DNA of 64,000 nt from Aequorivita lipolytica (lineage in GTDB: Bacteria > Bacteroidota > Bacteroidia > Flavobacteriales > Flavobacteriaceae). A program made the translations under genes and the position numbers. The stretch lies in contig NZ_VORU01000004.1 in NCBI RefSeq assembly GCF_007997135.1, positions 248,001 through 312,000 of the forward strand. Direction: 5' to 3'. Shown piece by piece: positions 1 to 64,000 of this stretch. Numbering within the stretch: the stretch's first letter is position 1; every line of letters starts with the position of its first letter. The notes under the pieces are model-generated. The model saw only the letters and a program-made list of their open reading frames with translations, was not told the DNA's origin and made no database searches.

Positions 1-624
1 AATTGTTCCGTTTACGTTCAAAATATTTCGTGTATTTCCGTCAAAAGGAATTGTGTTGTCGCCAGCCATTTCCAAAGAAATAATTGCGAAAAGCCCAATT
101 TTTTCCTTTTCGGAAAAGACTTTCCCTATTTCAGCATAACTAGTTTGGTTTATGGTGAAATCTTCAATAGGCATGGTAGTAGTTTCCAGATCTAAATAGT
201 TGAAAGAACCACCTTCCGTAGCTGGTTTTTTGTTTGAGAAATAATAGGGAATTAGCGGTTTTGAATTTACAGTCGAATAATTTTCGAAAAGAGAATCCTT
301 CACACAAATCAAAAATTTCAAAACTGTTGTTTGTGGAAGATTTATTAAAGTTCTGTAAGTTCCTGAATTGGGTGCTGTTTCTTCCGCTTTTGCATAAATT
401 GTAAAGCCGTTGTTAATAGTTTTGAAAACGAGTCTGTTTCCTTTAAATATCTCTTGTGTTTCTTCAGAAGGAATTATTTGGCAGAAATCCTCAAAATTAT
501 ATTTACTGAGTTGTTGTTCTTTTAATATCGGGTTACCGTCGAAAGCCATACTGCCATCATCCAAAAAATAATGGTGGTAAACATTTACGCTAAACAGTTT
601 GCGATATGTTATAGTGAAACTCAT
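1..624 (-). CDS. uncharacterised protein beside DUF4255, 3' end cut by window edge
   Basis: The minus frame is open from an ATG at 624 to base 1, giving 208 visible residues with no stop, so the C-terminus lies outside the window. It begins MSFTITYRKLFSVNVYHHYF and shows no signal peptide or membrane segment. Its ATG overlaps the TAA of the upstream DUF4255 gene by one base (TAATG), which implies translational coupling and a shared role. DUF4255 (Pvc16-like) proteins belong to extracellular contractile injection systems and related type VI-like loci, so a structural or accessory part of such an apparatus is the best inference. I do not recognise a named domain. Reading frame is certain; function is contextual only. 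Confidence 0.7.
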   Translation of the reverse strand, partial: MSFTITYRKLFSVNVYHHYFLDDGSMAFDGNPILKEQQLSKYNFEDFCQIIPSEETQEIFKGNRLVFKTINNGFTIYAKAEETAPNSGTYRTLINLPQTTVLKFLICVKDSLFENYSTVNSKPLIPYYFSNKKPATEGGSFNYLDLETTTMPIEDFTINQTSYAEIGKVFSEKEKIGLFAIISLEMAGDNTIPFDGNTRNILNVNGTI

Positions 625-1214
625 TAGGTATTATTATTAAGAATTCCGGAGATTTCGATAATTGGTTTTCCTTTTTCAAGAATTGCATTGCTATCAATTT
701 TAACAACGCTTATTTTATAGAGTACACTGGGCAAGGCTTTCCCACCCATTGTGCCCCAGATATAGTTTAGCTGTTCGAATGTTGGCGTGTAGAGTTCGGC
801 AATGAAGCGGAACTCTTTTATGTTTTCCAATGCAGGAATTGCAGGGTTTAGGGGCGTATTTACTTGTGTGAATATTTTTTTAGACTGGAAGAATTCTATA
901 ATTAAAGAGATGGCAGTTAGCGAGCGGGTATAAGTACTTCTGTTAGCCGAAAAAAGCGCAAAAACATTAAGATTAATGGGAGCATTTTTATAGATTGTCT
1001 CCCCATTTTTGAATTTTACGTTTGGATTGTTTTTAAGAGCAACTTCTTCCTCTATGTTTAAAAGTGATAACACTATTTTATCATTCATGGTATTGAGTTC
1101 CGGATCATCATGTTTGGAAACATTTTCCAGAACCACAAGATTTGCTTCTGTAGTTTTTTGCTCCAAATATTTTGAAACTTGATCTTTTACTATTTCGAGG
1201 GTTTCGTAAATCAT
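624..1214 (-). CDS. DUF4255 / Pvc16-family protein of a contractile injection system
   Basis: This 196-residue protein matches the DUF4255 (Pvc16 N-terminal) pattern: a start like MIYETLEIVKDQVSKYL, a central I-E-E-E-x-x-L-K-N segment, then N-x-F-A-L-F-S-A-N and a late L-Y-T-P-T-F-E-Q-L-N-Y-I-W-G stretch typical of Bacteroidota members. In known Afp/PVC/MAC-type systems Pvc16 caps the tail tube and sheath terminus. No signal peptide is present, as expected for a cytoplasmically assembled phage-tail-like machine. It is the first gene of a leftward operon and is coupled to the next gene by TAATG. The 250-bp region upstream carries four operator-like inverted repeats shared with a divergent signalling module. 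Whether sheath, tube and baseplate genes follow cannot be seen here. Confidence 0.8.
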   Translation of the reverse strand: MIYETLEIVKDQVSKYLEQKTTEANLVVLENVSKHDDPELNTMNDKIVLSLLNIEEEVALKNNPNVKFKNGETIYKNAPINLNVFALFSANRSTYTRSLTAISLIIEFFQSKKIFTQVNTPLNPAIPALENIKEFRFIAELYTPTFEQLNYIWGTMGGKALPSVLYKISVVKIDSNAILEKGKPIIEISGILNNNT

Positions 1215-1302
1215 TTTTGGGAGGAACCTTTTAAAACTATTCTAAAACCCAAATATATTTCATAGTAATAAACTATACAACAGTATTTTACCTGAAATTT
1301 TT

Positions 1303-1384
1303 AGGGGGTTTTCACTGTTTGCTTCATAGGGAAAACCCTTTTAAACTTATAGGAAAATTCCTATTATCATAGGGGGTTTTCCCT
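1303..1384. promoter_or_regulatory. array of four operator-like inverted repeats
   Basis: Four related sites lie in the divergent intergenic region: 1303-1316 (AGGGGGTTTTCACT), 1328-1339 (AGGGAAAACCCT), 1351-1362 (AGGAAAATTCCT) and 1371-1384 (AGGGGGTTTTCCCT). Each has an A-G-G arm facing a C-C-T-like arm around an A/T-rich core. Centre-to-centre distances are about 24, 23 and 21 bp, close to two helical turns, so all sites would face roughly the same side of the DNA. A near-consensus -7 box (TACATTCG, 1425-1432) follows on the plus strand, about 30 bp before the ATG at 1463. The obvious candidate binder is the NarL-type regulator encoded at 3275-3928. That link is inference. Confidence 0.6.
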
Positions 1385-1462
1385 GTTTATTAGCTTCAAA
1401 AAGCACTTTTTTGATTGTTTTTACTACATTCGTTCCTATTAACTTCTAAACCATTAACAATT

Positions 1463-1813
1463 ATGTCAAAGCCATCAAATTGTATTACCGTCGTTCAAGC
1501 GAGGCAACTACAGGATAACTGGGTAGCAACACGTGCGGTAGATATTGAGCGCGCAATGGGTTCTGCGGATACTCGTGAATTTTTGTTCAGCGTTGCGGAA
1601 CTTGAGCAGTTTTTGAATTACATAAAAAATAGTTCCAGCATGGGGCCGCAGCCTGGCGTGCGTATTTATTTTGGAGCGTATGATAATGATGCTTCAGACA
1701 AAGCGACCGTATTTTTAGCTCCAACTTTAGGCATTACGGAAGGTTCACCAAATAATTATAATTTGGAGCCTTTGAATAAAAGTATTGGTGGCCATCCTCC
1801 GAAAAATTATTAA
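1463..1813 (+). CDS. small conserved protein, first gene of a signalling module
   Basis: The protein is 116 residues from the ATG at 1463. A longer in-frame start at 1415 is possible, but its 16 extra residues look like translated leader, and 1463 follows a near-consensus -7 box at a suitable distance. It starts MSKPSNCITVVQARQLQDNW, has an internal D-T-R-E-F-L-F-S-V-A-E-L-E-Q-F-L-N-Y helix and an I-Y-F-G-A-Y strand, and lacks a signal peptide or membrane segment. From memory, similar small proteins recur next to two-component genes in Bacteroidota, but I know no function. It ends 5 bp before the membrane-protein gene, so it is probably co-transcribed with the kinase and regulator. Confidence 0.7.
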   Translation: MSKPSNCITVVQARQLQDNWVATRAVDIERAMGSADTREFLFSVAELEQFLNYIKNSSSMGPQPGVRIYFGAYDNDASDKATVFLAPTLGITEGSPNNYNLEPLNKSIGGHPPKNY

Positions 1814-1818
1814 CTGGG

Positions 1819-2523
1819 GTGTTGGCAATATTAATTATACATCTTCTCGAGTTTTTAGCATTTCTCGCTGGGCTTTTCTATTATTTTAAAAATAAATCCA
1901 GACCAACATATTACTTGGTTTGGTTTTTGGGAATTACCGTTTTTTTTGAAATTTTCGGATGGTACGTAGTATTGATAAGTAATGGTCCTTTATATTTTTT
2001 AAAAGACACTGTTTTTGATAGTAATTACTGGTCATCAAATATTTATTCCATAATAAGTTATTTGTTCTATATTAATTATTTCAAATGGTATCTATCGTCT
2101 AAAAACTCCATACATATTCTCAACCGTGTATCTGTTGTTTTTCTGGCAGTTAGTATTTTGGAAATTTTATTTTCCAAAGGTTTCTTTGTAAAATTTATGC
2201 CAATTTCCAACATTCTTGGAACATTACTAGTTTTCTTAAGTATAGCTTTTTACTATTTGGAACTGTTAAAAAGCGACCATATCCTCCAAGTGCATAAAAG
2301 TTTGCCGTTTTATGTTTCGGTTGGAGCATTGATTTTTCATCTATGTACTACGCCTTTATTTCTATACAGCGCTTATTATAGCAATTCTATTGACCCTGGC
2401 TTTGTCAGTTTATATAGACAGGTTATCTTTGGAACTAACTACTTACTATACTCTATCTATATAGCCGGATTTTTGATATGCTTACGGAAAAAGGACCCTT
2501 ACTTCCTCAAGAAAAACTTTTAA
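1819..2523 (+). CDS. polytopic membrane protein, possible sensor partner of the kinase
   Basis: This 234-residue protein is almost entirely hydrophobic, with about six or seven predicted membrane segments (roughly residues 2-22, 31-52, 73-92, 101-118, 126-146, 160-182, 197-222). The frame begins with GTG at 1819 followed directly by TTG, and no ATG is available near the expected N-terminus, so a non-ATG start is likely. Its last 46 bases overlap the kinase gene at 2478 in another frame, a strong sign of tight coupling. The kinase itself has only one membrane helix, so this protein may supply ligand sensing in trans. No named domain was recognised. Confidence 0.65.
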   Translation: MLAILIIHLLEFLAFLAGLFYYFKNKSRPTYYLVWFLGITVFFEIFGWYVVLISNGPLYFLKDTVFDSNYWSSNIYSIISYLFYINYFKWYLSSKNSIHILNRVSVVFLAVSILEILFSKGFFVKFMPISNILGTLLVFLSIAFYYLELLKSDHILQVHKSLPFYVSVGALIFHLCTTPLFLYSAYYSNSIDPGFVSLYRQVIFGTNYLLYSIYIAGFLICLRKKDPYFLKKNF

Positions 2524-3278
2524 TAGTTTATTTTATTGCTGTACTGTTGTTCTTTACAATCTTTGCGATTACTGTTGTTATAGCCTTTCAGCGTAGAAAA
2601 AATAGTTTTCTAAAAGAACGTTATGAAGCAGAGCAGCGGTACCAGCGTGAACTTGCCGATTCAAAGATTGAAATCCAAGAACAGACACTAAAAAACATTG
2701 CTTGGGAACTTCACGATAATGTAGGGCAATTACTATCTGTAGCGAACATTCAGCTGAATGTATTGATGAGTACCGTTCCCGAAACCTATCACAACCAAAT
2801 AAAAGAAACAAAAGAAGTGGTGCAGGAAACGGTTCAGGAAATACGCTCCCTTTCCAAAGTGCTCAATAATGATGTAGTTCTTAAAAATGGATTGTTGGCC
2901 TCGCTGCAAGTTGAGCTAGATAGATTTAAGCGGCTGGGTTATTTGGACGCTTCCCTAAAAATATCTGGAGACATAATACCCTTAAATAGTTCCAGCGAAA
3001 TAATTATCTTCCGTATTCTTCAGGAGTTCCTTTCAAACGTCATTAAACACGCCAAGGCGTCAAAATTATTCGTACATTTAGATTATAAAGAAAGGGCGCT
3101 TGCTGTAACCGCGGTTGATGATGGTGTTGGTTTTAATACTTCAGTAAAAACCGACAGTTCGGGAATGGAGACCATGGGGAGTCGGGCAGCACTTTTGAAC
3201 GCAGATTTTTCAATTGTTTCTGAAATAGGAAAAGGCACTGAATTATTTTTAAGTTATCCTTATAAAAATACAATATGA
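2478..3278 (+). CDS. HisKA_3-type sensor histidine kinase
   Basis: The 266-residue protein has one N-terminal transmembrane helix (about residues 14-37), a short coiled linker, a HisKA_3 dimerisation region with the phospho-acceptor in W-E-L-H-D-N-V-G-Q (His79), and a HATPase_c domain with H-A-K-A-S-K-L (N-box region) and D-D-G-V-G-F (G1 box, near residue 214). There is no sizeable periplasmic domain, so signal input probably comes from the overlapping upstream membrane protein. The gene overlaps the response regulator by ATGA (3275-3278). This arrangement is typical of NarL-family two-component pairs in Bacteroidota. Confidence 0.9.
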   Translation: MLTEKGPLLPQEKLLIVYFIAVLLFFTIFAITVVIAFQRRKNSFLKERYEAEQRYQRELADSKIEIQEQTLKNIAWELHDNVGQLLSVANIQLNVLMSTVPETYHNQIKETKEVVQETVQEIRSLSKVLNNDVVLKNGLLASLQVELDRFKRLGYLDASLKISGDIIPLNSSSEIIIFRILQEFLSNVIKHAKASKLFVHLDYKERALAVTAVDDGVGFNTSVKTDSSGMETMGSRAALLNADFSIVSEIGKGTELFLSYPYKNTI

Positions 3279-3928
3279 ACCCAGAAGGAAAACACACAGT
3301 TGCGATTGTTGATGATCATTCTCTCTTTGCACGTTCATTGGAAAAACTTATCAATTCATTTTCAGACTTTAAAGTGGTTTTTCATGCAAAAAATGGGGTG
3401 GAACTGCAGAAAAAAATTGAGAAAAGAAGTGTCTTGCCTCAGTTAATTCTTCTCGATATTAATATGCCGGTTATGGATGGTTTTGAAACTGCAGAATGGC
3501 TCACCCTAAATCATCCCGAAATAAAGGTTCTAGCCCTTTCCATGGAAGACGATGAGCAAACCATTTTAAAAATGTTGCGAAAAGGCGTAAAAGGCTATTT
3601 GCTCAAAGATATCCAACCACAAATCTTGAATACCGCCCTTAAGGAATTACTTGAAAAAGGGTATTACCATTCCGAAAAAGTTTCAGAAACCTTGTTGCAT
3701 TCACTAACTCCCGATGAGGAGGGCAGGATCATTGATTTCAAAGAAAACGAACTTACATTTATAAAACTTGCTTGTTCAGAGATGACCTATAAGGAAATAG
3801 CAGACATAATGGATCTAAGCCCAAAAACTATTGATGGTTACCGTCAAGATCTTTTCAAAAAGCTAAAAATTAAAAATAGGGTAGGACTGGTCATTTTTGC
3901 TCTGAAAAAAAACCTGATTCAGCTTTAA
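3275..3928 (+). CDS. NarL/LuxR-family response regulator
   Basis: The 217-residue protein has a receiver domain (about 8-125) with the acidic pair D13-D14, the phospho-acceptor D61 in L-L-D-I-N-M-P and the lysine of G-Y-L-L-K-D, then a C-terminal LuxR-type helix-turn-helix (about 150-214, including M-T-Y-K-E-I-A-D-I-M-D-L-S-P-K-T-I). It overlaps the kinase gene by 4 bp, so the two are almost certainly partners. The inverted-repeat array at 1303-1384 lies upstream of this operon and of the divergent injection-system genes, so autoregulation plus control of that apparatus is an attractive inference. Its stop overlaps the end of the convergent rluA-like gene. Confidence 0.92.
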   Translation: MNPEGKHTVAIVDDHSLFARSLEKLINSFSDFKVVFHAKNGVELQKKIEKRSVLPQLILLDINMPVMDGFETAEWLTLNHPEIKVLALSMEDDEQTILKMLRKGVKGYLLKDIQPQILNTALKELLEKGYYHSEKVSETLLHSLTPDEEGRIIDFKENELTFIKLACSEMTYKEIADIMDLSPKTIDGYRQDLFKKLKIKNRVGLVIFALKKNLIQL

Positions 3929-4581
3929 TAACAGGCATTCCAAATAGAATCTTCTGGTGGAGGAGCTTCTATGCTAATTTCTTCTTTCTGCACGGGATGA
4001 ATCAATGAAAGCTTTTTTGCGTGAAGATGAATACTTCCATCCGTGTTACTTCTGTCAAATCCATATTTTAAATCTCCTTTTATTGGGCAACCAATAGCTG
4101 AAAGTTGTGACCTAATTTGATGATGCCTCCCAGTTTCTAAATTTACTTCCAGCAAATAGTAGTTGTCTAGTTTTTTTAGAAGTTTATAGTGAAGTACTGC
4201 TTTTTTACTCTCTGGCACTTCTTTAATGTGCGCGTAGGATTTATTTTGTTTCGGATTCCTTTTTAAATAATGCGTAAGTGTATCTTCTGTATTGGGTGGA
4301 GCGTTTTTCACGATTGCCCAATATATCTTTTCGGTTTCCCTTTCAGAAAACATTTTGTTCAAACGCGCCAATGCTTTAGAAGTTCTGGCAAAAACAACAA
4401 TCCCACTAGTGGGACGATCCAAACGGTGAACTACCCCAAGATACACAGCGCCAGGCTTGTTATATTTTTCAGCAATGTATTCTTTTACAACTTCGGAAAG
4501 AGGCATGTCGCCCGTTTTATCGCCTTGTACAATATCTCCTGGGCGTTTGTTTATAACAATTAAATGATTGTCCTCAAACAA
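3925..4581 (-). CDS. RluA-family pseudouridine synthase
   Basis: The protein carries the RluA catalytic motif H-R-L-D-R-P-T-S-G with the nucleophilic aspartate, and R-H-H-Q-I-R-S-Q-L late in the sequence. It isomerises uridine to pseudouridine in rRNA or tRNA; the exact target cannot be told. The only standard start codon in frame is TTG at 4581, which would delete the first beta strand. The frame stays open upstream to a TAA at 4690-4692 with plausible family residues just before (K-D-N-L-Q-V-L-F-E-D-N), but no ATG, GTG or further TTG is present. The missing start region runs into the octamer array 4616-4695, so the original start may have been overwritten. It lies downstream of panB on the same strand. 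Confidence 0.85.
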   Translation of the reverse strand: MFEDNHLIVINKRPGDIVQGDKTGDMPLSEVVKEYIAEKYNKPGAVYLGVVHRLDRPTSGIVVFARTSKALARLNKMFSERETEKIYWAIVKNAPPNTEDTLTHYLKRNPKQNKSYAHIKEVPESKKAVLHYKLLKKLDNYYLLEVNLETGRHHQIRSQLSAIGCPIKGDLKYGFDRSNTDGSIHLHAKKLSLIHPVQKEEISIEAPPPEDSIWNACY

Positions 4582-4615
4582 GACTTGAAGATTGTCTTTT
4601 GTGCTATGTAGATTG

Positions 4616-4719
4616 GATTGTTGGATAATTAGATTGTTAGATTGTTGGATTGCTGGATTGTTGGATTGTTGGATTGCTCGATTGTCGGATTAGTCTAAAA
4701 ATCTAATTATCCAACAATC
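4616..4719. repeat. octamer array GATTGTTG enclosed by a 20-bp inverted repeat
   Basis: Ten units of period 8 run from 4616 to 4695, consensus GATTGTTG with one or a few changes per unit. The first 20 bases (4616-4635) are perfectly complementary to 4700-4719, so the panB-rluA transcript could form a 20-bp stem around the rest of the array. The array separates the panB stop (4728-4730) from the start region of the rluA-like gene. Confidence 0.9.
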
Positions 4720-4727
4720 TAAACCAT

Positions 4728-5546
4728 CTAATACTGTTCGCTATCATTCGGAAAATCGCCGCTTTTCACATCTGTGCTGTATTGACTGAAAGCATTTTTC
4801 ATTTCTGTGTATAAATCGAGATATCTACGCAGAAAACGCGGATTAAATTCGTGTGTCATCCCAATCATATCGTGAGTTACTAGAACCTGCCCGTCCACAT
4901 CATTTCCAGCACCAATGCCAATTACGGGAATGCTAATTTTTTCGGCAACTTCTTTAGCCAACTTCGCTGGAACTTTTTCTAAAACAATGGCGAAGCAGCC
5001 TGCTTTTTCAAGCAAGAGCGCATCTGAAATTAATTTTTCGGCTTCTTCTTCCTCTTTGGCTCTAACAGTATATGTTCCAAACTTATAAATGGATTGGGGT
5101 GTTAAACCTAAATGTCCCATCACAGGAATTCCAGCATTTAGAATTCGCTTTACAGATTCTTTTATTTCCTTTCCACCTTCAAGTTTCACAGCGTGACCAC
5201 CACTCTCTTTCATAATCCTGATAGCAGAGCGCAGTGCTTCTTTTGGATCACTTTGATAGCTTCCAAAAGGTAAATCTACCACAACTAAACTTCTTTCAAT
5301 GGCACGAACCACCGAAGCGGCGTGATAAATCATTTGGTCTAGCGTAATAGGCAAAGTAGTTTCATGACCAGCCATTACGTTTGATGCTGAATCACCTACT
5401 AAAATCACATCTATGCCTGCGCTATCCACGATTTTAGCCATTGTAAAATCATAGGCGGTGAGCATGGATATTTTTTCGCCTTTCTTTTTCATATCTACCA
5501 AAGTCTTGGTGGTGATACGCTTGTATTCTTTTTTGGCTGTTGACAT
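4728..5546 (-). CDS. panB: 3-methyl-2-oxobutanoate hydroxymethyltransferase
   Basis: PanB transfers a hydroxymethyl group from methylene-tetrahydrofolate to alpha-ketoisovalerate, the first committed step of pantothenate synthesis. The 272-residue length is normal for the family. Diagnostic stretches are [18 protein letters not shown] with the metal-binding Asp, [10 protein letters not shown], and [13 protein letters not shown]. The catalytic Glu region V-L-E-K-V-P and [14 protein letters not shown] are also present. No other pantothenate gene is nearby. The gene heads a leftward pair with the rluA-like gene, separated by the octamer array. Confidence 0.96.
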
Positions 5547-5583
5547 ATTTCTTAAAAATGAATATATTGAAGTGTAAAAATAC

Positions 5584-5591
5584 TATTTTTG
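5584..5591 (+). promoter_or_regulatory. TAnnTTTG -7 element (TATTTTTG)
   Basis: A perfect Bacteroidota-type -7 box lies 27 bp before the ATG at 5619. It supports 5619 rather than the upstream in-frame start at 5589, which would fall inside the promoter box. Confidence 0.55.
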
Positions 5592-5618
5592 AGTAGTAAC
5601 CAATTAAATTTTTTAATT

Positions 5619-6083
5619 ATGAAATATACATTGTTTTTTTTATCAATGTTTATGAGTATTGTAGGCTTTTCTCAAGAAGCATTGTCCACTGCTAATGGAA
5701 AGATAATTGTTGATATTTTTATGGATGGCTATCAAGCGGGCGATACTTTAAAGATGAAATCTGTTATGCATGCAAATATGACTATGAATCGTGCATATTT
5801 GAGTAATGAACAGGAAAATATTTTGATATTTATTAAATCTTCAGATTTACTTAAATATGCAGCAACAACTGGAAAAGAGCAGGTATGGGAGGAGAAACTT
5901 ACCGATTATATTGTGAACAGCGACGGCAATGTTGCTCATGTTTGGGCCTCCTATGAATATTTTAAGGATGGAAAATTCAGCCATTGTGGCGCAAATTCTT
6001 TTACATTAGTCTATACGGATGAAAGCTGGAAAATTTTGAATATTATAGATTCCATACGCATTGGGAGCTGTAATAAAGAATAA
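5619..6083 (+). CDS. secreted NTF2-like (putative lumazine-binding type) protein
   Basis: From the ATG at 5619 the product is 154 residues. Residues 1-18 form a Sec signal peptide (MKYTLFFLSMFMSIVGFSQ, cleavage after the Ser before Gln). The mature part has the cone-fold pattern of the SnoaL/NTF2-like or Lumazine_bd_2 group: an early helix with I-V-D-I-F-M-D-G-Y-Q-A-G-D, then N-V-A-H-V-W-A-S-Y-E-Y and a C-terminal W-K-I-L-N-I-I-D-S strand pair. Such proteins bind small ligands or act as stand-alone folds with unknown substrates. It is transcribed divergently from panB and convergently to sdaA, so it is likely monocistronic. Confidence 0.75.
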   Translation: MKYTLFFLSMFMSIVGFSQEALSTANGKIIVDIFMDGYQAGDTLKMKSVMHANMTMNRAYLSNEQENILIFIKSSDLLKYAATTGKEQVWEEKLTDYIVNSDGNVAHVWASYEYFKDGKFSHCGANSFTLVYTDESWKILNIIDSIRIGSCNKE

Positions 6084-6092
6084 ATTCCTTCT

Positions 6093-7517
6093 TTAACAAT
6101 CGCTAATATTCACTTGAACGGCTAATCCACCTTCACTGGTTTCTTTATATTTTGAAGTCATATCCTTTGCAGTTTCCCACATAGTTGCAATCACTTTGTC
6201 AAGTGGAACTTTTGCTTTGGAAGGGTCGCTGTCCAAAGCCATCTCACAAGCGTTAATAGCTTTTATAGCACCCATTGCGTTTCGTTCAATACACGGAATT
6301 TGAACCAAACCGGCAATGGGATCACAGGTCATACCAAGATGGTGCTCCATTGCAATTTCACTTGCCATAAGGCATTGTTCGGGAGTTCCGCCCATTAATT
6401 CGCAGAGGGCTCCGGCTGCCATAGATGATGAAACGCCAATCTCTGCCTGGCAACCGCCCATAGCTGCAGAAATGGTAGAACCTTTTTTGAAAATACTTCC
6501 AATTTCACCCCCGGTGAGCAAAAACTTACGAACGTCGTCAAAATTGGCGTCATGATTTTCTATGACCATATAATACATCATCACGGCAGGCATTACACCT
6601 GCACTACCATTAGTGGGCGCAGTAACCACGCGCCCCAATGAAGCATTTACTTCGTTCACAGCGAGGGCAAAACACGAAACCCATTTCAGGATTTGACGAA
6701 ATTTTACTTCGGTGTTTCTTATGGCACCAATCCATTCTTCGGCATTCGTGTATTTGTGATCGCCAATAAGATTTTTATTCATAGCGAATGCTCTTCGGGT
6801 AACGTTTAACCCGCCAGGTAATGTTCCCTCGGTGTGTGCTCCCACGTACATAGAATCCAGCATTACGTTCCAGATTTTCTGTAGGCCGTCGTTTATTTCA
6901 GCTTCACTTCTTAGGAATTTCTCGTTTTCGAAAACTATTTCTGAAATGCTTTTACCTTCAGCTTTGCAATATGCCAAAAGTTCTGTCCCTTTTTCAATAG
7001 GAAAGGGGAACTGAGCAAACTTTGCCAGCTTTATTTTTTTGCGTATTCGTTCTTTTTTCACGGTAAAACCACCGCCTATGGAATAAAACGATGAAGATTT
7101 TTTGGAGCCATTTTTCAGCGTAGCTTTAAAGGTCATTCCGTTTGGGTGAAACTCCAAAAACTTTCTGTTGAAGATGATATTTTCTTTGGGAAAGAATGGA
7201 ACTTCCAGTTCGCCATTCAGTTTCAGTTTGTTTTCTGAATTGATAAAAGCAATTTCTTTTTCTATGTTTTCAATAGGAAATGTTACAGGATCAAAACCCG
7301 TAAGACCCAGCATCAAAGCGAGATCGGTAGCGTGACCTTTTCCGGTGAGCGAAAGGGAGCCGTACAGATCCACTGAAATTTCAGCTACATCTTCAAACTG
7401 GTTTTTCTCTTTCAGTTCACCAATCCAACGTAATGCCGCGCGCCACGGTCCCAAAGTGTGCGAGCTCGATGGCCCAACACCTATTTTCAACATATCAAAA
7501 ACACTGATACTTTCCAT
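6093..7517 (-). CDS. sdaA: L-serine ammonia-lyase, iron-sulfur type, single chain
   Basis: This enzyme converts L-serine to pyruvate and ammonia with a 4Fe-4S cluster. The 474-residue chain fuses the beta domain (starting [21 protein letters not shown]) and the alpha domain ([12 protein letters not shown]; cysteines in [16 protein letters not shown] and I-P-C-I-E-R-N), as in the one-subunit form. Length and motifs are normal. A TATCTTTG -7 box lies 18 bp upstream of the ATG. It stands alone between the NTF2-like gene and dinB. Confidence 0.96.
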
Positions 7518-7535
7518 TCAAAATTCTTTTAAAAA

Positions 7536-7543
7536 CAAAGATA
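7536..7543 (-). promoter_or_regulatory. TAnnTTTG -7 element of sdaA
   Basis: On the minus strand this reads TATCTTTG, a perfect -7 consensus, ending 18 bp before the sdaA ATG. Confidence 0.55.
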
Positions 7544-7614
7544 GCATCTTATTTAATTCTAAATAATGAAATTAGAATTATGAATTTATTTTTAGAAATC
7601 ATGGAACCTGAATT

Positions 7615-8832
7615 TTACCTTCTCCTATTCGGCAACAATGGCGGCGGAGCTCCCGTAAATGGATTCCAGCGGCCAATGCTCTTGGCTTCCATGCCCGCCG
7701 CACGCATTACGGCACGGTCGCCGTAGCGATCCCGCATCTTGTCCATTGCGTGATAGAGATTGATTATTTTTTCGTTGTCGTCAAAGAGGTCTATTTGAAA
7801 TCCGCCCTCTACCAAATGGCTGAGCCGCACGCCCACCATACGCACCAACAGTCTGCGTTGGTACAGTTTCTTAAAAAGTTCCATTATCACAGGAAGAATC
7901 TTATGGTCTGCCGAGCTGTACGGTATTTTTTGCTGAATGGTATAGGTTTGAAAATCTGAATACCTTATTTTGAACGTTACGCATGCAGTAAGTTTATTGC
8001 CGCGCCGAAGTTGGAAAACCAGATTTTCTGCCATTGCGATTATAATTCCTTCCAGTTTTTTTACATCGGTAGTATCGCGATCAAAACTGCGTTCGGTGGA
8101 AATGGACTTTCGTTCGGTATATTGCTCCACGGGTGTATTGTCTATCCCGTTGGCCTTTTGCCAAATGGTCTGCCCGTTTTTTCCGAAAACCTTTGCCATC
8201 ATTTCCACCGGCATTTCCTGTATTGTTTTTATCTGTTTTATGCCAAGATCGCATAAAGCGCGATAGGTAACTTCACCCACCATAGGTATTTTGTTTACGG
8301 GTAAAGGCGAAAGGAAGGGTTTTTCTGTACCTTTTAAAATGTGGATTTGATTGTTGGGTTTTGCTTCACCCGTAGCTATTTTTGAAACCGTCTTATTTAC
8401 CGAAAGCCCAAAGGAAATGGGCAATCCGGTTTCTTTTATAATGCGCTGTCGTAATTCCGAAGCCAATTTTTCGCATCCGAAAAACTTATCCATCCCCGTT
8501 AAGTCGATGTAAAATTCATCTACTGAAGCTTTTTCATAGAGCGGCACACTTTCTTTGATGACATCGGTAACGTTTTCTGAAAACTTACTGTAAGTGCTGG
8601 CATCACCGCGAACCACGATCGCTTCGGGGCATAATTGGCGCGCCAGTTTCATCGGCATTGCAGAGTGGATTCCAAAAGTTCTGGCTTCGTAACTGCAGGA
8701 AGCCACCACGCCTCGGTCAGTCGTACCACCAATCAATACGGGTTTTCCTATCAATTTACTATCCAGCAAGCGTTCGCAGGACACAAAAAATGTGTCCAAA
8801 TCCATGTGTACTATGTTTCTTTTGTCGTTCAT
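7615..8832 (-). CDS. dinB: DNA polymerase IV (Y-family translesion polymerase)
   Basis: The 405-residue product has the Y-family catalytic residues: Asp11 in H-M-D-L-D-T-F-F and Asp105-Glu106 in S-V-D-E-F-Y-I-D. The helix-hairpin-helix and little-finger regions follow, and a beta-clamp binding motif (Q-I-D-L-F) sits near residue 355. A short tail ending in P-P-P-L-L-P-N-R-R-R follows. It copies past damaged bases without proofreading. It lies just downstream of a second DnaE-type polymerase, a pairing that forms an inducible mutagenesis unit in many bacteria. Its ATG (8832) is preceded, after one base, by a heptad array. No LexA-like box was recognised. Confidence 0.95.
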   Translation of the reverse strand: MNDKRNIVHMDLDTFFVSCERLLDSKLIGKPVLIGGTTDRGVVASCSYEARTFGIHSAMPMKLARQLCPEAIVVRGDASTYSKFSENVTDVIKESVPLYEKASVDEFYIDLTGMDKFFGCEKLASELRQRIIKETGLPISFGLSVNKTVSKIATGEAKPNNQIHILKGTEKPFLSPLPVNKIPMVGEVTYRALCDLGIKQIKTIQEMPVEMMAKVFGKNGQTIWQKANGIDNTPVEQYTERKSISTERSFDRDTTDVKKLEGIIIAMAENLVFQLRRGNKLTACVTFKIRYSDFQTYTIQQKIPYSSADHKILPVIMELFKKLYQRRLLVRMVGVRLSHLVEGGFQIDLFDDNEKIINLYHAMDKMRDRYGDRAVMRAAGMEAKSIGRWNPFTGAPPPLLPNRRR

Positions 8833-8833
8833 A

Positions 8834-8875
8834 ACAGATTTGAGACGTGAGACGTTAGATTTGAGATAAAGGATT
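8834..8875. repeat. degenerate heptamer array before dinB
   Basis: Six period-7 units occupy 8834-8875 (ACAGATT, TGAGACG twice, TTAGATT, TGAGATA, AAGGATT). The array starts one base from the dinB start codon, so it fills the place of a ribosome binding site. It belongs to the group of period-7/8 intergenic arrays found across the window. Confidence 0.65.
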
Positions 8876-8891
8876 TAGGTTATTGTTTTTT

Positions 8892-8952
8892 CTCTGCGTT
8901 CTTTGTGCCTTTGCGGTGAATATTAAACCACAGAGGCACAGAGAACACAAAG
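8892..8952. repeat. imperfect 26-bp inverted repeat between dnaE2 and dinB
   Basis: Bases 8892-8917 pair with 8927-8952 at 21 of 26 positions around a 9-base loop. The right arm ends two bases from the dnaE2 stop codon. The G/C-rich arms (containing CTTTGTGCC and GGCACAGAG) look like a dispersed intergenic element of Bacteroidota. It may act as an RNA hairpin between the two cistrons, or be neutral repeat DNA. There is no U-tract, so it is not an obvious terminator. Confidence 0.6.
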
Positions 8953-8954
8953 TT

Positions 8955-11900
8955 TTACGGCATATGTTTCACTGTCTTGCGTCTATTATCCGTAACAGTT
9001 TTGTCTTTGCCATCCGAGTTTTTTAAAACGGTTGCAGAACTATATCTCGGATCCTGAATAATCGCCAATCGTTCCATTTTTATAACTTCAATATTTATAC
9101 AGTCAAATTCCTCAATTACTTTTCCGGTGATACTGTAAATTCCTTTTCCGCGGAAACGATATTGATTGGCCACCGGAGGAAAATGCACCGTATCCACAAA
9201 GTCGCCATTGCGGTCCACAAAAGTGCCGAAATACATTTGCTGTCCATTGGTGGTTTTTGTTCGTTTTGTAGTGACCAAATAACCTTCAATAGTCACCGTT
9301 TTTCCTGTGAAATTAGGAAGATGCGTTGCACGAACTTTATTTTCTGAAGCTACCGAGAGCAATTCAAAAGGACTGCACAACGGAAAACCCAGCAGTTCCA
9401 TTTCATCAAAAGCACCTTCGAGCGCGGTGTGCGGTAGGGAAGGGGTTTTGTAATCAATCTTTTTTTGTTTGAAAAGTGTGTAAACATTTTCCTCAAAACT
9501 CACTTTGTTTATTTTCATATAGGCTTCCCAAAGCAGTTCGCGTTTATTTCTTCCGGTGAACCTAAAAGCATTTATTTTTATAAGGATTGTCACTTGTTCC
9601 ATCCCGATAGAAACGCGTTCCAAAAAATTGTCTAAGCTTTCAAAAGCACCGTTTTTATTGCGTTCGGTTATTATTCTATCAATAAGTTTTGATTCCAAAG
9701 ACTGCAAAAAATCGAAGCCTATATAAATATCTTTTCCGTCAATAATAGTTGCGCCGTAACCTTTGTTGACGCAGGGTTGCAAAATATTTGCGCCATGCAT
9801 CCGCGCTTCGTGAACGTAAAGCTCCACACTGTAAAAACCGCCGCCGTTATTGAGCGTAGCGACCATATATTCCAACGGAAAATAAGCTTTCAAAAAAAGA
9901 CTTTGGTAGCTTTCAACAGCATATGAAGCGGAATGGCCCTTCGCAAAAGCATAGCCTGCAAAGCTTTCAATCTGTCGCCAAACCTCGGTGGTAAATGCTT
10001 CCGCTTTTCCGGAATTTTTACAATTGTTAAAAAATTGATCCTTCACCTTTTGAAATTCCTCCCGCGAACGGAACTTGCCGCTCATTCCACGTCGCAGCAT
10101 ATCTGCCTCGCCCAAATCCAATCCGCCAAAGTGGTGCGCAACTTTTATCACATCTTCCTGATAGACCATTACGCCATAGGTTTCGGGCATAATTTCCAGC
10201 AAAACGGGATGCGCTTCCTTTCTTTTTTCGGGGAAACGATAACGCAGAATATACTCGCGCATCATCCCACTTTTTGCAACGCCTGGGCGAATCACGGAAC
10301 TCGCCGCCACCAAGCCCAAATAATCATCCACTTGTAATTTTCTAAGCAACATCCGCATTGCCGGCGATTCCACGTAAAAACAGCCGATGGCTTTTGCATT
10401 CCGCAGTAAATCCTTGATGCGTTCGTCTTCCTTAAAACGTTTTATATCGTGAATATCAATAGGTTTTTTTTCGGGATGGTTTTGTTTTACAATCTCCACG
10501 GCATCCTTTATTTTACCCAATCCACGCTGACTCAAAATATCGAATTTATAAAGACCGATATCTTCGGCAATTACCATATCAAACTGTGTAGTAGCGTAGC
10601 CTTTTGGAGGCATAAATGTGGCGGTGTAATAATGGATTGGTTTTTCCGAAATCAAAATTCCGCCAGCGTGGATTCCTAAATAATTTGGAAAACCCTGAAT
10701 ATATTGGCTGTAAACAATCACCAATTGCGAAAGTTTATCCAGCGTTTTAAAGTTGCAATCCTGGGTAGAAAGTCTATCGATCTCTTCTTTTGGCAAGCCG
10801 AAAACTTTCCCCAATTCCCGCACCGACGCTTTAAATTTAAAAGTATTGTAAACCGCGATAAGCGCAGTATTCTTAAAAGTATTGAAAATAAAATCGGTAA
10901 TATCGTTGCGATCCTGCCACGAAAAATCAATGTCGAAATCGGGTGGGTTTTTTCGATATAGGTTTATAAATCGCTCAAAATAAAGGTCGAGTTCCACGGG
11001 ATCAACATCTGTAATTCTAAGTAAATAAGCTATAATACTATTGGCGCCACTGCCGCGGCCCACGTAGAAATAGCCTTTGCTGCGGGCGTATTTCAGTATT
11101 TTCCAATTGATGAGAAAATAGGAGACAAACCCTTTTTCTTTTATTATTCCCAATTCCTTTTCCATCCGCAGCATCACGCGTTCGCCCGGACGTTTGTAAC
11201 GATAATGAATTCCGGCATAAGCCAATTTTTTCAACAATCGAAAATCCAGATCTTCACTTGTAGTATAGGATTTTTGGTTGCAAGTGGTTTCCTTTGAAAA
11301 ATTAAAGGAGATATAACAACGGTTCAAAAGGTTTTCAGTGTTTTTAATAAGCTGCGGAAATTCCTCAAATGCTTTTTTTAGTTTTTCTTCGGAAATAAAT
11401 ACGTCGTTTTCGCTGGCTTGTTCGGAAGTTGGCAATTTGCTCAGCAAGGTGTTGTTGTCAATCGCCCGAAGTAATCGGTGGGTGTTGAACCCTTTTTTAT
11501 TCTGAAAAGTTACCGTTTGGAGAATGACCAGTTTGCTCTGCTTATCTTTCCAAGGTGAAAATTTTAAACGATTGATATCGTCCATTCTTACTCCGATAAA
11601 TTCATTTTCCGCAAGGGTTTCGCCTTCAAAAGAAGCGAATGGGTAAATTACGAATGTGCTGGGAAGCTGCTTTGCTTTGGAAGGAATTTCAGCGTTTTTG
11701 GTTCCTTGGCGCTGATGGAGAAATGCTGACAGATATTCATTTATATTCTGAAAGCCTTCATTGTTTTCAGCTAGCATTATGAAATGTTGTTTCGCATCAT
11801 TTCGGAAATCGACGCCAATCACTGGTTTCACGTTATATTCCGAAGCAATTCGGATAAATTCCAAACAAGCGGAGGTGGAATTAATATCTGTAAGTGCCAT

Positions 11901-11996
11901 AAAAATAGCTCTATTCTGTTGGCCTAAACTCAACAAATCCCTGATTTTCAAGGTTCCGTAACGGAGGCTATAGTATGTGTGGCAATTCAAAAACAT
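8955..11996 (-). CDS. second DNA polymerase III alpha subunit (DnaE2-like)
   Basis: From the ATG at 11996 the product is 1013 residues, shorter than a replicative DnaE of about 1160 or more. I chose this start because family members begin with the M-F-L-N-C-H-T-Y-Y-S-L-R-Y-G-T stretch of the PHP domain. The polymerase motifs G-R-G-S-G-A-N-S and P-D-F-D-I-D-F (catalytic aspartates) are intact, and an OB-fold lies near residues 890-975. The PHP domain appears to lack several metal ligands, so it is probably without exonuclease activity. Together with the downstream dinB it forms a translesion cassette; no imuB or LexA/UmuD-like regulator is adjacent. Confidence 0.93.
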   Translation of the reverse strand: MFLNCHTYYSLRYGTLKIRDLLSLGQQNRAIFMALTDINSTSACLEFIRIASEYNVKPVIGVDFRNDAKQHFIMLAENNEGFQNINEYLSAFLHQRQGTKNAEIPSKAKQLPSTFVIYPFASFEGETLAENEFIGVRMDDINRLKFSPWKDKQSKLVILQTVTFQNKKGFNTHRLLRAIDNNTLLSKLPTSEQASENDVFISEEKLKKAFEEFPQLIKNTENLLNRCYISFNFSKETTCNQKSYTTSEDLDFRLLKKLAYAGIHYRYKRPGERVMLRMEKELGIIKEKGFVSYFLINWKILKYARSKGYFYVGRGSGANSIIAYLLRITDVDPVELDLYFERFINLYRKNPPDFDIDFSWQDRNDITDFIFNTFKNTALIAVYNTFKFKASVRELGKVFGLPKEEIDRLSTQDCNFKTLDKLSQLVIVYSQYIQGFPNYLGIHAGGILISEKPIHYYTATFMPPKGYATTQFDMVIAEDIGLYKFDILSQRGLGKIKDAVEIVKQNHPEKKPIDIHDIKRFKEDERIKDLLRNAKAIGCFYVESPAMRMLLRKLQVDDYLGLVAASSVIRPGVAKSGMMREYILRYRFPEKRKEAHPVLLEIMPETYGVMVYQEDVIKVAHHFGGLDLGEADMLRRGMSGKFRSREEFQKVKDQFFNNCKNSGKAEAFTTEVWRQIESFAGYAFAKGHSASYAVESYQSLFLKAYFPLEYMVATLNNGGGFYSVELYVHEARMHGANILQPCVNKGYGATIIDGKDIYIGFDFLQSLESKLIDRIITERNKNGAFESLDNFLERVSIGMEQVTILIKINAFRFTGRNKRELLWEAYMKINKVSFEENVYTLFKQKKIDYKTPSLPHTALEGAFDEMELLGFPLCSPFELLSVASENKVRATHLPNFTGKTVTIEGYLVTTKRTKTTNGQQMYFGTFVDRNGDFVDTVHFPPVANQYRFRGKGIYSITGKVIEEFDCINIEVIKMERLAIIQDPRYSSATVLKNSDGKDKTVTDNRRKTVKHMP

Positions 11997-12043
11997 CTGT
12001 GTTGGATTTATTCCAAAATTATGGAATATTTCCAACAACTAAA

Positions 12044-12112
12044 ACAAATTACAAATAAAAAAATCCCAAATCCCAAGATTATTTTTTGGAATTTGCGATT
12101 TGATATTCGTTG
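12044..12112. repeat. heptad-periodic inverted repeat
   Basis: Units of period 7 such as ACAAATT, ACAAATA, CCCAAAT and CCCAAGA (12044-12078) are followed by TTGGAAT, TTGCGAT and TTGATAT (12086-12106). The second half is approximately the reverse complement of the first, so the region could fold into a long A/T-rich hairpin. It occupies most of the space between the SDR stop (12122) and the polymerase start (11996). Confidence 0.55.
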
Positions 12113-12121
12113 CTTTTTCTT

Positions 12122-12880
12122 CTAAATAGCCGTACTGGTTATCCCTCCATCAACAACCAGATTTTGGCCGGTAACATAAGATGATTTATCCATCGCAAAG
12201 AAAGCGATTACACTTGCCATCTCGTCAGCTTGGGCAATGCGCCCCATTGGCGTATGTTTTAAAACCGGATCAATACGCTCTTTTAATTTTAAAAGATCGC
12301 TGGTCAATGGTGTTTCGGTAAACCACGGCGACATTGCGTTTACGCGAATTCCGTCTTTTGCCCATTCCGTAGCCAAGTTTTTGGTTTGCATAATTAATCC
12401 GGCTTTGGACATTCCGTAGGGCGAACCGGTTTTTGTGTCCATTACGCCAGATACTGAAGCTACATTCACAATGGAAGCATTCCCGGATTTTTTCAGAAAA
12501 GGATATAATTTTCTACTCAAGAGAAAAGGTGCGGTAAGATTGATGCTGATTATTTTTTGGTATTCTTCTTCGGAATATTCCACCGCAGCTTTTCGGATGT
12601 TTATACCCGCATTATTTACCAAAATATCTAAAGTATCCCAACGTTCTTCCACTTCGGAAAAAATGGCTTCGATGCTATCCTTTTCTGAAATATCGCCCAC
12701 AATTCCATAAGCTTTGTGGCCGTCTTTTTGAAGCTCTTTTTCAAAAGCATTAACTTCTTTTTTATTCCGGGCGGTAAAAATTACTTCCGCGCCAAGCGAA
12801 AGGAATTCCAAAACCGTTGCTTTTCCTATTCCTTTGGTGCCACCAGTTATGACGACTTTTTTATTTTTTAAATTCCACAT
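12122..12880 (-). CDS. short-chain dehydrogenase/reductase
   Basis: This 252-residue classical SDR has the Rossmann motif T-G-G-T-K-G-I-G near residues 12-19, the N-N-A-G motif, the catalytic Ser in N-V-A-S-V-S-G and Y-G-M-S-K. It most resembles tropinone-reductase-like oxidoreductases, which reduce small ketones with NADPH; the substrate is unknown. Arg40-like residues after the second strand (T-A-R-N) are compatible with NADP preference. It lies downstream of a zinc alcohol dehydrogenase on the same strand, so a shared carbonyl or alcohol metabolism role is possible. The start codon directly touches a TATTCAG heptamer array that replaces any leader-specific signal. Confidence 0.93.
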   Translation of the reverse strand: MWNLKNKKVVITGGTKGIGKATVLEFLSLGAEVIFTARNKKEVNAFEKELQKDGHKAYGIVGDISEKDSIEAIFSEVEERWDTLDILVNNAGINIRKAAVEYSEEEYQKIISINLTAPFLLSRKLYPFLKKSGNASIVNVASVSGVMDTKTGSPYGMSKAGLIMQTKNLATEWAKDGIRVNAMSPWFTETPLTSDLLKLKERIDPVLKHTPMGRIAQADEMASVIAFFAMDKSSYVTGQNLVVDGGITSTAI

Positions 12881-12914
12881 ATTCAGTATTCAGTATTCAG
12901 TATTCAGTATTCAG
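12881..12914. repeat. TATTCAG heptamer array (about 4.9 copies)
   Basis: Perfect tandem copies of TATTCAG run from 12881 to 12914. The first base is immediately upstream of the SDR start codon (minus strand), so the array is the 5' flank of that gene. Confidence 0.9.
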
Positions 12915-12922
12915 TTTTCAAA

Positions 12923-12941
12923 GAGCGCTTCGACTGCGCTC
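12923..12941. repeat. GC-rich hairpin, dispersed-element-like
   Basis: GAGCGC (12923-12928) pairs with GCGCTC (12936-12941) around TTCGACT. The block stands out by its G+C content and resembles a common intergenic repeat of Bacteroidota. It lies between the ADH stop and the SDR gene and has no U-tract. Confidence 0.5.
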
Positions 12942-12954
12942 AGCGTGACATATT

Positions 12955-13959
12955 TTATGGAACCAATACAACGCGGAATCTTGCTTTGTTGTCCATCATC
13001 CTTTTAAACGCTTTTTCCACATCGTCCAATTTATAGGTTTCAATCATTGGTTTGGTGTTGGTGAGTGCGCTGAAATTCAGCGTGTCCTCGCTATCAATCG
13101 CAGTTCCGCTGGGCCATCCGGAAACGGATTTTCTCTTTTGGAGCAACTGCATTGGCGAGACTTCGATTGCATCTCCCGTGGCGCCGATGCAGATTAACTG
13201 TCCGTCAATTCCCAAACCGTCAATCACTGCGCTAATGGCATCGGCGTGGGGGGCGGTTGCGACGATAAGTTTAGCACCACCCAATTTTTGGAGTTCTTTT
13301 ACGGCATCTTGTTTTTCGGTATTTATATAATGGTGAGCGCCGAGATCTTTTGCAAGTTTCTCTTTATCGTCAGAGTGGGAGAGGGCAACGGTGCGCATTC
13401 CCATTTTGTTTGCGTATTGAACAGCGAGATGGCCGAGACCTCCAATTCCCTGTACTGCCACCACATCTCCGGGGCGAATGTTACTGTTTCGCATCGCGTT
13501 GTAAACTGTGATGCCGGCACATAAAAGTGGCGCGGCTTCTTCACTTGATAATTCTTTGGGGATGTTTGCCACGGCTTCCTGTGGAGCGCACATATATTCT
13601 GCATAACCGCCATCATAAGAAATTCCGGCGACTTTCGCATTTTCACAATTTATAAAATTTCCTCTTCGGCAAGGTTCGCAAGTAAAGCAATGACCTCCAT
13701 GCCAACCAACGCCAACACGCTGTCCTTTTTTCCAGTTCTTTACGTCTTTACCCGCTTTTTCAACAATTCCTACAACTTCGTGGCCGGGAACGCGTGGATA
13801 TTCAAGTCCGGGAAAACCACCTTCTTTTACAAAATTGTCGCTGTGGCAAATTCCGCAAGCTTCTACTTTTATTAATACTTCGTTATCTTTTGGGGTGGGT
13901 TTGTCCATTTCTACTATTTTGAAATCGGCTCCGGCTTTTGGTACTTGTACTGCTTTCAT
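12955..13959 (-). CDS. zinc-dependent alcohol dehydrogenase
   Basis: The 334-residue product is a medium-chain dehydrogenase. Catalytic zinc ligands lie in E-A-C-G-I-C-H-S-D and P-G-H-E-V-V-G; the structural zinc cysteines follow the pattern C-x2-C-x2-C-x7-C within H-C-F-T-C-E-P-C-R-R-G-N-F-I-N-C. The cofactor motif G-I-G-G-L-G-H-L-A is intact. It oxidises primary alcohols or reduces aldehydes with NAD(P), in the AdhA/AdhP group. The stop is 74 bp upstream of the SDR start, with repeats in between. The 18-bp palindrome 13974-13991 lies just before its ATG. Confidence 0.94.
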   Translation of the reverse strand: MKAVQVPKAGADFKIVEMDKPTPKDNEVLIKVEACGICHSDNFVKEGGFPGLEYPRVPGHEVVGIVEKAGKDVKNWKKGQRVGVGWHGGHCFTCEPCRRGNFINCENAKVAGISYDGGYAEYMCAPQEAVANIPKELSSEEAAPLLCAGITVYNAMRNSNIRPGDVVAVQGIGGLGHLAVQYANKMGMRTVALSHSDDKEKLAKDLGAHHYINTEKQDAVKELQKLGGAKLIVATAPHADAISAVIDGLGIDGQLICIGATGDAIEVSPMQLLQKRKSVSGWPSGTAIDSEDTLNFSALTNTKPMIETYKLDDVEKAFKRMMDNKARFRVVLVP

Positions 13960-13973
13960 ATTTTGAGTTTATG

Positions 13974-13991
13974 TCCCGATAGCTATCGGGA
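13974..13991. repeat. 18-bp perfect palindrome
   Basis: TCCCGATAGCTATCGGGA is a perfect palindrome 14 bp upstream of the ADH start codon. It may be an operator or a dispersed palindromic element of this phylum; the sequence alone does not decide. Confidence 0.6.
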
Positions 13992-14379
13992 TTGTGAGTT
14001 TTCTGAGGATTTTAAAAGTACGAATTGTGAGTAAGTTTTTGTTTTAAGAGAACGTTAATTCCTAAAATGAAGACTATATAATTCTAAAGTTGGAGTGTAG
14101 TCAGGATTTGCCTGAGTTATAGAAGACGCTAACGTGTAGCGCTGAAATATGAAGTATTCAACGAATCTAATAAAACAATAGAGTTGAGTTAAAGGCCGAC
14201 ACGACTTAGGGGCACACCCAAGTTCTTATAAAAATCCTGCTTTTCTGACAGCTTGTCATAATCCGTGTGCTGGCACAATCATTGTCTTAAACAGACCGTA
14301 AATAAAAAAGAATAGATTCCTTCGCAATGCGCTTGTAGCGATTGTTCGGAATAAATAATAACAATAAAAAATTAAAAAG
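13992..14379 (+). promoter_or_regulatory. dnaK upstream region with inverted repeat and -24/-12-like site
   Basis: This 390-bp space has no convincing gene. At 14246-14258 there is TGACA-GCT-TGTCA, an inverted repeat. At 14271-14285 the order TGGCAC, five bases, TTGT fits the -24/-12 sigma-54 pattern apart from the last C of TTGC. dnaK starts at 14380, 94 bp further on. The repeat could bind a heat-shock regulator. Both readings are inference. Confidence 0.4.
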
Positions 14380-16296
14380 ATGAGTAAAATAATTGGAATC
14401 GACTTAGGTACAACCAACTCCTGCGTTGCCGTAATGGAAGGTAGCGAGCCAACGGTTATTCCTAATGCCGAAGGAAAAAGAACAACTCCTTCCGTAATTG
14501 CATTTGTGGAAGGTGGCGAAATTAAAGTAGGAGATCCCGCTAAAAGACAGGCGGTAACAAACCCTACAAAGACCATCAGCTCCATAAAAAGATTTATGGG
14601 GAACAAATATTCAGAATCAAAATCTGAAGCGGAACACGCAACCTATAAAGTTGTAAAAGGTGATAACGACACCGCCCGTGTGGACATTGACGGACGTCTT
14701 TACACTCCACAGGAATTGAGCGCTATGATTCTTCAGAAAATGAAGAAGACTGCTGAGGATTACTTGGGTCAGCCAGTAACTCGTGCGGTAATTACGGTTC
14801 CTGCATATTTTAACGACAGTCAGCGTCACGCAACTAAAGAAGCCGGTGAAATTGCTGGTCTTAAAGTAGAAAGAATTATAAACGAACCAACCGCAGCAGC
14901 ACTTGCATACGGTCTTGACAAAAAAGGAATCGACCAAAAAATTGTGGTTTTTGACTTTGGTGGTGGTACGCACGATGTTAGTATCCTTGAATTGGGCGAC
15001 GGCGTTTTTGAGGTACTTGCGACTGATGGTGATACCCATTTGGGTGGTGACGATGTTGACCAAAAAATCATTAATTGGTTGGCAGATGAATTTAAAGCAG
15101 AAGAAGATTTTGATCTTCGCAAAGACCCAATGGCACTTCAGCGTTTGAAGGAAGCTGCTGAAAAAGCGAAAATTGAACTTTCTTCTACTACGCAAACTGA
15201 AATCAACTTGCCATACGTAACGGCTACTGCCAGCGGACCAAAACACTTGGTAAAAACCTTGACACGCGCAAAGTTTGAGCAATTGATAGAACCTCTTGTA
15301 AAAAGAACCATTGCGCCTTGCGAAAAAGCAATGAAAGCTGCTGGATTGAGCAAAAGCGATATTGACGAAATAATATTGGTAGGTGGTTCCACCCGTATTC
15401 CTGCAGTTCAGGAAGCTGTAGAAAAATTCTTCGGAAAAAAGCCTAGCAAAGGTGTAAACCCAGACGAAGTTGTGGCCGTAGGTGCTGCAATTCAAGGTGG
15501 TGTTTTGACCGGAGATGTGAAAGACGTACTACTTTTAGATGTTACCCCACTTTCACTTGGTATTGAAACTATGGGTAGTGTAATGACCAAATTAATTGAG
15601 GCCAACACAACCATTCCTACCAAGAAAAGCCAGGTATTCTCTACTGCGGCAGACAATCAGCCGAGTGTTGAGATTCACGTATTGCAAGGTGAGCGCCCAA
15701 TGGCAAACGATAATAAGACAATCGGTCGTTTCCACTTAGACGGAATTCCACCATCTCAGCGCGGTACGCCACAAATTGAAGTAACGTTTGATATTGATGC
15801 CAACGGTATCATTAAAGTAAGCGCTACCGATAAAGCTACCAATAAAACGCAGGATATCCGTATTGAGGCTTCTTCTGGACTTACAGAAGATGAAATCAAA
15901 AAGATGAGAGCCGATGCAGAAGCAAATGCTGAAAACGATAAGGCCGCGAAAGAAAAAGTGGATAAATTGAACGAAGCTGATGGCATGATCTTCCAGACTG
16001 AAAAGCAACTGAAAGAGTTTGGTGAAAAATTATCTGACGATAAAAAGAAACCAATCGAGGATGCTTTGGAAGAACTGAAAAAAGCGTACGAAACCAAGGA
16101 AGTTGAAACCATTCAACCCGCTTTGGATAAAATAAACGAAGCTTGGAAAACCGCTTCTGAAGAAATGTACAAAGCCCAAGCGGACGGCCAACAAGGCGCT
16201 CCAGAGGGTGATGCTTCACAGGATGCTGGAAAAGCTTCTTCAAACGGAGAAGAAAACAGCGATGTTGAGGATGTAGATTTTGAAGAGGTGAAGTAA
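14380..16296 (+). CDS. dnaK: molecular chaperone DnaK (Hsp70)
   Basis: The 638-residue protein has the Hsp70 signatures [10 protein letters not shown] near the N-terminus, the [12 protein letters not shown] motif and [10 protein letters not shown]. The substrate-binding beta domain (about 390-505) and helical lid follow, with the tail [11 protein letters not shown] close to the usual D-V-D-F-E-E-V-K. It folds and refolds proteins in the cytoplasm with DnaJ and GrpE, neither of which is adjacent. One variation from the usual signature is a His for the second Thr in G-G-G-T-F/H-D. A strong terminator follows 23 bp after the stop. Confidence 0.98.
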
Positions 16297-16319
16297 GCTT
16301 CCAGAAATAGATTAATTTG

Positions 16320-16352
16320 AAAACCGCAACCTGAGAGGGTTGCGGTTTTTTT
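16320..16352. terminator. bidirectional terminator after dnaK
   Basis: A 12-bp stem (16320-16331 with 16338-16349) with a six-base loop is followed by T residues on the plus strand and preceded by A residues, so it can serve dnaK and the convergent gene 16374-16889. It is nearly identical to the hairpin at 17001-17033. Confidence 0.9.
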
Positions 16353-16373
16353 GTGATCAAAATGGTTTAAAAA

Positions 16374-16889
16374 TTATTGAATCTCTTTTTGAACATATGC
16401 CAGTAATGCGGTTTCATCCAACTTAAGTAGTTTTTCTAGTTTTCTACTTTTAGTTATTCCTTTCCCTACATTTTCCGAATATATTTTTAGTACACATTTT
16501 ACACCTGCAAGATTGCCCATAAGCTTATTGCTTTTTTCGGATGGATTTTCTATTGCATATTTTATCCAGCCTCCTAAATATGCAACTAATAAATCTGGGA
16601 TATCTATAGTTAAACCTGTTTGAAATTCTCCTAAATCTATTGTTATATCTGGTACACCGGTAATCCACTGAAGTAGAAATCCATTCACCTGTTTTCTTTT
16701 AGCTGATTGTTGGTTTAAAGGTGTGTTTTCTAACCAAGTAACCGCATTTACCACATCGGTTTCATAGTTTTTGTAGTCTTGGCCATTGTTTAGGATAACA
16801 TTCTTTGGCACCTGAAATTCTTGGGCTATCAATGCAGTGTTCGCTGTTGTTACCAAGAGAATAAAAGCTATTGTTTTAATGATTTTCAT
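16374..16889 (-). CDS. secreted protein of unknown function
   Basis: The 171-residue product has a Sec signal peptide (about 1-22, ending A-L-I-A-Q) and no further membrane segment. The mature chain contains a helical region with V-T-W-L-E-N-T-P-L-N, a W-I-T-G-V-P-D-I-T strand, a D-L-L-V-A-Y-L-G-G-W-I-K-Y helix and a Lys-rich C-terminal helix. I do not recognise the family. It is a single gene bracketed by two nearly identical terminator hairpins (16320 and 17001), which suggests a duplicated flank or a small inserted unit. Confidence 0.7.
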   Translation of the reverse strand: MKIIKTIAFILLVTTANTALIAQEFQVPKNVILNNGQDYKNYETDVVNAVTWLENTPLNQQSAKRKQVNGFLLQWITGVPDITIDLGEFQTGLTIDIPDLLVAYLGGWIKYAIENPSEKSNKLMGNLAGVKCVLKIYSENVGKGITKSRKLEKLLKLDETALLAYVQKEIQ

Positions 16890-17280
16890 AAAAATAATTT
16901 TGAATGTTAATTTTTTCTATATTGGAAATATAGTGAATAGAATTAAAATTTTGCCTGAACGAATTTGGAAAATGGTTTGTTTTGGAAAATTATAAATTCA
17001 AAAGCCGCAACCTGAGAGGGTTGCGGCTTTTTTAATTAGAATAACATTTTTTTAAATATTTTCTCCATCCATACCACAAAAAGAAAATCATCAAGCCGTC
17101 GGAAATGGGAGGAAGTTAAAAAAGCTTAGCAATAATTTAATCGACTTCGGTTAATCTTTCTCAGTGAATGTTCTTCGATGCTTTGGGGAGCTAAAAAAAG
17201 TGAAAAGCCACTAACCGTTATTAAATATGGTCAATGACTTTTCTGTTTATGGTATCTGCGCAATAAATATAAATTGCAAA
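16890..17280. other. 391-bp gene-free space
   Basis: Apart from the hairpin at 17001-17033 I see no coding frame, RNA gene or repeat here. The sequence is A/T-rich and looks like decayed or promoter DNA. Confidence 0.5.
17001..17033. terminator. terminator-like hairpin, near-copy of the dnaK terminator
   Basis: A 12-bp stem (17001-17012 with 17019-17030) with loop TGAGAG and T residues after it. It differs from the hairpin at 16320 mainly by one compensating base pair in the stem. No plus-strand gene ends nearby, so it is either orphaned or serves the minus-strand lipoprotein remnant. Confidence 0.75.
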
Positions 17281-17854
17281 TTAGATTGGCGGTAAAATAG
17301 CCGACAATACACCCGCGAAGCCACAGTCTTCTGTAAAATTGAGCGAGCCGTTACCGAGTAGTTGTAATGTTACTGTGCAATTATTCACGCAGCCTGCAGT
17401 AACGGTTTCTGAATAGGTATAAGTATTGCCAACTTGAGACATCAAGGTCAAAGAGCCTATGCAAAACTCGTAGTCCACTGTCCCGACGGAAAAGTCGCAA
17501 GCCATGTGTACTGCTATGTTATAGATATTTCCATTAGAGTCAATACCCTTTCCCGCCCAATCAAGGGTGCCTTGAATGTCAGGGTTTTCATCATAACAAT
17601 CAATCAAGACCGAACATAAATTTTCCTGATTGAAATATCCATCGCCGTCCAGATCTATGGCATCGCCATGGGCCCTTTGGGCTGGAATGGCATTAACATT
17701 TACGTTGATTAGATGCCCATTATGGCATACGTAAACTTTGCCAGCATTTTTATCTTGTTGCCAGTTGTAGCTCGTTTATTTGGTCTGGATTGCCTTCTTT
17801 TTCGCAAGCAATGACCAAAAATACGCACAGTAAAACAAATACATAGTTTTTCAT
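17281..17854 (-). pseudogene. frameshifted lipoprotein
   Basis: A frame starting at 17854 encodes MKNYVFVLLCVFLVIACEKE, a lipoprotein signal with a cysteine lipobox, but it stops at 17750 after 34 residues. A second frame, open from 17775 to the stop at 17281, carries the rest: K-V-Y-V-C-H-N-G-H, A-I-P-A-Q-R-A-H-G-D, D-L-D-G-D-G-Y-F-N, then a beta-rich Cys-containing end. One single-base change within about 17753-17775 would join them into one lipoprotein near 190 residues. The C-H-N-G-H and H-G-D pattern resembles a short motif of other secreted Bacteroidota proteins. Either a real frameshift or a sequencing error explains it. Confidence 0.7.
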
Positions 17855-17891
17855 AATATAGAGTATTTAAGGTTAATTACGAATCATACTA

Positions 17892-18347
17892 TTAGTTCCA
17901 ACCGTTCATTCCGGGAGAAATCAATACAAGTTTATCTACGTTTTGGGGATATTTCAAGGTATAATCCACTGAAAGCATGGCACCCCATGAAAGTCCTACC
18001 AAACTGATTTTGCCAAGTTTGAGATGGGTGCGCAATTGTTCAATAATTTCATATCCATAAAGCTCCTCTCTTCCATTCCGCGTGTTGCCGTGGCCCAGGT
18101 CATCAAAAATAATGGTTTTGAATCCGTTGTTGTTTAAATAGGTTACTTGGTTATTCCAAATGTCGTGGTCCAAATAGCCGCCGTGTATTAAAATTAAAGA
18201 TTGACCACTTCCCGACGTTTCAAAATAAATCTTGTGGTCTTTTATATTGAGATAACTCTGAACCATTTGTTCCGGACGTAAAGCCTGCCCAAATGCGGTA
18301 AATTCCTGAAACATTAAGGTCAAAAGAAGTAAAACAATGAGTTTCAT
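17892..18347 (-). pseudogene. C-terminally truncated alpha/beta hydrolase
   Basis: The 151-residue frame has a signal peptide (to about residue 21), the oxyanion region L-I-L-I-H-G-G-Y and the nucleophile elbow G-L-S-W-G-A-M. It stops at S-P-G-M-N-G-W-N, right after the strand that normally follows the elbow. The catalytic Asp and His and the cap domain are missing, about half of the usual length of near 300 residues. The lipoprotein remnant begins 37 bp downstream, so a deletion probably fused unrelated DNA here. A complete paralog lies at 20344-21342. A functional short form is unlikely. Confidence 0.75.
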
Positions 18348-18618
18348 GTTTTCAAATATTAGAAGCGTATTTCATATAATATTTATTAAATCGAAGTTTC
18401 GTCTATTTATCCGAAAGAATAATACAATTGTATCGCCGTACAAAAAGAAACAACCCAAACCGTGAAATCGCAAACAAACTTTAAAATTAAACAAAGAATT
18501 ATAATTATTTAGTCATCTATGAAGTATCTAGTTGATAGTTGGATGCTTACGTTGTATCTTTAGGTACATTCTGAGAACGAAATACTCACTAAAGTGTACT
18601 AATTTAAAACTTACTATT

Positions 18619-19893
18619 ATGAAAACTATTATTTTAAAAAGACTTTCCGTTGCGGTTCTGCTATGTTTTTTGATAGTTTTGGCACCGACGGTAACAGCAC
18701 AGGCACTAAAAAATCATGTGGAATTTAAAGGAAAGATTACAGACGGTAATACCCAAGATCCCCTTGAGGCGGTAAGTATAAATTTGAAATATACCAATAT
18801 CAACACAATCAGTAATGTGGACGGAAATTTTGTGTTAAAGGTACCAGAAAGCGCAACCGATGGCACCTTGGTATTAACACTATTGGGGTACCAACCAAAG
18901 GAGGTAGCCATTAAAACACTTTCCAATAAGCAGAACATGATTACCCTGAACCCCAAAATAACGCAACTTTCGGAAGTGAATATTGCGACTTACATCAATG
19001 CGGAAGCCTTAGTAAAAAAAGTTTTTGAGAAGAAAGCCCAAAACAATTTGAACGATCCTGCGGTGATGACAGCTTTTTACAGGGAAACCATCAAAAGACG
19101 CAATCGGAACGTTTCGCTTACCGAGGCGGTGGTAAATCTTTATAGACAACCATATATGTCCAATTCCAAAGACGTGATTGAATTGCACAAGGCCAGAAAA
19201 AGCACGGATTACCGCCGTCTGGACACGGTGGCCTTCAAACTGCAGGGCGGGCCATTCGCGGCCTTATATCTCGATGTGATGAAATATCCTGAATATCTGT
19301 TTACAAATGAGACTATTGCCAACTATAACTACAACTTCGAGCCACCAAGTACTATTAACAGCAAACCGGTGCTTGTAGTTTTATTTATTCAGAAAGAAAC
19401 ATATGGCGATGCCTATTACAAGGGAAAACTGTTTATAGATGCCGATACACTTGCCCTGACCAGCGCGAGCTATAGTTTGGTGATTGTGGACAAAAAAGAA
19501 GCCAGTAAGCTATTTGTAAAAAAGAAACCCAATGACATCAATGTTTATCCATTAGAAACTTTTTATCACGTAGACTATCGCGAAAAGGATGGAAAATGGT
19601 ATTACGGTTACAGCAATATGCAACTGACCTTTAAAGTGGACCAAAGAGGGAAACTTTTCAATACCACTTATACCTTGGCCACCGAAATGGCGGTTACAGA
19701 TTGGGAAAATAATACCAGTGGAACAAAAGGACAAATTGAAAAAAGATTGAAACCCACGGTGGTAATGAGTGATGCGGTTTCCGGATTTTCCGATCCGGAT
19801 TTTTGGGGCCCCTATAACGTTATCGAACCCGAGGAATCCATAGAATCGGCAATCAACAAAATTCAGCGCAAGCTGGATAGAAACAAAGGCTGA
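18619..19893 (+). CDS. outer-surface protein with CarboxypepD_reg-like domain
   Basis: The ATG at 18619 is preferred over the frame's first start at 18532 because residues 1-27 from it form a clean Sec signal peptide (ending P-T-V-T-A-Q). The mature 424-residue precursor begins with a CarboxypepD_reg-like beta sandwich (F-K-G-K-I-T-D-G-N-T-Q-D-P-L-E, about 36-115), as in the plug regions of Bacteroidota outer-membrane proteins, followed by a long beta-rich domain of unknown role with F-Y-R-E-T-I-K-R and D-Y-R-E-K-D-G-K-W-Y. It lacks a TonB receptor barrel. A strong hairpin terminator follows. Confidence 0.8.
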   Translation: MKTIILKRLSVAVLLCFLIVLAPTVTAQALKNHVEFKGKITDGNTQDPLEAVSINLKYTNINTISNVDGNFVLKVPESATDGTLVLTLLGYQPKEVAIKTLSNKQNMITLNPKITQLSEVNIATYINAEALVKKVFEKKAQNNLNDPAVMTAFYRETIKRRNRNVSLTEAVVNLYRQPYMSNSKDVIELHKARKSTDYRRLDTVAFKLQGGPFAALYLDVMKYPEYLFTNETIANYNYNFEPPSTINSKPVLVVLFIQKETYGDAYYKGKLFIDADTLALTSASYSLVIVDKKEASKLFVKKKPNDINVYPLETFYHVDYREKDGKWYYGYSNMQLTFKVDQRGKLFNTTYTLATEMAVTDWENNTSGTKGQIEKRLKPTVVMSDAVSGFSDPDFWGPYNVIEPEESIESAINKIQRKLDRNKG

Positions 19894-19941
19894 ACATCTT
19901 TATATATTGGAGTGTGCATAAAAGCGATTAGAAAAATTTAT

Positions 19942-19981
19942 ATAAAATTGGAGCGATCCGCAAAGTCCGCTCTAATTTTAT
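19942..19981. terminator. hairpin terminator after the CarboxypepD_reg-like gene
   Basis: Arms 19942-19955 and 19968-19981 pair over 14 bp with one G:T position; the A/T-rich outer part provides the T-rich tail. It lies 49 bp after the stop at 19893. Confidence 0.75.
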
Positions 19982-20030
19982 AAGCTCGTTCTTTAATCAA
20001 CAATTAACCATTTTGGTGTTTTGAATTATT

Positions 20031-20312
20031 TTAAAAATAGAATTTTTTTGTGTGACTGATTTTCTTTTGCGGTACCAATTCGTCATATACAACATTGAAG
20101 TCAAACCCAAAAATGCCCTCCTTGGTTTCCATTCGGAAAAATAGCTTGCCGCCCACGCGTAGATCGTTCGTGTCTTTTGGGCAATGCCAATCGTCACCGG
20201 AAAAGTTCCATTTGGTAATGTGTTCGGGTTAGTTCTAGTATTCCCAAACTTTTTGGGAATCTGCATTTATTGAATTTTCCACGGTAATTTTTATTGCACT
20301 TATACTATTCAT
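20031..20312 (-). pseudogene. SRPBCC/AHSA1-type gene with two in-frame stops
   Basis: From an ATG at 20312 the minus strand reads V-E-N-S-I-N-A-D-S-Q-K-V-W-E-Y, then stop, N, stop, then P-E-H-I-T-K-W-N-F and D-D-W-H-C-P-K, R-V-G-G-K-L-F-F-R-M-E-T-K and G-F-D-F-N-V-V-Y-D-E-L-V-P. This is the conserved N-terminal two thirds of an AHSA1/SRPBCC domain protein with E-Y-W-T-x-P-E-H-I converted to two stop codons. The frame ends at 20031 well before the normal C-terminal helix, so it is also truncated. Everything else stays in one frame, which suggests recent inactivation. Confidence 0.85.
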
Positions 20313-20343
20313 ATTTTATTTTCCTTTTAAAAACTGAGACAAA

Positions 20344-21342
20344 TTATGTTTTCAAAAACTGAACAAGGGGAGTGATAAACTCTTGAAAAGCTTCAATATG
20401 TGGCAAGTGGCCAACGTCGGGTATTTCAACCAACTCAGCATTTGGAATGGCATCACGTGTCTTTTTGCCCAATTCATTATAAAGTCCCATCGTTTTCCGA
20501 ACTTCTTCTGAGACTAATGGTTTTCCCAAAGCGGTTCGGTCACGTGTACCTATGATCAAAAGTGTGGGAACTTTAATATTTGGAAATTCATACACCACGG
20601 GTTGGGTGAAAACCATCTCATAAGTTAAAGCTGCATTCCAGGCTATTAAAGGATAATTCTCGTTTAGCGTCCAACCTGCCAAGAGTTTTACCCACGGCTC
20701 ATATTCAGGTTTCCAGTTTCCATCGTAATAGCTTTCTTTTTGATATGCTTTTATTTTATCGTAATCTTTTTCAAGTTCGCTTTTATACCACCAATCTACA
20801 TTTTTATAGGGCACTTTTAGCTTCCAATCTTCAAGTCCGATAGGGTTTTCAAGAATCAATTTTTCAGTGGTTTCTGGATACATCAATGCGAAACGCGTTG
20901 CAAGCATCCCGCCCATTGAATGACCAAGAACGGCTATTTTTTTGATTCCCAAACTGTCTAGTAACATTTTGGTGTTTTCTGCCAATTGCTGAAAAGTATA
21001 TTGAAAATGTTCGGGCTTTGATGATTTTCCAAAACCTATTTGATCTGGTACCACTACGCGGAATCCTTCTTTTGTAAGTTGATTAATAGTAGTTTGCCAA
21101 TAAGCCCCATTAAAATTTTTTCCGTGAAGCAACAGAACATTTTTTCCATTATAGTTTTCGGGCATCGCATCCATATACCCCATTTTCAGATTTTGCTGCT
21201 GATTTTCGACGTTTATGAAAGAAACTTCAAAAGGGTATGTATAATTCTCAAGATTTATTTCCAGTTTCTCAACTTTATCATTTTGAGCCGAAATAGTTAT
21301 TGAATAAATAAGCAGTAGAAAAGTAGATAGTATTTTTTTCAT
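20344..21342 (-). CDS. secreted alpha/beta hydrolase
   Basis: The 332-residue protein has a signal peptide (about 1-19, ending I-S-A-Q), the oxyanion motif L-L-L-H-G-K-N-F-N-G, the nucleophile elbow G-H-S-M-G-G, the catalytic Asp region I-I-G-T-R-D-R-T and the His in D-V-G-H-L-P-H. All catalytic elements are present, so it should be active in the periplasm; the ester or epoxide substrate is unknown. It resembles the truncated copy at 17892-18347. A terminator-like hairpin (21412-21442) lies 70 bp before the start and a tandem copy lies at 21601. Confidence 0.92.
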   Translation of the reverse strand: MKKILSTFLLLIYSITISAQNDKVEKLEINLENYTYPFEVSFINVENQQQNLKMGYMDAMPENYNGKNVLLLHGKNFNGAYWQTTINQLTKEGFRVVVPDQIGFGKSSKPEHFQYTFQQLAENTKMLLDSLGIKKIAVLGHSMGGMLATRFALMYPETTEKLILENPIGLEDWKLKVPYKNVDWWYKSELEKDYDKIKAYQKESYYDGNWKPEYEPWVKLLAGWTLNENYPLIAWNAALTYEMVFTQPVVYEFPNIKVPTLLIIGTRDRTALGKPLVSEEVRKTMGLYNELGKKTRDAIPNAELVEIPDVGHLPHIEAFQEFITPLVQFLKT

Positions 21343-21411
21343 AACAATTTAAAGTATTGATTTTCTCTAAAAGTAAATGTTATGAGCAGCAATTAATATT
21401 AAGGTTTTAAT

Positions 21412-21442
21412 AAAAAAAAGAGCGACCCTAAAAGAGTCGCTC
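21412..21442 (-). terminator. intrinsic terminator on the minus strand
   Basis: Arms 21420-21429 and 21433-21442 pair over 10 bp with one mismatch; on the minus strand they are followed by eight T residues (the A-tract 21412-21419). It would stop transcription from the LRR gene before the hydrolase. Confidence 0.8.
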
Positions 21443-21600
21443 CATTCAAAAGCTTGTTTTTTAACCAAATATTAAGCTTTGAGGCTTTTGGAGTGGGTGG
21501 GGGCCACTTGGTTCAAAAACCTGGGGCAATCTACGAATAATTTCTAAACTATCAATGTATTTTAACGATTAAATCTGTTTTTGGTCGTGTTCCAAATAAT

Positions 21601-21622
21601 AAGCGACCCTTTCGGGTCGCTT
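21601..21622 (-). terminator. hairpin after the LRR gene
   Basis: Nine perfect pairs (21601-21609 with 21614-21622) around a TTTC loop, 25 bp after the LRR stop on the minus strand. The T-tract is weak, and the stem repeats that at 21420-21442. Confidence 0.65.
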
Positions 21623-21646
21623 GGAAAATGAGGAAATAGAATAGTG

Positions 21647-22360
21647 TTAATCTTCGTTTTCGTCCCGCTCCACAGCTATTATGGATTGGGCTGGTTGAAT
21701 TTGTGGGGAGTTATTGAATAAATCTATTTTTGCTCCTGAGTTAGACAGTAATACCACCGAAAAATCATCGGGATTGTTAAAATTATTCTCTGCTACCATG
21801 AGCTGTTTTAGGTTTTGACAACTGGCCAATCCTTGCGGTAATGCTCCATATAAATCGTTGTCAAAAACATTAAAGACTTCAATTTGCTTAAGGTTGCTAA
21901 GATTTTCGGGAACGGTTCCGCTTAATTGATTGCTGCTTAAATGCAATTGTTTAAGGTTTGAAAGATTTCCCAATGATTCTGGAATGCTTCCACTCACTGC
22001 TGTGCCGTTTATCGCCAAAACCTCCAATTGAGGCAGATTTCCCAACTCAGCAGGTATAGAACCAGAAATAGGATTGAATGATAATTCCAGTTTCTCCAAG
22101 CTTTTTAACTGTCCTAGAGAAGCAGGCAAAGTGCCGTTTAGGTTGTTGAACAAAAGGCTTATACCAATTATTTTGTTATTCTCGACCGTAACGCCGTACC
22201 AAGTTTCAACTGGTTGTTCCAGATTCCATTGGTTGTTCCATTTTAGTCCGTTGGTCGCAACGTATAGATCTAAAAGAACTTGTTTTTCCTGTTTGCTCAC
22301 TTGCGCAATTGCGAGTGACGCTATCAAAAAACATAAGCAGGTTAGTGTTGCCTTTTTCAT
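21647..22360 (-). CDS. secreted leucine-rich repeat protein
   Basis: The 237-residue protein has a signal peptide (about 1-19), then an N-terminal cap like plant-type LRRNT (L-L-D-L-Y-V-A-T-N-G-L-K-W-N-N-Q-W), followed by about five LRRs of 23-24 residues with the pattern G-x-I/L-P-x-x-L-G-x-L-x-x-L-x-x-L (residues about 73-190). The C-terminus is acidic and has no T9SS tail that I recognise. LRR proteins of this type bind proteins or surfaces; the partner is unknown. It is a single gene with its own downstream hairpins. Confidence 0.9.
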   Translation of the reverse strand: MKKATLTCLCFLIASLAIAQVSKQEKQVLLDLYVATNGLKWNNQWNLEQPVETWYGVTVENNKIIGISLLFNNLNGTLPASLGQLKSLEKLELSFNPISGSIPAELGNLPQLEVLAINGTAVSGSIPESLGNLSNLKQLHLSSNQLSGTVPENLSNLKQIEVFNVFDNDLYGALPQGLASCQNLKQLMVAENNFNNPDDFSVVLLSNSGAKIDLFNNSPQIQPAQSIIAVERDENED

Positions 22361-22454
22361 AGTTTGGGGCCATTAATTATTAAAGCTTAGTAAAAGAAAG
22401 CTAAAAGAAGTTAAAACCCAAAATTATTCGATGAAATGCACAAAAACCGATAAA

Positions 22455-23096
22455 TTATTTTGAAATTGTTAAGAGAGCCGTTTTATTCACTTCATGAACT
22501 CCATCAAACACTTCAATATTTAAGCGATCTTGGAAAAGTTTAAAGCCTTTTAAATGTTCCTCTGTTTTTCTGGCCTCGGTAATGAATTGGTCCTTATTTC
22601 CGTAGAGATAAATTACCTGAGCAGTTGGTTTTAAAAACTCAAAATCCTGTGGCTGCAATTCATTAGGGATTCCTCCAGAGTGCAGCACTAATTTATCGCA
22701 CTGGATTTTTCGGCTGGCCACCCAGCGCGTTGCAATGGAAACTCCCTGCGAGTACCCCAAAACAATTAAATTTGGAATTGCTCCTGAAACTTCCTTTTCA
22801 AAAACTGTATCCACATAGTTAAGTATATTTTTCGTTTCCAATTCTGTATTTTCCCGCGTAAGCCAAGAAGCGCCCACGTGTTTAAAGGCCTTATCTTGAT
22901 AGTATTTTGAAGGTGCTTGTGGAGCAATAACATAATTTTCTTCTTTATCCAATTCAGAAAAATAATTGATGAAATACTTGCTCAAATAACCCATTCCGTG
23001 GAAAACCATCCAAATATTCTTTGTTTTTGGAGTTAATTCATTGATTGTGTGATACGTATTAATAGTGGTGTAGGTAGCTTCTTTTTGGGTGCTCAT
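22455..23096 (-). CDS. cytoplasmic alpha/beta hydrolase (carboxylesterase/phospholipase type)
   Basis: The 213-residue protein lacks a signal peptide. It has F-H-G-M-G-Y at the oxyanion loop, the elbow G-Y-S-Q-G-V-S-I-A, an Asp in Y-G-N-K-D-Q-F-I and a His in D-G-V-H-E-V-N, which complete a catalytic triad in the order of the phospholipase/carboxylesterase family. The substrate is unknown. It is divergent from the menaquinone operon and shares the short 45-bp promoter region, where a TACATTTG -7 box points toward it. Confidence 0.9.
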   Translation of the reverse strand: MSTQKEATYTTINTYHTINELTPKTKNIWMVFHGMGYLSKYFINYFSELDKEENYVIAPQAPSKYYQDKAFKHVGASWLTRENTELETKNILNYVDTVFEKEVSGAIPNLIVLGYSQGVSIATRWVASRKIQCDKLVLHSGGIPNELQPQDFEFLKPTAQVIYLYGNKDQFITEARKTEEHLKGFKLFQDRLNIEVFDGVHEVNKTALLTISK

Positions 23097-23123
23097 TTTG
23101 TTGCGTTCTATTTTGTATTTTTA

Positions 23124-23131
23124 CAAATGTA
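23124..23131 (-). promoter_or_regulatory. TAnnTTTG -7 element (TACATTTG)
   Basis: Read on the minus strand, this perfect -7 box lies 27 bp before the ATG of the esterase at 23096. The divergent men operon starts only 11 bp to its right, so the two promoters overlap. Confidence 0.55.
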
Positions 23132-23141
23132 AAGCAATACA

Positions 23142-23564
23142 ATGAAGTACACCAACGAAGAAATTTTGGTCGCCTGCAACAAAATGTGCCCAAATACCCT
23201 GATGGAAACCCTGGAAATAGAATTCACTGAAGTAGGTGCTGATTATCTAATTGCCAGAATGCCCGTAACCCCAAAAGTACATCAGCCAGATGGGGTTCTC
23301 CACGGCGGAGCCTCTGTAGCTTTAGCGGAAAGTATAGGCAGTGCTGGAGCTTTCGTATTCCTAAATTCAGAAGAAATTGTAATTAGAGGTATTGAAATCG
23401 CTGCCAATCATGTTAAAAGCGTTCGTGACGGCTATGTTTACGCACACGCCAGCATACTCCATAAAGGAAGAACAACACAACTCTGGCAGATAAAAATAAC
23501 CAATGATGATGGCGCGCTAGTCTCAATGGTAAAACTAACAACCCTTACTCTGCCCAAAAAATAA
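23142..23564 (+). CDS. PaaI-family hotdog thioesterase, probable DHNA-CoA thioesterase
   Basis: The 140-residue single hotdog domain has the PaaI signature H-Q-P-D-G-V-L-H-G-G-A-S-V-A-L-A-E, where the Glu is the likely catalytic residue. It ends three bases before menF, which is followed by menD, so its most likely job is hydrolysis of 1,4-dihydroxy-2-naphthoyl-CoA in menaquinone synthesis. That role fits MenI/hotdog enzymes in other bacteria, but specificity is not visible in the sequence. Confidence 0.9.
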   Translation: MKYTNEEILVACNKMCPNTLMETLEIEFTEVGADYLIARMPVTPKVHQPDGVLHGGASVALAESIGSAGAFVFLNSEEIVIRGIEIAANHVKSVRDGYVYAHASILHKGRTTQLWQIKITNDDGALVSMVKLTTLTLPKK

Positions 23565-23567
23565 TTA

Positions 23568-24635
23568 ATGGATTTTCATCTACTGATCAAAAAAATTTCG
23601 AAACAATTGAAAGATGAATTGCCCTTGGTGGTCTATTCATTCCCCCAACAAAATACCGTGACGGCTTTGTTACAGAAAACCAATGAGCTTTTTGATATTT
23701 CTGAATTTAATGCCAATGGTTTTGTTTTTGCACCATTTGATTATAAAAACTCGACCTGTTTTATTCCTGAAAGCAATTCTGAAAAGTTGCAGAGCGAATT
23801 AATTGAATCTGAAATTAATTTGGCTTCAGTAAAAGTAAATGAAGACAACTCCGAAGAGAAAATCCATTTACAATTGGTTCAAAAAGCAATTGAAAATATC
23901 AAAAGACGAAATGCCAATAAAATTGTAATCTCACGTCCAAAAGATTTCCCATTACGCAACTTCTCTTTTGAACTATTGTTAACACGCTTGTTTTCTGCTT
24001 ATCCAACCGCTTTTCGATACATTTGGTACCATCCACAAACTGGGTTATGGTGCGGCGCTACTCCCGAAACTTTGGTGCAGGTGGAAAATGATTCGTTTAA
24101 AACAATGGCCTTGGCGGGAACGCAGCCATTTACAAACCGAAAACCAGTAATTTGGGGTCCTAAAGAATTGGACGAGCAACAATTGGTTACGGATGCAATA
24201 ACAAATAGTCTGCAGCGTGTTACTTCGGTATTAAAAGTTTCAAATCCACATACTCATCGTGCGGGATCTATGTATCATCTACGGACAGACATAACCGGTA
24301 TTTTGAAAAGAGGCAAAGCCACATTAACTAAGATTGCCGCCGCTTTGCACCCCACCCCCGCAGTTTGTGGCACTCCGCCAAAATTCGCCAAAGAATTTAT
24401 ACTTCAAAACGAAGGCTATAATCGTGAGTTTTATACTGGTTTTTTCGGACCAATACAAGAAAATGGTGCAACTGCAATGCTACTGGTAAACCTTCGTTGC
24501 ATGAAAATAGAGAACAATACAGCGCGTATTTTTGTAGGTGGCGGAATAACCATAGGTTCACAAGCAAAAGAGGAGTGGGAGGAAACCCAAAATAAAATGC
24601 AAACCATGCTACAAGTATTGGCTCCAATGCTATAA
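23568..24635 (+). CDS. menF: isochorismate synthase (chorismate-binding enzyme)
   Basis: The 355-residue protein is a chorismate-utilising enzyme with the C-terminal core from about residue 105. Diagnostic stretches are K-I-V-I-S-R, G-A-T-P-E-T-L-V, L-A-G-T-Q-P, H-P-T-P-A-V-C-G-T-P and R-E-F-Y-T-G-F-F-G-P. The H-P-T-P-A-V-C-G element is typical of isochorismate rather than anthranilate synthases. It converts chorismate to isochorismate, the first menaquinone step, and sits directly before menD, which uses that product. Length is a little short for MenF but usual in Bacteroidota. Confidence 0.93.
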   Translation: MDFHLLIKKISKQLKDELPLVVYSFPQQNTVTALLQKTNELFDISEFNANGFVFAPFDYKNSTCFIPESNSEKLQSELIESEINLASVKVNEDNSEEKIHLQLVQKAIENIKRRNANKIVISRPKDFPLRNFSFELLLTRLFSAYPTAFRYIWYHPQTGLWCGATPETLVQVENDSFKTMALAGTQPFTNRKPVIWGPKELDEQQLVTDAITNSLQRVTSVLKVSNPHTHRAGSMYHLRTDITGILKRGKATLTKIAAALHPTPAVCGTPPKFAKEFILQNEGYNREFYTGFFGPIQENGATAMLLVNLRCMKIENNTARIFVGGGITIGSQAKEEWEETQNKMQTMLQVLAPML

Positions 24636-24652
24636 TATTTTCGGCGTCTTCG

Positions 24653-24660
24653 TACCTTTG
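24653..24660 (+). promoter_or_regulatory. TAnnTTTG -7 element of menD (TACCTTTG)
   Basis: A perfect -7 box ends six bases before the ATG at 24667. It gives menD an internal promoter with an almost absent leader, and rules against the TTG start at 24658, which lies inside the box. Confidence 0.6.
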
Positions 24661-24666
24661 TATTGC

Positions 24667-26331
24667 ATGAAATTCTCAAATAATATTCTCTCACAGACGC
24701 TTGTTCAGCTATTTTTGGACAAGGGTATAGCTCATATCGTAATTTCCCCCGGATCGCGAAATGCACCTTTAACTATTGGCTTTGGCGAACATACAGATTT
24801 TAAGTGCTTTAGCATTGTAGATGAACGCTGCGCCGCTTTTTTTGCCTTGGGAATGGCGCAACAGCTAAAGAAGCCCGTTGCAGTTTTATGCACTTCAGGT
24901 TCGGCCTTGCTCAATTATTATCCTGCAGTTGCCGAAGCATTTTATAGCGATATTCCTTTGGTTGTCATTTCAGGAGACAGACCTTCCAACCGAATTGATA
25001 TAGGTGATGGACAAACAATTAGACAAGAAAACGTATTTCAAAATCACATTCTTTACAGCGCCAATTGCAGCGAAGGCCAAGATTTTCAGATTAAAAATGA
25101 AACTGAAATAAACGTAGCGCTGAACACTGCAATAGAACTGAATGGTCCCGTGCATATAAATGTTCCTTTTTCAGAACCACTTTATCACACCAGCGAAAAT
25201 CAATTGGTTTGGCCACAAAACGTTGCTCCCCGAGCGAAGGCTGAAATTTTGGAGGAAGATTTAAACCCTTTTATAACTGAATGGAACAACAGTAAACGCA
25301 AAATGATACTGGTGGGTGTTTTGCCCCCAAACAGTTTGGAACAGCGCTTTGTGGAGCAAATTGCGAACGATGAAAGTGTCTTATTATTGACGGAAACCAC
25401 TTCAAATTTGCATAATGAAAATTTCATCGTGGCTATAGATCAACTTATAGCACCTTTATCTGATGAAGATTTCAAAAAATTGCAGCCTGATATTTTACTC
25501 ACTTTTGGCGGAATGGTAGTTTCAAAAAAGATTAAGGCTTTTCTACGAAGTTTCCCGCCAAAACAGCATTGGCACGTAGATTCAAAAACTGCTTACGATA
25601 CTTTTTTTGTGCTGAAGCATCATTTTAAAACAACTATCAATAATTTCTTCGCTGAATTTCTACAGAAAACATTCGTTGTGGAAAGTAATTATCAAAACTA
25701 TTGGCTCAATGCTAAACAGCACAGACTAGAGCGACACCAAGTTTATAAAAGCGAGATTCCATATTCAGATTTTATGGTTTTTTGTGAAATATTCCACGAG
25801 CTTCCAAAAAATATACAATTGCAGTTGAGCAACAGCGCAACTATTAGGTATGCGCAGCTATTTGATATTCATCCTTCAGTTGAAGTATTTTGCAATCGCG
25901 GCACTAGCGGCATTGATGGAAGCACGAGTACCGCCCTGGGAGCTGCAGTGGTTTCAAAACTTCCTGCGGTTTTAATAACAGGCGATCTCAGCTTTTTTTA
26001 CGATAGCAATGCACTGTGGAACAATTACATCCCGAATAATTTTAAAATAATAGTAATCAACAATGGCGGTGGTGGTATTTTTAGAATCCTTCCGGGTGAG
26101 AAGGACACACTGCTATTCGAAACTTATTTTGAAACAAAACATAATTTAAGTGCGAAACAGCTTTCGGAAATGTATGGCTTCAATTACCAAACTGCAGATA
26201 AAGAAGAAAATCTAGTGGAAAAACTTCAAGATTTTTTTCGTGAAAATGAAGGTCCATCTCTGTTGGAGGTTTTTACCCCTTCAACCGTAAACGACAAAGT
26301 ACTTTTGGATTACTTCAAGTTTATTTCATAA
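24667..26331 (+). CDS. menD: SEPHCHC synthase (menaquinone biosynthesis)
   Basis: MenD condenses isochorismate with 2-oxoglutarate using thiamine diphosphate. The 554-residue product has the N-terminal pyrimidine-binding domain (I-V-I-S-P-G-S-R-N-A-P-L, the Glu of V-D-E-R-C-A-A-F-F-A-L-G), a central domain and the ThDP diphosphate motif G-D-L-S-F-F-Y-D-S-N-A-L-W-N-N with the closing N-N-G-G-G-G-I-F. Length matches the family. The last bases overlap the convergent gene at 26326, so the two stops interleave by six bases. It follows menF, with its own promoter. Confidence 0.96.
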   Translation: MKFSNNILSQTLVQLFLDKGIAHIVISPGSRNAPLTIGFGEHTDFKCFSIVDERCAAFFALGMAQQLKKPVAVLCTSGSALLNYYPAVAEAFYSDIPLVVISGDRPSNRIDIGDGQTIRQENVFQNHILYSANCSEGQDFQIKNETEINVALNTAIELNGPVHINVPFSEPLYHTSENQLVWPQNVAPRAKAEILEEDLNPFITEWNNSKRKMILVGVLPPNSLEQRFVEQIANDESVLLLTETTSNLHNENFIVAIDQLIAPLSDEDFKKLQPDILLTFGGMVVSKKIKAFLRSFPPKQHWHVDSKTAYDTFFVLKHHFKTTINNFFAEFLQKTFVVESNYQNYWLNAKQHRLERHQVYKSEIPYSDFMVFCEIFHELPKNIQLQLSNSATIRYAQLFDIHPSVEVFCNRGTSGIDGSTSTALGAAVVSKLPAVLITGDLSFFYDSNALWNNYIPNNFKIIVINNGGGGIFRILPGEKDTLLFETYFETKHNLSAKQLSEMYGFNYQTADKEENLVEKLQDFFRENEGPSLLEVFTPSTVNDKVLLDYFKFIS

Positions 26332-26730
26332 ATAAGTTTTCCCCCAGATAACCGCTTCGTTAAGATTGTAGAACATTTGAAATGGTTTTTTACAGAATTT
26401 AGCTTCCAGTTCAGAATTTAGATATCCCACTTCGCTGAAATTTACAACTCCCAAAGCCTTCAAGGATGGTACTTTGTTCAAATATTTATAATCTAATGGT
26501 TGAATGGAGTAGGAGTTAACTCTATTTGAGATATAAACCCACGGTTTGCCTTCGGTGATGTTCTGAATTAGCAAAATAACGGAAAGGTCTTTTTTGTAAG
26601 AGAGCATTATTCCTTCCTTCGCCTCAACTATAACAACATTTCCATAGAAGAAATAGTTTCCTATTTCCATCTCCATTATTTTGGTCAATTGGAATTCCGG
26701 TGGAAGTTTATGTTGAGAAATTTGTTCCAT
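26326..26730 (-). CDS. small STAS/SpoIIAA-like protein, paralog of 31866-32249
   Basis: The 134-residue cytoplasmic protein has a Y-I-S-N-R-V-N-S-Y-S-I-Q-P-L-D-Y stretch in its middle and ends N-L-N-E-A-V-I-W-G-K. The same layout occurs in the protein at 31866-32249 (Y-I-S-N-R-F-F-S-Y-A-V-D-P-L-T-Y; L-S-Q-A-I-C-W-V-N). Such proteins resemble the SpoIIAA/STAS-like fold common in Flavobacteria, with no assigned function. It ends inside the convergent menD stop region. Confidence 0.7.
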   Translation of the reverse strand: MEQISQHKLPPEFQLTKIMEMEIGNYFFYGNVVIVEAKEGIMLSYKKDLSVILLIQNITEGKPWVYISNRVNSYSIQPLDYKYLNKVPSLKALGVVNFSEVGYLNSELEAKFCKKPFQMFYNLNEAVIWGKTYL

Positions 26731-26802
26731 ATTGCAGTGAATTTACTTTTTAAGTTTCAATTGCATGTACGTGTTTCACATTTTTTTATGGTTATAAAAT
26801 AC

Positions 26803-26810
26803 TACCTTTG
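26803..26810 (+). promoter_or_regulatory. TAnnTTTG -7 element (TACCTTTG)
   Basis: A perfect -7 box five bases before the ATG of the CvfB-like gene. With the usual distance from -7 box to start site, the mRNA would begin at or almost at the start codon. Confidence 0.6.
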
Positions 26811-26815
26811 CAGCT

Positions 26816-27646
26816 ATGATAAAATTGGGTGAATACAATACTTTAGAGATTCTTCGGGAAACCGAACCGGGTCTATACTTGGGCGATGAAGACGAAAATG
26901 TGGTGCTTTTGCCACACAGGTATAAACCAGAGGAATATGAAATAGGAGATGAAATTTCTGTTTTCATCTACCTTGATAATGAGGAAAGACCTATCGCCAC
27001 AACGCTGGATCCTTTTCTGCAATTAAACACTTTTGGATACCTAAATTGCAGCGATGTCAACGAATACGGAGCCTTTATGGATTGGGGTTTGGAAAAACAA
27101 CTTTTTGTTCCCTTTAAAGAGCAGGCGCGCCCTATGAAGAAAGGCAATTGGTACATTGTTCATCTTTATATAGACGAAAAAACCAATCGTTTGGTGGGTT
27201 CCAGCAAAACAAATCACTTTTTACAGAATGAAACGCTTACCGTAGAACCTTTTGAGGAAGTAGATATTTTGGTTACACATTTAACCGAAAAAGGAGCGAA
27301 TGCAATTGTAAACGGTGCCCATAAAGGACTTATATATATCGAGGATATTTTTGAAGACATCCGCACTGGAGACCGAATGAAGGCTTTCATTAAAAAAATT
27401 CGCCCCGATAATAAAATTGATCTTGTGCTTCAAACGCCCGGTTACAAAAGCATAGAACCGAATGCCAACTTTATCCGTGAAGAGTTGGAAGCGGCGGGAG
27501 GATTTCTACCACTGCATGATAAATCTGATCCAGACTCAATTAAAAATCTATTGGGAATGAGTAAGAAAAGTTTTAAAAAGGCAATCGGTACGCTTTATAA
27601 AGACAAGCAGATTGCTATTAAGGAAGATGGTATAGAGCTATTGTGA
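26816..27646 (+). CDS. CvfB-family S1-domain RNA-binding protein
   Basis: The 276-residue protein starts with an S1-like beta barrel (M-I-K-L-G-E-Y-N-T-L-E-I, about 1-60), a second S1 domain with G-A-F-M-D-W-G-L-E-K-Q-L-F-V-P (about 65-130), a third at about 145-205 (G-A-N-A-I-V-N-G-A-H-K-G-L-I-Y), and a C-terminal winged helix with the typical L-G-M-S-K-K-S-F-K-K-A-I-G-T-L-Y-K motif. CvfB proteins bind RNA and affect virulence or stress gene expression in Firmicutes; here a general RNA role is likely. It overlaps the convergent gene at 27638. Confidence 0.9.
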   Translation: MIKLGEYNTLEILRETEPGLYLGDEDENVVLLPHRYKPEEYEIGDEISVFIYLDNEERPIATTLDPFLQLNTFGYLNCSDVNEYGAFMDWGLEKQLFVPFKEQARPMKKGNWYIVHLYIDEKTNRLVGSSKTNHFLQNETLTVEPFEEVDILVTHLTEKGANAIVNGAHKGLIYIEDIFEDIRTGDRMKAFIKKIRPDNKIDLVLQTPGYKSIEPNANFIREELEAAGGFLPLHDKSDPDSIKNLLGMSKKSFKKAIGTLYKDKQIAIKEDGIELL

Positions 27647-28117
27647 AGGCGAGCCGTAAACTCCATAACCTACATAAAAACCACTTCGTCGAGGGCGTTG
27701 GTTTAAACCGTAGGAATAATGCATAAGTTCAGGTCTTAAAAAGCCTCGGGATTCTTTATAAACAATGTTCCTTACCTGAGTAGAACCATCTGTACTATAA
27801 CTGCTGTTGCCCCCGTACACGCCGTACTCTTTAGGATCTAACGAAATTCTAATATTAGACTGAACATAATTTTCGGTGGCCGCCATTGCTTCGTACATAC
27901 TCACTGGCTCACGATAATTGTTTTTATTCATCTTAAAGGAAGGAAGCTTACTCGAAATTTTCCTCGAAAAATCTGAATTTGAGGGAAGTGAAGTACTCAT
28001 TAAACTTTCAATTTCGGGTAGCTTTACGAAATCCAATTTATATTTATTGGTCTCAAAATCCAACTGAGCCGAAGTAATCAGTGGAAAAATTATAATAAGA
28101 AAAAATAACTTTTTCAT
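27638..28117 (-). CDS. secreted protein of unknown function
   Basis: The 159-residue product has a short signal peptide (about 1-17, ending I-T-S-A-Q) and no other membrane segment. The mature chain is Ser/Tyr-rich, with Y-G-V-Y-G-G-N-S-S-Y-S in the middle and S-G-F-Y-V-G-Y-G-V-Y-G near the end, which could form beta strands. I do not recognise a family. Its 3' end overlaps the CvfB gene by nine bases on the opposite strand. Confidence 0.65.
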   Translation of the reverse strand: MKKLFFLIIIFPLITSAQLDFETNKYKLDFVKLPEIESLMSTSLPSNSDFSRKISSKLPSFKMNKNNYREPVSMYEAMAATENYVQSNIRISLDPKEYGVYGGNSSYSTDGSTQVRNIVYKESRGFLRPELMHYSYGLNQRPRRSGFYVGYGVYGSPSQ

Positions 28118-28184
28118 ATTCGCAAAGATACCAAAATTTAAGCCAAATTTAAATTAGTTGATTGTTGATTGTGTGTCTGTCTTT

Positions 28185-29303
28185 TTACAAGTGTAGTTTA
28201 TTAGCGGTACTTTTTGGTAGCGCACCTTTATGAACGGTAACACTTACCGCCTTTAAACGCATATAAGCCTCACTAAAATAAACATAACCGCCATTAGCAA
28301 CTTTAGTTTCATCTGTACCCCAACTGTTTTTTACTTTGTAATATTTTGTACCGTTTTGATCGCGAAGCATACCTGTAATATGCATTAAATGGTCGTCGGT
28401 TGTTTCATAATTTTCAAACTCATCCTGCCGGTATTCTTGTGTGATTTTCTTTTCAGGATAGATTCCTTGTAGAGCTTTTATATTGTTTTCAATATTTTCT
28501 GGAATAACAGCCACGCCATCTTTGGAAGAAAATGTGCGTTCGCTAACGTCACAGTCCAATTCAATAGTAAAGCCTTTTTCCAATGCATTGTCAATCGTTG
28601 CCATCATTTCATCTAAAGGCACATTATAAAAGCTGCCGTTGCTCCAGTTGTCAGGAATGTTCAATATAAATTTTAAATAGAACGGCGCTTGTGTAAAACT
28701 GGTAATGTTCACATAATCCGCTGGCTGTATTTTGGTCATTGCCAAAAAGGTTTGCGGGGTATATTGTTTTCCTTCAAATGTGAAATTTTGAACGTTTTTG
28801 CCAATATAAGCATCCAAAACTCCGTCAATTGCGTTGCGCCATTTTTTACTCAACTTTCTTCCGGGGTTGTCAACGTATGTTTTTAGCATTGCTTCCAGCA
28901 CAGCTACTAGTTCTGCGTGATTGAATGAAGTTTCTCCAGCAATCAATCCGCTAAAAGCTTCTTCGGGAACCAAGCCATTTTTTTCTACAGAATTCATTAC
29001 ATCGTGCGCCAAGCCACCTTCACTGAACTGCGCTTTTCCTTGGCGCATTATGAAGTTTTCAGCTTTTAGGGGGTAAGTATTTCGTACTTGGTACATTTCA
29101 CTTAAATCTATCTTCTTTCCCGTAAGCCGGATTATTTCACTCTCCAAAAACGAAGTACTGCTAAAGCTCCAGCAGGTTCCCGTAATGCCTTGGCTGATAA
29201 CTGGCGTTGCTTCAAGGTCTGTAACGGTTGTAAATTTGTAAGCTTCTTGTGCGGTTAGGGTTATTGTGAATAGAAATCCAAAGAAAAGAAGGAAGCTGCG
29301 CAT
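28185..29303 (-). CDS. C1-family cysteine peptidase (aminopeptidase C-like)
   Basis: The 372-residue protein has a signal peptide (about 1-19), then the papain-like active site Q-G-I-T-G-T-C-W-S-F-S-S (Cys44 and the oxyanion Gln), the catalytic His in D-D-H-L-M-H-I-T-G and the Asn in Y-K-V-K-N-S-W-G. The arrangement fits the bleomycin hydrolase/PepC group, cleaving N-terminal residues from peptides. The signal peptide places it outside the cytoplasm, unlike classical PepC. It is divergent from menB. Confidence 0.92.
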   Translation of the reverse strand: MRSFLLFFGFLFTITLTAQEAYKFTTVTDLEATPVISQGITGTCWSFSSTSFLESEIIRLTGKKIDLSEMYQVRNTYPLKAENFIMRQGKAQFSEGGLAHDVMNSVEKNGLVPEEAFSGLIAGETSFNHAELVAVLEAMLKTYVDNPGRKLSKKWRNAIDGVLDAYIGKNVQNFTFEGKQYTPQTFLAMTKIQPADYVNITSFTQAPFYLKFILNIPDNWSNGSFYNVPLDEMMATIDNALEKGFTIELDCDVSERTFSSKDGVAVIPENIENNIKALQGIYPEKKITQEYRQDEFENYETTDDHLMHITGMLRDQNGTKYYKVKNSWGTDETKVANGGYVYFSEAYMRLKAVSVTVHKGALPKSTANKLHL

Positions 29304-29381
29304 TTTTTATTTCTTATTGTTATTAATTCTTTTTTAAAGAAAGGAAATAAAGAATAGAAAATAATAATAGACAATATCTTC

Positions 29382-29389
29382 TATCTTTG
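29382..29389 (+). promoter_or_regulatory. TAnnTTTG -7 element of menB (TATCTTTG)
   Basis: A perfect -7 box 18 bp before the ATG at 29408. It argues against the longer in-frame start at 29387, which lies within the box. Confidence 0.55.
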
Positions 29390-29407
29390 AAGACAAAAAT
29401 AACAATT

Positions 29408-30247
29408 ATGGCTTCACCCAATTGGAAAACAGCTAAAGAATATACTGATATCACTTATAAAAAAGCAAACGGCGTAGCGCGAATTGCTTTCAACAGACCA
29501 GATGTGCGCAACGCTTTTCGCCCAAAAACCACTGCTGAATTGCTTGATGCTTTACACGATGCACAGGAAGATATCTCCATTGGGGTAGTTTTGCTTTCTG
29601 CGGAAGGACCTTCCTCCAAAGACGGCGTTTATAGTTTTTGTAGCGGCGGCGACCAAAAGGCGCGTGGCCACCAAGGCTATGTGGGTGACGATGGATATCA
29701 CAGATTAAATATTCTTGATGTGCAACGGTTAATTCGATTTATGCCGAAAGCGGTTATCTGCGTGGTTCCTGGGTGGGCCGTAGGTGGCGGGCACAGTTTG
29801 CACGTGGTTTGCGACTTAACATTGGCAAGCAAAGAACACGCTATATTTAAACAGACCGATGCCGATGTTACCAGTTTTGACGGTGGCTACGGAAGTGCTT
29901 ATTTGGCAAAAATGGTAGGGCAGAAGCGCGCGCGTGAAATTTTTTTCCTCGGAAGAAACTACTCCGCACAACAAGCTTTTGAAATGGGAATGGTAAATGC
30001 CGTAATCCCACACTCCGAATTGGAAGACACCGCATACGAATGGGCGCAGGAGATTCTTGCGAAGAGTCCAACCTCTATTAAAATGCTAAAATTTGCTATG
30101 AATTTAACGGATGATGGAATGGTGGGTCAACAAGTTTTTGCCGGAGAAGCCACCCGACTTGCCTATATGACGGACGAAGCAAAAGAGGGGCGCGATGCTT
30201 TTCTTGAAAAGCGCAAACCGAACTTTGATAAAAAGTGGTTGCCTTAA
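29408..30247 (+). CDS. menB: 1,4-dihydroxy-2-naphthoyl-CoA synthase
   Basis: MenB closes the second ring of the menaquinone head group from succinylbenzoyl-CoA. From 29408 the product is 279 residues of the crotonase fold. Diagnostic features are A-F-N-R-P-D-V-R-N-A-F-R-P-K-T, the long loop with V-Y-S-F-C-S-G-G-D-Q-K-A-R-G, V-P-G-W-A-V-G-G-G-H-S-L and F-D-G-G-Y-G-S-A-Y-L. The Asp of T-D-A-D-V-T-S-F-D-G-G supports MenB rather than a generic enoyl-CoA hydratase. It is 3 kb from menF/menD; menC, menE and menA are not in this window. Confidence 0.96.
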   Translation: MASPNWKTAKEYTDITYKKANGVARIAFNRPDVRNAFRPKTTAELLDALHDAQEDISIGVVLLSAEGPSSKDGVYSFCSGGDQKARGHQGYVGDDGYHRLNILDVQRLIRFMPKAVICVVPGWAVGGGHSLHVVCDLTLASKEHAIFKQTDADVTSFDGGYGSAYLAKMVGQKRAREIFFLGRNYSAQQAFEMGMVNAVIPHSELEDTAYEWAQEILAKSPTSIKMLKFAMNLTDDGMVGQQVFAGEATRLAYMTDEAKEGRDAFLEKRKPNFDKKWLP

Positions 30248-30250
30248 ATT

Positions 30251-30270
30251 CAGTAGCCAGTAGCCAGTAG
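30251..30270. repeat. CAGTAGC heptamer array, left part, interrupted by a cassette
   Basis: Two perfect copies of CAGTAGC plus six bases of a third begin four bases after the menB stop. The continuation (CAGTTTT, CAGTT) lies at 30925-30936, and becomes exactly in phase when 30271-30916 is removed. Confidence 0.8.
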
Positions 30271-30916
30271 TTACTTGCAATTGTAGAAAGACAGATCTGA
30301 AATGAAAAATGAGACATTACAAGACTTTACATTTTACGACTATTCAGCCGTTGAAATATCTTTTAGTATAAAGACTAAAACACTTGACTTACAAACATTG
30401 ACTGACTTTTTGAAACTTAATCCGACACGGGGCTGGACAAATGGTGAAAAGTATATTGGCAGACAACTTAACACTGATACAAAACAAATAGAAACAATTG
30501 AACGACAAAAACCTTGGACGATGTTCGCATACGAAACAAAAGAAATTGTAAATTCGGATAGGTTTCAAGTGCACGCAATTCATTTGTTAGAGAAGTTGGA
30601 CGAAATGAAGAACAATTTAAAAGACCTCGTTGCTCAACCAGACAAGTTTGAAATTCTCATACAAGTCTATTTGCAGTTTGACAAAGACCAAAACCATTTC
30701 GGTTTCTCATCAGAAACAGAATTGCTTAAAAGACTTTCAGAGTATTGCCACCAAATAGAATGGAGAAACAAATGACAGAAAACAACAGCAAGTAACAGGC
30801 GTTTGGCAAAAAAGCGGGTTCAGTGCTTAAATGAAGTTTTTGTGCTTCGTATCAAGTTCAGTGCGGGCAGACAGTTTAGTACTTCGAAATCCGCTTCTTC
30901 GCCAAGCGCCAAGACG
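30271..30916 (+). mobile_element. putative gene cassette with DUF4279 gene and attC-like palindrome
   Basis: The 646-bp segment lies between two GTTA copies (30270-30273 and 30916-30919). It holds one gene and, at its 3' end, a long imperfect palindrome. Cutting at G/TTA on both sides rejoins the CAGT heptads in exact 7-bp phase (CAGT at 30265 and 30925 would be 14 bp apart). This layout, one gene followed by an attC-like hairpin and G/TT boundaries, is that of an integron cassette. No integrase is seen and the core sites do not fit the strict RYYYAAC/GTTRRRY consensus, so another recombinase or a 4-bp duplication is also possible. Confidence 0.6.
30302..30775 (+). CDS. DUF4279 domain protein, cassette gene
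   Basis: The 157-residue cytoplasmic protein matches the DUF4279 layout: an early V-E-I-S-F-S-I strand, then L-T-D-F-L-K-L-N-P-T-R-G-W-T-N-G-E-K, P-W-T-M-F-A-Y-E-T and a later Q-V-Y-L-Q-F-D-K-D-Q-N-H-F-G-F strand. The function is unknown; family members often occur in accessory regions. Frequent ACA, GAC and CTT codons contrast with the neighbouring genes, consistent with horizontal acquisition. It is the only gene of the presumed cassette. Confidence 0.8.
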   Translation: MKNETLQDFTFYDYSAVEISFSIKTKTLDLQTLTDFLKLNPTRGWTNGEKYIGRQLNTDTKQIETIERQKPWTMFAYETKEIVNSDRFQVHAIHLLEKLDEMKNNLKDLVAQPDKFEILIQVYLQFDKDQNHFGFSSETELLKRLSEYCHQIEWRNK

Positions 30917-30919
30917 TTA
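30793..30919 (+). repeat. attC-like imperfect palindrome
   Basis: The outer boxes are TAAC (30793-30796) and GTTA (30916-30919). Inside, 30798-30817 pairs with 30891-30910 at 17 of 20 positions, one of the rest being a G:T pair. About 70 bases of loop contain repeated GTTCAGTGC and ACTTCG/GCTTCG pieces. The size (127 bp) fits the upper range of attC sites. It follows the DUF4279 stop by 17 bp. Confidence 0.6.
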
Positions 30920-30968
30920 GTGGTCAGTTTTCAGTTAAAAAAATAAATAATTCAACCATACTTTTATA

Positions 30969-31829
30969 ATGAGTAAAACAAGCAAACTGCGTAATTTTTG
31001 GTATTCCCTTTCCTCCAACCAACGTTTTTTTATTAGAAGATTATATTATTTACCAAAAGATACTTTGGATAGTATTACAGGAAAACGTCATAAATATGTG
31101 CCACCGCGCGGTTATATTTACACAGGCTCGCCAGCGAGTGCTGAAGATTATTTAAAACAAGGCCAACACCAACTGCAGATGCTTAGGGAATACGCCAATA
31201 TTCAGCCGAATCATAAAGTTCTGGATATTGGAAGTGGCATTGGTAGAACGGCAATCGCTTTAACTGGCTATTTAAGCCAAAGTGGGAGTTATGAAGGTTT
31301 TGATGTAGTAGAAAGGGGCGTGCAGTGGTGCAATTCACGTATTCATAAAGAACATTTTAATTTCAACTTTAAGTATGTTCCGCTGTTTAATGATTTATAC
31401 AATACGGCTACACTTAAGGCTACTGAGTTTAATTTCCCTTATGCAGATAACGCGATAGATGTTGCTTTTTCATTTTCGGTTTTTACACATATGCAGATTG
31501 AGGAAATTCAGCATTACTTTAATCAAGTTTATCGCGTGTTGAAACCTGGCGGTGTTTGCTTCTCTACTTTTTTCCTCTATGATGATGCTTCTGAAACATT
31601 TATTTCAACTAAAAAGGATTTTAGTTTTCCTGTGAAGAAAGACGGTTATAGATTGATGAACGAGAATGTAAAATCTGGCAATATCGCTATTCATAAAAAG
31701 GAAATCTCTGAAATGCTTGCTAGGGAAAATTTTGAATTGATAACGATTATCGATGGCTTTTGGAAAGATGAAGTGCGCGATACCACAAAAGCGGAATATC
31801 AGGATATGGTGGTCTTTAAAAAAGTGTAA
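30969..31829 (+). CDS. class I SAM-dependent methyltransferase
   Basis: The 286-residue protein has the SAM motif I in V-L-D-I-G-S-G-I-G-R-T-A-I, an acidic residue at the end of strand 2 (Y-E-G-F-D-V-V-E-R), a motif with N-F-P-Y-A-D-N-A-I-D-V-A-F-S-F-S-V-F-T-H and V-L-K-P-G-G-V-C-F. It therefore methylates a small molecule or lipid-like substrate; the target is not visible. The first 60 residues are basic and aromatic without a signal peptide. The start ATG lies 32 bp after the end of the interrupted heptad array. Confidence 0.9.
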   Translation: MSKTSKLRNFWYSLSSNQRFFIRRLYYLPKDTLDSITGKRHKYVPPRGYIYTGSPASAEDYLKQGQHQLQMLREYANIQPNHKVLDIGSGIGRTAIALTGYLSQSGSYEGFDVVERGVQWCNSRIHKEHFNFNFKYVPLFNDLYNTATLKATEFNFPYADNAIDVAFSFSVFTHMQIEEIQHYFNQVYRVLKPGGVCFSTFFLYDDASETFISTKKDFSFPVKKDGYRLMNENVKSGNIAIHKKEISEMLARENFELITIIDGFWKDEVRDTTKAEYQDMVVFKKV

Positions 31830-31865
31830 TTATTTTTTATTATACTTCTAAACAAAGTCTTGTAA

Positions 31866-32249
31866 TTATTTTTCTTCTTCTATAATTACTGTATTTACCC
31901 AGCAGATGGCTTGACTTAGCGTGGGGTAGATAGCATACTTTTTTTCGTAAAACATACTTTCCAATAAAGCGTTTGACTTTGCAATGTCGCTATCCGTAAC
32001 TATGGCTATCGCCAAGAGATTATGAATCTTGGAAGTTCCCAGATATGTCAATGGATCTACGGCGTATGAGAAAAACCTGTTGGAGATGTAGACCATATTT
32101 TTGTTTGAGAAATGAAGGTCTATTATTTGCCGTAACTCTTGATTGTGTTCTGGCTTTATGGTAATCCCTTCTCTTATCTGTGTTATTAAGAAATTATCAA
32201 AAATGAAAGCTTCGCAGTGTGGGAAGTTGTAGTAGTGAAACATGCTCAT
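31866..32249 (-). CDS. small STAS/SpoIIAA-like protein, paralog of 26326-26730
   Basis: The 127-residue protein shares layout and several motifs with the product at 26326-26730: Y-I-S-N-R in the middle, a D-P-L-x-Y segment and a C-terminal A-I-C-W-V-N helix. Function is unknown. It lies convergent to the methyltransferase gene. The 257 bp between its start and the sterol-desaturase-like gene show no further gene. Confidence 0.7.
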   Translation of the reverse strand: MSMFHYYNFPHCEAFIFDNFLITQIREGITIKPEHNQELRQIIDLHFSNKNMVYISNRFFSYAVDPLTYLGTSKIHNLLAIAIVTDSDIAKSNALLESMFYEKKYAIYPTLSQAICWVNTVIIEEEK

Positions 32250-32506
32250 AGGTCAAAGATTTAGATGGGATATTAAAGATAGGTAAGATTTGTTAAACAA
32301 CAGCACAGGCACAATTTTTTGGAATTGCTCATTTTCTTTGGCCATTGCTATTTATTCTTCGCACGAAAAACACGGTTGCAGGAATAAGGTTTCTAGCAAT
32401 GTCATACCTTTGGAAGCCTTAACCCAAAAAAGGGTATAAGGTCAAAAAATTTTAGGTTGGGTAGGTAATTGAGCAGTTGGGTTAACATTGGTATTATCCG
32501 GGGTCG

Positions 32507-33442
32507 CTAACTTATAGTTTTAGATTCTTCCGCTCTAAGCTTTGCTCGTATTTGTTTTATGGTGAGTGTACTTCCGTCATGGCTCCAGCCCGGAGGGCCA
32601 AAAATATACATAAACTTGTCACCCCATTTTTCGGATTTTCCCATGTCCTCCCAAATATTTTTGTATTCGTGGGTTAAAATAATATAGAGATTGTAAGAGT
32701 TAGGAGGTTTGGAAACCCCATATTCAATAGCAATGGAATCGTCCAGTTCTTTCCAAGTGCCAAAAACTCTATCAAAAATATTGAGAAAGCCTCCGTGATT
32801 TTTATCCATATACTCAATATTTCGGGCATGGTGTACTTGGTGCATAGTGTGTGTGTTTAAAAAGGTTTCAAAAACACCTAAGTTTTTAATATACTGTGTA
32901 TGCAGCTGAAATTGCCACAAAGCTTCAATGCCCAAACAAACTACTAGCATCTCTGGTGGAAAACCAATAATAACGATCCAAACATAAAAAAATGGTTTGT
33001 AAAAAATTGTAAACCATCCATTTCGCACAGCGGTGCCCAAATTAAAATTATCCGACGAATGGTGCACAATATGTGCCGCCCATAGAAACCTGATCATATG
33101 GTTTTGTCTGTGGAACCAATAATAGGTAAAATCATCTAAAAGCATACAGATTATCCAAATATACCAGGCATATCCAAAAGACTCCCAACCCATTATATTG
33201 GTTCGAACCCCATTTACAATTGGATTGAAAAGGTCATAGGCAAAATTAAAAACTAAGATGATGGAAATCGTTTTTATAAGTGCACCCAGTATTGCTGACC
33301 CAACACCAAGCGATACACTTGATATTAAATCCTTCCATTTGTATAATTGATTGTTATCAAAAACTTTGCTGTAGGAAAGCTCTAATGCAATCAAACCTAA
33401 AAACACAGGTACGCCGTAAACTAAAGGGTTCGTGAAATCCAT
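32507..33442 (-). CDS. sterol desaturase / fatty acid hydroxylase family membrane enzyme
   Basis: The 311-residue protein has about four membrane segments and the di-iron histidine clusters H-R-Q-N-H (111-115), H-I-V-H-H (124-128) and H-x-x-H-H (H201-Q-V-H204-H205), with further His residues at H196 (N-T-H-T-M). These match the fatty acid hydroxylase superfamily, which includes sterol desaturases and beta-carotene hydroxylases. In this phylum members oxidise lipid or hopanoid-like substrates; the substrate is unknown. It stands alone, 60 bp after a gene-free stretch. Confidence 0.92.
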   Translation of the reverse strand: MDFTNPLVYGVPVFLGLIALELSYSKVFDNNQLYKWKDLISSVSLGVGSAILGALIKTISIILVFNFAYDLFNPIVNGVRTNIMGWESFGYAWYIWIICMLLDDFTYYWFHRQNHMIRFLWAAHIVHHSSDNFNLGTAVRNGWFTIFYKPFFYVWIVIIGFPPEMLVVCLGIEALWQFQLHTQYIKNLGVFETFLNTHTMHQVHHARNIEYMDKNHGGFLNIFDRVFGTWKELDDSIAIEYGVSKPPNSYNLYIILTHEYKNIWEDMGKSEKWGDKFMYIFGPPGWSHDGSTLTIKQIRAKLRAEESKTIS

Positions 33443-33637
33443 TTACTAATAATTTTAAGCAGGAATATGTTGTAGATGCAACTTAATTATGCAAGATATA
33501 ATTTATAAAAACTTTACGGAACTAATTGGATAATTTAAAACGTTAAAGCTGCACGCTGGTTTTGAGTTAGTATAATGGCAAATGCTGAAAAAGTACGGAA
33601 GTTAAAAAAAACAAAGGCACTTTTTTAAGCCCATACC

Positions 33638-33728
33638 ACTCAAAACTCATTACTCAAAACTCATTACTCATTACTCATTACTCATTATTCATTACTCATT
33701 ATTCATTACACATTACACATTACTCATA
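33638..33728. repeat. ACTCATT heptamer array, 13 units
   Basis: Thirteen period-7 units fill 33638-33728, mostly ACTCATT with ACTCAAA, ATTCATT, ACACATT and ACTCATA variants. The array ends one base before the asnB stop codon (33730-33732), so it forms the immediate 3' flank of asnB. Confidence 0.95.
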
Positions 33729-33729
33729 A

Positions 33730-35397
33730 CTACTTCCCATAAGCATCCGCATGTACGTTTTTTACCGCCCTCCCACTAGGGTCGTTCATATTCTTAAAGC
33801 TTTCGTCCCATTCCAATGCAATGGGACTGCTGCAGGCAACGGATGGTACGGATGGTACGCTGAGTGCTGCAGTATCACTGGGGAAATGTTCTGTAAAAAT
33901 GCTTCGGTAATAAAACTCTTCTTTGCTGCTGGGGGTTTGTAGTGGGAATTTATATTTGGCATTGGCCAGCTGCTCGTCGGTTACTTTTTCATTTACCATT
34001 TCCTTTAAAGTGTCTATCCAACTGTAGCCCACGCCGTCGCTGAACTGTTCCTTTTGGCGCCAGGCAACACTTGCGGGCAGCATATCTTCAAAAGCTTTGC
34101 GAAGCACCCATTTTTCCATGCGTTCGCCGTTTATCATTTTATCCTGCGGGTTGATTCGCATGGCTACGTCCATAAACTCTTTGTCAAGGAAAGGTACACG
34201 ACCTTCAATGCCCCAACTGGCGAGCGATTTATTGGCGCGAAGACAATCGTACATATGCAGCTTGTCCAGTTTGCGTACGTTTTCTTTATGGAACTCCTCT
34301 GCGTTTGGCGCTTTGTGAAAATATAAATAGCCCCCAAATATTTCGTCAGCACCTTCACCGCTGAGTACCATTTTTATACCCATCGCTTTAATGGCACGCG
34401 CCATCAAATACATAGGGGTGCTGGCGCGGATAGTAGTAATATCGTAAGTTTCCAAATGATAAATTACATCCTGAATCGCATCGATTCCTTCCTGAATGGT
34501 GAATTTTATTTCGTGGTGGACAGTTTGTAAATGGTCTGCCACTTTTTGCGCGGCGGCAAGGTCTGGACTTCCTTCTAAGCCAATAGCAAAGCTGTGTAGT
34601 TGTGGCCACCAAGCGCCTTCGGTGTCTTCACTTTCTATGCGTTTTTCGGCATACTTTTTTGCAATGGCGGAAGTGATGCTACTGTCTAACCCACCCGAAA
34701 GTAAAACTCCATAAGGCACATCGCTCATAAGTTGGCGGTGTACTGCGGCTTCCAAAGCTTTGCGGAGTTCGGCGATTTCGGTGGCATTGTTTTTTACGTT
34801 TTCATAATCCATCCAATCGCGGGAATACCAACGTTTTAGTTCGCCTTCGCGGCTGTCCAGATAATGGCCGGGTGGGAAGAGTTCGATTTTGGTACAAACA
34901 CCTTCCAAAGCTTTCAGTTCAGAAGCTACATAAAAAGTTCCATTCTGGTCCCAACCCATATACAGCGGAATAATGCCCATATGGTCTCGGGCTATAAAAT
35001 AATTGTCGTTTTCAATATCGTAAAGCGCAAAACCGAAGATGCCGTTCATTTCATCCAAAAATGAAACGCCTTTTTCTTTATATAAAGGAAGAATTACCTC
35101 GCAGTCGCTTTTGGTTTGAAAGTCATAGTCTTTGAATTGCTTACGAAGCTCGGTATGGTTGTAGATTTCGCCATTGGCAGCCAAAACCAAATTGCGATCA
35201 CTACTGAAAAGTGGTTGCTTTCCGGAAGTGGGATCTACAATGGCGAGACGCTCGTGGGCCATAATCGCATTATCGTTGCTGAAAATTCCGCTCCAGTCCG
35301 GTCCACGATGACGGATACATTTTGCCATTGATAATACTTGAAGTCTGAGAGCGTCTGCGGGCTCTTTAAGTTTGAATGCACATACAATTCCACACAT
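33730..35397 (-). CDS. asnB: asparagine synthase (glutamine-hydrolysing)
   Basis: AsnB makes asparagine from aspartate, ATP and glutamine. The 555-residue protein begins M-C-G-I-V-C, with the N-terminal nucleophile Cys2 of the glutaminase domain (about 1-205), and has the synthetase P-loop S-G-G-L-D-S-S (about 236-242) plus L-S-G-E-G-A-D-E-I-F-G-G. Length is normal. Upstream, at 35431-35534, lies an Asn-rich leader peptide and an intrinsic terminator, so expression is probably controlled by attenuation in response to asparaginyl-tRNA charging. A heptamer array touches its stop codon. Confidence 0.97.
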   Translation of the reverse strand: MCGIVCAFKLKEPADALRLQVLSMAKCIRHRGPDWSGIFSNDNAIMAHERLAIVDPTSGKQPLFSSDRNLVLAANGEIYNHTELRKQFKDYDFQTKSDCEVILPLYKEKGVSFLDEMNGIFGFALYDIENDNYFIARDHMGIIPLYMGWDQNGTFYVASELKALEGVCTKIELFPPGHYLDSREGELKRWYSRDWMDYENVKNNATEIAELRKALEAAVHRQLMSDVPYGVLLSGGLDSSITSAIAKKYAEKRIESEDTEGAWWPQLHSFAIGLEGSPDLAAAQKVADHLQTVHHEIKFTIQEGIDAIQDVIYHLETYDITTIRASTPMYLMARAIKAMGIKMVLSGEGADEIFGGYLYFHKAPNAEEFHKENVRKLDKLHMYDCLRANKSLASWGIEGRVPFLDKEFMDVAMRINPQDKMINGERMEKWVLRKAFEDMLPASVAWRQKEQFSDGVGYSWIDTLKEMVNEKVTDEQLANAKYKFPLQTPSSKEEFYYRSIFTEHFPSDTAALSVPSVPSVACSSPIALEWDESFKNMNDPSGRAVKNVHADAYGK

Positions 35398-35430
35398 AAT
35401 TTCTATAATTTAAATGGTTAGTTCTATTTC

Positions 35431-35464
35431 AAAAAAAAAGCCTGTCAAGAAAAACTTGACAGGC
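35431..35464 (-). terminator. asnB leader terminator (attenuator)
   Basis: On the minus strand a perfect 10-bp stem (35464-35455 with 35449-35440), a five-T loop and nine T residues (35439-35431) form a textbook intrinsic terminator 33 bp before the asnB ATG. CAAGTTT inside it (35458-35452) can instead pair with AAACTTG at 35483-35477, just after the leader stop, giving a 7-bp antiterminator. Confidence 0.88.
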
Positions 35465-35486
35465 CATATATCGCGACAAGTTTCTG

Positions 35487-35534
35487 TTACGGCAGCTGGT
35501 TATTATTATTGTTGGTATTTCGGCTGAAAAACAT
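35487..35534 (-). CDS. Asn-rich leader peptide of asnB
   Basis: The 15-codon frame encodes MFFSRNTNNNNNQLP and a TAA stop, with six Asn codons, five of them consecutive. It lies 23 bp before the terminator stem. If ribosomes stall at the Asn run when charged tRNA-Asn is scarce, the AAACTTG segment four bases past the stop stays free to pair with the terminator and asnB is transcribed. If translation finishes, the ribosome covers that segment and the terminator forms. Geometry and codon content fit classical attenuation; the frame is too short for ordinary gene finding. Confidence 0.85.
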   Translation of the reverse strand: MFFSRNTNNNNNQLP

Positions 35535-35732
35535 AAACTTGTTATTTTATAATTGAAATGCTAATTTAATGTAATTAATTTACGACTTCCTAATATTTTA
35601 TAAAGAATATTCAATTAATTGTTGAAGGAAATAAAAATTCGTTGAAATACACTTTTTATACCGAATTGGTCTGAAAACCCTTTTTAGGATTTGATTATTA
35701 CGAAAATTTGCAGCTTTAGATTTTTCTGAAGC

Positions 35733-36254
35733 CTATTTCATCAATAAAAGCATTTCTGGGGGAAGTGATTCTCTAGGAATTTTATTTCCTACGGTATTAT
35801 AAAATACGTATTGCATACTGATTTCTTTTAATATTTTCACCATATAAATCTCTCGTTTCGGATTGTAAAAAGTAATGAAATCTGCGGATTGAATTGTGTA
35901 GTCTTTATACTCACTATCTACTTTAAGCCTAACTTCTGAGGGAATAATTTCACTTGGCATAAATTCAGAGTTGAAAACCAAAATGCCGTTGGGAAGATAG
36001 GATGCGGAAAAGCCTGGTCGGGCATCTTCTTCAAATTTTGCTATATATCTAATATTTCCTGCATCCTGCATACCATCCAATTCCTGTACCTGCCATTCTG
36101 AAACAAAATTGGTGGGAAACAATTCTTCTTGATGGTCCACGACTGCTTTGGGCACTTCTGATTGGGGAATAAAGCGGACGTTATCATTTACATCTTGCGA
36201 GTAAACGATAGTCGTAATGATTGTAATTAGGAGTAGTGTAAAAATGTTTCTCAT
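35733..36254 (-). CDS. secreted protein of unknown function
   Basis: The 173-residue product has a signal peptide (about 1-19, ending I-V-Y-S-Q). The mature part alternates helices and strands (E-V-P-K-A-V-V-D-H-Q-E-E-L-F-P, then W-Q-V-Q-E-L-D, R-Y-I-A-K-F-E-E-D), reminiscent of PepSY/BLIP-like folds that repeat a helix-plus-sheet unit twice. I do not claim a family. It lies alone between the E1 gene and asnB. Confidence 0.65.
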   Translation of the reverse strand: MRNIFTLLLITIITTIVYSQDVNDNVRFIPQSEVPKAVVDHQEELFPTNFVSEWQVQELDGMQDAGNIRYIAKFEEDARPGFSASYLPNGILVFNSEFMPSEIIPSEVRLKVDSEYKDYTIQSADFITFYNPKREIYMVKILKEISMQYVFYNTVGNKIPRESLPPEMLLLMK

Positions 36255-36318
36255 AGCAATATGTTTTTAATGAGCTATAAGATACAGAGCCTAGCTGAAG
36301 AACAACAGAACTTTAGCG

Positions 36319-38733
36319 TTATCTTAACTTCGGAAACTCCGCTGGATGCGCCTCGTGCATAATCTCATACACTCTTTCATAAACATCTTCCACAGAAGGC
36401 TTGGTAAAATAATCGCCATCCGTTCCATAAGGTGGACGGTGATCTTTAGCGGAAAGTGTTTGTGGTTTACTGTCTAAATATTTGTAGCCGCCCTGTACTT
36501 CCACAATCTGATTCAATATATAAGCTGAAGCGCCGCCCGGAACGTCTTCGTCAATAACTAGAAGTCGGTTGGTTTTTGCAACACTTTTAACCATATCTTG
36601 GTTTATATCTAAAGGAAGCAACGATTGTACATCAATTATTTCGGCATTTATTCCTGCTTGTTGCAGCTCTTTTGCGGCTTCTTCTACAATTCTAATCGTG
36701 CTTCCGTAGGAAACTAAAGTGATATCGGTTCCTTCTTTAATAGTTTCAACTACGCCGATTGGTGTTTTAAGTTCGCCTAGATTGTTTGGCATTTTTTCCT
36801 TTAAACGGTAGCCGTTCAGACATTCTATTACCAATGCAGGTTCGTCGGTTTCAAGCAATGTGTTGTAAAATCCTGCGGCCTTGGTCATATTTCGTGGTAC
36901 TAGAATATACATTCCGCGTAGCAAATGAATCAAACCGCCCATTTGCGAGCCGCTGTGCCAGATACCTTCCAGTCTGTGGCCACGGGTACGAACAATTAGT
37001 GGAGCTTTTTGGGTTCCGTTGGTTCTGTAACGTACCGTCACCAAATCGTCACTCATTATTTGAAGGCAATATAATATGTAATCTAAATACTGAATCTCTG
37101 CAATAGGGCGCAAGCCGCGCATCGCCATCCCAATTCCTTGACCTAAAATGGTTGCTTCACGAATTCCGGCATCGGCAACCCTTAGCTTGCCGTACTTTTC
37201 CTGCATACCTTCCAAGCCTTGGTTTACATCACCAATCTCCCCACTGTCTTCTCCAAAAATTAATACATCTGGATGCTTGTCGAAAATAGCATCAAAATTG
37301 TCACGAATAATTACACGGCCATCCACTTCTTCTGCATCATGAGCATAGGAGGGAAGTACCTCTTTAATTGTCTTGCCATTTTCCACAGCTTCGCTGTAAA
37401 GATGTGCGCTGTATTTGGGTTGGATTGTTTCAAAATAATTTGCGATCCAATCCTGAAGTTGTTTCTTTTCAGAAGATTCTTCGCCTACCACAAAGCGCAA
37501 TGCTTTACGGGCGGAGGCAAGAATATTTCTGCGCGATGGCTCTTTTTCCGAAGCCAATTCGTTCTTTAATTTTTCAATGAAATTTTTGTTTGCACTATTC
37601 TCTGCTAAATTTTCGAGCAATAAAACCGCTTCTTCCTGCTCTTTTTTCTGAGGTGCTACAAAAGCATCCCAAGCCGCTTTTTTACCGTCGCGAACTTTTT
37701 TCTTTATATCCTTTTCTATTTCAGCCAAGGTTTCTTCTGTGGCAATGTCGCTGGTAATCATCCACTCGCGCATTTTCACGTTACAGTCATTTTTTGCTTC
37801 CCAATCTAAACGCTCTTTACTTTTATAGCGTTCGTGTGAGCCGCTTGTGCTGTGACCTTGAGGCTGTGTTAATTCATTAACGTGAATGAGAACGGGAACA
37901 TGCTCTTCGCGTGCAATTTTTGAAGCACGGTTATAAACTTCAATAAGCTCTGGATAATCCCAACCTTTTACGCGGATTATTTCAAATCCATTTTCATCTT
38001 CAGTTCTCTGAAATCCTTTTAATATTTCTGAAATATTTTCTTTGGTTGTTTGGTATTTTGCGTGAACGGAAATTCCGTATTCATCATCCCAAACGCTCAT
38101 TACCATTGGTACCTGCAATACTCCAGCTGCGTTTATGGTTTCCCAAAACAGCCCTTCGCTGGTACTTGCATTTCCAATGGTTCCCCAAGCAACTTCATTT
38201 CCATTAATGGAAAAATTTGTTTTATTTTCAATTCCTTTTACATTTCTAAAAATCTTGGAAGCCTGTGCCAAGCCCAACAAACGTGGCATCTGTCCAGCCG
38301 TTGGTGAAATATCGGCACTACTGTTTTTTTGTTGTGTAAGGTTTTTCCAGCTACCGTCCTCATTAAGACTGTGGGTTGCAAAGTGACCGCCCATCTGTCT
38401 TCCGGCGCTCATTGGGTCTGCTTTAATATCTGTATGCGCATAAAGCCCTGCAAAAAACTGTTCAATAGTGAGTTTGCCGATTGCCATCATAAATGTTTGG
38501 TCGCGGTAGTAACCACTACGCCAGTCGCCATTTTGAAATGCTTTTGCCCAGGCTAGTTGTGGCACCTCTTTTCCGTCACCAAAAATTCCAAACTTTGCTT
38601 TCCCTGTAAGTACCTCACGACGGCCCAAAAGACTACACTCACGGCTGGTGACAGCAATCTTATAATCGTTTAAAACTGTTTCTTTGAAATCGTCAAAGGA
38701 AATATCGCTATTGGTCTTTGGGTCTGTGTGCAT
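36319..38733 (-). CDS. fused E1 alpha/beta subunit of a 2-oxo acid dehydrogenase
   Basis: From the ATG at 38733 the protein has 804 residues, with the alpha half (about 1-430; Y-Y-R-D-Q-T-F-M-M-A-I-G, G-N-A-S-T-S-E-G) and the transketolase-like beta half (about 455-800; F-G-E-D-S-G, G-I-G-M-A-M-R-G, the Q-Y-L-D-Y-I stretch) in one chain. It decarboxylates a 2-oxo acid with thiamine diphosphate and passes the acyl group to an E2 lipoyl protein. Branched-chain 2-oxo acids are the most likely substrates. E2 and E3 are not adjacent. A TATTTTTG promoter box 20 bp upstream supports this start rather than 38784. Confidence 0.93.
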   Translation of the reverse strand: MHTDPKTNSDISFDDFKETVLNDYKIAVTSRECSLLGRREVLTGKAKFGIFGDGKEVPQLAWAKAFQNGDWRSGYYRDQTFMMAIGKLTIEQFFAGLYAHTDIKADPMSAGRQMGGHFATHSLNEDGSWKNLTQQKNSSADISPTAGQMPRLLGLAQASKIFRNVKGIENKTNFSINGNEVAWGTIGNASTSEGLFWETINAAGVLQVPMVMSVWDDEYGISVHAKYQTTKENISEILKGFQRTEDENGFEIIRVKGWDYPELIEVYNRASKIAREEHVPVLIHVNELTQPQGHSTSGSHERYKSKERLDWEAKNDCNVKMREWMITSDIATEETLAEIEKDIKKKVRDGKKAAWDAFVAPQKKEQEEAVLLLENLAENSANKNFIEKLKNELASEKEPSRRNILASARKALRFVVGEESSEKKQLQDWIANYFETIQPKYSAHLYSEAVENGKTIKEVLPSYAHDAEEVDGRVIIRDNFDAIFDKHPDVLIFGEDSGEIGDVNQGLEGMQEKYGKLRVADAGIREATILGQGIGMAMRGLRPIAEIQYLDYILYCLQIMSDDLVTVRYRTNGTQKAPLIVRTRGHRLEGIWHSGSQMGGLIHLLRGMYILVPRNMTKAAGFYNTLLETDEPALVIECLNGYRLKEKMPNNLGELKTPIGVVETIKEGTDITLVSYGSTIRIVEEAAKELQQAGINAEIIDVQSLLPLDINQDMVKSVAKTNRLLVIDEDVPGGASAYILNQIVEVQGGYKYLDSKPQTLSAKDHRPPYGTDGDYFTKPSVEDVYERVYEIMHEAHPAEFPKLR

Positions 38734-38753
38734 GAATTTGAATTTTAAGATTA

Positions 38754-38761
38754 CAAAAATA
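38754..38761 (-). promoter_or_regulatory. TAnnTTTG -7 element of the E1 gene (TATTTTTG)
   Basis: Read on the minus strand, this perfect -7 box ends 20 bp before the ATG at 38733, which makes 38784 (upstream of the box) an unlikely start. Confidence 0.55.
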
Positions 38762-38832
38762 GCGAAATTGAAGGTGGTTCGCAATGATAAATTGAGTATA
38801 GGGAATTTTAAAAGATAAGGCTTTTTATAATG

Positions 38833-39057
38833 CTATTTTGCTTTTAAAGGAATGAACTTCACAATCAGTAACCTAAGTAGTAAAATGAACGGAAAACCGT
38901 GAAGTAATACGTCAAACCAATCTGCGCCCTGCATTCCTTCGGCACCACCGGCAATCCATTTTACCTTTCCCCAAATGTGTGGCTCAGGGAAAAAAGGAGC
39001 TAGACCTAGTGTGAGGCAGAGTAGAAGGATGATGCGCCAGTTGTTTAGTAGTTGCAT
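38833..39057 (-). CDS. small membrane protein
   Basis: The 74-residue product has two hydrophobic segments (about residues 8-22 and 53-66) separated by a polar loop with H-I-W-G-K-V-K-W-I-A-G-G-A-E-G-M. Small proteins like this are conserved in Flavobacteria, with no known function. It lies 30 bp after the M1-like gene on the same strand, so it may be co-transcribed with it. Confidence 0.65.
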   Translation of the reverse strand: MQLLNNWRIILLLCLTLGLAPFFPEPHIWGKVKWIAGGAEGMQGADWFDVLLHGFPFILLLRLLIVKFIPLKAK

Positions 39058-39087
39058 TTTTTTAATGAATTTGAAATTTTGAACAGA

Positions 39088-41901
39088 TCAATACCATCTC
39101 CTCGTAAACAGACTAAGCAAAGTTTTGGGACTTAAAGTTACTATAAACCGCACCTTTTCATCATAATGTGGCAGATTTGGTTCAAAGCCCAAATTTGAAT
39201 AGATGGGGAAATACAGCTCAAAATAATCTGCAACCAAACTAAGACGAATCCCGCTGTCAAATACGGCATTTACTCCGCGCTCTTTGTTCGCTACGAGGCC
39301 TACATCTCCATAAGCGTAAATCCATTTCCAAATGTTGGTGCTGGCATTTGCGGTAACCATCCAACTGTTTGCATAGGCCGGTTCCAATTGCGATTTGAAA
39401 CCACCTTCGGCAATAATTAATTGTTGGCTGAAAAGCCCAGAATCTTCACTACGACCATAATAATTATAATCAAAGAGGTAATCGTTGGGACGGTCCAGTG
39501 CAAAGCTGAAAAAGTCTTCATTTTCGCGAGTATCATTAAAAAGAAACACGCCAGCAAAAAAACGAAGGTTCAATTGGCGATTGCTCAAGAAGAGTTTCCT
39601 GTATTCAAGATCCACGGAAAGTTTGCTGAATTTTGAAGAAATTTCATAGTCCGCTACACCCCTAAAATAATTAATAAGGTTAGGGTTTGAATACACATAT
39701 TGCATATTAAACACACTATAGTTTGGCTCCTGCAAAGGATTATTGGGATCTTCGTCTTGATAAACATTTACGTTCCGCAGGTTTATAAATTGCTTTTCAT
39801 TATCCCTCAAATCCTCATTTCGGAAAGCAAAAGTTATGTAGGGTGTAAATCTTTTATAAAACAAACCGCGGTCGTAAGAGTAGTAATTTCCCGAGAACCC
39901 GTAGCGCATTGCGTACAGATTTGCCTGATCCATAGTTTGGGTATAGCTTATAGAAGCACTTCCCACGAGGGTCTTGGAACGAAAACCAAATTGAGGTTCC
40001 AAGCTGTAGTGGATGGCCTTGGGAAGAACTGTTTTATTGTAAAGCCTTAGCCCAGCCGAAACACCATCGTAAAGATTATACTCAAAGATTGGCATAAAGA
40101 AAAATTGGGTGTAGTTGGGGTCTTCCACATCTTGAAAAAGACGAAACTGAAGGGGTTTGTTCAGTAAGCCCTTTACCGCTTTAAAGTTGTTTCTTCGGTT
40201 GTATTCAGGTATTCTTCCTTCGTAATCCAGGGCAAGTTTTCTTATATTTTCAGCAGGAATGGTAATAGATGTTATGCTGTCCACCGGTTTTGTCCACGTT
40301 TTATAGACGATTTCATCTTTGTTGAGACCGTAGATTGATATGGGCAATTCACTCTGTCTATTGTTTTTAATGAAAACCTTTAGTGAATCGCCTTTCTTTT
40401 CAACCTTTTTTATTTTGAAATCGATTGTTGTGCGAGAATCGGCAAAATCCTCAAAAAACCAATTAACAGGCAATTCAGTATTTTTTGATAACAATGCTTC
40501 AAAATCTGAAGAGTTTATAGGCCTCAATTTATTTTCGGCATAAAACTCTTTGATAGTATTATTCAAGGTTGCACCGCCCAAATAATCATTCAAATAGCGC
40601 AAACCGCTTGCCCCATAATAACCGTTGGCAATGTTCATATTGAATTTTAACAGGGAATCTTTTGGGGTAGTTAGGGATTGGTGAATATTACTGCGCGCCA
40701 TATTCAAATAAAGAATTGGGTATTGATCGTTAAATTCCAAATCTGCAGCATGTGCCCAGCGAATAATCCACCAATCACTCAGATTGCCTATTATCTTCAT
40801 TTTTGGATAATAGGTATCCACATATTCCATCATTAAATAAATCTGTAAGGCATCTTGTAGCCAATAATCACTGCGTGAATCTAAAATAATAGTGTTCTGA
40901 ATATAATTTCTTGCAATGGTTTTTAATTGCTCCATGTCATATTCAAAACCGTCCGGAAAGGGGCTAATAAAACGAGGTAGCTGATTAAGGCCGTAAACTG
41001 GATTTGTTTTATAATCGGTTTCACTGATTAACATTTTTTCAAATGGATAGGAGCCAAGTCTGTCATCTAGAAAATGGACAATCCTATCAATCATCAAGGC
41101 CTGCACTGGCGGATTTACCTTGCTGTTCTTCAAATTGGTTACAATTTGAAGTTTATCCGTTTCAATGGTTTCAAAATACGGGTTTACTTCAAGGTATAAT
41201 ATGGCGCTTGTACGATCTTTCCCCTTAAGTGTTACGGTCTTTTTATTTTCTGAAATAGTTTCTTCAACTAAATTTAAGTCAGAGTTAACTGAATAGTGTT
41301 TGGGAAGATGAAGAGCAATTGAAAATTCTGAAGGAGTTAAATAAAGGTCGTTCGTGTTTTTATTACTATAAACACGCCATTCACCGTTATAAACTGCTGG
41401 GGCGATGTACCAATAGCGCAGCATATAATTTGCCTGTTTGTCCACGCCATAACGTGTAAATTTACTATCTGGAACTTTAACGGTATATTCTAAATTAAAG
41501 GTATAGCTCTTGCCAGGTAATACTTCATTGTTCGGAATGATTCGCAAAATATCTACCGCATCGCCACGCTGCCATTGTAGTGATGTTCCAGAATTAGTAT
41601 AAATTTTTTCAATGTTTGTTTTACCGCGATCTTCTTCTTTTTCAAAGTGAAAGGAGCTATCATAGTTTTCTGCGAAGCGCTTGCCCAACGGGCTAGTTTT
41701 GGTCGAGAAACTATTGGCCCAGTCAAATAGATAAAGCTCTCTTAGCGTATCTGCCGAAGTATTATTATAAGTTATTTCCTGCTTTATTGAAAGCGATTTT
41801 TGTCCGGGGTTTAAAGTGGCATCAATATTTATAGTGTGCTGCGCCGTTACTTGGACGGCCAAACAAAATAGGAGAACGGATATTATTCTTTTTACTATCA
41901 A
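39088..41901 (-). CDS. M1-peptidase-like protein without zinc site, fused to an outer-membrane beta barrel
   Basis: The 937-residue precursor has a signal peptide (about 1-20) and an N-terminal M1-aminopeptidase-like saddle plus catalytic-type domain (to about residue 560). In place of H-E-x-x-H it reads A-R-N-Y-I (330-334), and where N-E-G-F-A should stand it reads Q-D-A-L-Q, so all zinc ligands are gone and catalysis by the usual mechanism is impossible. From about residue 600 to the end alternating strands and an aromatic C-terminus (T-R-R-W-Y) mark a beta barrel of the outer membrane. It may act as a surface peptide-binding or transport protein. It overlaps the T9SS nuclease gene by ATGA (41898-41901). 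Confidence 0.8.
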   Translation of the reverse strand: MIVKRIISVLLFCLAVQVTAQHTINIDATLNPGQKSLSIKQEITYNNTSADTLRELYLFDWANSFSTKTSPLGKRFAENYDSSFHFEKEEDRGKTNIEKIYTNSGTSLQWQRGDAVDILRIIPNNEVLPGKSYTFNLEYTVKVPDSKFTRYGVDKQANYMLRYWYIAPAVYNGEWRVYSNKNTNDLYLTPSEFSIALHLPKHYSVNSDLNLVEETISENKKTVTLKGKDRTSAILYLEVNPYFETIETDKLQIVTNLKNSKVNPPVQALMIDRIVHFLDDRLGSYPFEKMLISETDYKTNPVYGLNQLPRFISPFPDGFEYDMEQLKTIARNYIQNTIILDSRSDYWLQDALQIYLMMEYVDTYYPKMKIIGNLSDWWIIRWAHAADLEFNDQYPILYLNMARSNIHQSLTTPKDSLLKFNMNIANGYYGASGLRYLNDYLGGATLNNTIKEFYAENKLRPINSSDFEALLSKNTELPVNWFFEDFADSRTTIDFKIKKVEKKGDSLKVFIKNNRQSELPISIYGLNKDEIVYKTWTKPVDSITSITIPAENIRKLALDYEGRIPEYNRRNNFKAVKGLLNKPLQFRLFQDVEDPNYTQFFFMPIFEYNLYDGVSAGLRLYNKTVLPKAIHYSLEPQFGFRSKTLVGSASISYTQTMDQANLYAMRYGFSGNYYSYDRGLFYKRFTPYITFAFRNEDLRDNEKQFINLRNVNVYQDEDPNNPLQEPNYSVFNMQYVYSNPNLINYFRGVADYEISSKFSKLSVDLEYRKLFLSNRQLNLRFFAGVFLFNDTRENEDFFSFALDRPNDYLFDYNYYGRSEDSGLFSQQLIIAEGGFKSQLEPAYANSWMVTANASTNIWKWIYAYGDVGLVANKERGVNAVFDSGIRLSLVADYFELYFPIYSNLGFEPNLPHYDEKVRFIVTLSPKTLLSLFTRRWY

Positions 41902-43142
41902 AAAGTTTTAACGAATTTAAAAGTGGGTGAGCCTGGAAGGTTTGTTTTTAAGTAATAAACACCGCTGGCGAGTTGGCTGACGTCTATTGAAATATATTCT
42001 GAACTTTCTGAAGTGAATTCCAAAAGTCTTTGTCCGAGCGCACTGTAAATTTCAAACGAAATATTTTCTGAAAAATTTGAATCTAGCCGAAGATTTAATT
42101 TATCGGTGACCACAGTATTTTCAACAACCACAGCATTCTTCACTAAAAAATCATCATTACTTAAAACAATCTCTTTATTGGTTTCTAGATTCATTACAAT
42201 AGGAAGGTGGTCGCTCATATTGTAAAGATTATTGCGCAGTGCTTGGCTGAAATATCCCGAGCAGTCGGTGCTATTTATATTATTATCATAGCAATTGCCG
42301 TTGTTTCCGAAAGATTTGTAGGTGCCTGCAATGTATTTCAACTTAGGATCACTTTGCATATTTTGCGACATTACTATAAAATCAAACCTATCATCCAACC
42401 CACCGCCAGCTCCTGCACCGAAAGGACCTGAGCTTATGCGGGTGCTTTGTGAATGTATGTCTTGAAAATTAATATTGTTGTTCCAAGAACCTGGCCGGTC
42501 TATTGGGTCCACCATTATGATAGCATTGGTAGGATCCAATAATTCCTGATAAGCCGGTTCGCTAGCGGTATAAAGATTGAAATCTCCCGCAAAAATTATA
42601 AAGGAATTTAAATCTAAAGTTTCAAGTCTATTTGTAAACTGTTGCACCATTTCCAAACGCAATTGTTTGTTTGCCGAACCTTGGCTCGATTTTAAATGGG
42701 TTACAAAAACTTCAATAAACACGGGATCAGTTTGCTGGTCTGTCGTGCTAAGTCTTAAAGTATAATGGTTTATATCGCGAACGGGCGTTGGCAAAACTTC
42801 GGAAGCTACCAAGGTAAACATGCCTTTTCTATAGAAAATTAATTGTTGATGATCCGGATCGCCAGATTGGCTGGGCTCAAAGGGAGCCATAACGTAATTA
42901 TTTCCTTCGTCGTTGAGCGATGAGTTTAAAATAAGACTAGCTCCCGCTTCGCTTTCCAGTTCACAGACCATAAAAATATCCGGTTCGTATTCGTCAAAAA
43001 TATTTTGTAATAACTGCGCTCTATTCGGAGGAAATGCGGAAGGAAATTCCAACAGATTGTAAACCATAGTTTTTATCGTTCCCTGAGCGTTTATGCTGAG
43101 GGAGCTAATTATAAAAACAAACGGCAATACTTTTTTAAACAT
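41898..43142 (-). CDS. secreted endonuclease/exonuclease/phosphatase-family protein with T9SS tail
   Basis: The 414-residue protein has a signal peptide (about 1-20), the EEP fold (metal Glu in C-E-L-E, F-A-G-D-F-N, D-H-L-P-I-V-M near the C-terminal end of the domain) and a type A sorting domain at the end (Y-S-A-L-G-Q-R, then S-Q-L-A-S-G-V-Y-Y-L-K and F-K-F-V-K-T). It should cleave nucleic acids or phosphodiesters on the outside after export by the type IX system. It precedes the M1-like/barrel gene with a 4-bp overlap, which suggests a joint surface role. Confidence 0.92.
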   Translation of the reverse strand: MFKKVLPFVFIISSLSINAQGTIKTMVYNLLEFPSAFPPNRAQLLQNIFDEYEPDIFMVCELESEAGASLILNSSLNDEGNNYVMAPFEPSQSGDPDHQQLIFYRKGMFTLVASEVLPTPVRDINHYTLRLSTTDQQTDPVFIEVFVTHLKSSQGSANKQLRLEMVQQFTNRLETLDLNSFIIFAGDFNLYTASEPAYQELLDPTNAIIMVDPIDRPGSWNNNINFQDIHSQSTRISSGPFGAGAGGGLDDRFDFIVMSQNMQSDPKLKYIAGTYKSFGNNGNCYDNNINSTDCSGYFSQALRNNLYNMSDHLPIVMNLETNKEIVLSNDDFLVKNAVVVENTVVTDKLNLRLDSNFSENISFEIYSALGQRLLEFTSESSEYISIDVSQLASGVYYLKTNLPGSPTFKFVKTF

Positions 43143-43158
43143 TCGGAAATTTCAAAAA

Positions 43159-43848
43159 TTAAAAGTTCGGACTTAAGTTGTATTCGTTATAGAAATCGTT
43201 TAATATCTGAAGCACTTCATCTTCAGTATCAACCAAGTGAACCAAATCTAGATCCTCGGCATTCACGTTATTATTAGCTTGCAAGAGCGTGGTTTTTATC
43301 CATTCAAAAAGACCGCCCCAAAATTCGCTTCCAACCAATATTATTGGGAATTTATCAATTTTGTGTGTTTGGATGAGCGTTAGTGCTTCGAAAAATTCGT
43401 CCAATGTTCCGAAACCACCGGGCATTACCACAAAGCCTTGTGAATATTTTACAAACATTACCTTTCTCACAAAAAAGTAATCAAAGTCAATGCTTTTATC
43501 GCTATCAATATAGGGGTTATCGTGCTGTTCAAAAGGAAGGGTAATATTTAGGCCCACCGAAGTTCCACCGGCCAAATGCGCACCTTTATTCCCAGCTTCC
43601 ATAATTCCTGGTCCACCGCCGGTTATAACCCCATAGCCGTTCTCGGTAATTTTTTTGGCCACGTTTTCGGCAAGCTTATAATATTTATGGTCGGGTTTTG
43701 TTCTGGCAGAACCAAATATGGAAACACAAGGCCCAATGCGGCTCATTTTTTCGTATCCATTTACGAACTCTCCCATGATCTTGAAAATTGCCCATGAGTC
43801 ATTCGTTTTTACTTGATTCCAGTTTTTCGGTATTTGTTCGTCTCTCAT
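43159..43848 (-). CDS. LOG-family protein (cytokinin riboside 5'-monophosphate phosphoribohydrolase-like)
   Basis: The 229-residue protein carries the LOG hallmark P-G-G-F-G-T-L-D-E-F-F-E and an upstream G-G-G-P-G-I-M-E-A-G-N-K-G-A motif, with the acidic pair needed for N-glycosidic cleavage. Such enzymes split nucleoside monophosphates into base and ribose phosphate. The physiological role in bacteria is unclear. The start codon lies three bases from a TCTGTTG heptamer array. It follows uvrA on the same strand. Confidence 0.92.
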   Translation of the reverse strand: MRDEQIPKNWNQVKTNDSWAIFKIMGEFVNGYEKMSRIGPCVSIFGSARTKPDHKYYKLAENVAKKITENGYGVITGGGPGIMEAGNKGAHLAGGTSVGLNITLPFEQHDNPYIDSDKSIDFDYFFVRKVMFVKYSQGFVVMPGGFGTLDEFFEALTLIQTHKIDKFPIILVGSEFWGGLFEWIKTTLLQANNNVNAEDLDLVHLVDTEDEVLQILNDFYNEYNLSPNF

Positions 43849-43851
43849 TAA

Positions 43852-43893
43852 TCAGTTGTCTGTTGTCGGTTATCTGTTGTTAGTTGTCTGTAG
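43852..43893. repeat. TCTGTTG heptamer array, six units
   Basis: Six degenerate units of period 7 (TCAGTTG, TCTGTTG, TCGGTTA, TCTGTTG, TTAGTTG, TCTGTAG) begin three bases upstream of the LOG start codon and occupy most of the 92-bp space to uvrA. Confidence 0.85.
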
Positions 43894-43940
43894 TAAGTTT
43901 TTTTTCAATTCTTTACCTTTTAGCACCCGTTATTCAGCAC

Positions 43941-46793
43941 CTAAAGTAATTCTTTTTTGAGGAACCTTGCTGTATAGCTTTTTTTGTTTTCGGCTACTTC
44001 TTCTGGCGTTCCTAGAGCCATAACTTTTCCGCCCTCTTTTCCGCCTTCGGGACCTATATCAATAATATAATCCACAGTTTTTATTACGTCCAGATTGTGC
44101 TCTATTATCAATACTGTATTGCCTTTGTCGGCTAGTTTATTCAGTACAACCATCAATACGCGGATGTCCTCAAAATGAAGTCCCGTTGTAGGTTCATCCA
44201 AAATATAAAAAGTATTTCCCGTATCGCGTTTGGATAGTTCAGTAGCCAGTTTTATACGTTGTGCCTCACCGCCAGAAAGGGTTGTGGATTGCTGGCCTAA
44301 GGTAATGTAACCCAAGCCCACATCTTGTATGGTTTTTACTTTTCGATAAATTTTCGGAATGTTCTCAAAAAAGGCGGATGCTTCATTGATGGTCATTGCC
44401 AAAATATCGTAAATAGATTTTCCTTTGTAACGTATTTCTAAAGTTTCTCTATTAAAACGTTTGCCTTGGCAGGTTTCACATTCCACATATACATCGGGTA
44501 GAAAATTCATTTCAATAACCCGTAAACCGGCACCTTTACAGGTTTCACATCTTCCGCCAGCAACATTAAAGCTAAAACGACCAGGCTTATAGCCTCTTAT
44601 CATAGCCTCAGAGGTTTTGGCGAAAAGATTCCGAATTTCTGAAAAAACGCCCGTATAAGTAGCAGGATTGCTTCGCGGCGTTCTGCCTATTGGCGATTGG
44701 TTAATATCAATTACTTTATCAATATTCTCAAGGCCAACAATTTTTTTGTAAGGCATCGGTTTTTTTACACCGTTGAAAAAATGCGCGTTCAAGATGGGGT
44801 AGAGGGTTTCGTTGATAAGCGTAGATTTTCCGCTGCCCGAAACGCCGGTAACGCCTATCATTTTTCCCAATGGAAATGCAACCGTTACATTTTTTAAGTT
44901 ATTTCCCGAAGCACCTTTTAGCGTTAGTGTTTTACCATTTCCTTTTCTGCGATTTTCGGGGATTTCAATTTTTCTTCTACCGGTTAAATAATCTGCGGTA
45001 AGCGTGTCGTGCTGCTCAATTTCCTTTGGAGTACCTTCAGAAACAATCTCGCCGCCGTGTTTTCCAGCTGCGGGACCAATATCAATCACGTAATCGGCAC
45101 TCTCTATCATATCTTTATCGTGCTCAACTACGATTACCGAATTGCCGAGTTCCCTTAACTGTTTCAAGGAATAAATCAATCGCTCATTGTCGCGCTGGTG
45201 CAGACCAATACTGGGCTCATCTAAAATATAAAGCACACCAACCAACTGCGAGCCTATTTGTGTTGCCAAGCGAATTCGTTGTGCTTCACCACCCGAAAGC
45301 GATTTTGAACTTCGGTCCAGAGCCAAATAGGTAAGCCCAACATCTACAAGAAACTGAAGGCGCGTTCGTACTTCTTTTATAATTTCCGAAGCGATTTTTA
45401 GTTGTGTTTCCGAAAGGTTTTTTTCGAGATTAGCGAACCATTCAGATAGCTCAACCACGTCCATGTGGGCGAGTTCGGCGATGTTTTTTCCGTTTACTTT
45501 AAAATAAAGCGACTCTTTCCGAAGCCTTGTTCCACCGCATTCGGGGCAAGGAATTTTATCCATATATTCCTTTGCCCAACGTTTCAGGGATGTGGTTTCG
45601 CTGGCATCGAACGTGTTTTGAATAAAGGTAGCAACGCCTTCAAAATCTATTTTATAGCTTCGGGTGATGCCAAGTTCCTTTGATGCAACATCAAACTTTT
45701 CATTTCCACCGAAAAAGATAACGTCCTTTGCTTCCTTTGGAATACCTTCAAACGGATCACTCAATTTAAAATTAAAGCGCTCAGCAATCAGTTCAAGTTG
45801 CTTGAAAACCCAATTGTTTTTCTGAGGACCGCGAGCCGCCAAGGCTCCCTGTTTTATGGAAAGTTTAGGGTTGGGAACCAGTTTATTCAAATTCACTTCA
45901 TAAAGCTTCCCAAGCCCTTTGCAGTTGGGGCACATTCCTTTCGGAGAATTGAATGAAAAATTGTTCGGTTCTGGGTTTGGGTATGAAATTCCGGAAGAGG
46001 CACACATCAGCGAACGGCTGAAATAGCGCGCTTCATCTGTATCGTTATCCAAAACCATCAACACATCATCACCGTGGTACATTGCGGTGTTTATGGTTTC
46101 GGAAAGTCGCTTATTGTTATCGCCCTTCTTCGCCAGGGCTTCGGAGGGTGAAAAAACCTTTAATCGATCAATTACAATTTCAATATCGTGGGTTTTGTAA
46201 CGGTCAACTTTCATCCCTTTCACAATATCGCGCACTTCACCATCTACCCGTACTTTTAGAAAACCTTGTTTGGCGATCTGCTCAAAAAGCTCTCTGTAAT
46301 GTCCTTTTCTGGAACGGATTACGGGAGCGAGAACACTCACTTTTTTATCGGCGAAATCTTCAAGAATAAGTTGTTTAATCTGTTCATCACTATAGCTGAC
46401 CATTTTTTGACCAGTATTATAGCTGTATGCGTCACTTGCACGTGCATAAAAAAGACGGAGAAAATCGTAAATTTCAGTAATTGTACCAACCGTAGAGCGC
46501 GGACTTTTACTTGTAGTTTTTTGCTCAATGGCAATTACGGGAGAGAGGCCTTCAATTTTGTCAACATCTGGCCGTTCCAGACTTCCCAAAAACTGACGGG
46601 CGTAAGCTGAAAAGGTTTCAATATAACGGCGCTGCCCTTCGGCGTAAATAGTATCAAACGCCAAAGAGGATTTCCCGCTGCCGGAAAGCCCTGTAATTAC
46701 TACTAATTTTTCTCTCGGAATACGAACGTCAATGTTCTTTAAGTTGTGGACGCGTGCGCCCAAAACTTCTATAAAATCCTCATTTTTTGACAT
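43941..46793 (-). CDS. uvrA: excinuclease ABC subunit A
   Basis: UvrA recognises helix-distorting DNA lesions and loads UvrB in nucleotide excision repair. From the ATG at 46793 the protein has 950 residues. Two ABC modules are present, with Walker [10 protein letters not shown] and G-V-S-G-S-G-K-S-T, signature L-S-G-G-E-A-Q-R-I, and zinc-finger cysteine pairs (C-P-N-C, C-P-E-C, C-E-T-C). A TACCTTTG promoter box ends six bases before this ATG, so I prefer it to the in-frame start at 46802. uvrB is not nearby. Confidence 0.97.
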
Positions 46794-46799
46794 AGCTTG

Positions 46800-46807
46800 C
46801 AAAGGTA
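46800..46807 (-). promoter_or_regulatory. TAnnTTTG -7 element of uvrA (TACCTTTG)
   Basis: A perfect minus-strand -7 box, six bases upstream of the ATG at 46793. The transcript would be nearly or fully leaderless. Confidence 0.6.
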
Positions 46808-46887
46808 CTCAATTGATTGGAAATTAAAGAACGCGTGCCATCTCACGGATGTTAATTTTTGTTGAAAAAAATGTTCCTTTTATAAAC

Positions 46888-47901
46888 TTATGAATTCACT
46901 TCTTTTGAAAGAAAAACATGAAAGGTAAGCGCAATGTAAAATATAGTACTAATTACAATTGAATAGCCAATAATTATTGCCAATGCTGAAAAACTGAGCA
47001 TTAAATATGTGATCGGGAAGAGGACACCGAACACTATCAACAAGAAAAAAACGACGTATAAATAATAAATTAATCGCGGCGTTTTTCGTTTTATATGCAC
47101 TTGAAATTGGTAAAGTTTCGGGATTACATCTTTAGTCATATATTCCCAGAGTTTTGAAAAGAAAACTTCATTAAACGATGAATTCTCAAAGACCTCGTTA
47201 TCTATCGTGTTGGCAAGGGTTAATATTTTTTCCTGATGGCGTTCAAAAACGGCTTCTAGGTTTAAGGATTCTTTGTAGTTGCCGAATTTGTACCCAAAAA
47301 CATACCATAGCCCCGAACCAGATTTATTTTCAACCCATTTTTCAATAATGCGGTAATTATAAAAAATAGGATAATTTATGGTTTCTGGAATGTGTTTTTC
47401 TTCTGGGCTCGTCATCAATAAGGACTTCATTTCCAAATAAACATTTTCGGTTTCCCCATAATGGTGCGTTTCCTGAAGAAATTCAATAGCAAGTTTTGAT
47501 TTTCCTTTGTAAAATTCCTTAACATCAAAATAGGAAAGGTCTGCAAAATCCTTCTCCATATATTCTTTCAGTCCGGAAAGCCAAATGTTTGAGTTGAACA
47601 AGAGTTCCGCAATCGTCCGGAAATTGTGCATTTTTTGGGTTGTCTTGCTAATCTTACCTATTATTTTAGCCTTATGTGATTTTTGGTTCATTGCGGAAGT
47701 AGCCAGAAAAACCATTAAAATTGCAGCTAAAACACCACTAATGCCAATAAAAATGGAGGTCAGTTTTTTTAGATTTTCCTCAAAACCAAAAGTGTTTTGA
47801 TATTTGTCATAAAGCAGAAAAATTAATCCTACGCAGATTGCCCCACTTATCACCAAAGCGATAATGGAGTACAAATCCTTAAACGAAGATTTATTTCCCA
47901 T
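46888..47901 (-). CDS. four-helix membrane protein of unknown function
   Basis: The 337-residue protein has two hydrophobic segments at the N-terminus (about 10-30 and 48-68) and two at the C-terminus (about 275-295 and 305-330). The 200-residue middle is soluble and helical, with basic patches (K-S-H-K-A-K-I-I-G-K). The topology resembles some phage-defence or signalling membrane proteins, but I recognise no family. It is upstream of uvrA on the same strand. The 283 bp before it show nothing else. Confidence 0.6.
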   Translation of the reverse strand: MGNKSSFKDLYSIIALVISGAICVGLIFLLYDKYQNTFGFEENLKKLTSIFIGISGVLAAILMVFLATSAMNQKSHKAKIIGKISKTTQKMHNFRTIAELLFNSNIWLSGLKEYMEKDFADLSYFDVKEFYKGKSKLAIEFLQETHHYGETENVYLEMKSLLMTSPEEKHIPETINYPIFYNYRIIEKWVENKSGSGLWYVFGYKFGNYKESLNLEAVFERHQEKILTLANTIDNEVFENSSFNEVFFSKLWEYMTKDVIPKLYQFQVHIKRKTPRLIYYLYVVFFLLIVFGVLFPITYLMLSFSALAIIIGYSIVISTIFYIALTFHVFLSKEVNS

Positions 47902-48184
47902 AAAATAAAAATGCCACGAATGGCGCTGAACTATTTTTTAAAGGATTTTTACAAGAAGAAATTTTGCCATAAAAAAAATATTTTTTACAGTAAAACGTAT
48001 TTTTAAAATGAAAAATATATGTGCTCCGCAGTAGTGAAAACTGACTGGCATTATCAATAAATCAATCTAAATTTCTCTAAAATCCCAGGTTAAAACGCTC
48101 AAATCTAATTCTTTTTATCGCTGACGAGTCCAGCTTTCGATATAATGCAGAAGATTTCGTTTAAGGGTGAAAAAGTTTTTAAAT

Positions 48185-49897
48185 TTAATAACCTATCGCG
48201 GAATCATCACCGCGACTATCAGCACCACCTTCAAGTTTGCCGTTGGGAAGTTTTAAAATGGCATCCACTTTACCAATGATTGGGTCGGTTTCAAGATTTT
48301 CTGGATAGCCTTTTATTTTTAGATTTTCAATTAAATCTTTAGAAAATCTTTCAAATTCATACCGAATAGCATCCGGCAGCCATTGATGATGAAACCTTGC
48401 GGCATCAACTGCTTGTTGCATATTCATTTCAAACTCGTACACGTTTAAAATAGTTTGCGCTACGGAAGTAATAATGGTAGCGCCGCCGGGAGTGCCCACA
48501 ACCATCCAAAGTTTTCCATCTTTTTCAACTATTGTTGGCGTCATGGAGCTGAGCATTCTTTTTTGAGGTGCAATGGCGTTTGCTTGCCCACCAACCAAAC
48601 CATAAACATTGGGTTCGCCGGGCTTAACACTGAAATCATCCATTTCATTGTTTAAAAAGAAACCGAGTTCGTTTACAAATAATAAGGAACCAAATGATGA
48701 ATTGAGTGTAGTTGTTACTGAAACAGCATTCCCAAAGGAGTCAACAATTGAAAAATGAGTTGTTTCAGGGCTTTCATAACCTATAATTACACCTGGTTTT
48801 ATTTCAGAAGAAGGGGTGGCGTTTTCAAATGAGAAGTTTTCCATCCGTTGGGAGAGATACGTTTCAGAAAGTAAGGAATCTGCTGGGTTGTCAACAAAAT
48901 CTGGATCACCCAAATAATAGCTTCTATCTGCGTAAGCACGACGCTCGGCTTCAGCCAAAACTTGAATGTATTTTTCGGAATTATGACCATATTCTGAAAT
49001 AGGGAAGGGTTCCACCATTTTTAGAATTTGCGCCAAACAGATTCCGCCGCTGGATGGCGGTCCCATTGAAATAATATTTAAATCTTTATATTGGAAGACA
49101 ATGGGATCGCGCCATTGTGCTTCATACGCATCTAAATCTTTTAGGGTAATTATACCACCTTTTTCTTTCAGAAATGCAACTAGTTTTTTTGCTGTTTCGC
49201 CACTGTAAAATTCGGAGCGTCCGTTCTTTGAAATACGCTCCAATGTATTTGCCAAAGCTTCGTTTTTAAGCGTATCGCCAGCTTTTAAATTTTCGGAATA
49301 AAGAATTGTTTCGCCGTTTACTTTTTCAAAATCGGGTTTATATATTACCAAATCTTCTGCTTCGTGCTTCGTGATTATATATCCTTTTTTGGCAAGTTCA
49401 ATTACGGGTTTTAAGATAACTTCCATTGGTAAGCTACCGAATTTTTCGTGCATTGCAAACATACCGGCAACTGTTCCCGGAACTGCTACAGACATTGCGC
49501 CAACCGAACTTTTATCAGGAATAACATTTCCATCTTTATCCAAATACATATCTTTTTTAGAAGCTATTGGGGCTTTTTCACGATAATCTAAAGATCCAAT
49601 TTCGCCAAATTGTGTTCTGTACACCATAAATCCGCCGCCGGCTAAATTGCCTGCGTTGGGGTAGGTTAATGCTAAAGCCATATTGGTGGCAATCACTGCA
49701 TCAAAAGCATTGCCGCCCATTTTTAGGATTTCGGCACCTATTTTTGAAGCTTCCGCTCTTGCAGAAACCACCATCGCGCTGTCGGCAATTACGGCTTGTT
49801 TTATTTCTACTTTGGCTTTTTCAACTGGAGTTTGCGCTTTGGGTTTTTCTTTGCACGACAATATAAGAAGTAGAATAAGTAGGTAATATGTTTTCAT
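48185..49897 (-). CDS. ggt: gamma-glutamyltransferase, lipoprotein
   Basis: Ggt cleaves gamma-glutamyl bonds of glutathione and related compounds. The 570-residue precursor has a lipoprotein signal (L-L-I-L-S-C, Cys15) and the self-processing site where the catalytic Thr follows S-P-E-T in E-T-T-H-F-S-I-V-D; Arg in D-Y-R-E-K-A-P and G-G-V/T-I motifs (G-T-P-G-G-A-T-I-I) complete the active site. The enzyme should be anchored in the periplasm or on the surface. Length is normal. It is a single gene. Confidence 0.95.
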   Translation of the reverse strand: MKTYYLLILLLILSCKEKPKAQTPVEKAKVEIKQAVIADSAMVVSARAEASKIGAEILKMGGNAFDAVIATNMALALTYPNAGNLAGGGFMVYRTQFGEIGSLDYREKAPIASKKDMYLDKDGNVIPDKSSVGAMSVAVPGTVAGMFAMHEKFGSLPMEVILKPVIELAKKGYIITKHEAEDLVIYKPDFEKVNGETILYSENLKAGDTLKNEALANTLERISKNGRSEFYSGETAKKLVAFLKEKGGIITLKDLDAYEAQWRDPIVFQYKDLNIISMGPPSSGGICLAQILKMVEPFPISEYGHNSEKYIQVLAEAERRAYADRSYYLGDPDFVDNPADSLLSETYLSQRMENFSFENATPSSEIKPGVIIGYESPETTHFSIVDSFGNAVSVTTTLNSSFGSLLFVNELGFFLNNEMDDFSVKPGEPNVYGLVGGQANAIAPQKRMLSSMTPTIVEKDGKLWMVVGTPGGATIITSVAQTILNVYEFEMNMQQAVDAARFHHQWLPDAIRYEFERFSKDLIENLKIKGYPENLETDPIIGKVDAILKLPNGKLEGGADSRGDDSAIGY

Positions 49898-49955
49898 CTT
49901 TATAGGTTTTTATTTTTTTTATATTTCCAATAAATATTGCACGGCCGTTCCAATT

Positions 49956-50540
49956 TCATAATGCATCCAATTTTTGTTTGGAAAAGGATATCAATTCTTC
50001 AAAAAAGGAAGTGAATTCAGCTTCAAATTCTTCATAAAATTCTTCGAGCTCCGCAACGGCCAGATTCATTTTTGAAACACCTTTGGTCCTCACGTTCATT
50101 TGTGCCAATATTTTTCCAATTCCATCAACCGTAGCATAGCTTAGCAGCCAGTTATCGGCAATCATATAAGGCATCATGCGTTGAATTCTAGCAGGAAGTA
50201 TTGTGAAATTTTCCTTGAGCAGTTCATAAAAGTTCTGCACATATTCATCTAAAGGCTCTTCAGAATATTTGCTCCAGTTTTTCGCCAAAAAATGATCGTA
50301 AAGTATATCTACAATTACGCCGCTGTAGTGACTATAATTTTTGTGAAGCCGCGCCGTGCTTTGGTGCACGGTAGGGTGGGAGTCTGTAAAACTGTCTATA
50401 CCGCGATGCAGTAAAATTCCTTTTGCTATGGCCGGCGGAAACTTTAAATAACGCTTTCCCTTGATGCCATCGGCTATAAAGTTGCCGATTATAACTTCTT
50501 CTTCATCGCCGGAAAGATAGATGTGGGCTAAAAAATTCAT
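49956..50540 (-). CDS. acyl carrier protein phosphodiesterase-like protein
   Basis: The 194-residue protein begins M-N-F-L-A-H-I-Y-L-S-G and contains I-G-N-F-I-A-D-G-I-K-G, H-R-G-I-D-S-F-T-D and H-x-x-Y-S-G-V-I-V-D-I-L-Y-D-H, the AcpH/DUF479 pattern. AcpH removes 4'-phosphopantetheine from ACP; homologs in this phylum are not always tested. The His-Asp pairs seen are the likely metal site. It is divergent from the acyltransferase gene, with a 40-bp shared promoter region. Confidence 0.9.
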   Translation of the reverse strand: MNFLAHIYLSGDEEEVIIGNFIADGIKGKRYLKFPPAIAKGILLHRGIDSFTDSHPTVHQSTARLHKNYSHYSGVIVDILYDHFLAKNWSKYSEEPLDEYVQNFYELLKENFTILPARIQRMMPYMIADNWLLSYATVDGIGKILAQMNVRTKGVSKMNLAVAELEEFYEEFEAEFTSFFEELISFSKQKLDAL

Positions 50541-50554
50541 TCAATAAATATATG

Positions 50555-50562
50555 TATTTTTG
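50555..50562 (+). promoter_or_regulatory. TAnnTTTG -7 element (TATTTTTG)
   Basis: A perfect -7 box 18 bp before the TTG start at 50581. It supports transcription beginning just before that codon, and so the unusual TTG start. Confidence 0.55.
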
Positions 50563-50580
50563 GACTGTAAAAACTGAAAA

Positions 50581-51651
50581 TTGAACAGGTTACCCAATTT
50601 GGACCCATTGCGGTTTTTTCTTGCTTCCCTAGTGTTGCTCTTTCACTTGCCCCAACTTTCCGCTAATCAGGGACTTCCTTATTTTGATGGACTTCCCATC
50701 TATCATCGCGGTTTGGAGGCGGTCTATATGTTTTTTGTTCTCAGTGGTTTTTTGATAATTCGGCTTATTTATCGCGCAAAAATCAGGGATGCTTTCTCCA
50801 TAAAAGATTTTTATATAAGAAGGATTCTGAGGATTTTCCCATTGTATTATCTCGTTTTGGGTTTTGGGTTGTTTTTTTATAATGTGATTTTACCTTTTTT
50901 AAATATTCCTTTTGAAATAAACTACACTTGGAAAGAAGCCTTGTTTTACAACATTTTCTTTCTTCCAAATGTATTCGCAAATGTTTACGAACCCGGCGGA
51001 ATATTGGAAATACTTTGGTCAATTGGCATAGAGGAACAATTCTATCTTTTGATTGCGCCTTTGTTATTTTTCATTAATGTGAAATGGATTCTGCGAATAC
51101 TAAGCGCCCTGCTAATTGGCTATTTCATCATTTATTGGTCTGATGTTTTTGAGGCACTTCAGCAGTATTTATTCGTGTTTTTCTATCTCTTCACCGGCGG
51201 CGTAATTGCGATACTTGAAGAAAAGAAAAAGCTGGAGTTTTTGAAGCGTTCGGCAGTTTTTCCATTAATGGTGTGTATTGCCACATTGCTTTTTTTCGTA
51301 ACAGATCTGTTTCATTTTGAACCGTTATGGCTACATTCTTTATTGACCTGTTTGCTGTTCGGTTTGTTTATTCATTCGCTGGCTTTCAATAGTCGGGGAG
51401 TGGAAGTGAACAATAAACTGTTGCATCATTTCGGAAGTATTTCCTACGGAATCTATATGTTTCACGCCATTGTTTTAAACGCGGTTGTATTTTTATTTCT
51501 GAAATTGGAAATGCTACAAAACCTTAATGAAACTTTAACCATAATTTTATTGCATCTGCTTACTTTCGCAGGAACACTTTTAATAGCTCATTTATCTTAC
51601 ACTTACTTTGAGCTCTACTTTTTAAAATTGAAAAATAAATTCAGAAAATGA
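50581..51651 (+). CDS. acyltransferase 3 (OafA/YrhL-like) membrane protein
   Basis: The 356-residue protein has about ten membrane segments and the acyltransferase-3 hallmarks: N-L-D-P-L-R-F-F at the start, H-R-G-L-E-A-V-Y-M-F-F-V-L-S-G-F-L-I and R-R-I-L-R-I-F-P-L-Y-Y. Such enzymes O-acetylate sugars of lipopolysaccharide or other surface polymers. A TGA lies in frame six bases before the TTG at 50581, so TTG must be the start, a rare but supported case. It ends 69 bp before glmM. Confidence 0.92.
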   Translation: MNRLPNLDPLRFFLASLVLLFHLPQLSANQGLPYFDGLPIYHRGLEAVYMFFVLSGFLIIRLIYRAKIRDAFSIKDFYIRRILRIFPLYYLVLGFGLFFYNVILPFLNIPFEINYTWKEALFYNIFFLPNVFANVYEPGGILEILWSIGIEEQFYLLIAPLLFFINVKWILRILSALLIGYFIIYWSDVFEALQQYLFVFFYLFTGGVIAILEEKKKLEFLKRSAVFPLMVCIATLLFFVTDLFHFEPLWLHSLLTCLLFGLFIHSLAFNSRGVEVNNKLLHHFGSISYGIYMFHAIVLNAVVFLFLKLEMLQNLNETLTIILLHLLTFAGTLLIAHLSYTYFELYFLKLKNKFRK

Positions 51652-51658
51652 CAGAGGA

Positions 51659-51693
51659 ATTACGATTTTAGAAGTACGATTTACGATTATTAA
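51659..51693. repeat. weak heptad array before glmM
   Basis: Five period-7 units around ATTACGA/TTTACGA lie in the 69-bp gap between the acyltransferase stop and glmM. Three of five share the ACGA core. Confidence 0.5.
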
Positions 51694-51720
51694 TCTATTA
51701 ACAATTATCAGCTTTAAAAA

Positions 51721-53112
51721 ATGACATTAATTAAATCTATATCTGGCATCCGTGGTACTATCGGCGGTTTACAAAGCGAAAACTTAACCCCAATTGACAC
51801 GGTAAAATATGCCGCTGCCTACGGAAGCTGGGTAAAACAGCAACGCAATAAAGAAAACTATAAAGTGATCGTGGGTCGCGATGCGAGAATTTCAGGCGAA
51901 ATGATCCAACAATTAGTAATGAATACGCTCGTTGGGATGGGTATTACCGTAATTGATTTAAACCTTTCAACCACGCCCACTGTTGAAATGGCGGTAATAA
52001 TGGAGCACGCAGATGGCGGAATTATTCTCACCGCAAGCCACAACCCAAAACAGTGGAACGCTCTGAAATTGTTAAATAATAAAGGAGAATTTTTAAATGC
52101 GGAAGCCGGACAACAAATCCTTGATATTGCTGAAGCAGGAAATATTGAATTTGCCGAAGTTGATAATTTGGGCGAAATCCACAAAAACGATGCTTATATC
52201 GACTTGCATATAGACGAAATATTAGAGTTGCAATTGGTAAACGCAGAAGCAATTAAAAGTTCCGGTTTTAAAGTTGTTGTAGATGCGGTAAACTCTACTG
52301 GAGGAATCGCGGTTCCATTACTTTTAGATGCTTTGGGCGTTCAAACAGTAAAGTTGCATTGCATACCAAATGGTGAATTCCCTCATAATCCTGAACCTCT
52401 AAAAGAGCATTTGGGCGATCTGATGAAAATGGTGGTAGACGAACATGCAGACTTCGGAATTGTGGTAGACCCCGATGTGGACCGTCTAGCTTTTGTAGAT
52501 GAAAAAGGCGAAATGTTTGGCGAGGAATATACGCTGGTTGCGGTTGCAGATTATGTTTTGCAGAATACACCTGGAAATACGGTGAGCAATATGTCGTCCT
52601 CACGAGCTTTACGAGATATAACCGAAAAACACGGGGGAACTTACACGGCGAGTGCTGTGGGCGAAGTGAATGTAGTTGAAAAAATGAAAGCGACCAAAGC
52701 AGTAATTGGTGGCGAAGGGAATGGCGGTATCATTTATCCAGAGCTCCATTACGGCCGTGATAGTTTGGTGGGAATCGCTTTGTTTTTAAGCTTTTTGGCT
52801 GAAGAAAAAATAGCTGTTAGCGAACTTCGAAAAAAATATACCGCTTATTTTATGAGCAAAAAGAAAATTGAATTAACTCCACAATTGGATGTTGACGCAA
52901 TCTTAAAAGCGATGGAAGCGAAGTATTTAAATGAGAAAATAGACACGATTGATGGCGTGAAAATAGACTTTGCAGAAAACTGGGTTCATCTTAGAAAATC
53001 AAATACAGAACCGATTATTAGAATTTACACTGAAGCTAAAAGTCAGGAAGAAGCAGATGCTTTGGCGGATAGGATTATTAGGGAAATTGAGGGAATTGCG
53101 TTTTCGTCCTGA
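51721..53112 (+). CDS. glmM: phosphoglucosamine mutase
   Basis: GlmM interconverts glucosamine-6- and -1-phosphate for peptidoglycan and lipopolysaccharide. The 463-residue protein has the active-site serine in T-A-S-H-N-P-K-Q-W-N-A-L-K, the metal loop D-P-D-V-D-R-L, G-G-E-G-N-G-G and the phosphate-binding R-K-S-N-T-E-P. It belongs to the phosphohexomutase group; S-I-S-G-I-R-G-T-I near the start agrees with GlmM. Length is normal. Confidence 0.93.
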   Translation: MTLIKSISGIRGTIGGLQSENLTPIDTVKYAAAYGSWVKQQRNKENYKVIVGRDARISGEMIQQLVMNTLVGMGITVIDLNLSTTPTVEMAVIMEHADGGIILTASHNPKQWNALKLLNNKGEFLNAEAGQQILDIAEAGNIEFAEVDNLGEIHKNDAYIDLHIDEILELQLVNAEAIKSSGFKVVVDAVNSTGGIAVPLLLDALGVQTVKLHCIPNGEFPHNPEPLKEHLGDLMKMVVDEHADFGIVVDPDVDRLAFVDEKGEMFGEEYTLVAVADYVLQNTPGNTVSNMSSSRALRDITEKHGGTYTASAVGEVNVVEKMKATKAVIGGEGNGGIIYPELHYGRDSLVGIALFLSFLAEEKIAVSELRKKYTAYFMSKKKIELTPQLDVDAILKAMEAKYLNEKIDTIDGVKIDFAENWVHLRKSNTEPIIRIYTEAKSQEEADALADRIIREIEGIAFSS

Positions 53113-53188
53113 AATATGGTCATAGGTTAAATTGATTTTATGCCATTAATTTATATGTTATATACGTATGTTGTAAAACGTGCTTTTA

Positions 53189-53479
53189 TCAGACTTCAAT
53201 TGAAATATTAACTTTTCCGCCAAGTCCTTTTTCTACGATGTCAAATAATGTTTTTAAAGTCAGATTACTGCCATTATTTTCCACGCGCGAAATGTAAGTC
53301 CGCTTTTTGTCAATCAGTTCGCCAAGTTGTTCTTGAGTCAGATTTTTTTCTTCTCGTGCATTTCGTAAGAGTAAACCGATTTTGAATGATTCAAAATCTC
53401 TATCAAGCTCATCTCTGCGTTCAGTTCCTTTTTTTCCGTAAACTGTATTCTTTATTTCTTTCCAACTTTTAGTTTCCAT
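53189..53479 (-). CDS. XRE-family antitoxin (HigA-like)
   Basis: The 96-residue protein has a clear helix-turn-helix (L-T-Q-E-Q-L-G-E-L-I-D-K-K-R-T-Y-I-S-R-V-E-N, about 44-66) and a short C-terminal dimer strand. It overlaps the toxin gene's end by 11 bp (53469-53479). The order toxin then antitoxin is that of HigBA modules. Since the toxin has been interrupted, the antitoxin may be a bystander now. The toxin/antitoxin role is from layout and family. Confidence 0.88.
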   Translation of the reverse strand: METKSWKEIKNTVYGKKGTERRDELDRDFESFKIGLLLRNAREEKNLTQEQLGELIDKKRTYISRVENNGSNLTLKTLFDIVEKGLGGKVNISIEV

Positions 53480-53782
53480 TGCTTTTGTTTTTTTCTTCGT
53501 AATACTCTTTCATTAATCGGACTGCTTTATCGATTTCTTTTTGCGGCGTTTTCTGCGACTTTTTAGTAAATCCGTTTAAGAGTATAACTAATTTACCTTT
53601 GTCGAAGAAGCAAAAAACTCGCCAAATATTCGAACCTAATTTTATTCGGGCTTCGAATAGTCCTTTATGGGTTTTCATTGGTGCCAAATATGTTTTCGGC
53701 ACGTGCTGATAGGTTTCGATAATTTCAATGACCTTAAAAATTTTGTGCTGAACCTTTTTCGGTTGAGCAAGCAGAAACTCAC
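53469..53782 (-). pseudogene. HigB/RelE-type toxin, 3' part, disrupted by the IS element
   Basis: The frame contains K-V-Q-H-K-I-F-K-V-I-E-I-I, then Y-L-A-P-M, K-G-L-F-E-A-R-I-K-L-G-S-N-I-W-R-V-F-C-F-F and V-I-L-L-N-G-F-T-K-K, typical of the HigB/RelE ribonuclease fold. It has no ATG; the gene finder's GTG at 53702 lies within the domain. The frame continues into C-E-F-L-L-A-Q-P-K-K up to the IS edge at 53782/53786. Joining it with 55418-55451 through one AGGT copy gives one uninterrupted frame of 115 residues. Confidence 0.85.
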
Positions 53783-53786
53783 AGGT

Positions 53787-55417
53787 TAAGGAATTTCCGT
53801 AATTTCATGGTATGCAAGGAAAAAAGATATACCAAGAAAAGCTCTTCAACTCTTTCAGTCTCAGCTCCCGTGTTCCTGAGAACAATTTCTACCGTCGTTT
53901 GAAAGAAGCGTGCAACTTTGATTTTTTATATACCCTTACGGAAGATTTTTATGGCTCCAGCGGACAGAAGAGTATAGATCCCGTTGTGTTTTTCAAACTA
54001 TGCTTGGTCGGCTATTTAGAGAACATCATCAGTGATCGCAAGCTGATTGACCATTGTTCCATGCGCCTTGATATCATGTATTTCGTGGGGTATGATATTG
54101 ATGAGGAGTTTCCTTGGCACAGTACCATTAGCCGCACACGCCAATTATTTCCAGAATCAATTTTTGAATCCGTTTTTACAAAAGTCTTACAGCTTTGCAT
54201 AGAAAGAGGGATGGTCAGCGGCCACACACAGACTATAGATTCCGCTCCTGTTAAGGCCAATGCGAGTATGGATACTCTGGAGCTTAAAGTTCCGGAAGAA
54301 GATCTTGACAGCCATCTTCGCCGCGTTCGCCATATCAGTGCGATGGACAAGGAACAGCCGCTGCGCAAATCCAAAGAGAATAAGGCAGATGACAGTCAGC
54401 GCAGTATTACTGCAAGCCAGAGAGAACTGGATGCCATAAAGAGCCGCACCAAACGCTGGAGCAAGGATCAGGACCAACGTCCCGGGGCAGGCAATAAGGG
54501 CAGCAAGTATACCAGTAACAAGACCCATTACAGCCCCACCGATCCTGATGCGCGCATAAGCGTAAAACCTGGGAAGGCCAGGAAACTAAATTATCTGAGC
54601 CAGCTAAATGTAGATATAGCGCACCACGTAATAACAGATATACAAGCATACCACGCAGATGGTAAGGATAGCCAACAGTTGGCAGACATTGTAAAGCGTC
54701 TTCAAGGCCGTCTGTGGCGGGAAGGCCTAGTGTTTACGAACTGTGTAGCAGATACTGGCTACAGTAGCGGAGAGAACTATGCGTTTTTAGAATCTCGCGG
54801 ATTAAAAAGTTTCATTCCGCCCCACGGTACTTATAAGGGCGGTCCCGATAAGTTTACGTACGTGGAAGAAGGTGATTATTATCTGTGCCCAATGGATAAG
54901 GTAATCCCATTTAAGAAAGTGTTCTTGGACAGCCGCACAAAAACTAAAAAGAAGGCGTACCGAGCCTCAAGTATACTATGTAAAGGATGTGCGCTTAGAG
55001 CGCGCTGCCTAGGAAAAGTAAATGAGAAACAATTTACCGTGACCTATTACAGGGCAGAATATGAACGTAACGTTGAACGTGTAGCGAGCAAAGAAGGACG
55101 GTATCTAAAGAGCAAGAGACAGAGTACCGTGCAACCCGTTTTTGGAACACTTACCCAGTTTATGGGACTGCGGAAAATCAATACAATAGGAATAAGGCAA
55201 GCAAATAAAGTAATGCACTTATCTGCAATCGCTTATAATTTAAAGAAATATTTGAAATTTGATCAAAACCGAGCGAAAAGTGGGGCGGGATTCGCTGTTT
55301 ATTCTGTATTTGAAAAAATGATGTTATATGGTTTAAAAATAGTGCACTTAATACACTCAAATCATAAAATGTATGCTGGTATTTAAAAAATAAACCGCTC
55401 TTAAAACAGCTTATTTA
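53787..55417 (+). mobile_element. IS1182-family insertion sequence
   Basis: The element spans the transposase gene and flanks, bounded by AGGT at 53783-53786 and 55418-55421, a likely 4-bp target duplication. The edges are set by restoration of the toxin frame, not by clear terminal inverted repeats, which I could not find. The G/C-richer transposase and its codon use differ from neighbours. Confidence 0.75.
53812..55386 (+). CDS. IS1182-family transposase
   Basis: The 524-residue protein has the IS1182-type DDE layout: an N-terminal domain with S-I-D-P-V-V-F-F-K-L and F-P-W-H-S-T-I-S-R-T-R, the first Asp in Q-T-I-D-S-A-P-V-K-A-N-A, then the second in V-A-D-T-G-Y-S-S-G-E-N and a C-terminal zinc-ribbon-like Cys pattern (C-K-G-C-A-L-R-A-R-C). 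The length is complete and no stops interrupt it, so the element may be active. It catalyses cut-and-paste transposition. Confidence 0.93.
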   Translation: MQGKKIYQEKLFNSFSLSSRVPENNFYRRLKEACNFDFLYTLTEDFYGSSGQKSIDPVVFFKLCLVGYLENIISDRKLIDHCSMRLDIMYFVGYDIDEEFPWHSTISRTRQLFPESIFESVFTKVLQLCIERGMVSGHTQTIDSAPVKANASMDTLELKVPEEDLDSHLRRVRHISAMDKEQPLRKSKENKADDSQRSITASQRELDAIKSRTKRWSKDQDQRPGAGNKGSKYTSNKTHYSPTDPDARISVKPGKARKLNYLSQLNVDIAHHVITDIQAYHADGKDSQQLADIVKRLQGRLWREGLVFTNCVADTGYSSGENYAFLESRGLKSFIPPHGTYKGGPDKFTYVEEGDYYLCPMDKVIPFKKVFLDSRTKTKKKAYRASSILCKGCALRARCLGKVNEKQFTVTYYRAEYERNVERVASKEGRYLKSKRQSTVQPVFGTLTQFMGLRKINTIGIRQANKVMHLSAIAYNLKKYLKFDQNRAKSGAGFAVYSVFEKMMLYGLKIVHLIHSNHKMYAGI

Positions 55418-55451
55418 AGGTCAGCTTTATGAAAATTATAGTGTTGTGCAA
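55418..55451 (-). pseudogene. HigB/RelE-type toxin, 5' remnant
   Basis: On the minus strand TTG at 55451 starts a 34-base remnant (L-H-N-T-I-I-F-I-K-L-T) that ends at the IS edge. Joined to 53782 through AGGT it continues in frame as C-E-F-L-L-A-Q-P-K-K-V-Q. The first in-frame codon after a TAA is TTG, so the original start may be TTG or may have been altered. Confidence 0.65.
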
Positions 55452-55465
55452 CGGTTACCTTTGTT

Positions 55466-56653
55466 CTACACCGTTTTTGTACGACCGAGTAAGCCTTTTA
55501 TCGGATAAATATTTTCCAAAACAAAAGTTAATTTCGCACGTTTCTTTCCTACTTCATTAAATTGTTTAATCAGATTGACTGTAAAAGTAGTGCCCGTTTT
55601 TTCGTCACTCACGAGATTAATATCCCCACCGTGAGCCTCAGCAACAATTTGTGTTAATGTCAAGCCCATTCCCCAACTACCTGAAACCGATTTTTTACCC
55701 CTTTTTGCACTTCCCATAAATTTGAATATCTGCTGTTGTTTGGAAAGAGGAATAGGATTACCCCAATTATGTACCTTAATTGCGACCGCATCTTCTTCAT
55801 CTTCTATTGAAATTGTAATTGGTTTTTTCTTATCTCCATATTTAACAGCGTTACCAATGAGATTTTCAAGTAATCTTTTAATAGCAGTACTGTCAAAAAT
55901 CCCTTCTATTTTCTCAACCTTACAATCTAACTTTATATCATTGGTATAAACATCCTTGCTTTCGGCGTGAACCCATTTAATATCTTTAAGTAAATCTGTA
56001 TTTTCAAAATTTAACATCATCCCTTCGCCAGCTTTAATGGTTATTCCATCCATAAGGCCTTCGATCAAGCTTATGGCTTTCTTTACACCACGTTGAGCTG
56101 CTATTCTTGTTTTTTCAGCCCATTTTCCAGTCTTGTCCTGTTCCATCATTTCTAAAGATAATTGGGCAGCCGAAAGTGGGTTACGAATGTCGTGTGCAAC
56201 AGTACCAATTAATTTTTCCTGCATATCCTGTATGGAACGTGAAAATGAACCTACGGATTTTAGTATCGAGGTTTCGATGACATATTTGAGCAAATCTGAA
56301 ATCTTTTCATTATATCCATTGTGGGAAATGAGGAATTCACTCAATGTACGATGAAAGATTATATATTCGTGTACAATCTGTTCAACAGTATAATGGGCTG
56401 TAATTGCACGTTGCTTGCCGTGTATTTCGCTGCTTTTAAGGATTTCTATATATTTTTTATCCTTACTTACATCCTTCATTTTATCATATCGTATCATTAG
56501 TTTAGCGATATCGTTTATGAGATCAGGCAGATGGTTGTATAAAGCAATTGAGTCAGATTCCTTACTTGCTATGACTTCTTGCACAACTTGGTTCTGCCAG
56601 ATTTTCATAATTTCCGCATTGTTTTCTCGAAGAATTCTCGCTGTTTCAATCAT
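55466..56653 (-). CDS. cytoplasmic sensor histidine kinase with RsbRD-like N-terminus
   Basis: The 395-residue protein has no membrane segment. Residues about 1-145 resemble the RsbRD N-terminal (non-heme globin-like) domain; then HisKA with G-T-V-A-H-D-I-R-N-P-L-S-A (the phospho-His near residue 155) and HATPase with N-L-I-G-N-A-V-K-Y-G, G-S-W-G-M-G-L and G-T-T-F-T-V. No response regulator is adjacent, so it is an orphan kinase. The last about 25 residues are not part of a known domain; they could be normal or altered by the nearby IS insertion. Confidence 0.9.
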   Translation of the reverse strand: MIETARILRENNAEIMKIWQNQVVQEVIASKESDSIALYNHLPDLINDIAKLMIRYDKMKDVSKDKKYIEILKSSEIHGKQRAITAHYTVEQIVHEYIIFHRTLSEFLISHNGYNEKISDLLKYVIETSILKSVGSFSRSIQDMQEKLIGTVAHDIRNPLSAAQLSLEMMEQDKTGKWAEKTRIAAQRGVKKAISLIEGLMDGITIKAGEGMMLNFENTDLLKDIKWVHAESKDVYTNDIKLDCKVEKIEGIFDSTAIKRLLENLIGNAVKYGDKKKPITISIEDEEDAVAIKVHNWGNPIPLSKQQQIFKFMGSAKRGKKSVSGSWGMGLTLTQIVAEAHGGDINLVSDEKTGTTFTVNLIKQFNEVGKKRAKLTFVLENIYPIKGLLGRTKTV

Positions 56654-56816
56654 TATAGTAAAGTTTTTTTCAAATGGTGCAGAACGCGTTATATACTAAC
56701 ATTTATCAATGTTATCCCGGAAATAGGTCAGGATAAGTCATTCTTTTTGTTACCGTTATCCCGTAAAGATAAATTTTTTATCGCATTATCCGAGGGACTG
56801 TTTATTTCCAATATCC

Positions 56817-57689
56817 TTAATTATTCCGAAGCTTCCACCGTTTATGCGACCATAAATAATACTCAGGTTTTTCTCGAATCTGTGCTTCCAAAGCATCAAA
56901 AAACATACGCGTAATCTGAAAATCCGGATATTCTTTTGGATTGTCTACCATAGGGACAAAAGTAGCTGTGTAATAACCTCGCTTCACTTTTTCAACTTTA
57001 AGATAGAGTACGGAAAAATCTAGTTTTTTAGCCAATTCCTCAGTTCCGGTAAACACTGGCACGTCAATTCCCATAAACCGGTCGCGGTGCTTGAAAGCAC
57101 CGAGCTTTGGGGTTTGGTCTGAAAGTATATACGTTAGCGTTTTAATTCCTTTCTTCCACTTTCTGAAAAGAACGGGCACAATCTTTTTATTGCTTACAAT
57201 AATACCACCAAAGTGTTCGCGCGTCTTTTTCACCAAAGCATCAAATTGTTTGCTGCCCAATGGTTTGTAAACAGCGTGGGCTTGATGTTGCATCAATTTG
57301 TTTAAAATGCCACTCCATTCCCAATTGCCGTAATGGCCTGCCATTAAAAGAATACTACGGTCATTTTTATAATATGGATCCAGTATTTCCGCATTTGTAA
57401 CTACAAAACGCTTTCTTATTTCCTTTTCAGAAATGGTAAAGGATTTTAAGGTTTCAAAAATAATATCGCAGAGATGCTTAAAGAATTTTTGCGCAATTAG
57501 ATTGCGTTCTTCCTGTGTTTTTTCAGGAAAAACCAACACCAGATTATCCTTCACAACTTTTTTACGATAGCCCACAACATAATATACCAAAAAATACAGA
57601 GCGGTAGATTTGATGTACAAAATGCGCATCGGCAAGATGGAAAGCAGCCAAAGAATTGGATATGCCAGTATATAAAGCAATCTTTGCAT
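56817..57689 (-). CDS. lysophospholipid / lipid A acyltransferase-like (LpxL-type)
   Basis: From ATG 57689 the protein has 290 residues. The earlier TTG at 57728 lies within the repeat array, and a TAGTTTTG -7 box (57704-57711) stands between it and the ATG, so I chose 57689. It carries a membrane segment (about 1-25) and the acyltransferase motif A-G-H-Y-G-N-W-E-W (H-x4-E), plus D-Q-T-P and a late E-K-P-E-Y-Y-L-W-S-H-K-R-W. Such enzymes add secondary acyl chains to lipid A or related lipids. Confidence 0.92.
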   Translation of the reverse strand: MQRLLYILAYPILWLLSILPMRILYIKSTALYFLVYYVVGYRKKVVKDNLVLVFPEKTQEERNLIAQKFFKHLCDIIFETLKSFTISEKEIRKRFVVTNAEILDPYYKNDRSILLMAGHYGNWEWSGILNKLMQHQAHAVYKPLGSKQFDALVKKTREHFGGIIVSNKKIVPVLFRKWKKGIKTLTYILSDQTPKLGAFKHRDRFMGIDVPVFTGTEELAKKLDFSVLYLKVEKVKRGYYTATFVPMVDNPKEYPDFQITRMFFDALEAQIREKPEYYLWSHKRWKLRNN

Positions 57690-57703
57690 AGGAGTTGTTA
57701 TCG

Positions 57704-57711
57704 CAAAACTA
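57704..57711 (-). promoter_or_regulatory. TAnnTTTG -7 element with -33 boxes supplied by the heptamer array
   Basis: Read on the minus strand this is TAGTTTTG, 14 bp before the ATG at 57689. The array at 57721-57755 contributes TTG trinucleotides every 7 bp; the one at 57735-57733 lies 21 bp upstream of the -7 box, in the usual 17-23 bp window. Confidence 0.5.
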
Positions 57712-57720
57712 ATTAAATAA

Positions 57721-57755
57721 ATGTTCAATGTTCAATGTTCAATGTTCAATATTCA
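57721..57755. repeat. ATGTTCA heptamer array
   Basis: Four perfect ATGTTCA copies and one ATATTCA fill 57721-57755. They lie in the -33 region of the acyltransferase promoter, so changes in copy number would shift or remove TTG boxes. Confidence 0.9.
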
Positions 57756-57894
57756 ACATTGAAGGTAGCTGAGTATTTTGAAAGTATCAAAAATATCAAT
57801 TATTTATATGTTATTTTGCTTTCAAAACGCATTGAAGCCAGTGTTCAATTCAAAACCTACAATTAACTTTTAACAATTAACTCTTTAACCGCAT

Positions 57895-58545
57895 ATGCAA
57901 AACTTAGATATTGCAACTATCGTAATCATCGCTGCCAACGTAATCATCTCTATGAAAGGCTTCAATGATTTAGCCTTTTTTGAGAAATACAAATTCAATA
58001 TTGCAGGAATCCGGCGAGGGGAGCAGATACGGATGTTCAGTTCAGCGTTTTTGCACGCAGATTTTTCGCATTTGCTTTTCAATATGCTTACGCTTTACTT
58101 TTTTGCCCCCGTGGTCATTATGAGCGTTGGAGTAACTTATTTTGTGATAATTTACGTAGGCAGCCTTATTGTGGGAAATCTGCTTTCCTACTATTTCCAC
58201 AAAGATGAATATCACTATAGCGCAATAGGGGCTAGTGGTGCGGTGATGGGAGTATTGTATTCAGCTATTTTGTTTTTTCCAGATATGGGGCTGTATTTAT
58301 TTTTTATACCCATCCCTATTCCTGCTTGGCTTTTTGGGATGGCATATTTGCTGTATTCTATCTACGGAATGAAAAAAAGATTGGGGAATATTGGTCACGA
58401 TGCCCACATTGGCGGCGCAGTTGGGGGTTATGTTCTAACCTTAGCTTTTGCACCCTCACTGTTTGAAACCAGTTTGTGGATTGTTGTATTACTGGCAATT
58501 CCCTTAATTCTTTTATTCATACTGCATAAATTAGGTAAGTTATAA
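57895..58545 (+). CDS. rhomboid-family intramembrane serine protease
   Basis: The 216-residue protein has about six membrane helices. The rhomboid hallmarks are H-x-x-F-S-H-L-L-F-N-M (H-A-D-F-S-H-L-L), the nucleophile in I-G-A-S-G-A-V-M-G and the catalytic His in A-H-I-G-G-A-V-G-G, so it can cleave membrane proteins within the bilayer. The substrate is unknown. A heptad array begins one base after its stop. Confidence 0.93.
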   Translation: MQNLDIATIVIIAANVIISMKGFNDLAFFEKYKFNIAGIRRGEQIRMFSSAFLHADFSHLLFNMLTLYFFAPVVIMSVGVTYFVIIYVGSLIVGNLLSYYFHKDEYHYSAIGASGAVMGVLYSAILFFPDMGLYLFFIPIPIPAWLFGMAYLLYSIYGMKKRLGNIGHDAHIGGAVGGYVLTLAFAPSLFETSLWIVVLLAIPLILLFILHKLGKL

Positions 58546-58546
58546 A

Positions 58547-58581
58547 GTAGAGACAAGAGACAAGAGAACAGAGAAAAGAAT
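58547..58581. repeat. CAAGAGA heptad array after the rhomboid gene
   Basis: Five period-7 units (GTAGAGA, CAAGAGA twice, ACAGAGA, AAAGAAT) start one base after the rhomboid stop codon. Confidence 0.65.
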
Positions 58582-58682
58582 GCTGTTGTTAGATAAATTC
58601 GTGGCATATTTCTGGAAATATTTGTTTTAGATAAACACTTAAAGGCATAAAGCCCTCACGCAGAAAAATCTTAAAAAACTTT

Positions 58683-58722
58683 TAAACCCATAAACCCATA
58701 AACTCATAAACTCATAAACTAA
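58683..58722. repeat. TAAACCCA/TAAACTCA octamer array
   Basis: Five octamers, the reverse complement type of the array at 59462-59533. The two flank the SIMPL gene as inverted arrays, 52 bp before its start and directly after its stop. Confidence 0.9.
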
Positions 58723-58773
58723 GCCCTAATATATAGGCAAACTAACATTAACTACAAAACACTAAAAAAAATT

Positions 58774-59460
58774 ATGAAAACGATGAAAACCCTTTTAATC
58801 TTCGCAATAACAACCACAACTATGATGGCGCAAAACACATTACAGCAACCTACAATAGACGTTGCAGGCGAAGGTATTGTTCGTGTAGTTCCAGATGAAG
58901 TTACTATCAATATCCGTGTTGAAAACACAGGCGAAAACACCAAAACACTGAAAGAACAAAACGATGCAACCATAAGCGAGGTTTTAAAATTTCTAAAAAA
59001 AATGGATATCGCAGATAAAGATGTGCGTACGGAATATATGAACCTCAACAAGAATTATGATTATAATAGCAAGACGTACACCTTTGCTGCCAATCAGTCA
59101 CTTTCTGTAAAGTTGCGCGATTTGAAAAAATATGAAGCAGTAATGAAGGGACTTATTGATACTGGAATTAACAGAATAGACGGTGTTAATTTTTCATCCT
59201 CAAAAGAAGAAACTTTAAAAAGCGAAGCCCGTAAAAAAGCGGTGGAAAATGCACTGATGAAAGCTAAGGAATACGTCGCAGTTCTAAATCAAAGCGTAGG
59301 CAAAGCTGTTTCAATCAGTGAGTTTAATGATACATCCGGGCCGCGTCCCATGTACAAAATGGCAATGATGGATTCTTCCGAAAGTGGAGGCAATCAAACC
59401 ATTTCCCTCGGCGAGATGGAAATCAAAACAACTGTAAACGTAAGCTTTCTGCTGAATTGA
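58774..59460 (+). CDS. secreted SIMPL-domain (DUF541) protein
   Basis: The 228-residue protein has a signal peptide (about 1-21) and the SIMPL/DUF541 layout: V-A-G-E-G-I-V-R-V-V-P-D-E-V-T-I-N near the start, a helical middle with L-K-S-E-A-R-K-K-A-V-E-N-A and I-S-E-F-N-D, and a closing E-I-K-T-T-V-N-V-S. Family members are periplasmic or outer-membrane proteins that form large beta-assemblies; in some species they relate to signalling or stress. Function here is unknown. Octamer arrays of opposite orientation flank it. Confidence 0.9.
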   Translation: MKTMKTLLIFAITTTTMMAQNTLQQPTIDVAGEGIVRVVPDEVTINIRVENTGENTKTLKEQNDATISEVLKFLKKMDIADKDVRTEYMNLNKNYDYNSKTYTFAANQSLSVKLRDLKKYEAVMKGLIDTGINRIDGVNFSSSKEETLKSEARKKAVENALMKAKEYVAVLNQSVGKAVSISEFNDTSGPRPMYKMAMMDSSESGGNQTISLGEMEIKTTVNVSFLLN

Positions 59461-59461
59461 G

Positions 59462-59533
59462 TTTATGGGTTTGAAAGTTTATGAGTTTATGGGTTTATGG
59501 GTTTATGAGTTTATGAGTTTATGGGTTTAATTC
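59462..59533. repeat. TTTATGGG/TTTATGAG octamer array, nine units
   Basis: Nine period-8 units start one base after the SIMPL stop. The same units occur in reverse complement at 58683-58722. Confidence 0.95.
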
Positions 59534-59565
59534 AATAGACTCTAATTCAGAATTATAATCAAAAG

Positions 59566-59603
59566 AAAAAGACTCAGTTCCAACTTTGGAACTGAGTCTT
59601 TTT
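59566..59603. terminator. bidirectional terminator between SIMPL and TlpA-like genes
   Basis: A perfect 17-bp stem (59566-59582 with 59587-59603) with a four-base loop and A/T-tracts on both sides can end transcription of the plus-strand SIMPL gene and the minus-strand TlpA-like gene. For the latter the transcript passes through the heptamer array first. Confidence 0.92.
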
Positions 59604-59610
59604 AATTTTG

Positions 59611-59701
59611 TCTATCCTCTAGCCTCTAGCCTCTAGCCTCTAGCCTCTAGCCTCTAGCCTCTAGCCTCTAGCCTCTAGCCTCTAGCCTCTAGCCTCTATT
59701 G
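59611..59701. repeat. TCTAGCC heptamer array, 11 perfect copies
   Basis: Eleven identical copies of TCTAGCC (59618-59694) are flanked by TCTATCC (59611-59617) and TCTATTG (59695-59701). The last unit contains the stop codon (TAG on the minus strand, 59698-59696) of the TlpA-like gene. It is the most uniform array of the window and a good candidate for length polymorphism. Confidence 0.97.
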
Positions 59702-60811
59702 TCCCTCAAAAAGCGTAGCAATCTTTGCTTCCAAAGCTGCACCGCGAAGGTCTTTATCGATAATCATTCCGTTTTCATCAAGAAGAAAGGTAGCAGGAAT
59801 AGAGCGAACATTGTATTGCACTGCAATAGGATCTTGCCAAAACTGCAGGTTTGAAACGTGGTACCAGTCCATTTTATCGTCTTTTATAGCTTGTAACCAT
59901 TTATCCTTTTGTTCTGCTTTATCTAAAGAAACGCTTATGATATTCAGGCCTTTATCATGATATTCGTTGTAAACTTTTACAACATTTGGATTTTCAATAC
60001 GGCAAGGTTTGCACCAAGAAGCCCAAAAGTCAATAATAGTGTACTTGCCCAAGGCATCTTTTAAGGACATTGTTTCGCCCGATGGTGTAGGGGCGCTAAA
60101 ATTTGGTGCGGCACTCCCTACTTCGGCTTTTTTCATTGTTTCAAGATTTGTTTTTAGGTCTTGAACAATTTCAGAAGAAGCAATTTTTGGATGTAGTTTT
60201 TCCAAATGCTCTGAAGCCTCTTCCGGAGTAAGTTCCTTTCTGCCAACCATTTCAGAAATAAGCATTACTGCAAATAATGAGTTGCCGTTATCTTTTAAAA
60301 ATTGCTTTTTGTATTCTGTTTCTTCACCTACTATATTCAAATTCTGACTTTGAATTTCTGCGATTGTTGCCGTATCGTTAGCCTGTCTAGCCTCGCGGAA
60401 ACGCTCCATACTTGCTTGCTTTCTCTTATTGAAAGCAGTCATCTTATCAACAAAAGCACCATATGCCTCATTCTGCTTGCCTCCCGTAACACGAGATGCT
60501 TGAATGCTATCCTTGTAAATCGTAGCTTTCATATCTTCATTTTCTGGAAAATAAAGTATAGATCCATTTACTTCATTAAACCTTAAAAAGTTAAGGTTAG
60601 GCACGTCACTCTTAGGATAGGTTGCGGAAAATTTTCCTTCTGTCACCGCGATGGTATCAAGTATTTTTGGTTGTTTATTTTCTAAAGTATAAACATAGAT
60701 CTCCGTGCCGTCTGCAAAGCCTACTGCGTCGCCCTCTAACTTGTAGGTGTTGGTTTCTTTATTGCAGGAAATTAATGCTATCGTTATAAGTGAAGCTAAA
60801 ATGAGTCTCAT
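59696..60811 (-). CDS. TlpA-family disulfide reductase with DUF4369-type N-terminal domain
   Basis: The 371-residue precursor has a lipoprotein-like signal (L-I-S-C at about residue 16), an N-terminal DUF4369-type beta domain (about 25-120), a helical linker and a C-terminal thioredoxin domain with W-C-K-P-C-R-I-E (redox Cys pair) and F-W-A-S-W. It works in the periplasm to reduce disulfides, for example in cytochrome or surface protein maturation. The TAG stop is built from the first unit of the TCTAGCC array. Confidence 0.92.
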   Translation of the reverse strand: MRLILASLITIALISCNKETNTYKLEGDAVGFADGTEIYVYTLENKQPKILDTIAVTEGKFSATYPKSDVPNLNFLRFNEVNGSILYFPENEDMKATIYKDSIQASRVTGGKQNEAYGAFVDKMTAFNKRKQASMERFREARQANDTATIAEIQSQNLNIVGEETEYKKQFLKDNGNSLFAVMLISEMVGRKELTPEEASEHLEKLHPKIASSEIVQDLKTNLETMKKAEVGSAAPNFSAPTPSGETMSLKDALGKYTIIDFWASWCKPCRIENPNVVKVYNEYHDKGLNIISVSLDKAEQKDKWLQAIKDDKMDWYHVSNLQFWQDPIAVQYNVRSIPATFLLDENGMIIDKDLRGAALEAKIATLFEGQ

Positions 60812-60834
60812 AAATATGTATTTTTAAATTTTGG

Positions 60835-60842
60835 CAAAAGTA
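60835..60842 (-). promoter_or_regulatory. TAnnTTTG -7 element of the TlpA-like gene (TACTTTTG)
   Basis: Read on the minus strand, this perfect -7 box lies 23 bp before the ATG at 60811. Confidence 0.55.
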
Positions 60843-60947
60843 GCTGTTTATTCTCTCATTGTGCGAAATGAGCTAACTTTTTGTTATTTATTAACATTAG
60901 GCAGACATATTAACCCGTACTTTTATACCATAATGTTAACAGACAAT

Positions 60948-63314
60948 ATGAAAGAAGAAAAGAGAGATTTTCCAATGAAAATTAAGATAGGTTTCAAAAA
61001 GGTTTTTGATGCTTACAAGGAGAATACACCCGCATCTGAAGCAGAGCAAAAGCAGGCTGCTGCAATGCTTTCGATTGAAAAGAAATTTCCCGAATTATCT
61101 TCTGGAATAACTAATTTTAAAGAACTTAAAGATTACAGAGAACAAATTGATACTATCTTAAACCCGTTGTTTCCTTCGGTATTGAAAGATAACGAGATTA
61201 AGTTTGCCACCATTCCCTTTCAGGAGATGGCTTTCAAGAGTACACAACGCTATAAAAATATAATAAAAGCCGCCGGCGCTGATTTTTCTCCTGATATAAT
61301 CAATTTTGATGAAGATCAGTTTTACATCATGGGGTGTAGCATTATATTGGGTCATTACTATGACAGAAAAGTAGATTTTAGACGTTCCTATTACTACAAT
61401 ATCCCAGACGAACGGGGAATGATAAAGAATTATAGACTGCTCTATAATGCAGATTTTGTGGATATTCTGAAAACCTCCAAAGCCAAGGATATTACAGAAG
61501 AAGATATTAACGAGCTATTGGAAAGTTTTGAGGATGTTTCCGTTTGGAAAGAAAAATTCCCGCCGGAAAGCTGGATTTTCAACGGCTTCGTGATCGCTTC
61601 GCTTACAGATGTTACGCTAAATGTTTCTATTTCAGATTTCAAGACAAATTTACTCCGTTTAGAAAAGAATGGAGGTTTTGAAAATACCGAATTCAGCCGC
61701 ATTTTCCGTTCAATATTTGATCTTAGAGATTTGATGATCGGTTTTACCGATTATAATGAAGAATCCGAGACTTTTGAGAGAACACTTTTTCAAGAAATTT
61801 CAAGTTTTATCCTCAACGATAAACAATCGGAGTTGAGCAAGGATGCGCTTTGTAGCGCTTCGTATTATACGCTTTTCAAACAAAAAGAATTTTATTGTGT
61901 TACCGATGCCGAGCGCTACCATAAGTTGTATCCAGATAATTTGCTCTATAAGAAGATGCTGGATCAGGGAATGAAGAGCGCCGTTTTTGCTTCTATTGTT
62001 TTTAATGATAAAATCTTGGGGGTCCTGGAACTGGTGTCTCCCAATGCAAATGATCTAAACACCATTAACGCCAATAAGTTGCGTGATGTTATGCCGTTTC
62101 TTGTAGACGCTGTAGTACGTTCCAAAGAAAACCTTGAGAACGAACTTGAACTTATAATTCAAGAGGAATGTACAGCAATCCATAGCAGCGTTCACTGGAA
62201 ATTTCGCCAAGAGGCAAAAAGATATTTGAATTCCATGAATGAAGGAAATCCTACCTTTTTTAAGGAAGTAGTTTTTGAGGATATCTATCCATTATATGGA
62301 CAGACCGACATAAAAGGATCTTCCGATGCCCGTAACGAAGCCACCAAGCAGGATCTCATGCTTCAACTTACTTACATTGACGAGCTTTTAAAAAAACTAT
62401 CGAACCAAAGTTCACTGCCCATCTTTGAACAGATGAAGTTCACTATAGCAAGTTTTTCAAAAGAAATTGAAGAAAACTTACAAGTAGATACCGAGCGGAA
62501 GATTATGAATTTTATCTCTTCGGAAATAACACCGTTTTTTAAGCACATAAGGCAGCGAAATGAAACGCACAAGGAATGGGTTGATGATTACCATCAATTG
62601 ATAGATATAAATACTGGCTTTGTTTATAAATACCGAAGGGATTATGACGAATCGGTAATGATTATCAACAAAAGGTTGGCGGCGGTTTTGGACAAAAAAC
62701 AACAGGAAGCACAAAAGATGCATCCGCACTATTTTGAGCGCTTTAAAACAGATGGCGTTGAACACAACATGTATATTGGACAAGCAATAACCAAGGAAAA
62801 GTCTTTCAATAAAATATATTTGAAAAACCTAAAATTGTGGCAACTACAGGTTATGTGCGAAATGGAAAACAGCTTTTACCGCTTTAAGGATTCACTGCCC
62901 ATAAACCTAGATGTAGCTTCTATGATTTTGGCGTTTAATGGATCGCTTTCACTGCGTTTTCGCATGGATGAAAAACGCTTTGATGTAGATGGAACTTACA
63001 ATGCCCGCTATGAAGTTGTAAAAAAACGTGTGGATAAAGCAAATATAAAAGGCACCGAGAACCGAATAACTCAGCCAGGCAAAATAGCAATCATATACTC
63101 CCAAAAAGAGGACGAAGAGGAATATTTAAAGTATATTCATTTTCTTCAATATCAAAAAATGCTTGATGAGGAAATAGAACTCTTGGAACTTGAGGATCTT
63201 CAAGGTGTGACGGGCCTAAAGGCATTGCGTGTAAAAGTACTTTACAGCAAGAGCAACGACAAGATTAAGGAATATTATACCTATGAGGATTTAATCTCTC
63301 AATTAGAGAATTAA
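60948..63314 (+). CDS. large GAF-domain protein
   Basis: The 788-residue product from the ATG at 60948 is cytoplasmic; an ATG at 60933 and a longer frame from 60831 are possible, but members of this group begin near M-K-E-E-K-R-D-F-P-M-K-I-K-I. A GAF domain (F-Q-E-I-S-S-F-I-L-N-D, G-V-L-E-L-V-S-P-N-A, about 290-420) is followed by a long helical region with several Lys/Glu-rich helices. It may sense a small ligand; no enzymatic domain was recognised. It ends two bases before the stop of the convergent HD/PycTM gene, so the two share a terminator region. Confidence 0.8.
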   Translation: MKEEKRDFPMKIKIGFKKVFDAYKENTPASEAEQKQAAAMLSIEKKFPELSSGITNFKELKDYREQIDTILNPLFPSVLKDNEIKFATIPFQEMAFKSTQRYKNIIKAAGADFSPDIINFDEDQFYIMGCSIILGHYYDRKVDFRRSYYYNIPDERGMIKNYRLLYNADFVDILKTSKAKDITEEDINELLESFEDVSVWKEKFPPESWIFNGFVIASLTDVTLNVSISDFKTNLLRLEKNGGFENTEFSRIFRSIFDLRDLMIGFTDYNEESETFERTLFQEISSFILNDKQSELSKDALCSASYYTLFKQKEFYCVTDAERYHKLYPDNLLYKKMLDQGMKSAVFASIVFNDKILGVLELVSPNANDLNTINANKLRDVMPFLVDAVVRSKENLENELELIIQEECTAIHSSVHWKFRQEAKRYLNSMNEGNPTFFKEVVFEDIYPLYGQTDIKGSSDARNEATKQDLMLQLTYIDELLKKLSNQSSLPIFEQMKFTIASFSKEIEENLQVDTERKIMNFISSEITPFFKHIRQRNETHKEWVDDYHQLIDINTGFVYKYRRDYDESVMIINKRLAAVLDKKQQEAQKMHPHYFERFKTDGVEHNMYIGQAITKEKSFNKIYLKNLKLWQLQVMCEMENSFYRFKDSLPINLDVASMILAFNGSLSLRFRMDEKRFDVDGTYNARYEVVKKRVDKANIKGTENRITQPGKIAIIYSQKEDEEEYLKYIHFLQYQKMLDEEIELLELEDLQGVTGLKALRVKVLYSKSNDKIKEYYTYEDLISQLEN

Positions 63315-63316
63315 AT

Positions 63317-64000
63317 TTACATTTCCATATAAAAGAATGCAGCAAAGGACACTAAAGAAATAATTGTTCCTGCCACAAATATGGTATAGGTAAGTCTTAG
63401 AATTCTATATTTTCTGTCCAGAACTTTTCCTAAGAAATATAAATCCTTAGTGAGCGATTTGTAAACGTAGCTCTGGTCTTTTAAAAGTTCTTCAATAGCC
63501 CATTCATATTGCTCCAGTTCCATTTTATGGAAATTTCCGAAGAAGGTTAAATTCACGCTTTTATTGGCAACATCTTCTTTAGTAAACTCACCACGCGTTA
63601 CGTTTGGGCGGGTTGCAATTACTGCGAGAATCATTGTGATAGCACTAAATAAAACAAATATAGCGGTAGGAATTATTAAATAATTGTTGTTATCCAATTT
63701 TGAAATAAGATTGGAAAGCACCAACGAAATAATAATTGCATTCACCGAAAGCATTATGTTTGCTTTAGTATCTGCAATATCGCTGAGCTTCATATGGTTT
63801 CGCAGGGCTGTTCTGTAAAAAGTCTGTATGCCGCGCTCTGGACTATCGTTTTTGTATTTTGCTTTTAGTTGTGCCTTTACGCGCTCCTTTTGGATTTTCG
63901 CTTTGTGTTTTTTTCGATCACTTAGTAGGTCGGCCAGGTTTTCCTCTTTCACTGGCTGCCAATTTTTTAATGCGTAGTCTGTGTAGAATTGGTGATCTTC
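63317..64000 (-). CDS. HD-domain / PycTM-type (DUF5706) protein, 5' part outside window
   Basis: The frame is open from the right edge to 63317 (227 residues visible). The visible part starts with E-D-H-Q-F-Y-T-D-Y-A-L-K-N-W-Q-P, the end typical of an HD phosphohydrolase domain in flavobacterial fusions, then a basic linker, then the DUF5706/PycTM core R-N-H-M-K-L-S-D-I-A-D-T-K-A-N-I-M-L-S with a membrane segment, A-T-R-P-N-V-T-R-G-E-F and a second membrane segment at the C-terminus. A GTG at 63952 could be taken as the start, but the residues upstream fit the family. PycTM proteins are effectors of Pycsar phage defence; the HD-fused form may be a housekeeping relative. Confidence 0.85.
   Translation of the reverse strand, partial: EDHQFYTDYALKNWQPVKEENLADLLSDRKKHKAKIQKERVKAQLKAKYKNDSPERGIQTFYRTALRNHMKLSDIADTKANIMLSVNAIIISLVLSNLISKLDNNNYLIIPTAIFVLFSAITMILAVIATRPNVTRGEFTKEDVANKSVNLTFFGNFHKMELEQYEWAIEELLKDQSYVYKSLTKDLYFLGKVLDRKYRILRLTYTIFVAGTIISLVSFAAFFYMEM

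Follow-up and report, generated by a model that had tools for sequence, protein, structure and literature searches.

A candidate ribosome-mediated attenuator with asparagine codons upstream of asnB in Aequorivita lipolytica and other Flavobacteriaceae

The window, the whole stretch of 64,000 nucleotides of A. lipolytica DNA that was analysed, contains on its minus strand a gene for asparagine synthase B, asnB (33730-35397). The product matches NF006949 with 934 bits (cut-off 499) and contains the Pfam domains Asn_synthase and GATase_7; among the genomes searched, the closest named relative of the gene is that of Aequorivita aurantiaca with 95% identity. Upstream of the asnB start codon (ATG at 35397), a short open reading frame is present on the same strand, which was below the length floor of the program-made ORF list. 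It starts with ATG at 35534, ends with the stop codon at 35489-35487 and specifies the peptide MFFSRNTNNNNNQLP. Six of its codons are Asn codons, codon 6 (35519-35517) and codons 8 to 12, which form an uninterrupted run of five (AAC AAT AAT AAT AAC, 35513-35499). Three bases separate the stop codon from the sequence AAACTTG (35483-35477), designated segment 2, which is followed by the spacer TCGCGATATATG (35476-35465) and by a predicted intrinsic terminator. The terminator consists of a stem-loop of 10 bp (35464-35440) with the arms GCCTGTCAAG (35464-35455) and CTTGACAGGC (35449-35440) and of a tail of nine T (35439-35431), leaving a gap of 33 bp to asnB. Its 5' arm and loop are overlapped by CAAGTTT (35458-35452), segment 3, the potential antiterminator partner of segment 2. 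The leader peptide, segments 2 and 3, the terminator, and the gap to asnB had been given with the same positions in a preliminary description of the locus, and re-examination confirmed them.

Two further elements could be placed upstream of the reading frame. Segment 1 (ACAAGTTT, 35542-35535), located directly 5' of the leader ATG, is an alternative partner of segment 2, and in the minimum free energy fold without a ribosome the two form what may be a protector helix. A promoter-like -7 box, TAAATTAG, is found at 35568-35561; it corresponds with one mismatch to the Flavobacteria-type sequence TAnnTTTG as given in the main text of PMC9723704. In the alignment, the spacer between segment 2 and the terminator (TCGCGATATA; other leaders read ACCCTATA) is more conserved than its pairing would need, two extra antiterminator pairs being possible there. 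Elsewhere in the window, an ORF of 821 aa (36319-38784) matches the models for both the E1 alpha and beta subunits of a 2-oxoacid (pyruvate-type) dehydrogenase, in all cases below the cut-off.

Shuffled sequences were used to judge the short reading frame and the fold. When the region 35398-35732 was shuffled, a short ATG-started ORF with five consecutive Asn codons was obtained in none of 20,000 mononucleotide and none of 10,000 dinucleotide shuffles, and within the window the leader is the sole ATG-started ORF of up to 30 aa containing NNNN. Five-Asn codon runs as such are not enriched, with six sites in the 3.3 Mb genome versus four for the reversed pattern, and only the one in the asnB leader falls in a short ORF with ATG. 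A region of 116 nt is predicted to fold with -28.3 kcal/mol, which is better than 200 out of 200 dinucleotide shuffles (z -3.6), and the terminator has the most G-C pairs among 13 terminator-like sites between window positions 30000 and 40000.

For the genus, 28 Aequorivita genomes including that of A. lipolytica were searched. An asnB gene with at least 82% identity was found in 23 of them, full length in 21 and cut by contig ends in two (G013, G016). While asnB was unmatched in G012, G017, G024, and G025, the assembly of G017 being only 69% complete, G005 gave only a weak match to a paralogue. The arrangement upstream of asnB, referred to below as the module, is present in exactly the 23 genomes in which asnB was found, and all 23 have the Asn-rich leader. 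A covariance model, R1, was built from the stretch 3' of the leader stop codon at 35 loci chosen for having a leader; it includes no Asn codons. R1 detected one match of 79 to 89 bits in each of the 23 genomes, the next best match in any genome reaching 41 bits. The segments flanking the leader are 54, 57, 60, 63, or 72 nt apart in 22 of the 23 genomes, the distance being not measurable in the remaining one, and leader start and stop thus stay in frame despite the changes in length. Among the ten Aequorivita leaders of 15 residues, pairwise codon comparisons revealed 73 synonymous versus 200 non-synonymous differences; therefore, selection does not maintain the peptide sequence outside the Asn run. 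It is the Asn-rich frame that is retained, and not the peptide as such.

All 23 Aequorivita leaders also contain a promoter-like box, TAnnTT(A/C)G, 25 to 30 nt upstream of the leader ATG. Several Aequorivita loci (L084, L086, L087, L096, L097) carry a repeat of the type CCCCTTGCCCCCTTCAAAGGGGGAA between terminator and asnB, which accounts in part for the variable distance between leader and asnB. Since ilvD had no match in 22 of the 28 genomes and asnB none in five, amino acid biosynthesis looks patchy in the genus.

Leaders of Aequorivita and other genera were compared as a set of 64 distinct sequences, selected by a script that demanded at least three Asn codons, an ATG start, and a stop codon close to CTTG. 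Five duplicates and three further leaders, L006 (MTFNNLNNNNFT), L187 (GTG start), and L196 (MNNNNLNNNNYT), were left out of these statistics, and L001 was dropped from the counts because it stems from the same genome as L087. The leaders specify 11 to 19 residues. Asn accounts for 45% of the residues after Met, a share that is no independent test since the script demanded at least three Asn, and the leaders draw on both codons for this residue (292 AAT, 117 AAC). The longest Asn run comprises four to ten residues in 56 leaders and one to three in the other eight. Altogether 57 distinct peptides are specified, and their C-terminal ends are short and of the types LP, MP, NP, KT, and others. The gap between stop codon and segment 2 is 3 nt in 62 of the 64 leaders, and 59 have AAACTTG itself. 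The distance from the leader ATG to asnB varies widely among the true leaders, from 115 to 262 nt.

The position of segment 2 relative to the leader codons would suit control by a translating ribosome, as had been proposed from the single locus. Assuming a leading edge of the ribosome 13 nt downstream of the A site, a stall at any Asn codon leaves segment 2 free in 57 of the 64 leaders, and a ribosome at the stop codon covers segment 2 in 63. In the remaining seven leaders, a ribosome on the last Asn codon would, owing to the short distance, cover about 2 nt of segment 2.

In 31 distinct rows of the alignment, 99.7% of the cells of the terminator stem are paired, and changes on both sides occur in five of the ten pairs; this covariation score was reached by none of 500 shuffles, which ignore the relatedness of the sequences. 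The antiterminator helix 2:3 has seven of seven pairs in 62 leaders and six of seven in two, and 97.8% of its cells are paired versus 20 to 60% when the strands are slid against each other. Compensatory change is found in one of nine antiterminator pairs, no more than was obtained in 360 of 500 shuffles, and it is almost absent because segment 2 hardly varies. The strand common to both stems reads CAAG, CAGG, or CGGG only, and more variation is seen in the opposite arm of the terminator. The changes in the common strand are therefore confined to A and G and preserve its pairing with CUUG, the invariant part of segment 2. Thus, the expectation of the preliminary description that relatives would retain the Asn run and the alternative pairings was borne out in the 64 leaders, which keep the Asn-rich reading frame, its distance from the antiterminator, and both stems, and the compensatory changes it looked for in the two stems were detected in the terminator and not, beyond the level of shuffles, in the antiterminator. 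For the predicted antiterminator, the support lies in conservation and in the restricted A/G change.

The predicted helix between segment 1 and segment 2 is an additional element absent from the preliminary description. The 1:2 duplex has a mean energy of -6.4 kcal/mol versus -2.3 to -3.5 kcal/mol in three controls and beats the upstream control in 61 of the 64 leaders; L009 and L201 lack the helix. Eight leaders have a changed segment 2. When their pairing was ranked, with segment 1 bounds slightly shifted relative to the duplex statistics, the leader's own segment 1 was the best or second best partner in L173, L176, and L206, and L208 and L188 ranked 7th and 17th of 64, whereas no 1:2 compensation was seen in L172, L195, and L199.

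When the A. lipolytica RNA ending with segment 3 was folded, helix 1:2 was predicted without a ribosome (-14.7 kcal/mol) and helix 2:3 with everything masked as far as 6 nt ahead of the stop codon (-8.1 kcal/mol). In the masked state, 2:3 forms with a probability above 0.5 in 62 of the 64 leaders. In the unmasked state, the same threshold is passed by 1:2 in 43 leaders and by 2:3 in 13, and the protector helix is therefore not universal. With the complete masked RNA of A. lipolytica, the terminator remains the most favourable equilibrium structure; the switch must therefore operate kinetically, like the classical ones.

The family was searched with R1 in a sample of 397 Flavobacteriaceae genomes, 280 of which have asnB at E <= 1e-250. 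The module was detected in at least 40 genomes of 25 genera. All 40 matches precede asnB and follow an ORF with at least three Asn, including one leader starting with GTG (L187) and one that was read by eye (L196). Eight of the 40 genomes double as training loci, three of Aequorivita and five with identical leaders, and 32 are therefore new. Forty genomes is a lower bound, as family matches were examined down to 38.9 bits. The score bands overlap, with true matches down to 44.0 bits and chance ones up to 51.1 bits. Fifteen weak or off-target matches of 38.9 to 51.1 bits (L205, L209-L217, L220, L222, L223, L303, L304) were rejected as ordinary terminators lacking an Asn-rich ORF. Outside the family, no true match was obtained in partial samples of the order (395 genomes) and the phylum (345 genomes), which were searched with stricter filters; two of the rejected matches, L303 and L304, came from the phylum sample. 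By exact matching of AAACTTGTCGCGATAT, the module was found in front of no other gene of A. lipolytica, the one match in the genome being the asnB leader itself. With up to three mismatches, 44 genomic matches were obtained, fewer than with the reversed control (66), and the next best R1 match in this genome has 35.1 bits.

From these analyses it appears likely, with a probability of about 90%, that the module is a ribosome-mediated transcription attenuator through which asnB responds to the supply of charged tRNA-Asn. The preliminary description had arrived at classical attenuation from the order of peptide, antiterminator, terminator, and asnB and from the Asn run matching the product of the enzyme, and this reading is strengthened by the comparisons. 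From the parts, their conservation, their geometry, and the pairings open to them, we infer that the promoter is used, that the leader is translated, and that ribosomes stall in it depending on asparagine. RNA polymerase would begin transcription some 20 nt upstream of the leader ORF. On a leader that is not being translated, segment 1 would pair with segment 2, segment 3 would be free, and the terminator would form. With plentiful asparagine, a ribosome would reach the stop codon, and the terminator would form because segment 2 is covered. When asparagine is short, the ribosome would stall on the Asn codons and leave segment 2 free for pairing with segment 3, which would block the terminator and allow transcription of asnB. 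Segments 1 and 2 might still pair around a ribosome on the Asn run, as the ribosome has already passed segment 1.

Combinations of a terminator with alternative pairings occur in other attenuators as well, and the element could be constitutive or sense its signal through RNA, as a T-box, a riboswitch, or a target of an RNA-binding protein, the short ORF being incidental. This is considered very unlikely. No Rfam family reached its gathering score anywhere in the window, and the 13 permissive matches (E up to 10) in 35380-35620 were all below theirs. Against it also stand the Asn-rich ORF found with every one of the 40 family matches before asnB and the stop codon located 3 nt from segment 2 in 62 of the 64 leaders. 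Retention of the ORF over many genera might instead reflect a small peptide with a function of its own, or the attenuated leader RNA might act in trans as a small RNA; a role in trans is reported for the leader peptide peTrpL in the part of PMC7298713 consulted. The variability of the peptide outside Asn and the short C-terminal end, with nearly as many peptides as leaders and an excess of non-synonymous differences, speaks against a functional peptide, and this explanation is given even less weight.

Equally improbable is a control of asnB at the level of translation, by coupling or by a hidden asnB start. Flavobacteria initiate without Shine-Dalgarno sequences (main text of PMC9723704), and leader structures could therefore matter for initiation. 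Against this stand the intrinsic terminator with nine U between ORF and gene, kept with compensatory changes, and the range of more than 100 nt in the distance from the leader ATG to asnB. An attenuator acting on transcription is thus the preferred reading.

Classical ribosome-mediated attenuators of enteric bacteria are those of trpL, hisL, leuL, ilvL, thrL, and pheL. The asnB leader resembles them in its ORF with codons for the product, the stop codon near the antiterminator, the potential helices 1:2, 2:3, and 3:4, and a terminator before the gene. It differs in the amino acid and gene, asparagine and asnB, in the phylum, and in the location of segment 1, which lies at the leader start codon and not inside the control codons. 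When sequence similarity to enteric leaders was searched with Rfam, Thr_leader reached 15.4 bits versus a gathering score of 55. A general account of ribosome-mediated attenuators is given in the part of PMC1183508 consulted. Runs of codons matching the amino acid are described for leader peptides of Actinobacteria (trp, ilv, leu, cys; main text of PMC1262725) and of Firmicutes (hisS/hisZ; main text of PMC2965389). Within the same family, the main text of PMC9723704 reports strong clues for leader-peptide attenuation before amino acid operons of F. psychrophilum, and the mechanism proposed there is the same as that considered here for asnB.

An Asn-run leader before asnB is not described in the parts consulted of PMC7366714, PMC2965389, PMC4833913, and PMC1262725. 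The main texts lack the terms 'asnb' and 'asparagin' (PMC9723704), 'asparagin', 'asnb', 'asn', and 'bacteroidetes' (PMC1262725), and 'asparagin', 'asnb', and 'bacteroidetes' (PMC2965389). No such leader was found in titles and abstract openings of the open literature searched. Within this literature, the kind of mechanism is classical, and amino acid, gene, and lineage appear to be new. Asparagine, for which no earlier case was found in the literature searched, would join the amino acids whose supply is read through leader peptides. The arrangement is a stable trait of 25 or more genera, and for other operons of this family the mechanism had already been suggested.

Leaders of similar design, which served as positive controls, are present before other biosynthetic genes of the genus. 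A His-rich ORF precedes hisG in all 17 Aequorivita genomes with hisG (L252-L268; A. lipolytica, L255: MNKTILHHHHIFFRALAR). The His run is broken in a few of them, as HIHH or HNHH, and a simple scan detected a terminator after the ORF in 15 of 17. An ORF with a Trp run (WWW) followed by a terminator was found before a trpE-like gene at 22 of the 23 loci scanned (A. lipolytica, L275: MNTFNTNTWWWKNLRKTS; others among L276-L297), L289 being without such a leader. These are the 23 best loci with 407 to 431 bits to TIGR00564, five lower-scoring ones (L298-L302) being outside the scan, and the curated cut-off of this model, 517.7, is not attained by any match in the 28 genomes. For ilvD, present in six of the 28 genomes, no codon-run leader with terminator was seen. 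The hisG and trpE-like leaders share with the asnB leader the genomes and the succession of a short ORF with cognate codons and a terminator, but they have other leader and terminator sequences, and none of the R1 matches listed for A. lipolytica is located there. That a single genus has leaders for histidine, tryptophan, and asparagine suggests that these bacteria make general use of attenuation.

The distribution of the module was also compared with the relationship of the asnB genes. In a FastTree phylogeny of 131 distinct asnB N-termini, 66 with and 65 without the module, its presence requires a single change on the tree (support 99). When four rows without the module starting with GTG (L011, L016, L020, L051), absent from this tree, were added in an IQ-TREE analysis, a single change was again sufficient (support 89). 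Gain and loss of the module are not separable since the trees are unrooted. Not included in the trees were L028 and L033, for which the DNA available upstream was too short, L077, a row with a different start and no module, L103, a row with the module that is cut by a contig end, and L237 and L241, whose start was not found, and for L006, L172, L176, L199, L229, and L239 the module label was set by hand, the pattern having indicated no module. The Flavobacterium rows L015, L030, L042, L048, L049, L071, L076, L078, and L080 have no module. It is present in L010, a metagenome bin labelled Flavobacterium sp., which groups with other genera.

Upstream of asnB, the 65 rows without the module show another element, GTTtTAAaTTGTAAC, followed 31 nt further on by GTTTTatAATtgaAA and then by an ATATTTG box (consensus of 54 rows). 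At a best-site score of at least 12 out of 15, it was detected in 52 of these 65 rows versus 18 in reversed controls and in three of the 66 rows of the module clade versus seven in reversed controls, with a consensus that had been read by eye from the same sequences on which it was scored. A tentative reading, to which we give slightly less than even odds, is that a regulatory exchange on a single branch split asnB into genes with an Asn-codon attenuator and genes with tandem palindrome-like sites (GTTwwAAwTTGTAAC and a second site about 31 bp on), the same signal being sensed by the ribosome in the former and by a DNA-binding protein in the latter. It is a guess that the tandem sites serve as an operator for a dimeric DNA-binding protein, and that this protein is of the Lrp/AsnC type, of which their spacing is reminiscent. 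With the module on one side of a single branch and the tandem promoter element on the other, the asnB tree provides a clear-cut natural comparison, and therefore the replacement of one sensing system by another at a gene becomes testable. Individual examples of tandem palindrome-like sites about 31 bp apart, located just upstream of the asnB promoter box, can be seen in L080, L068, L038, and L014.
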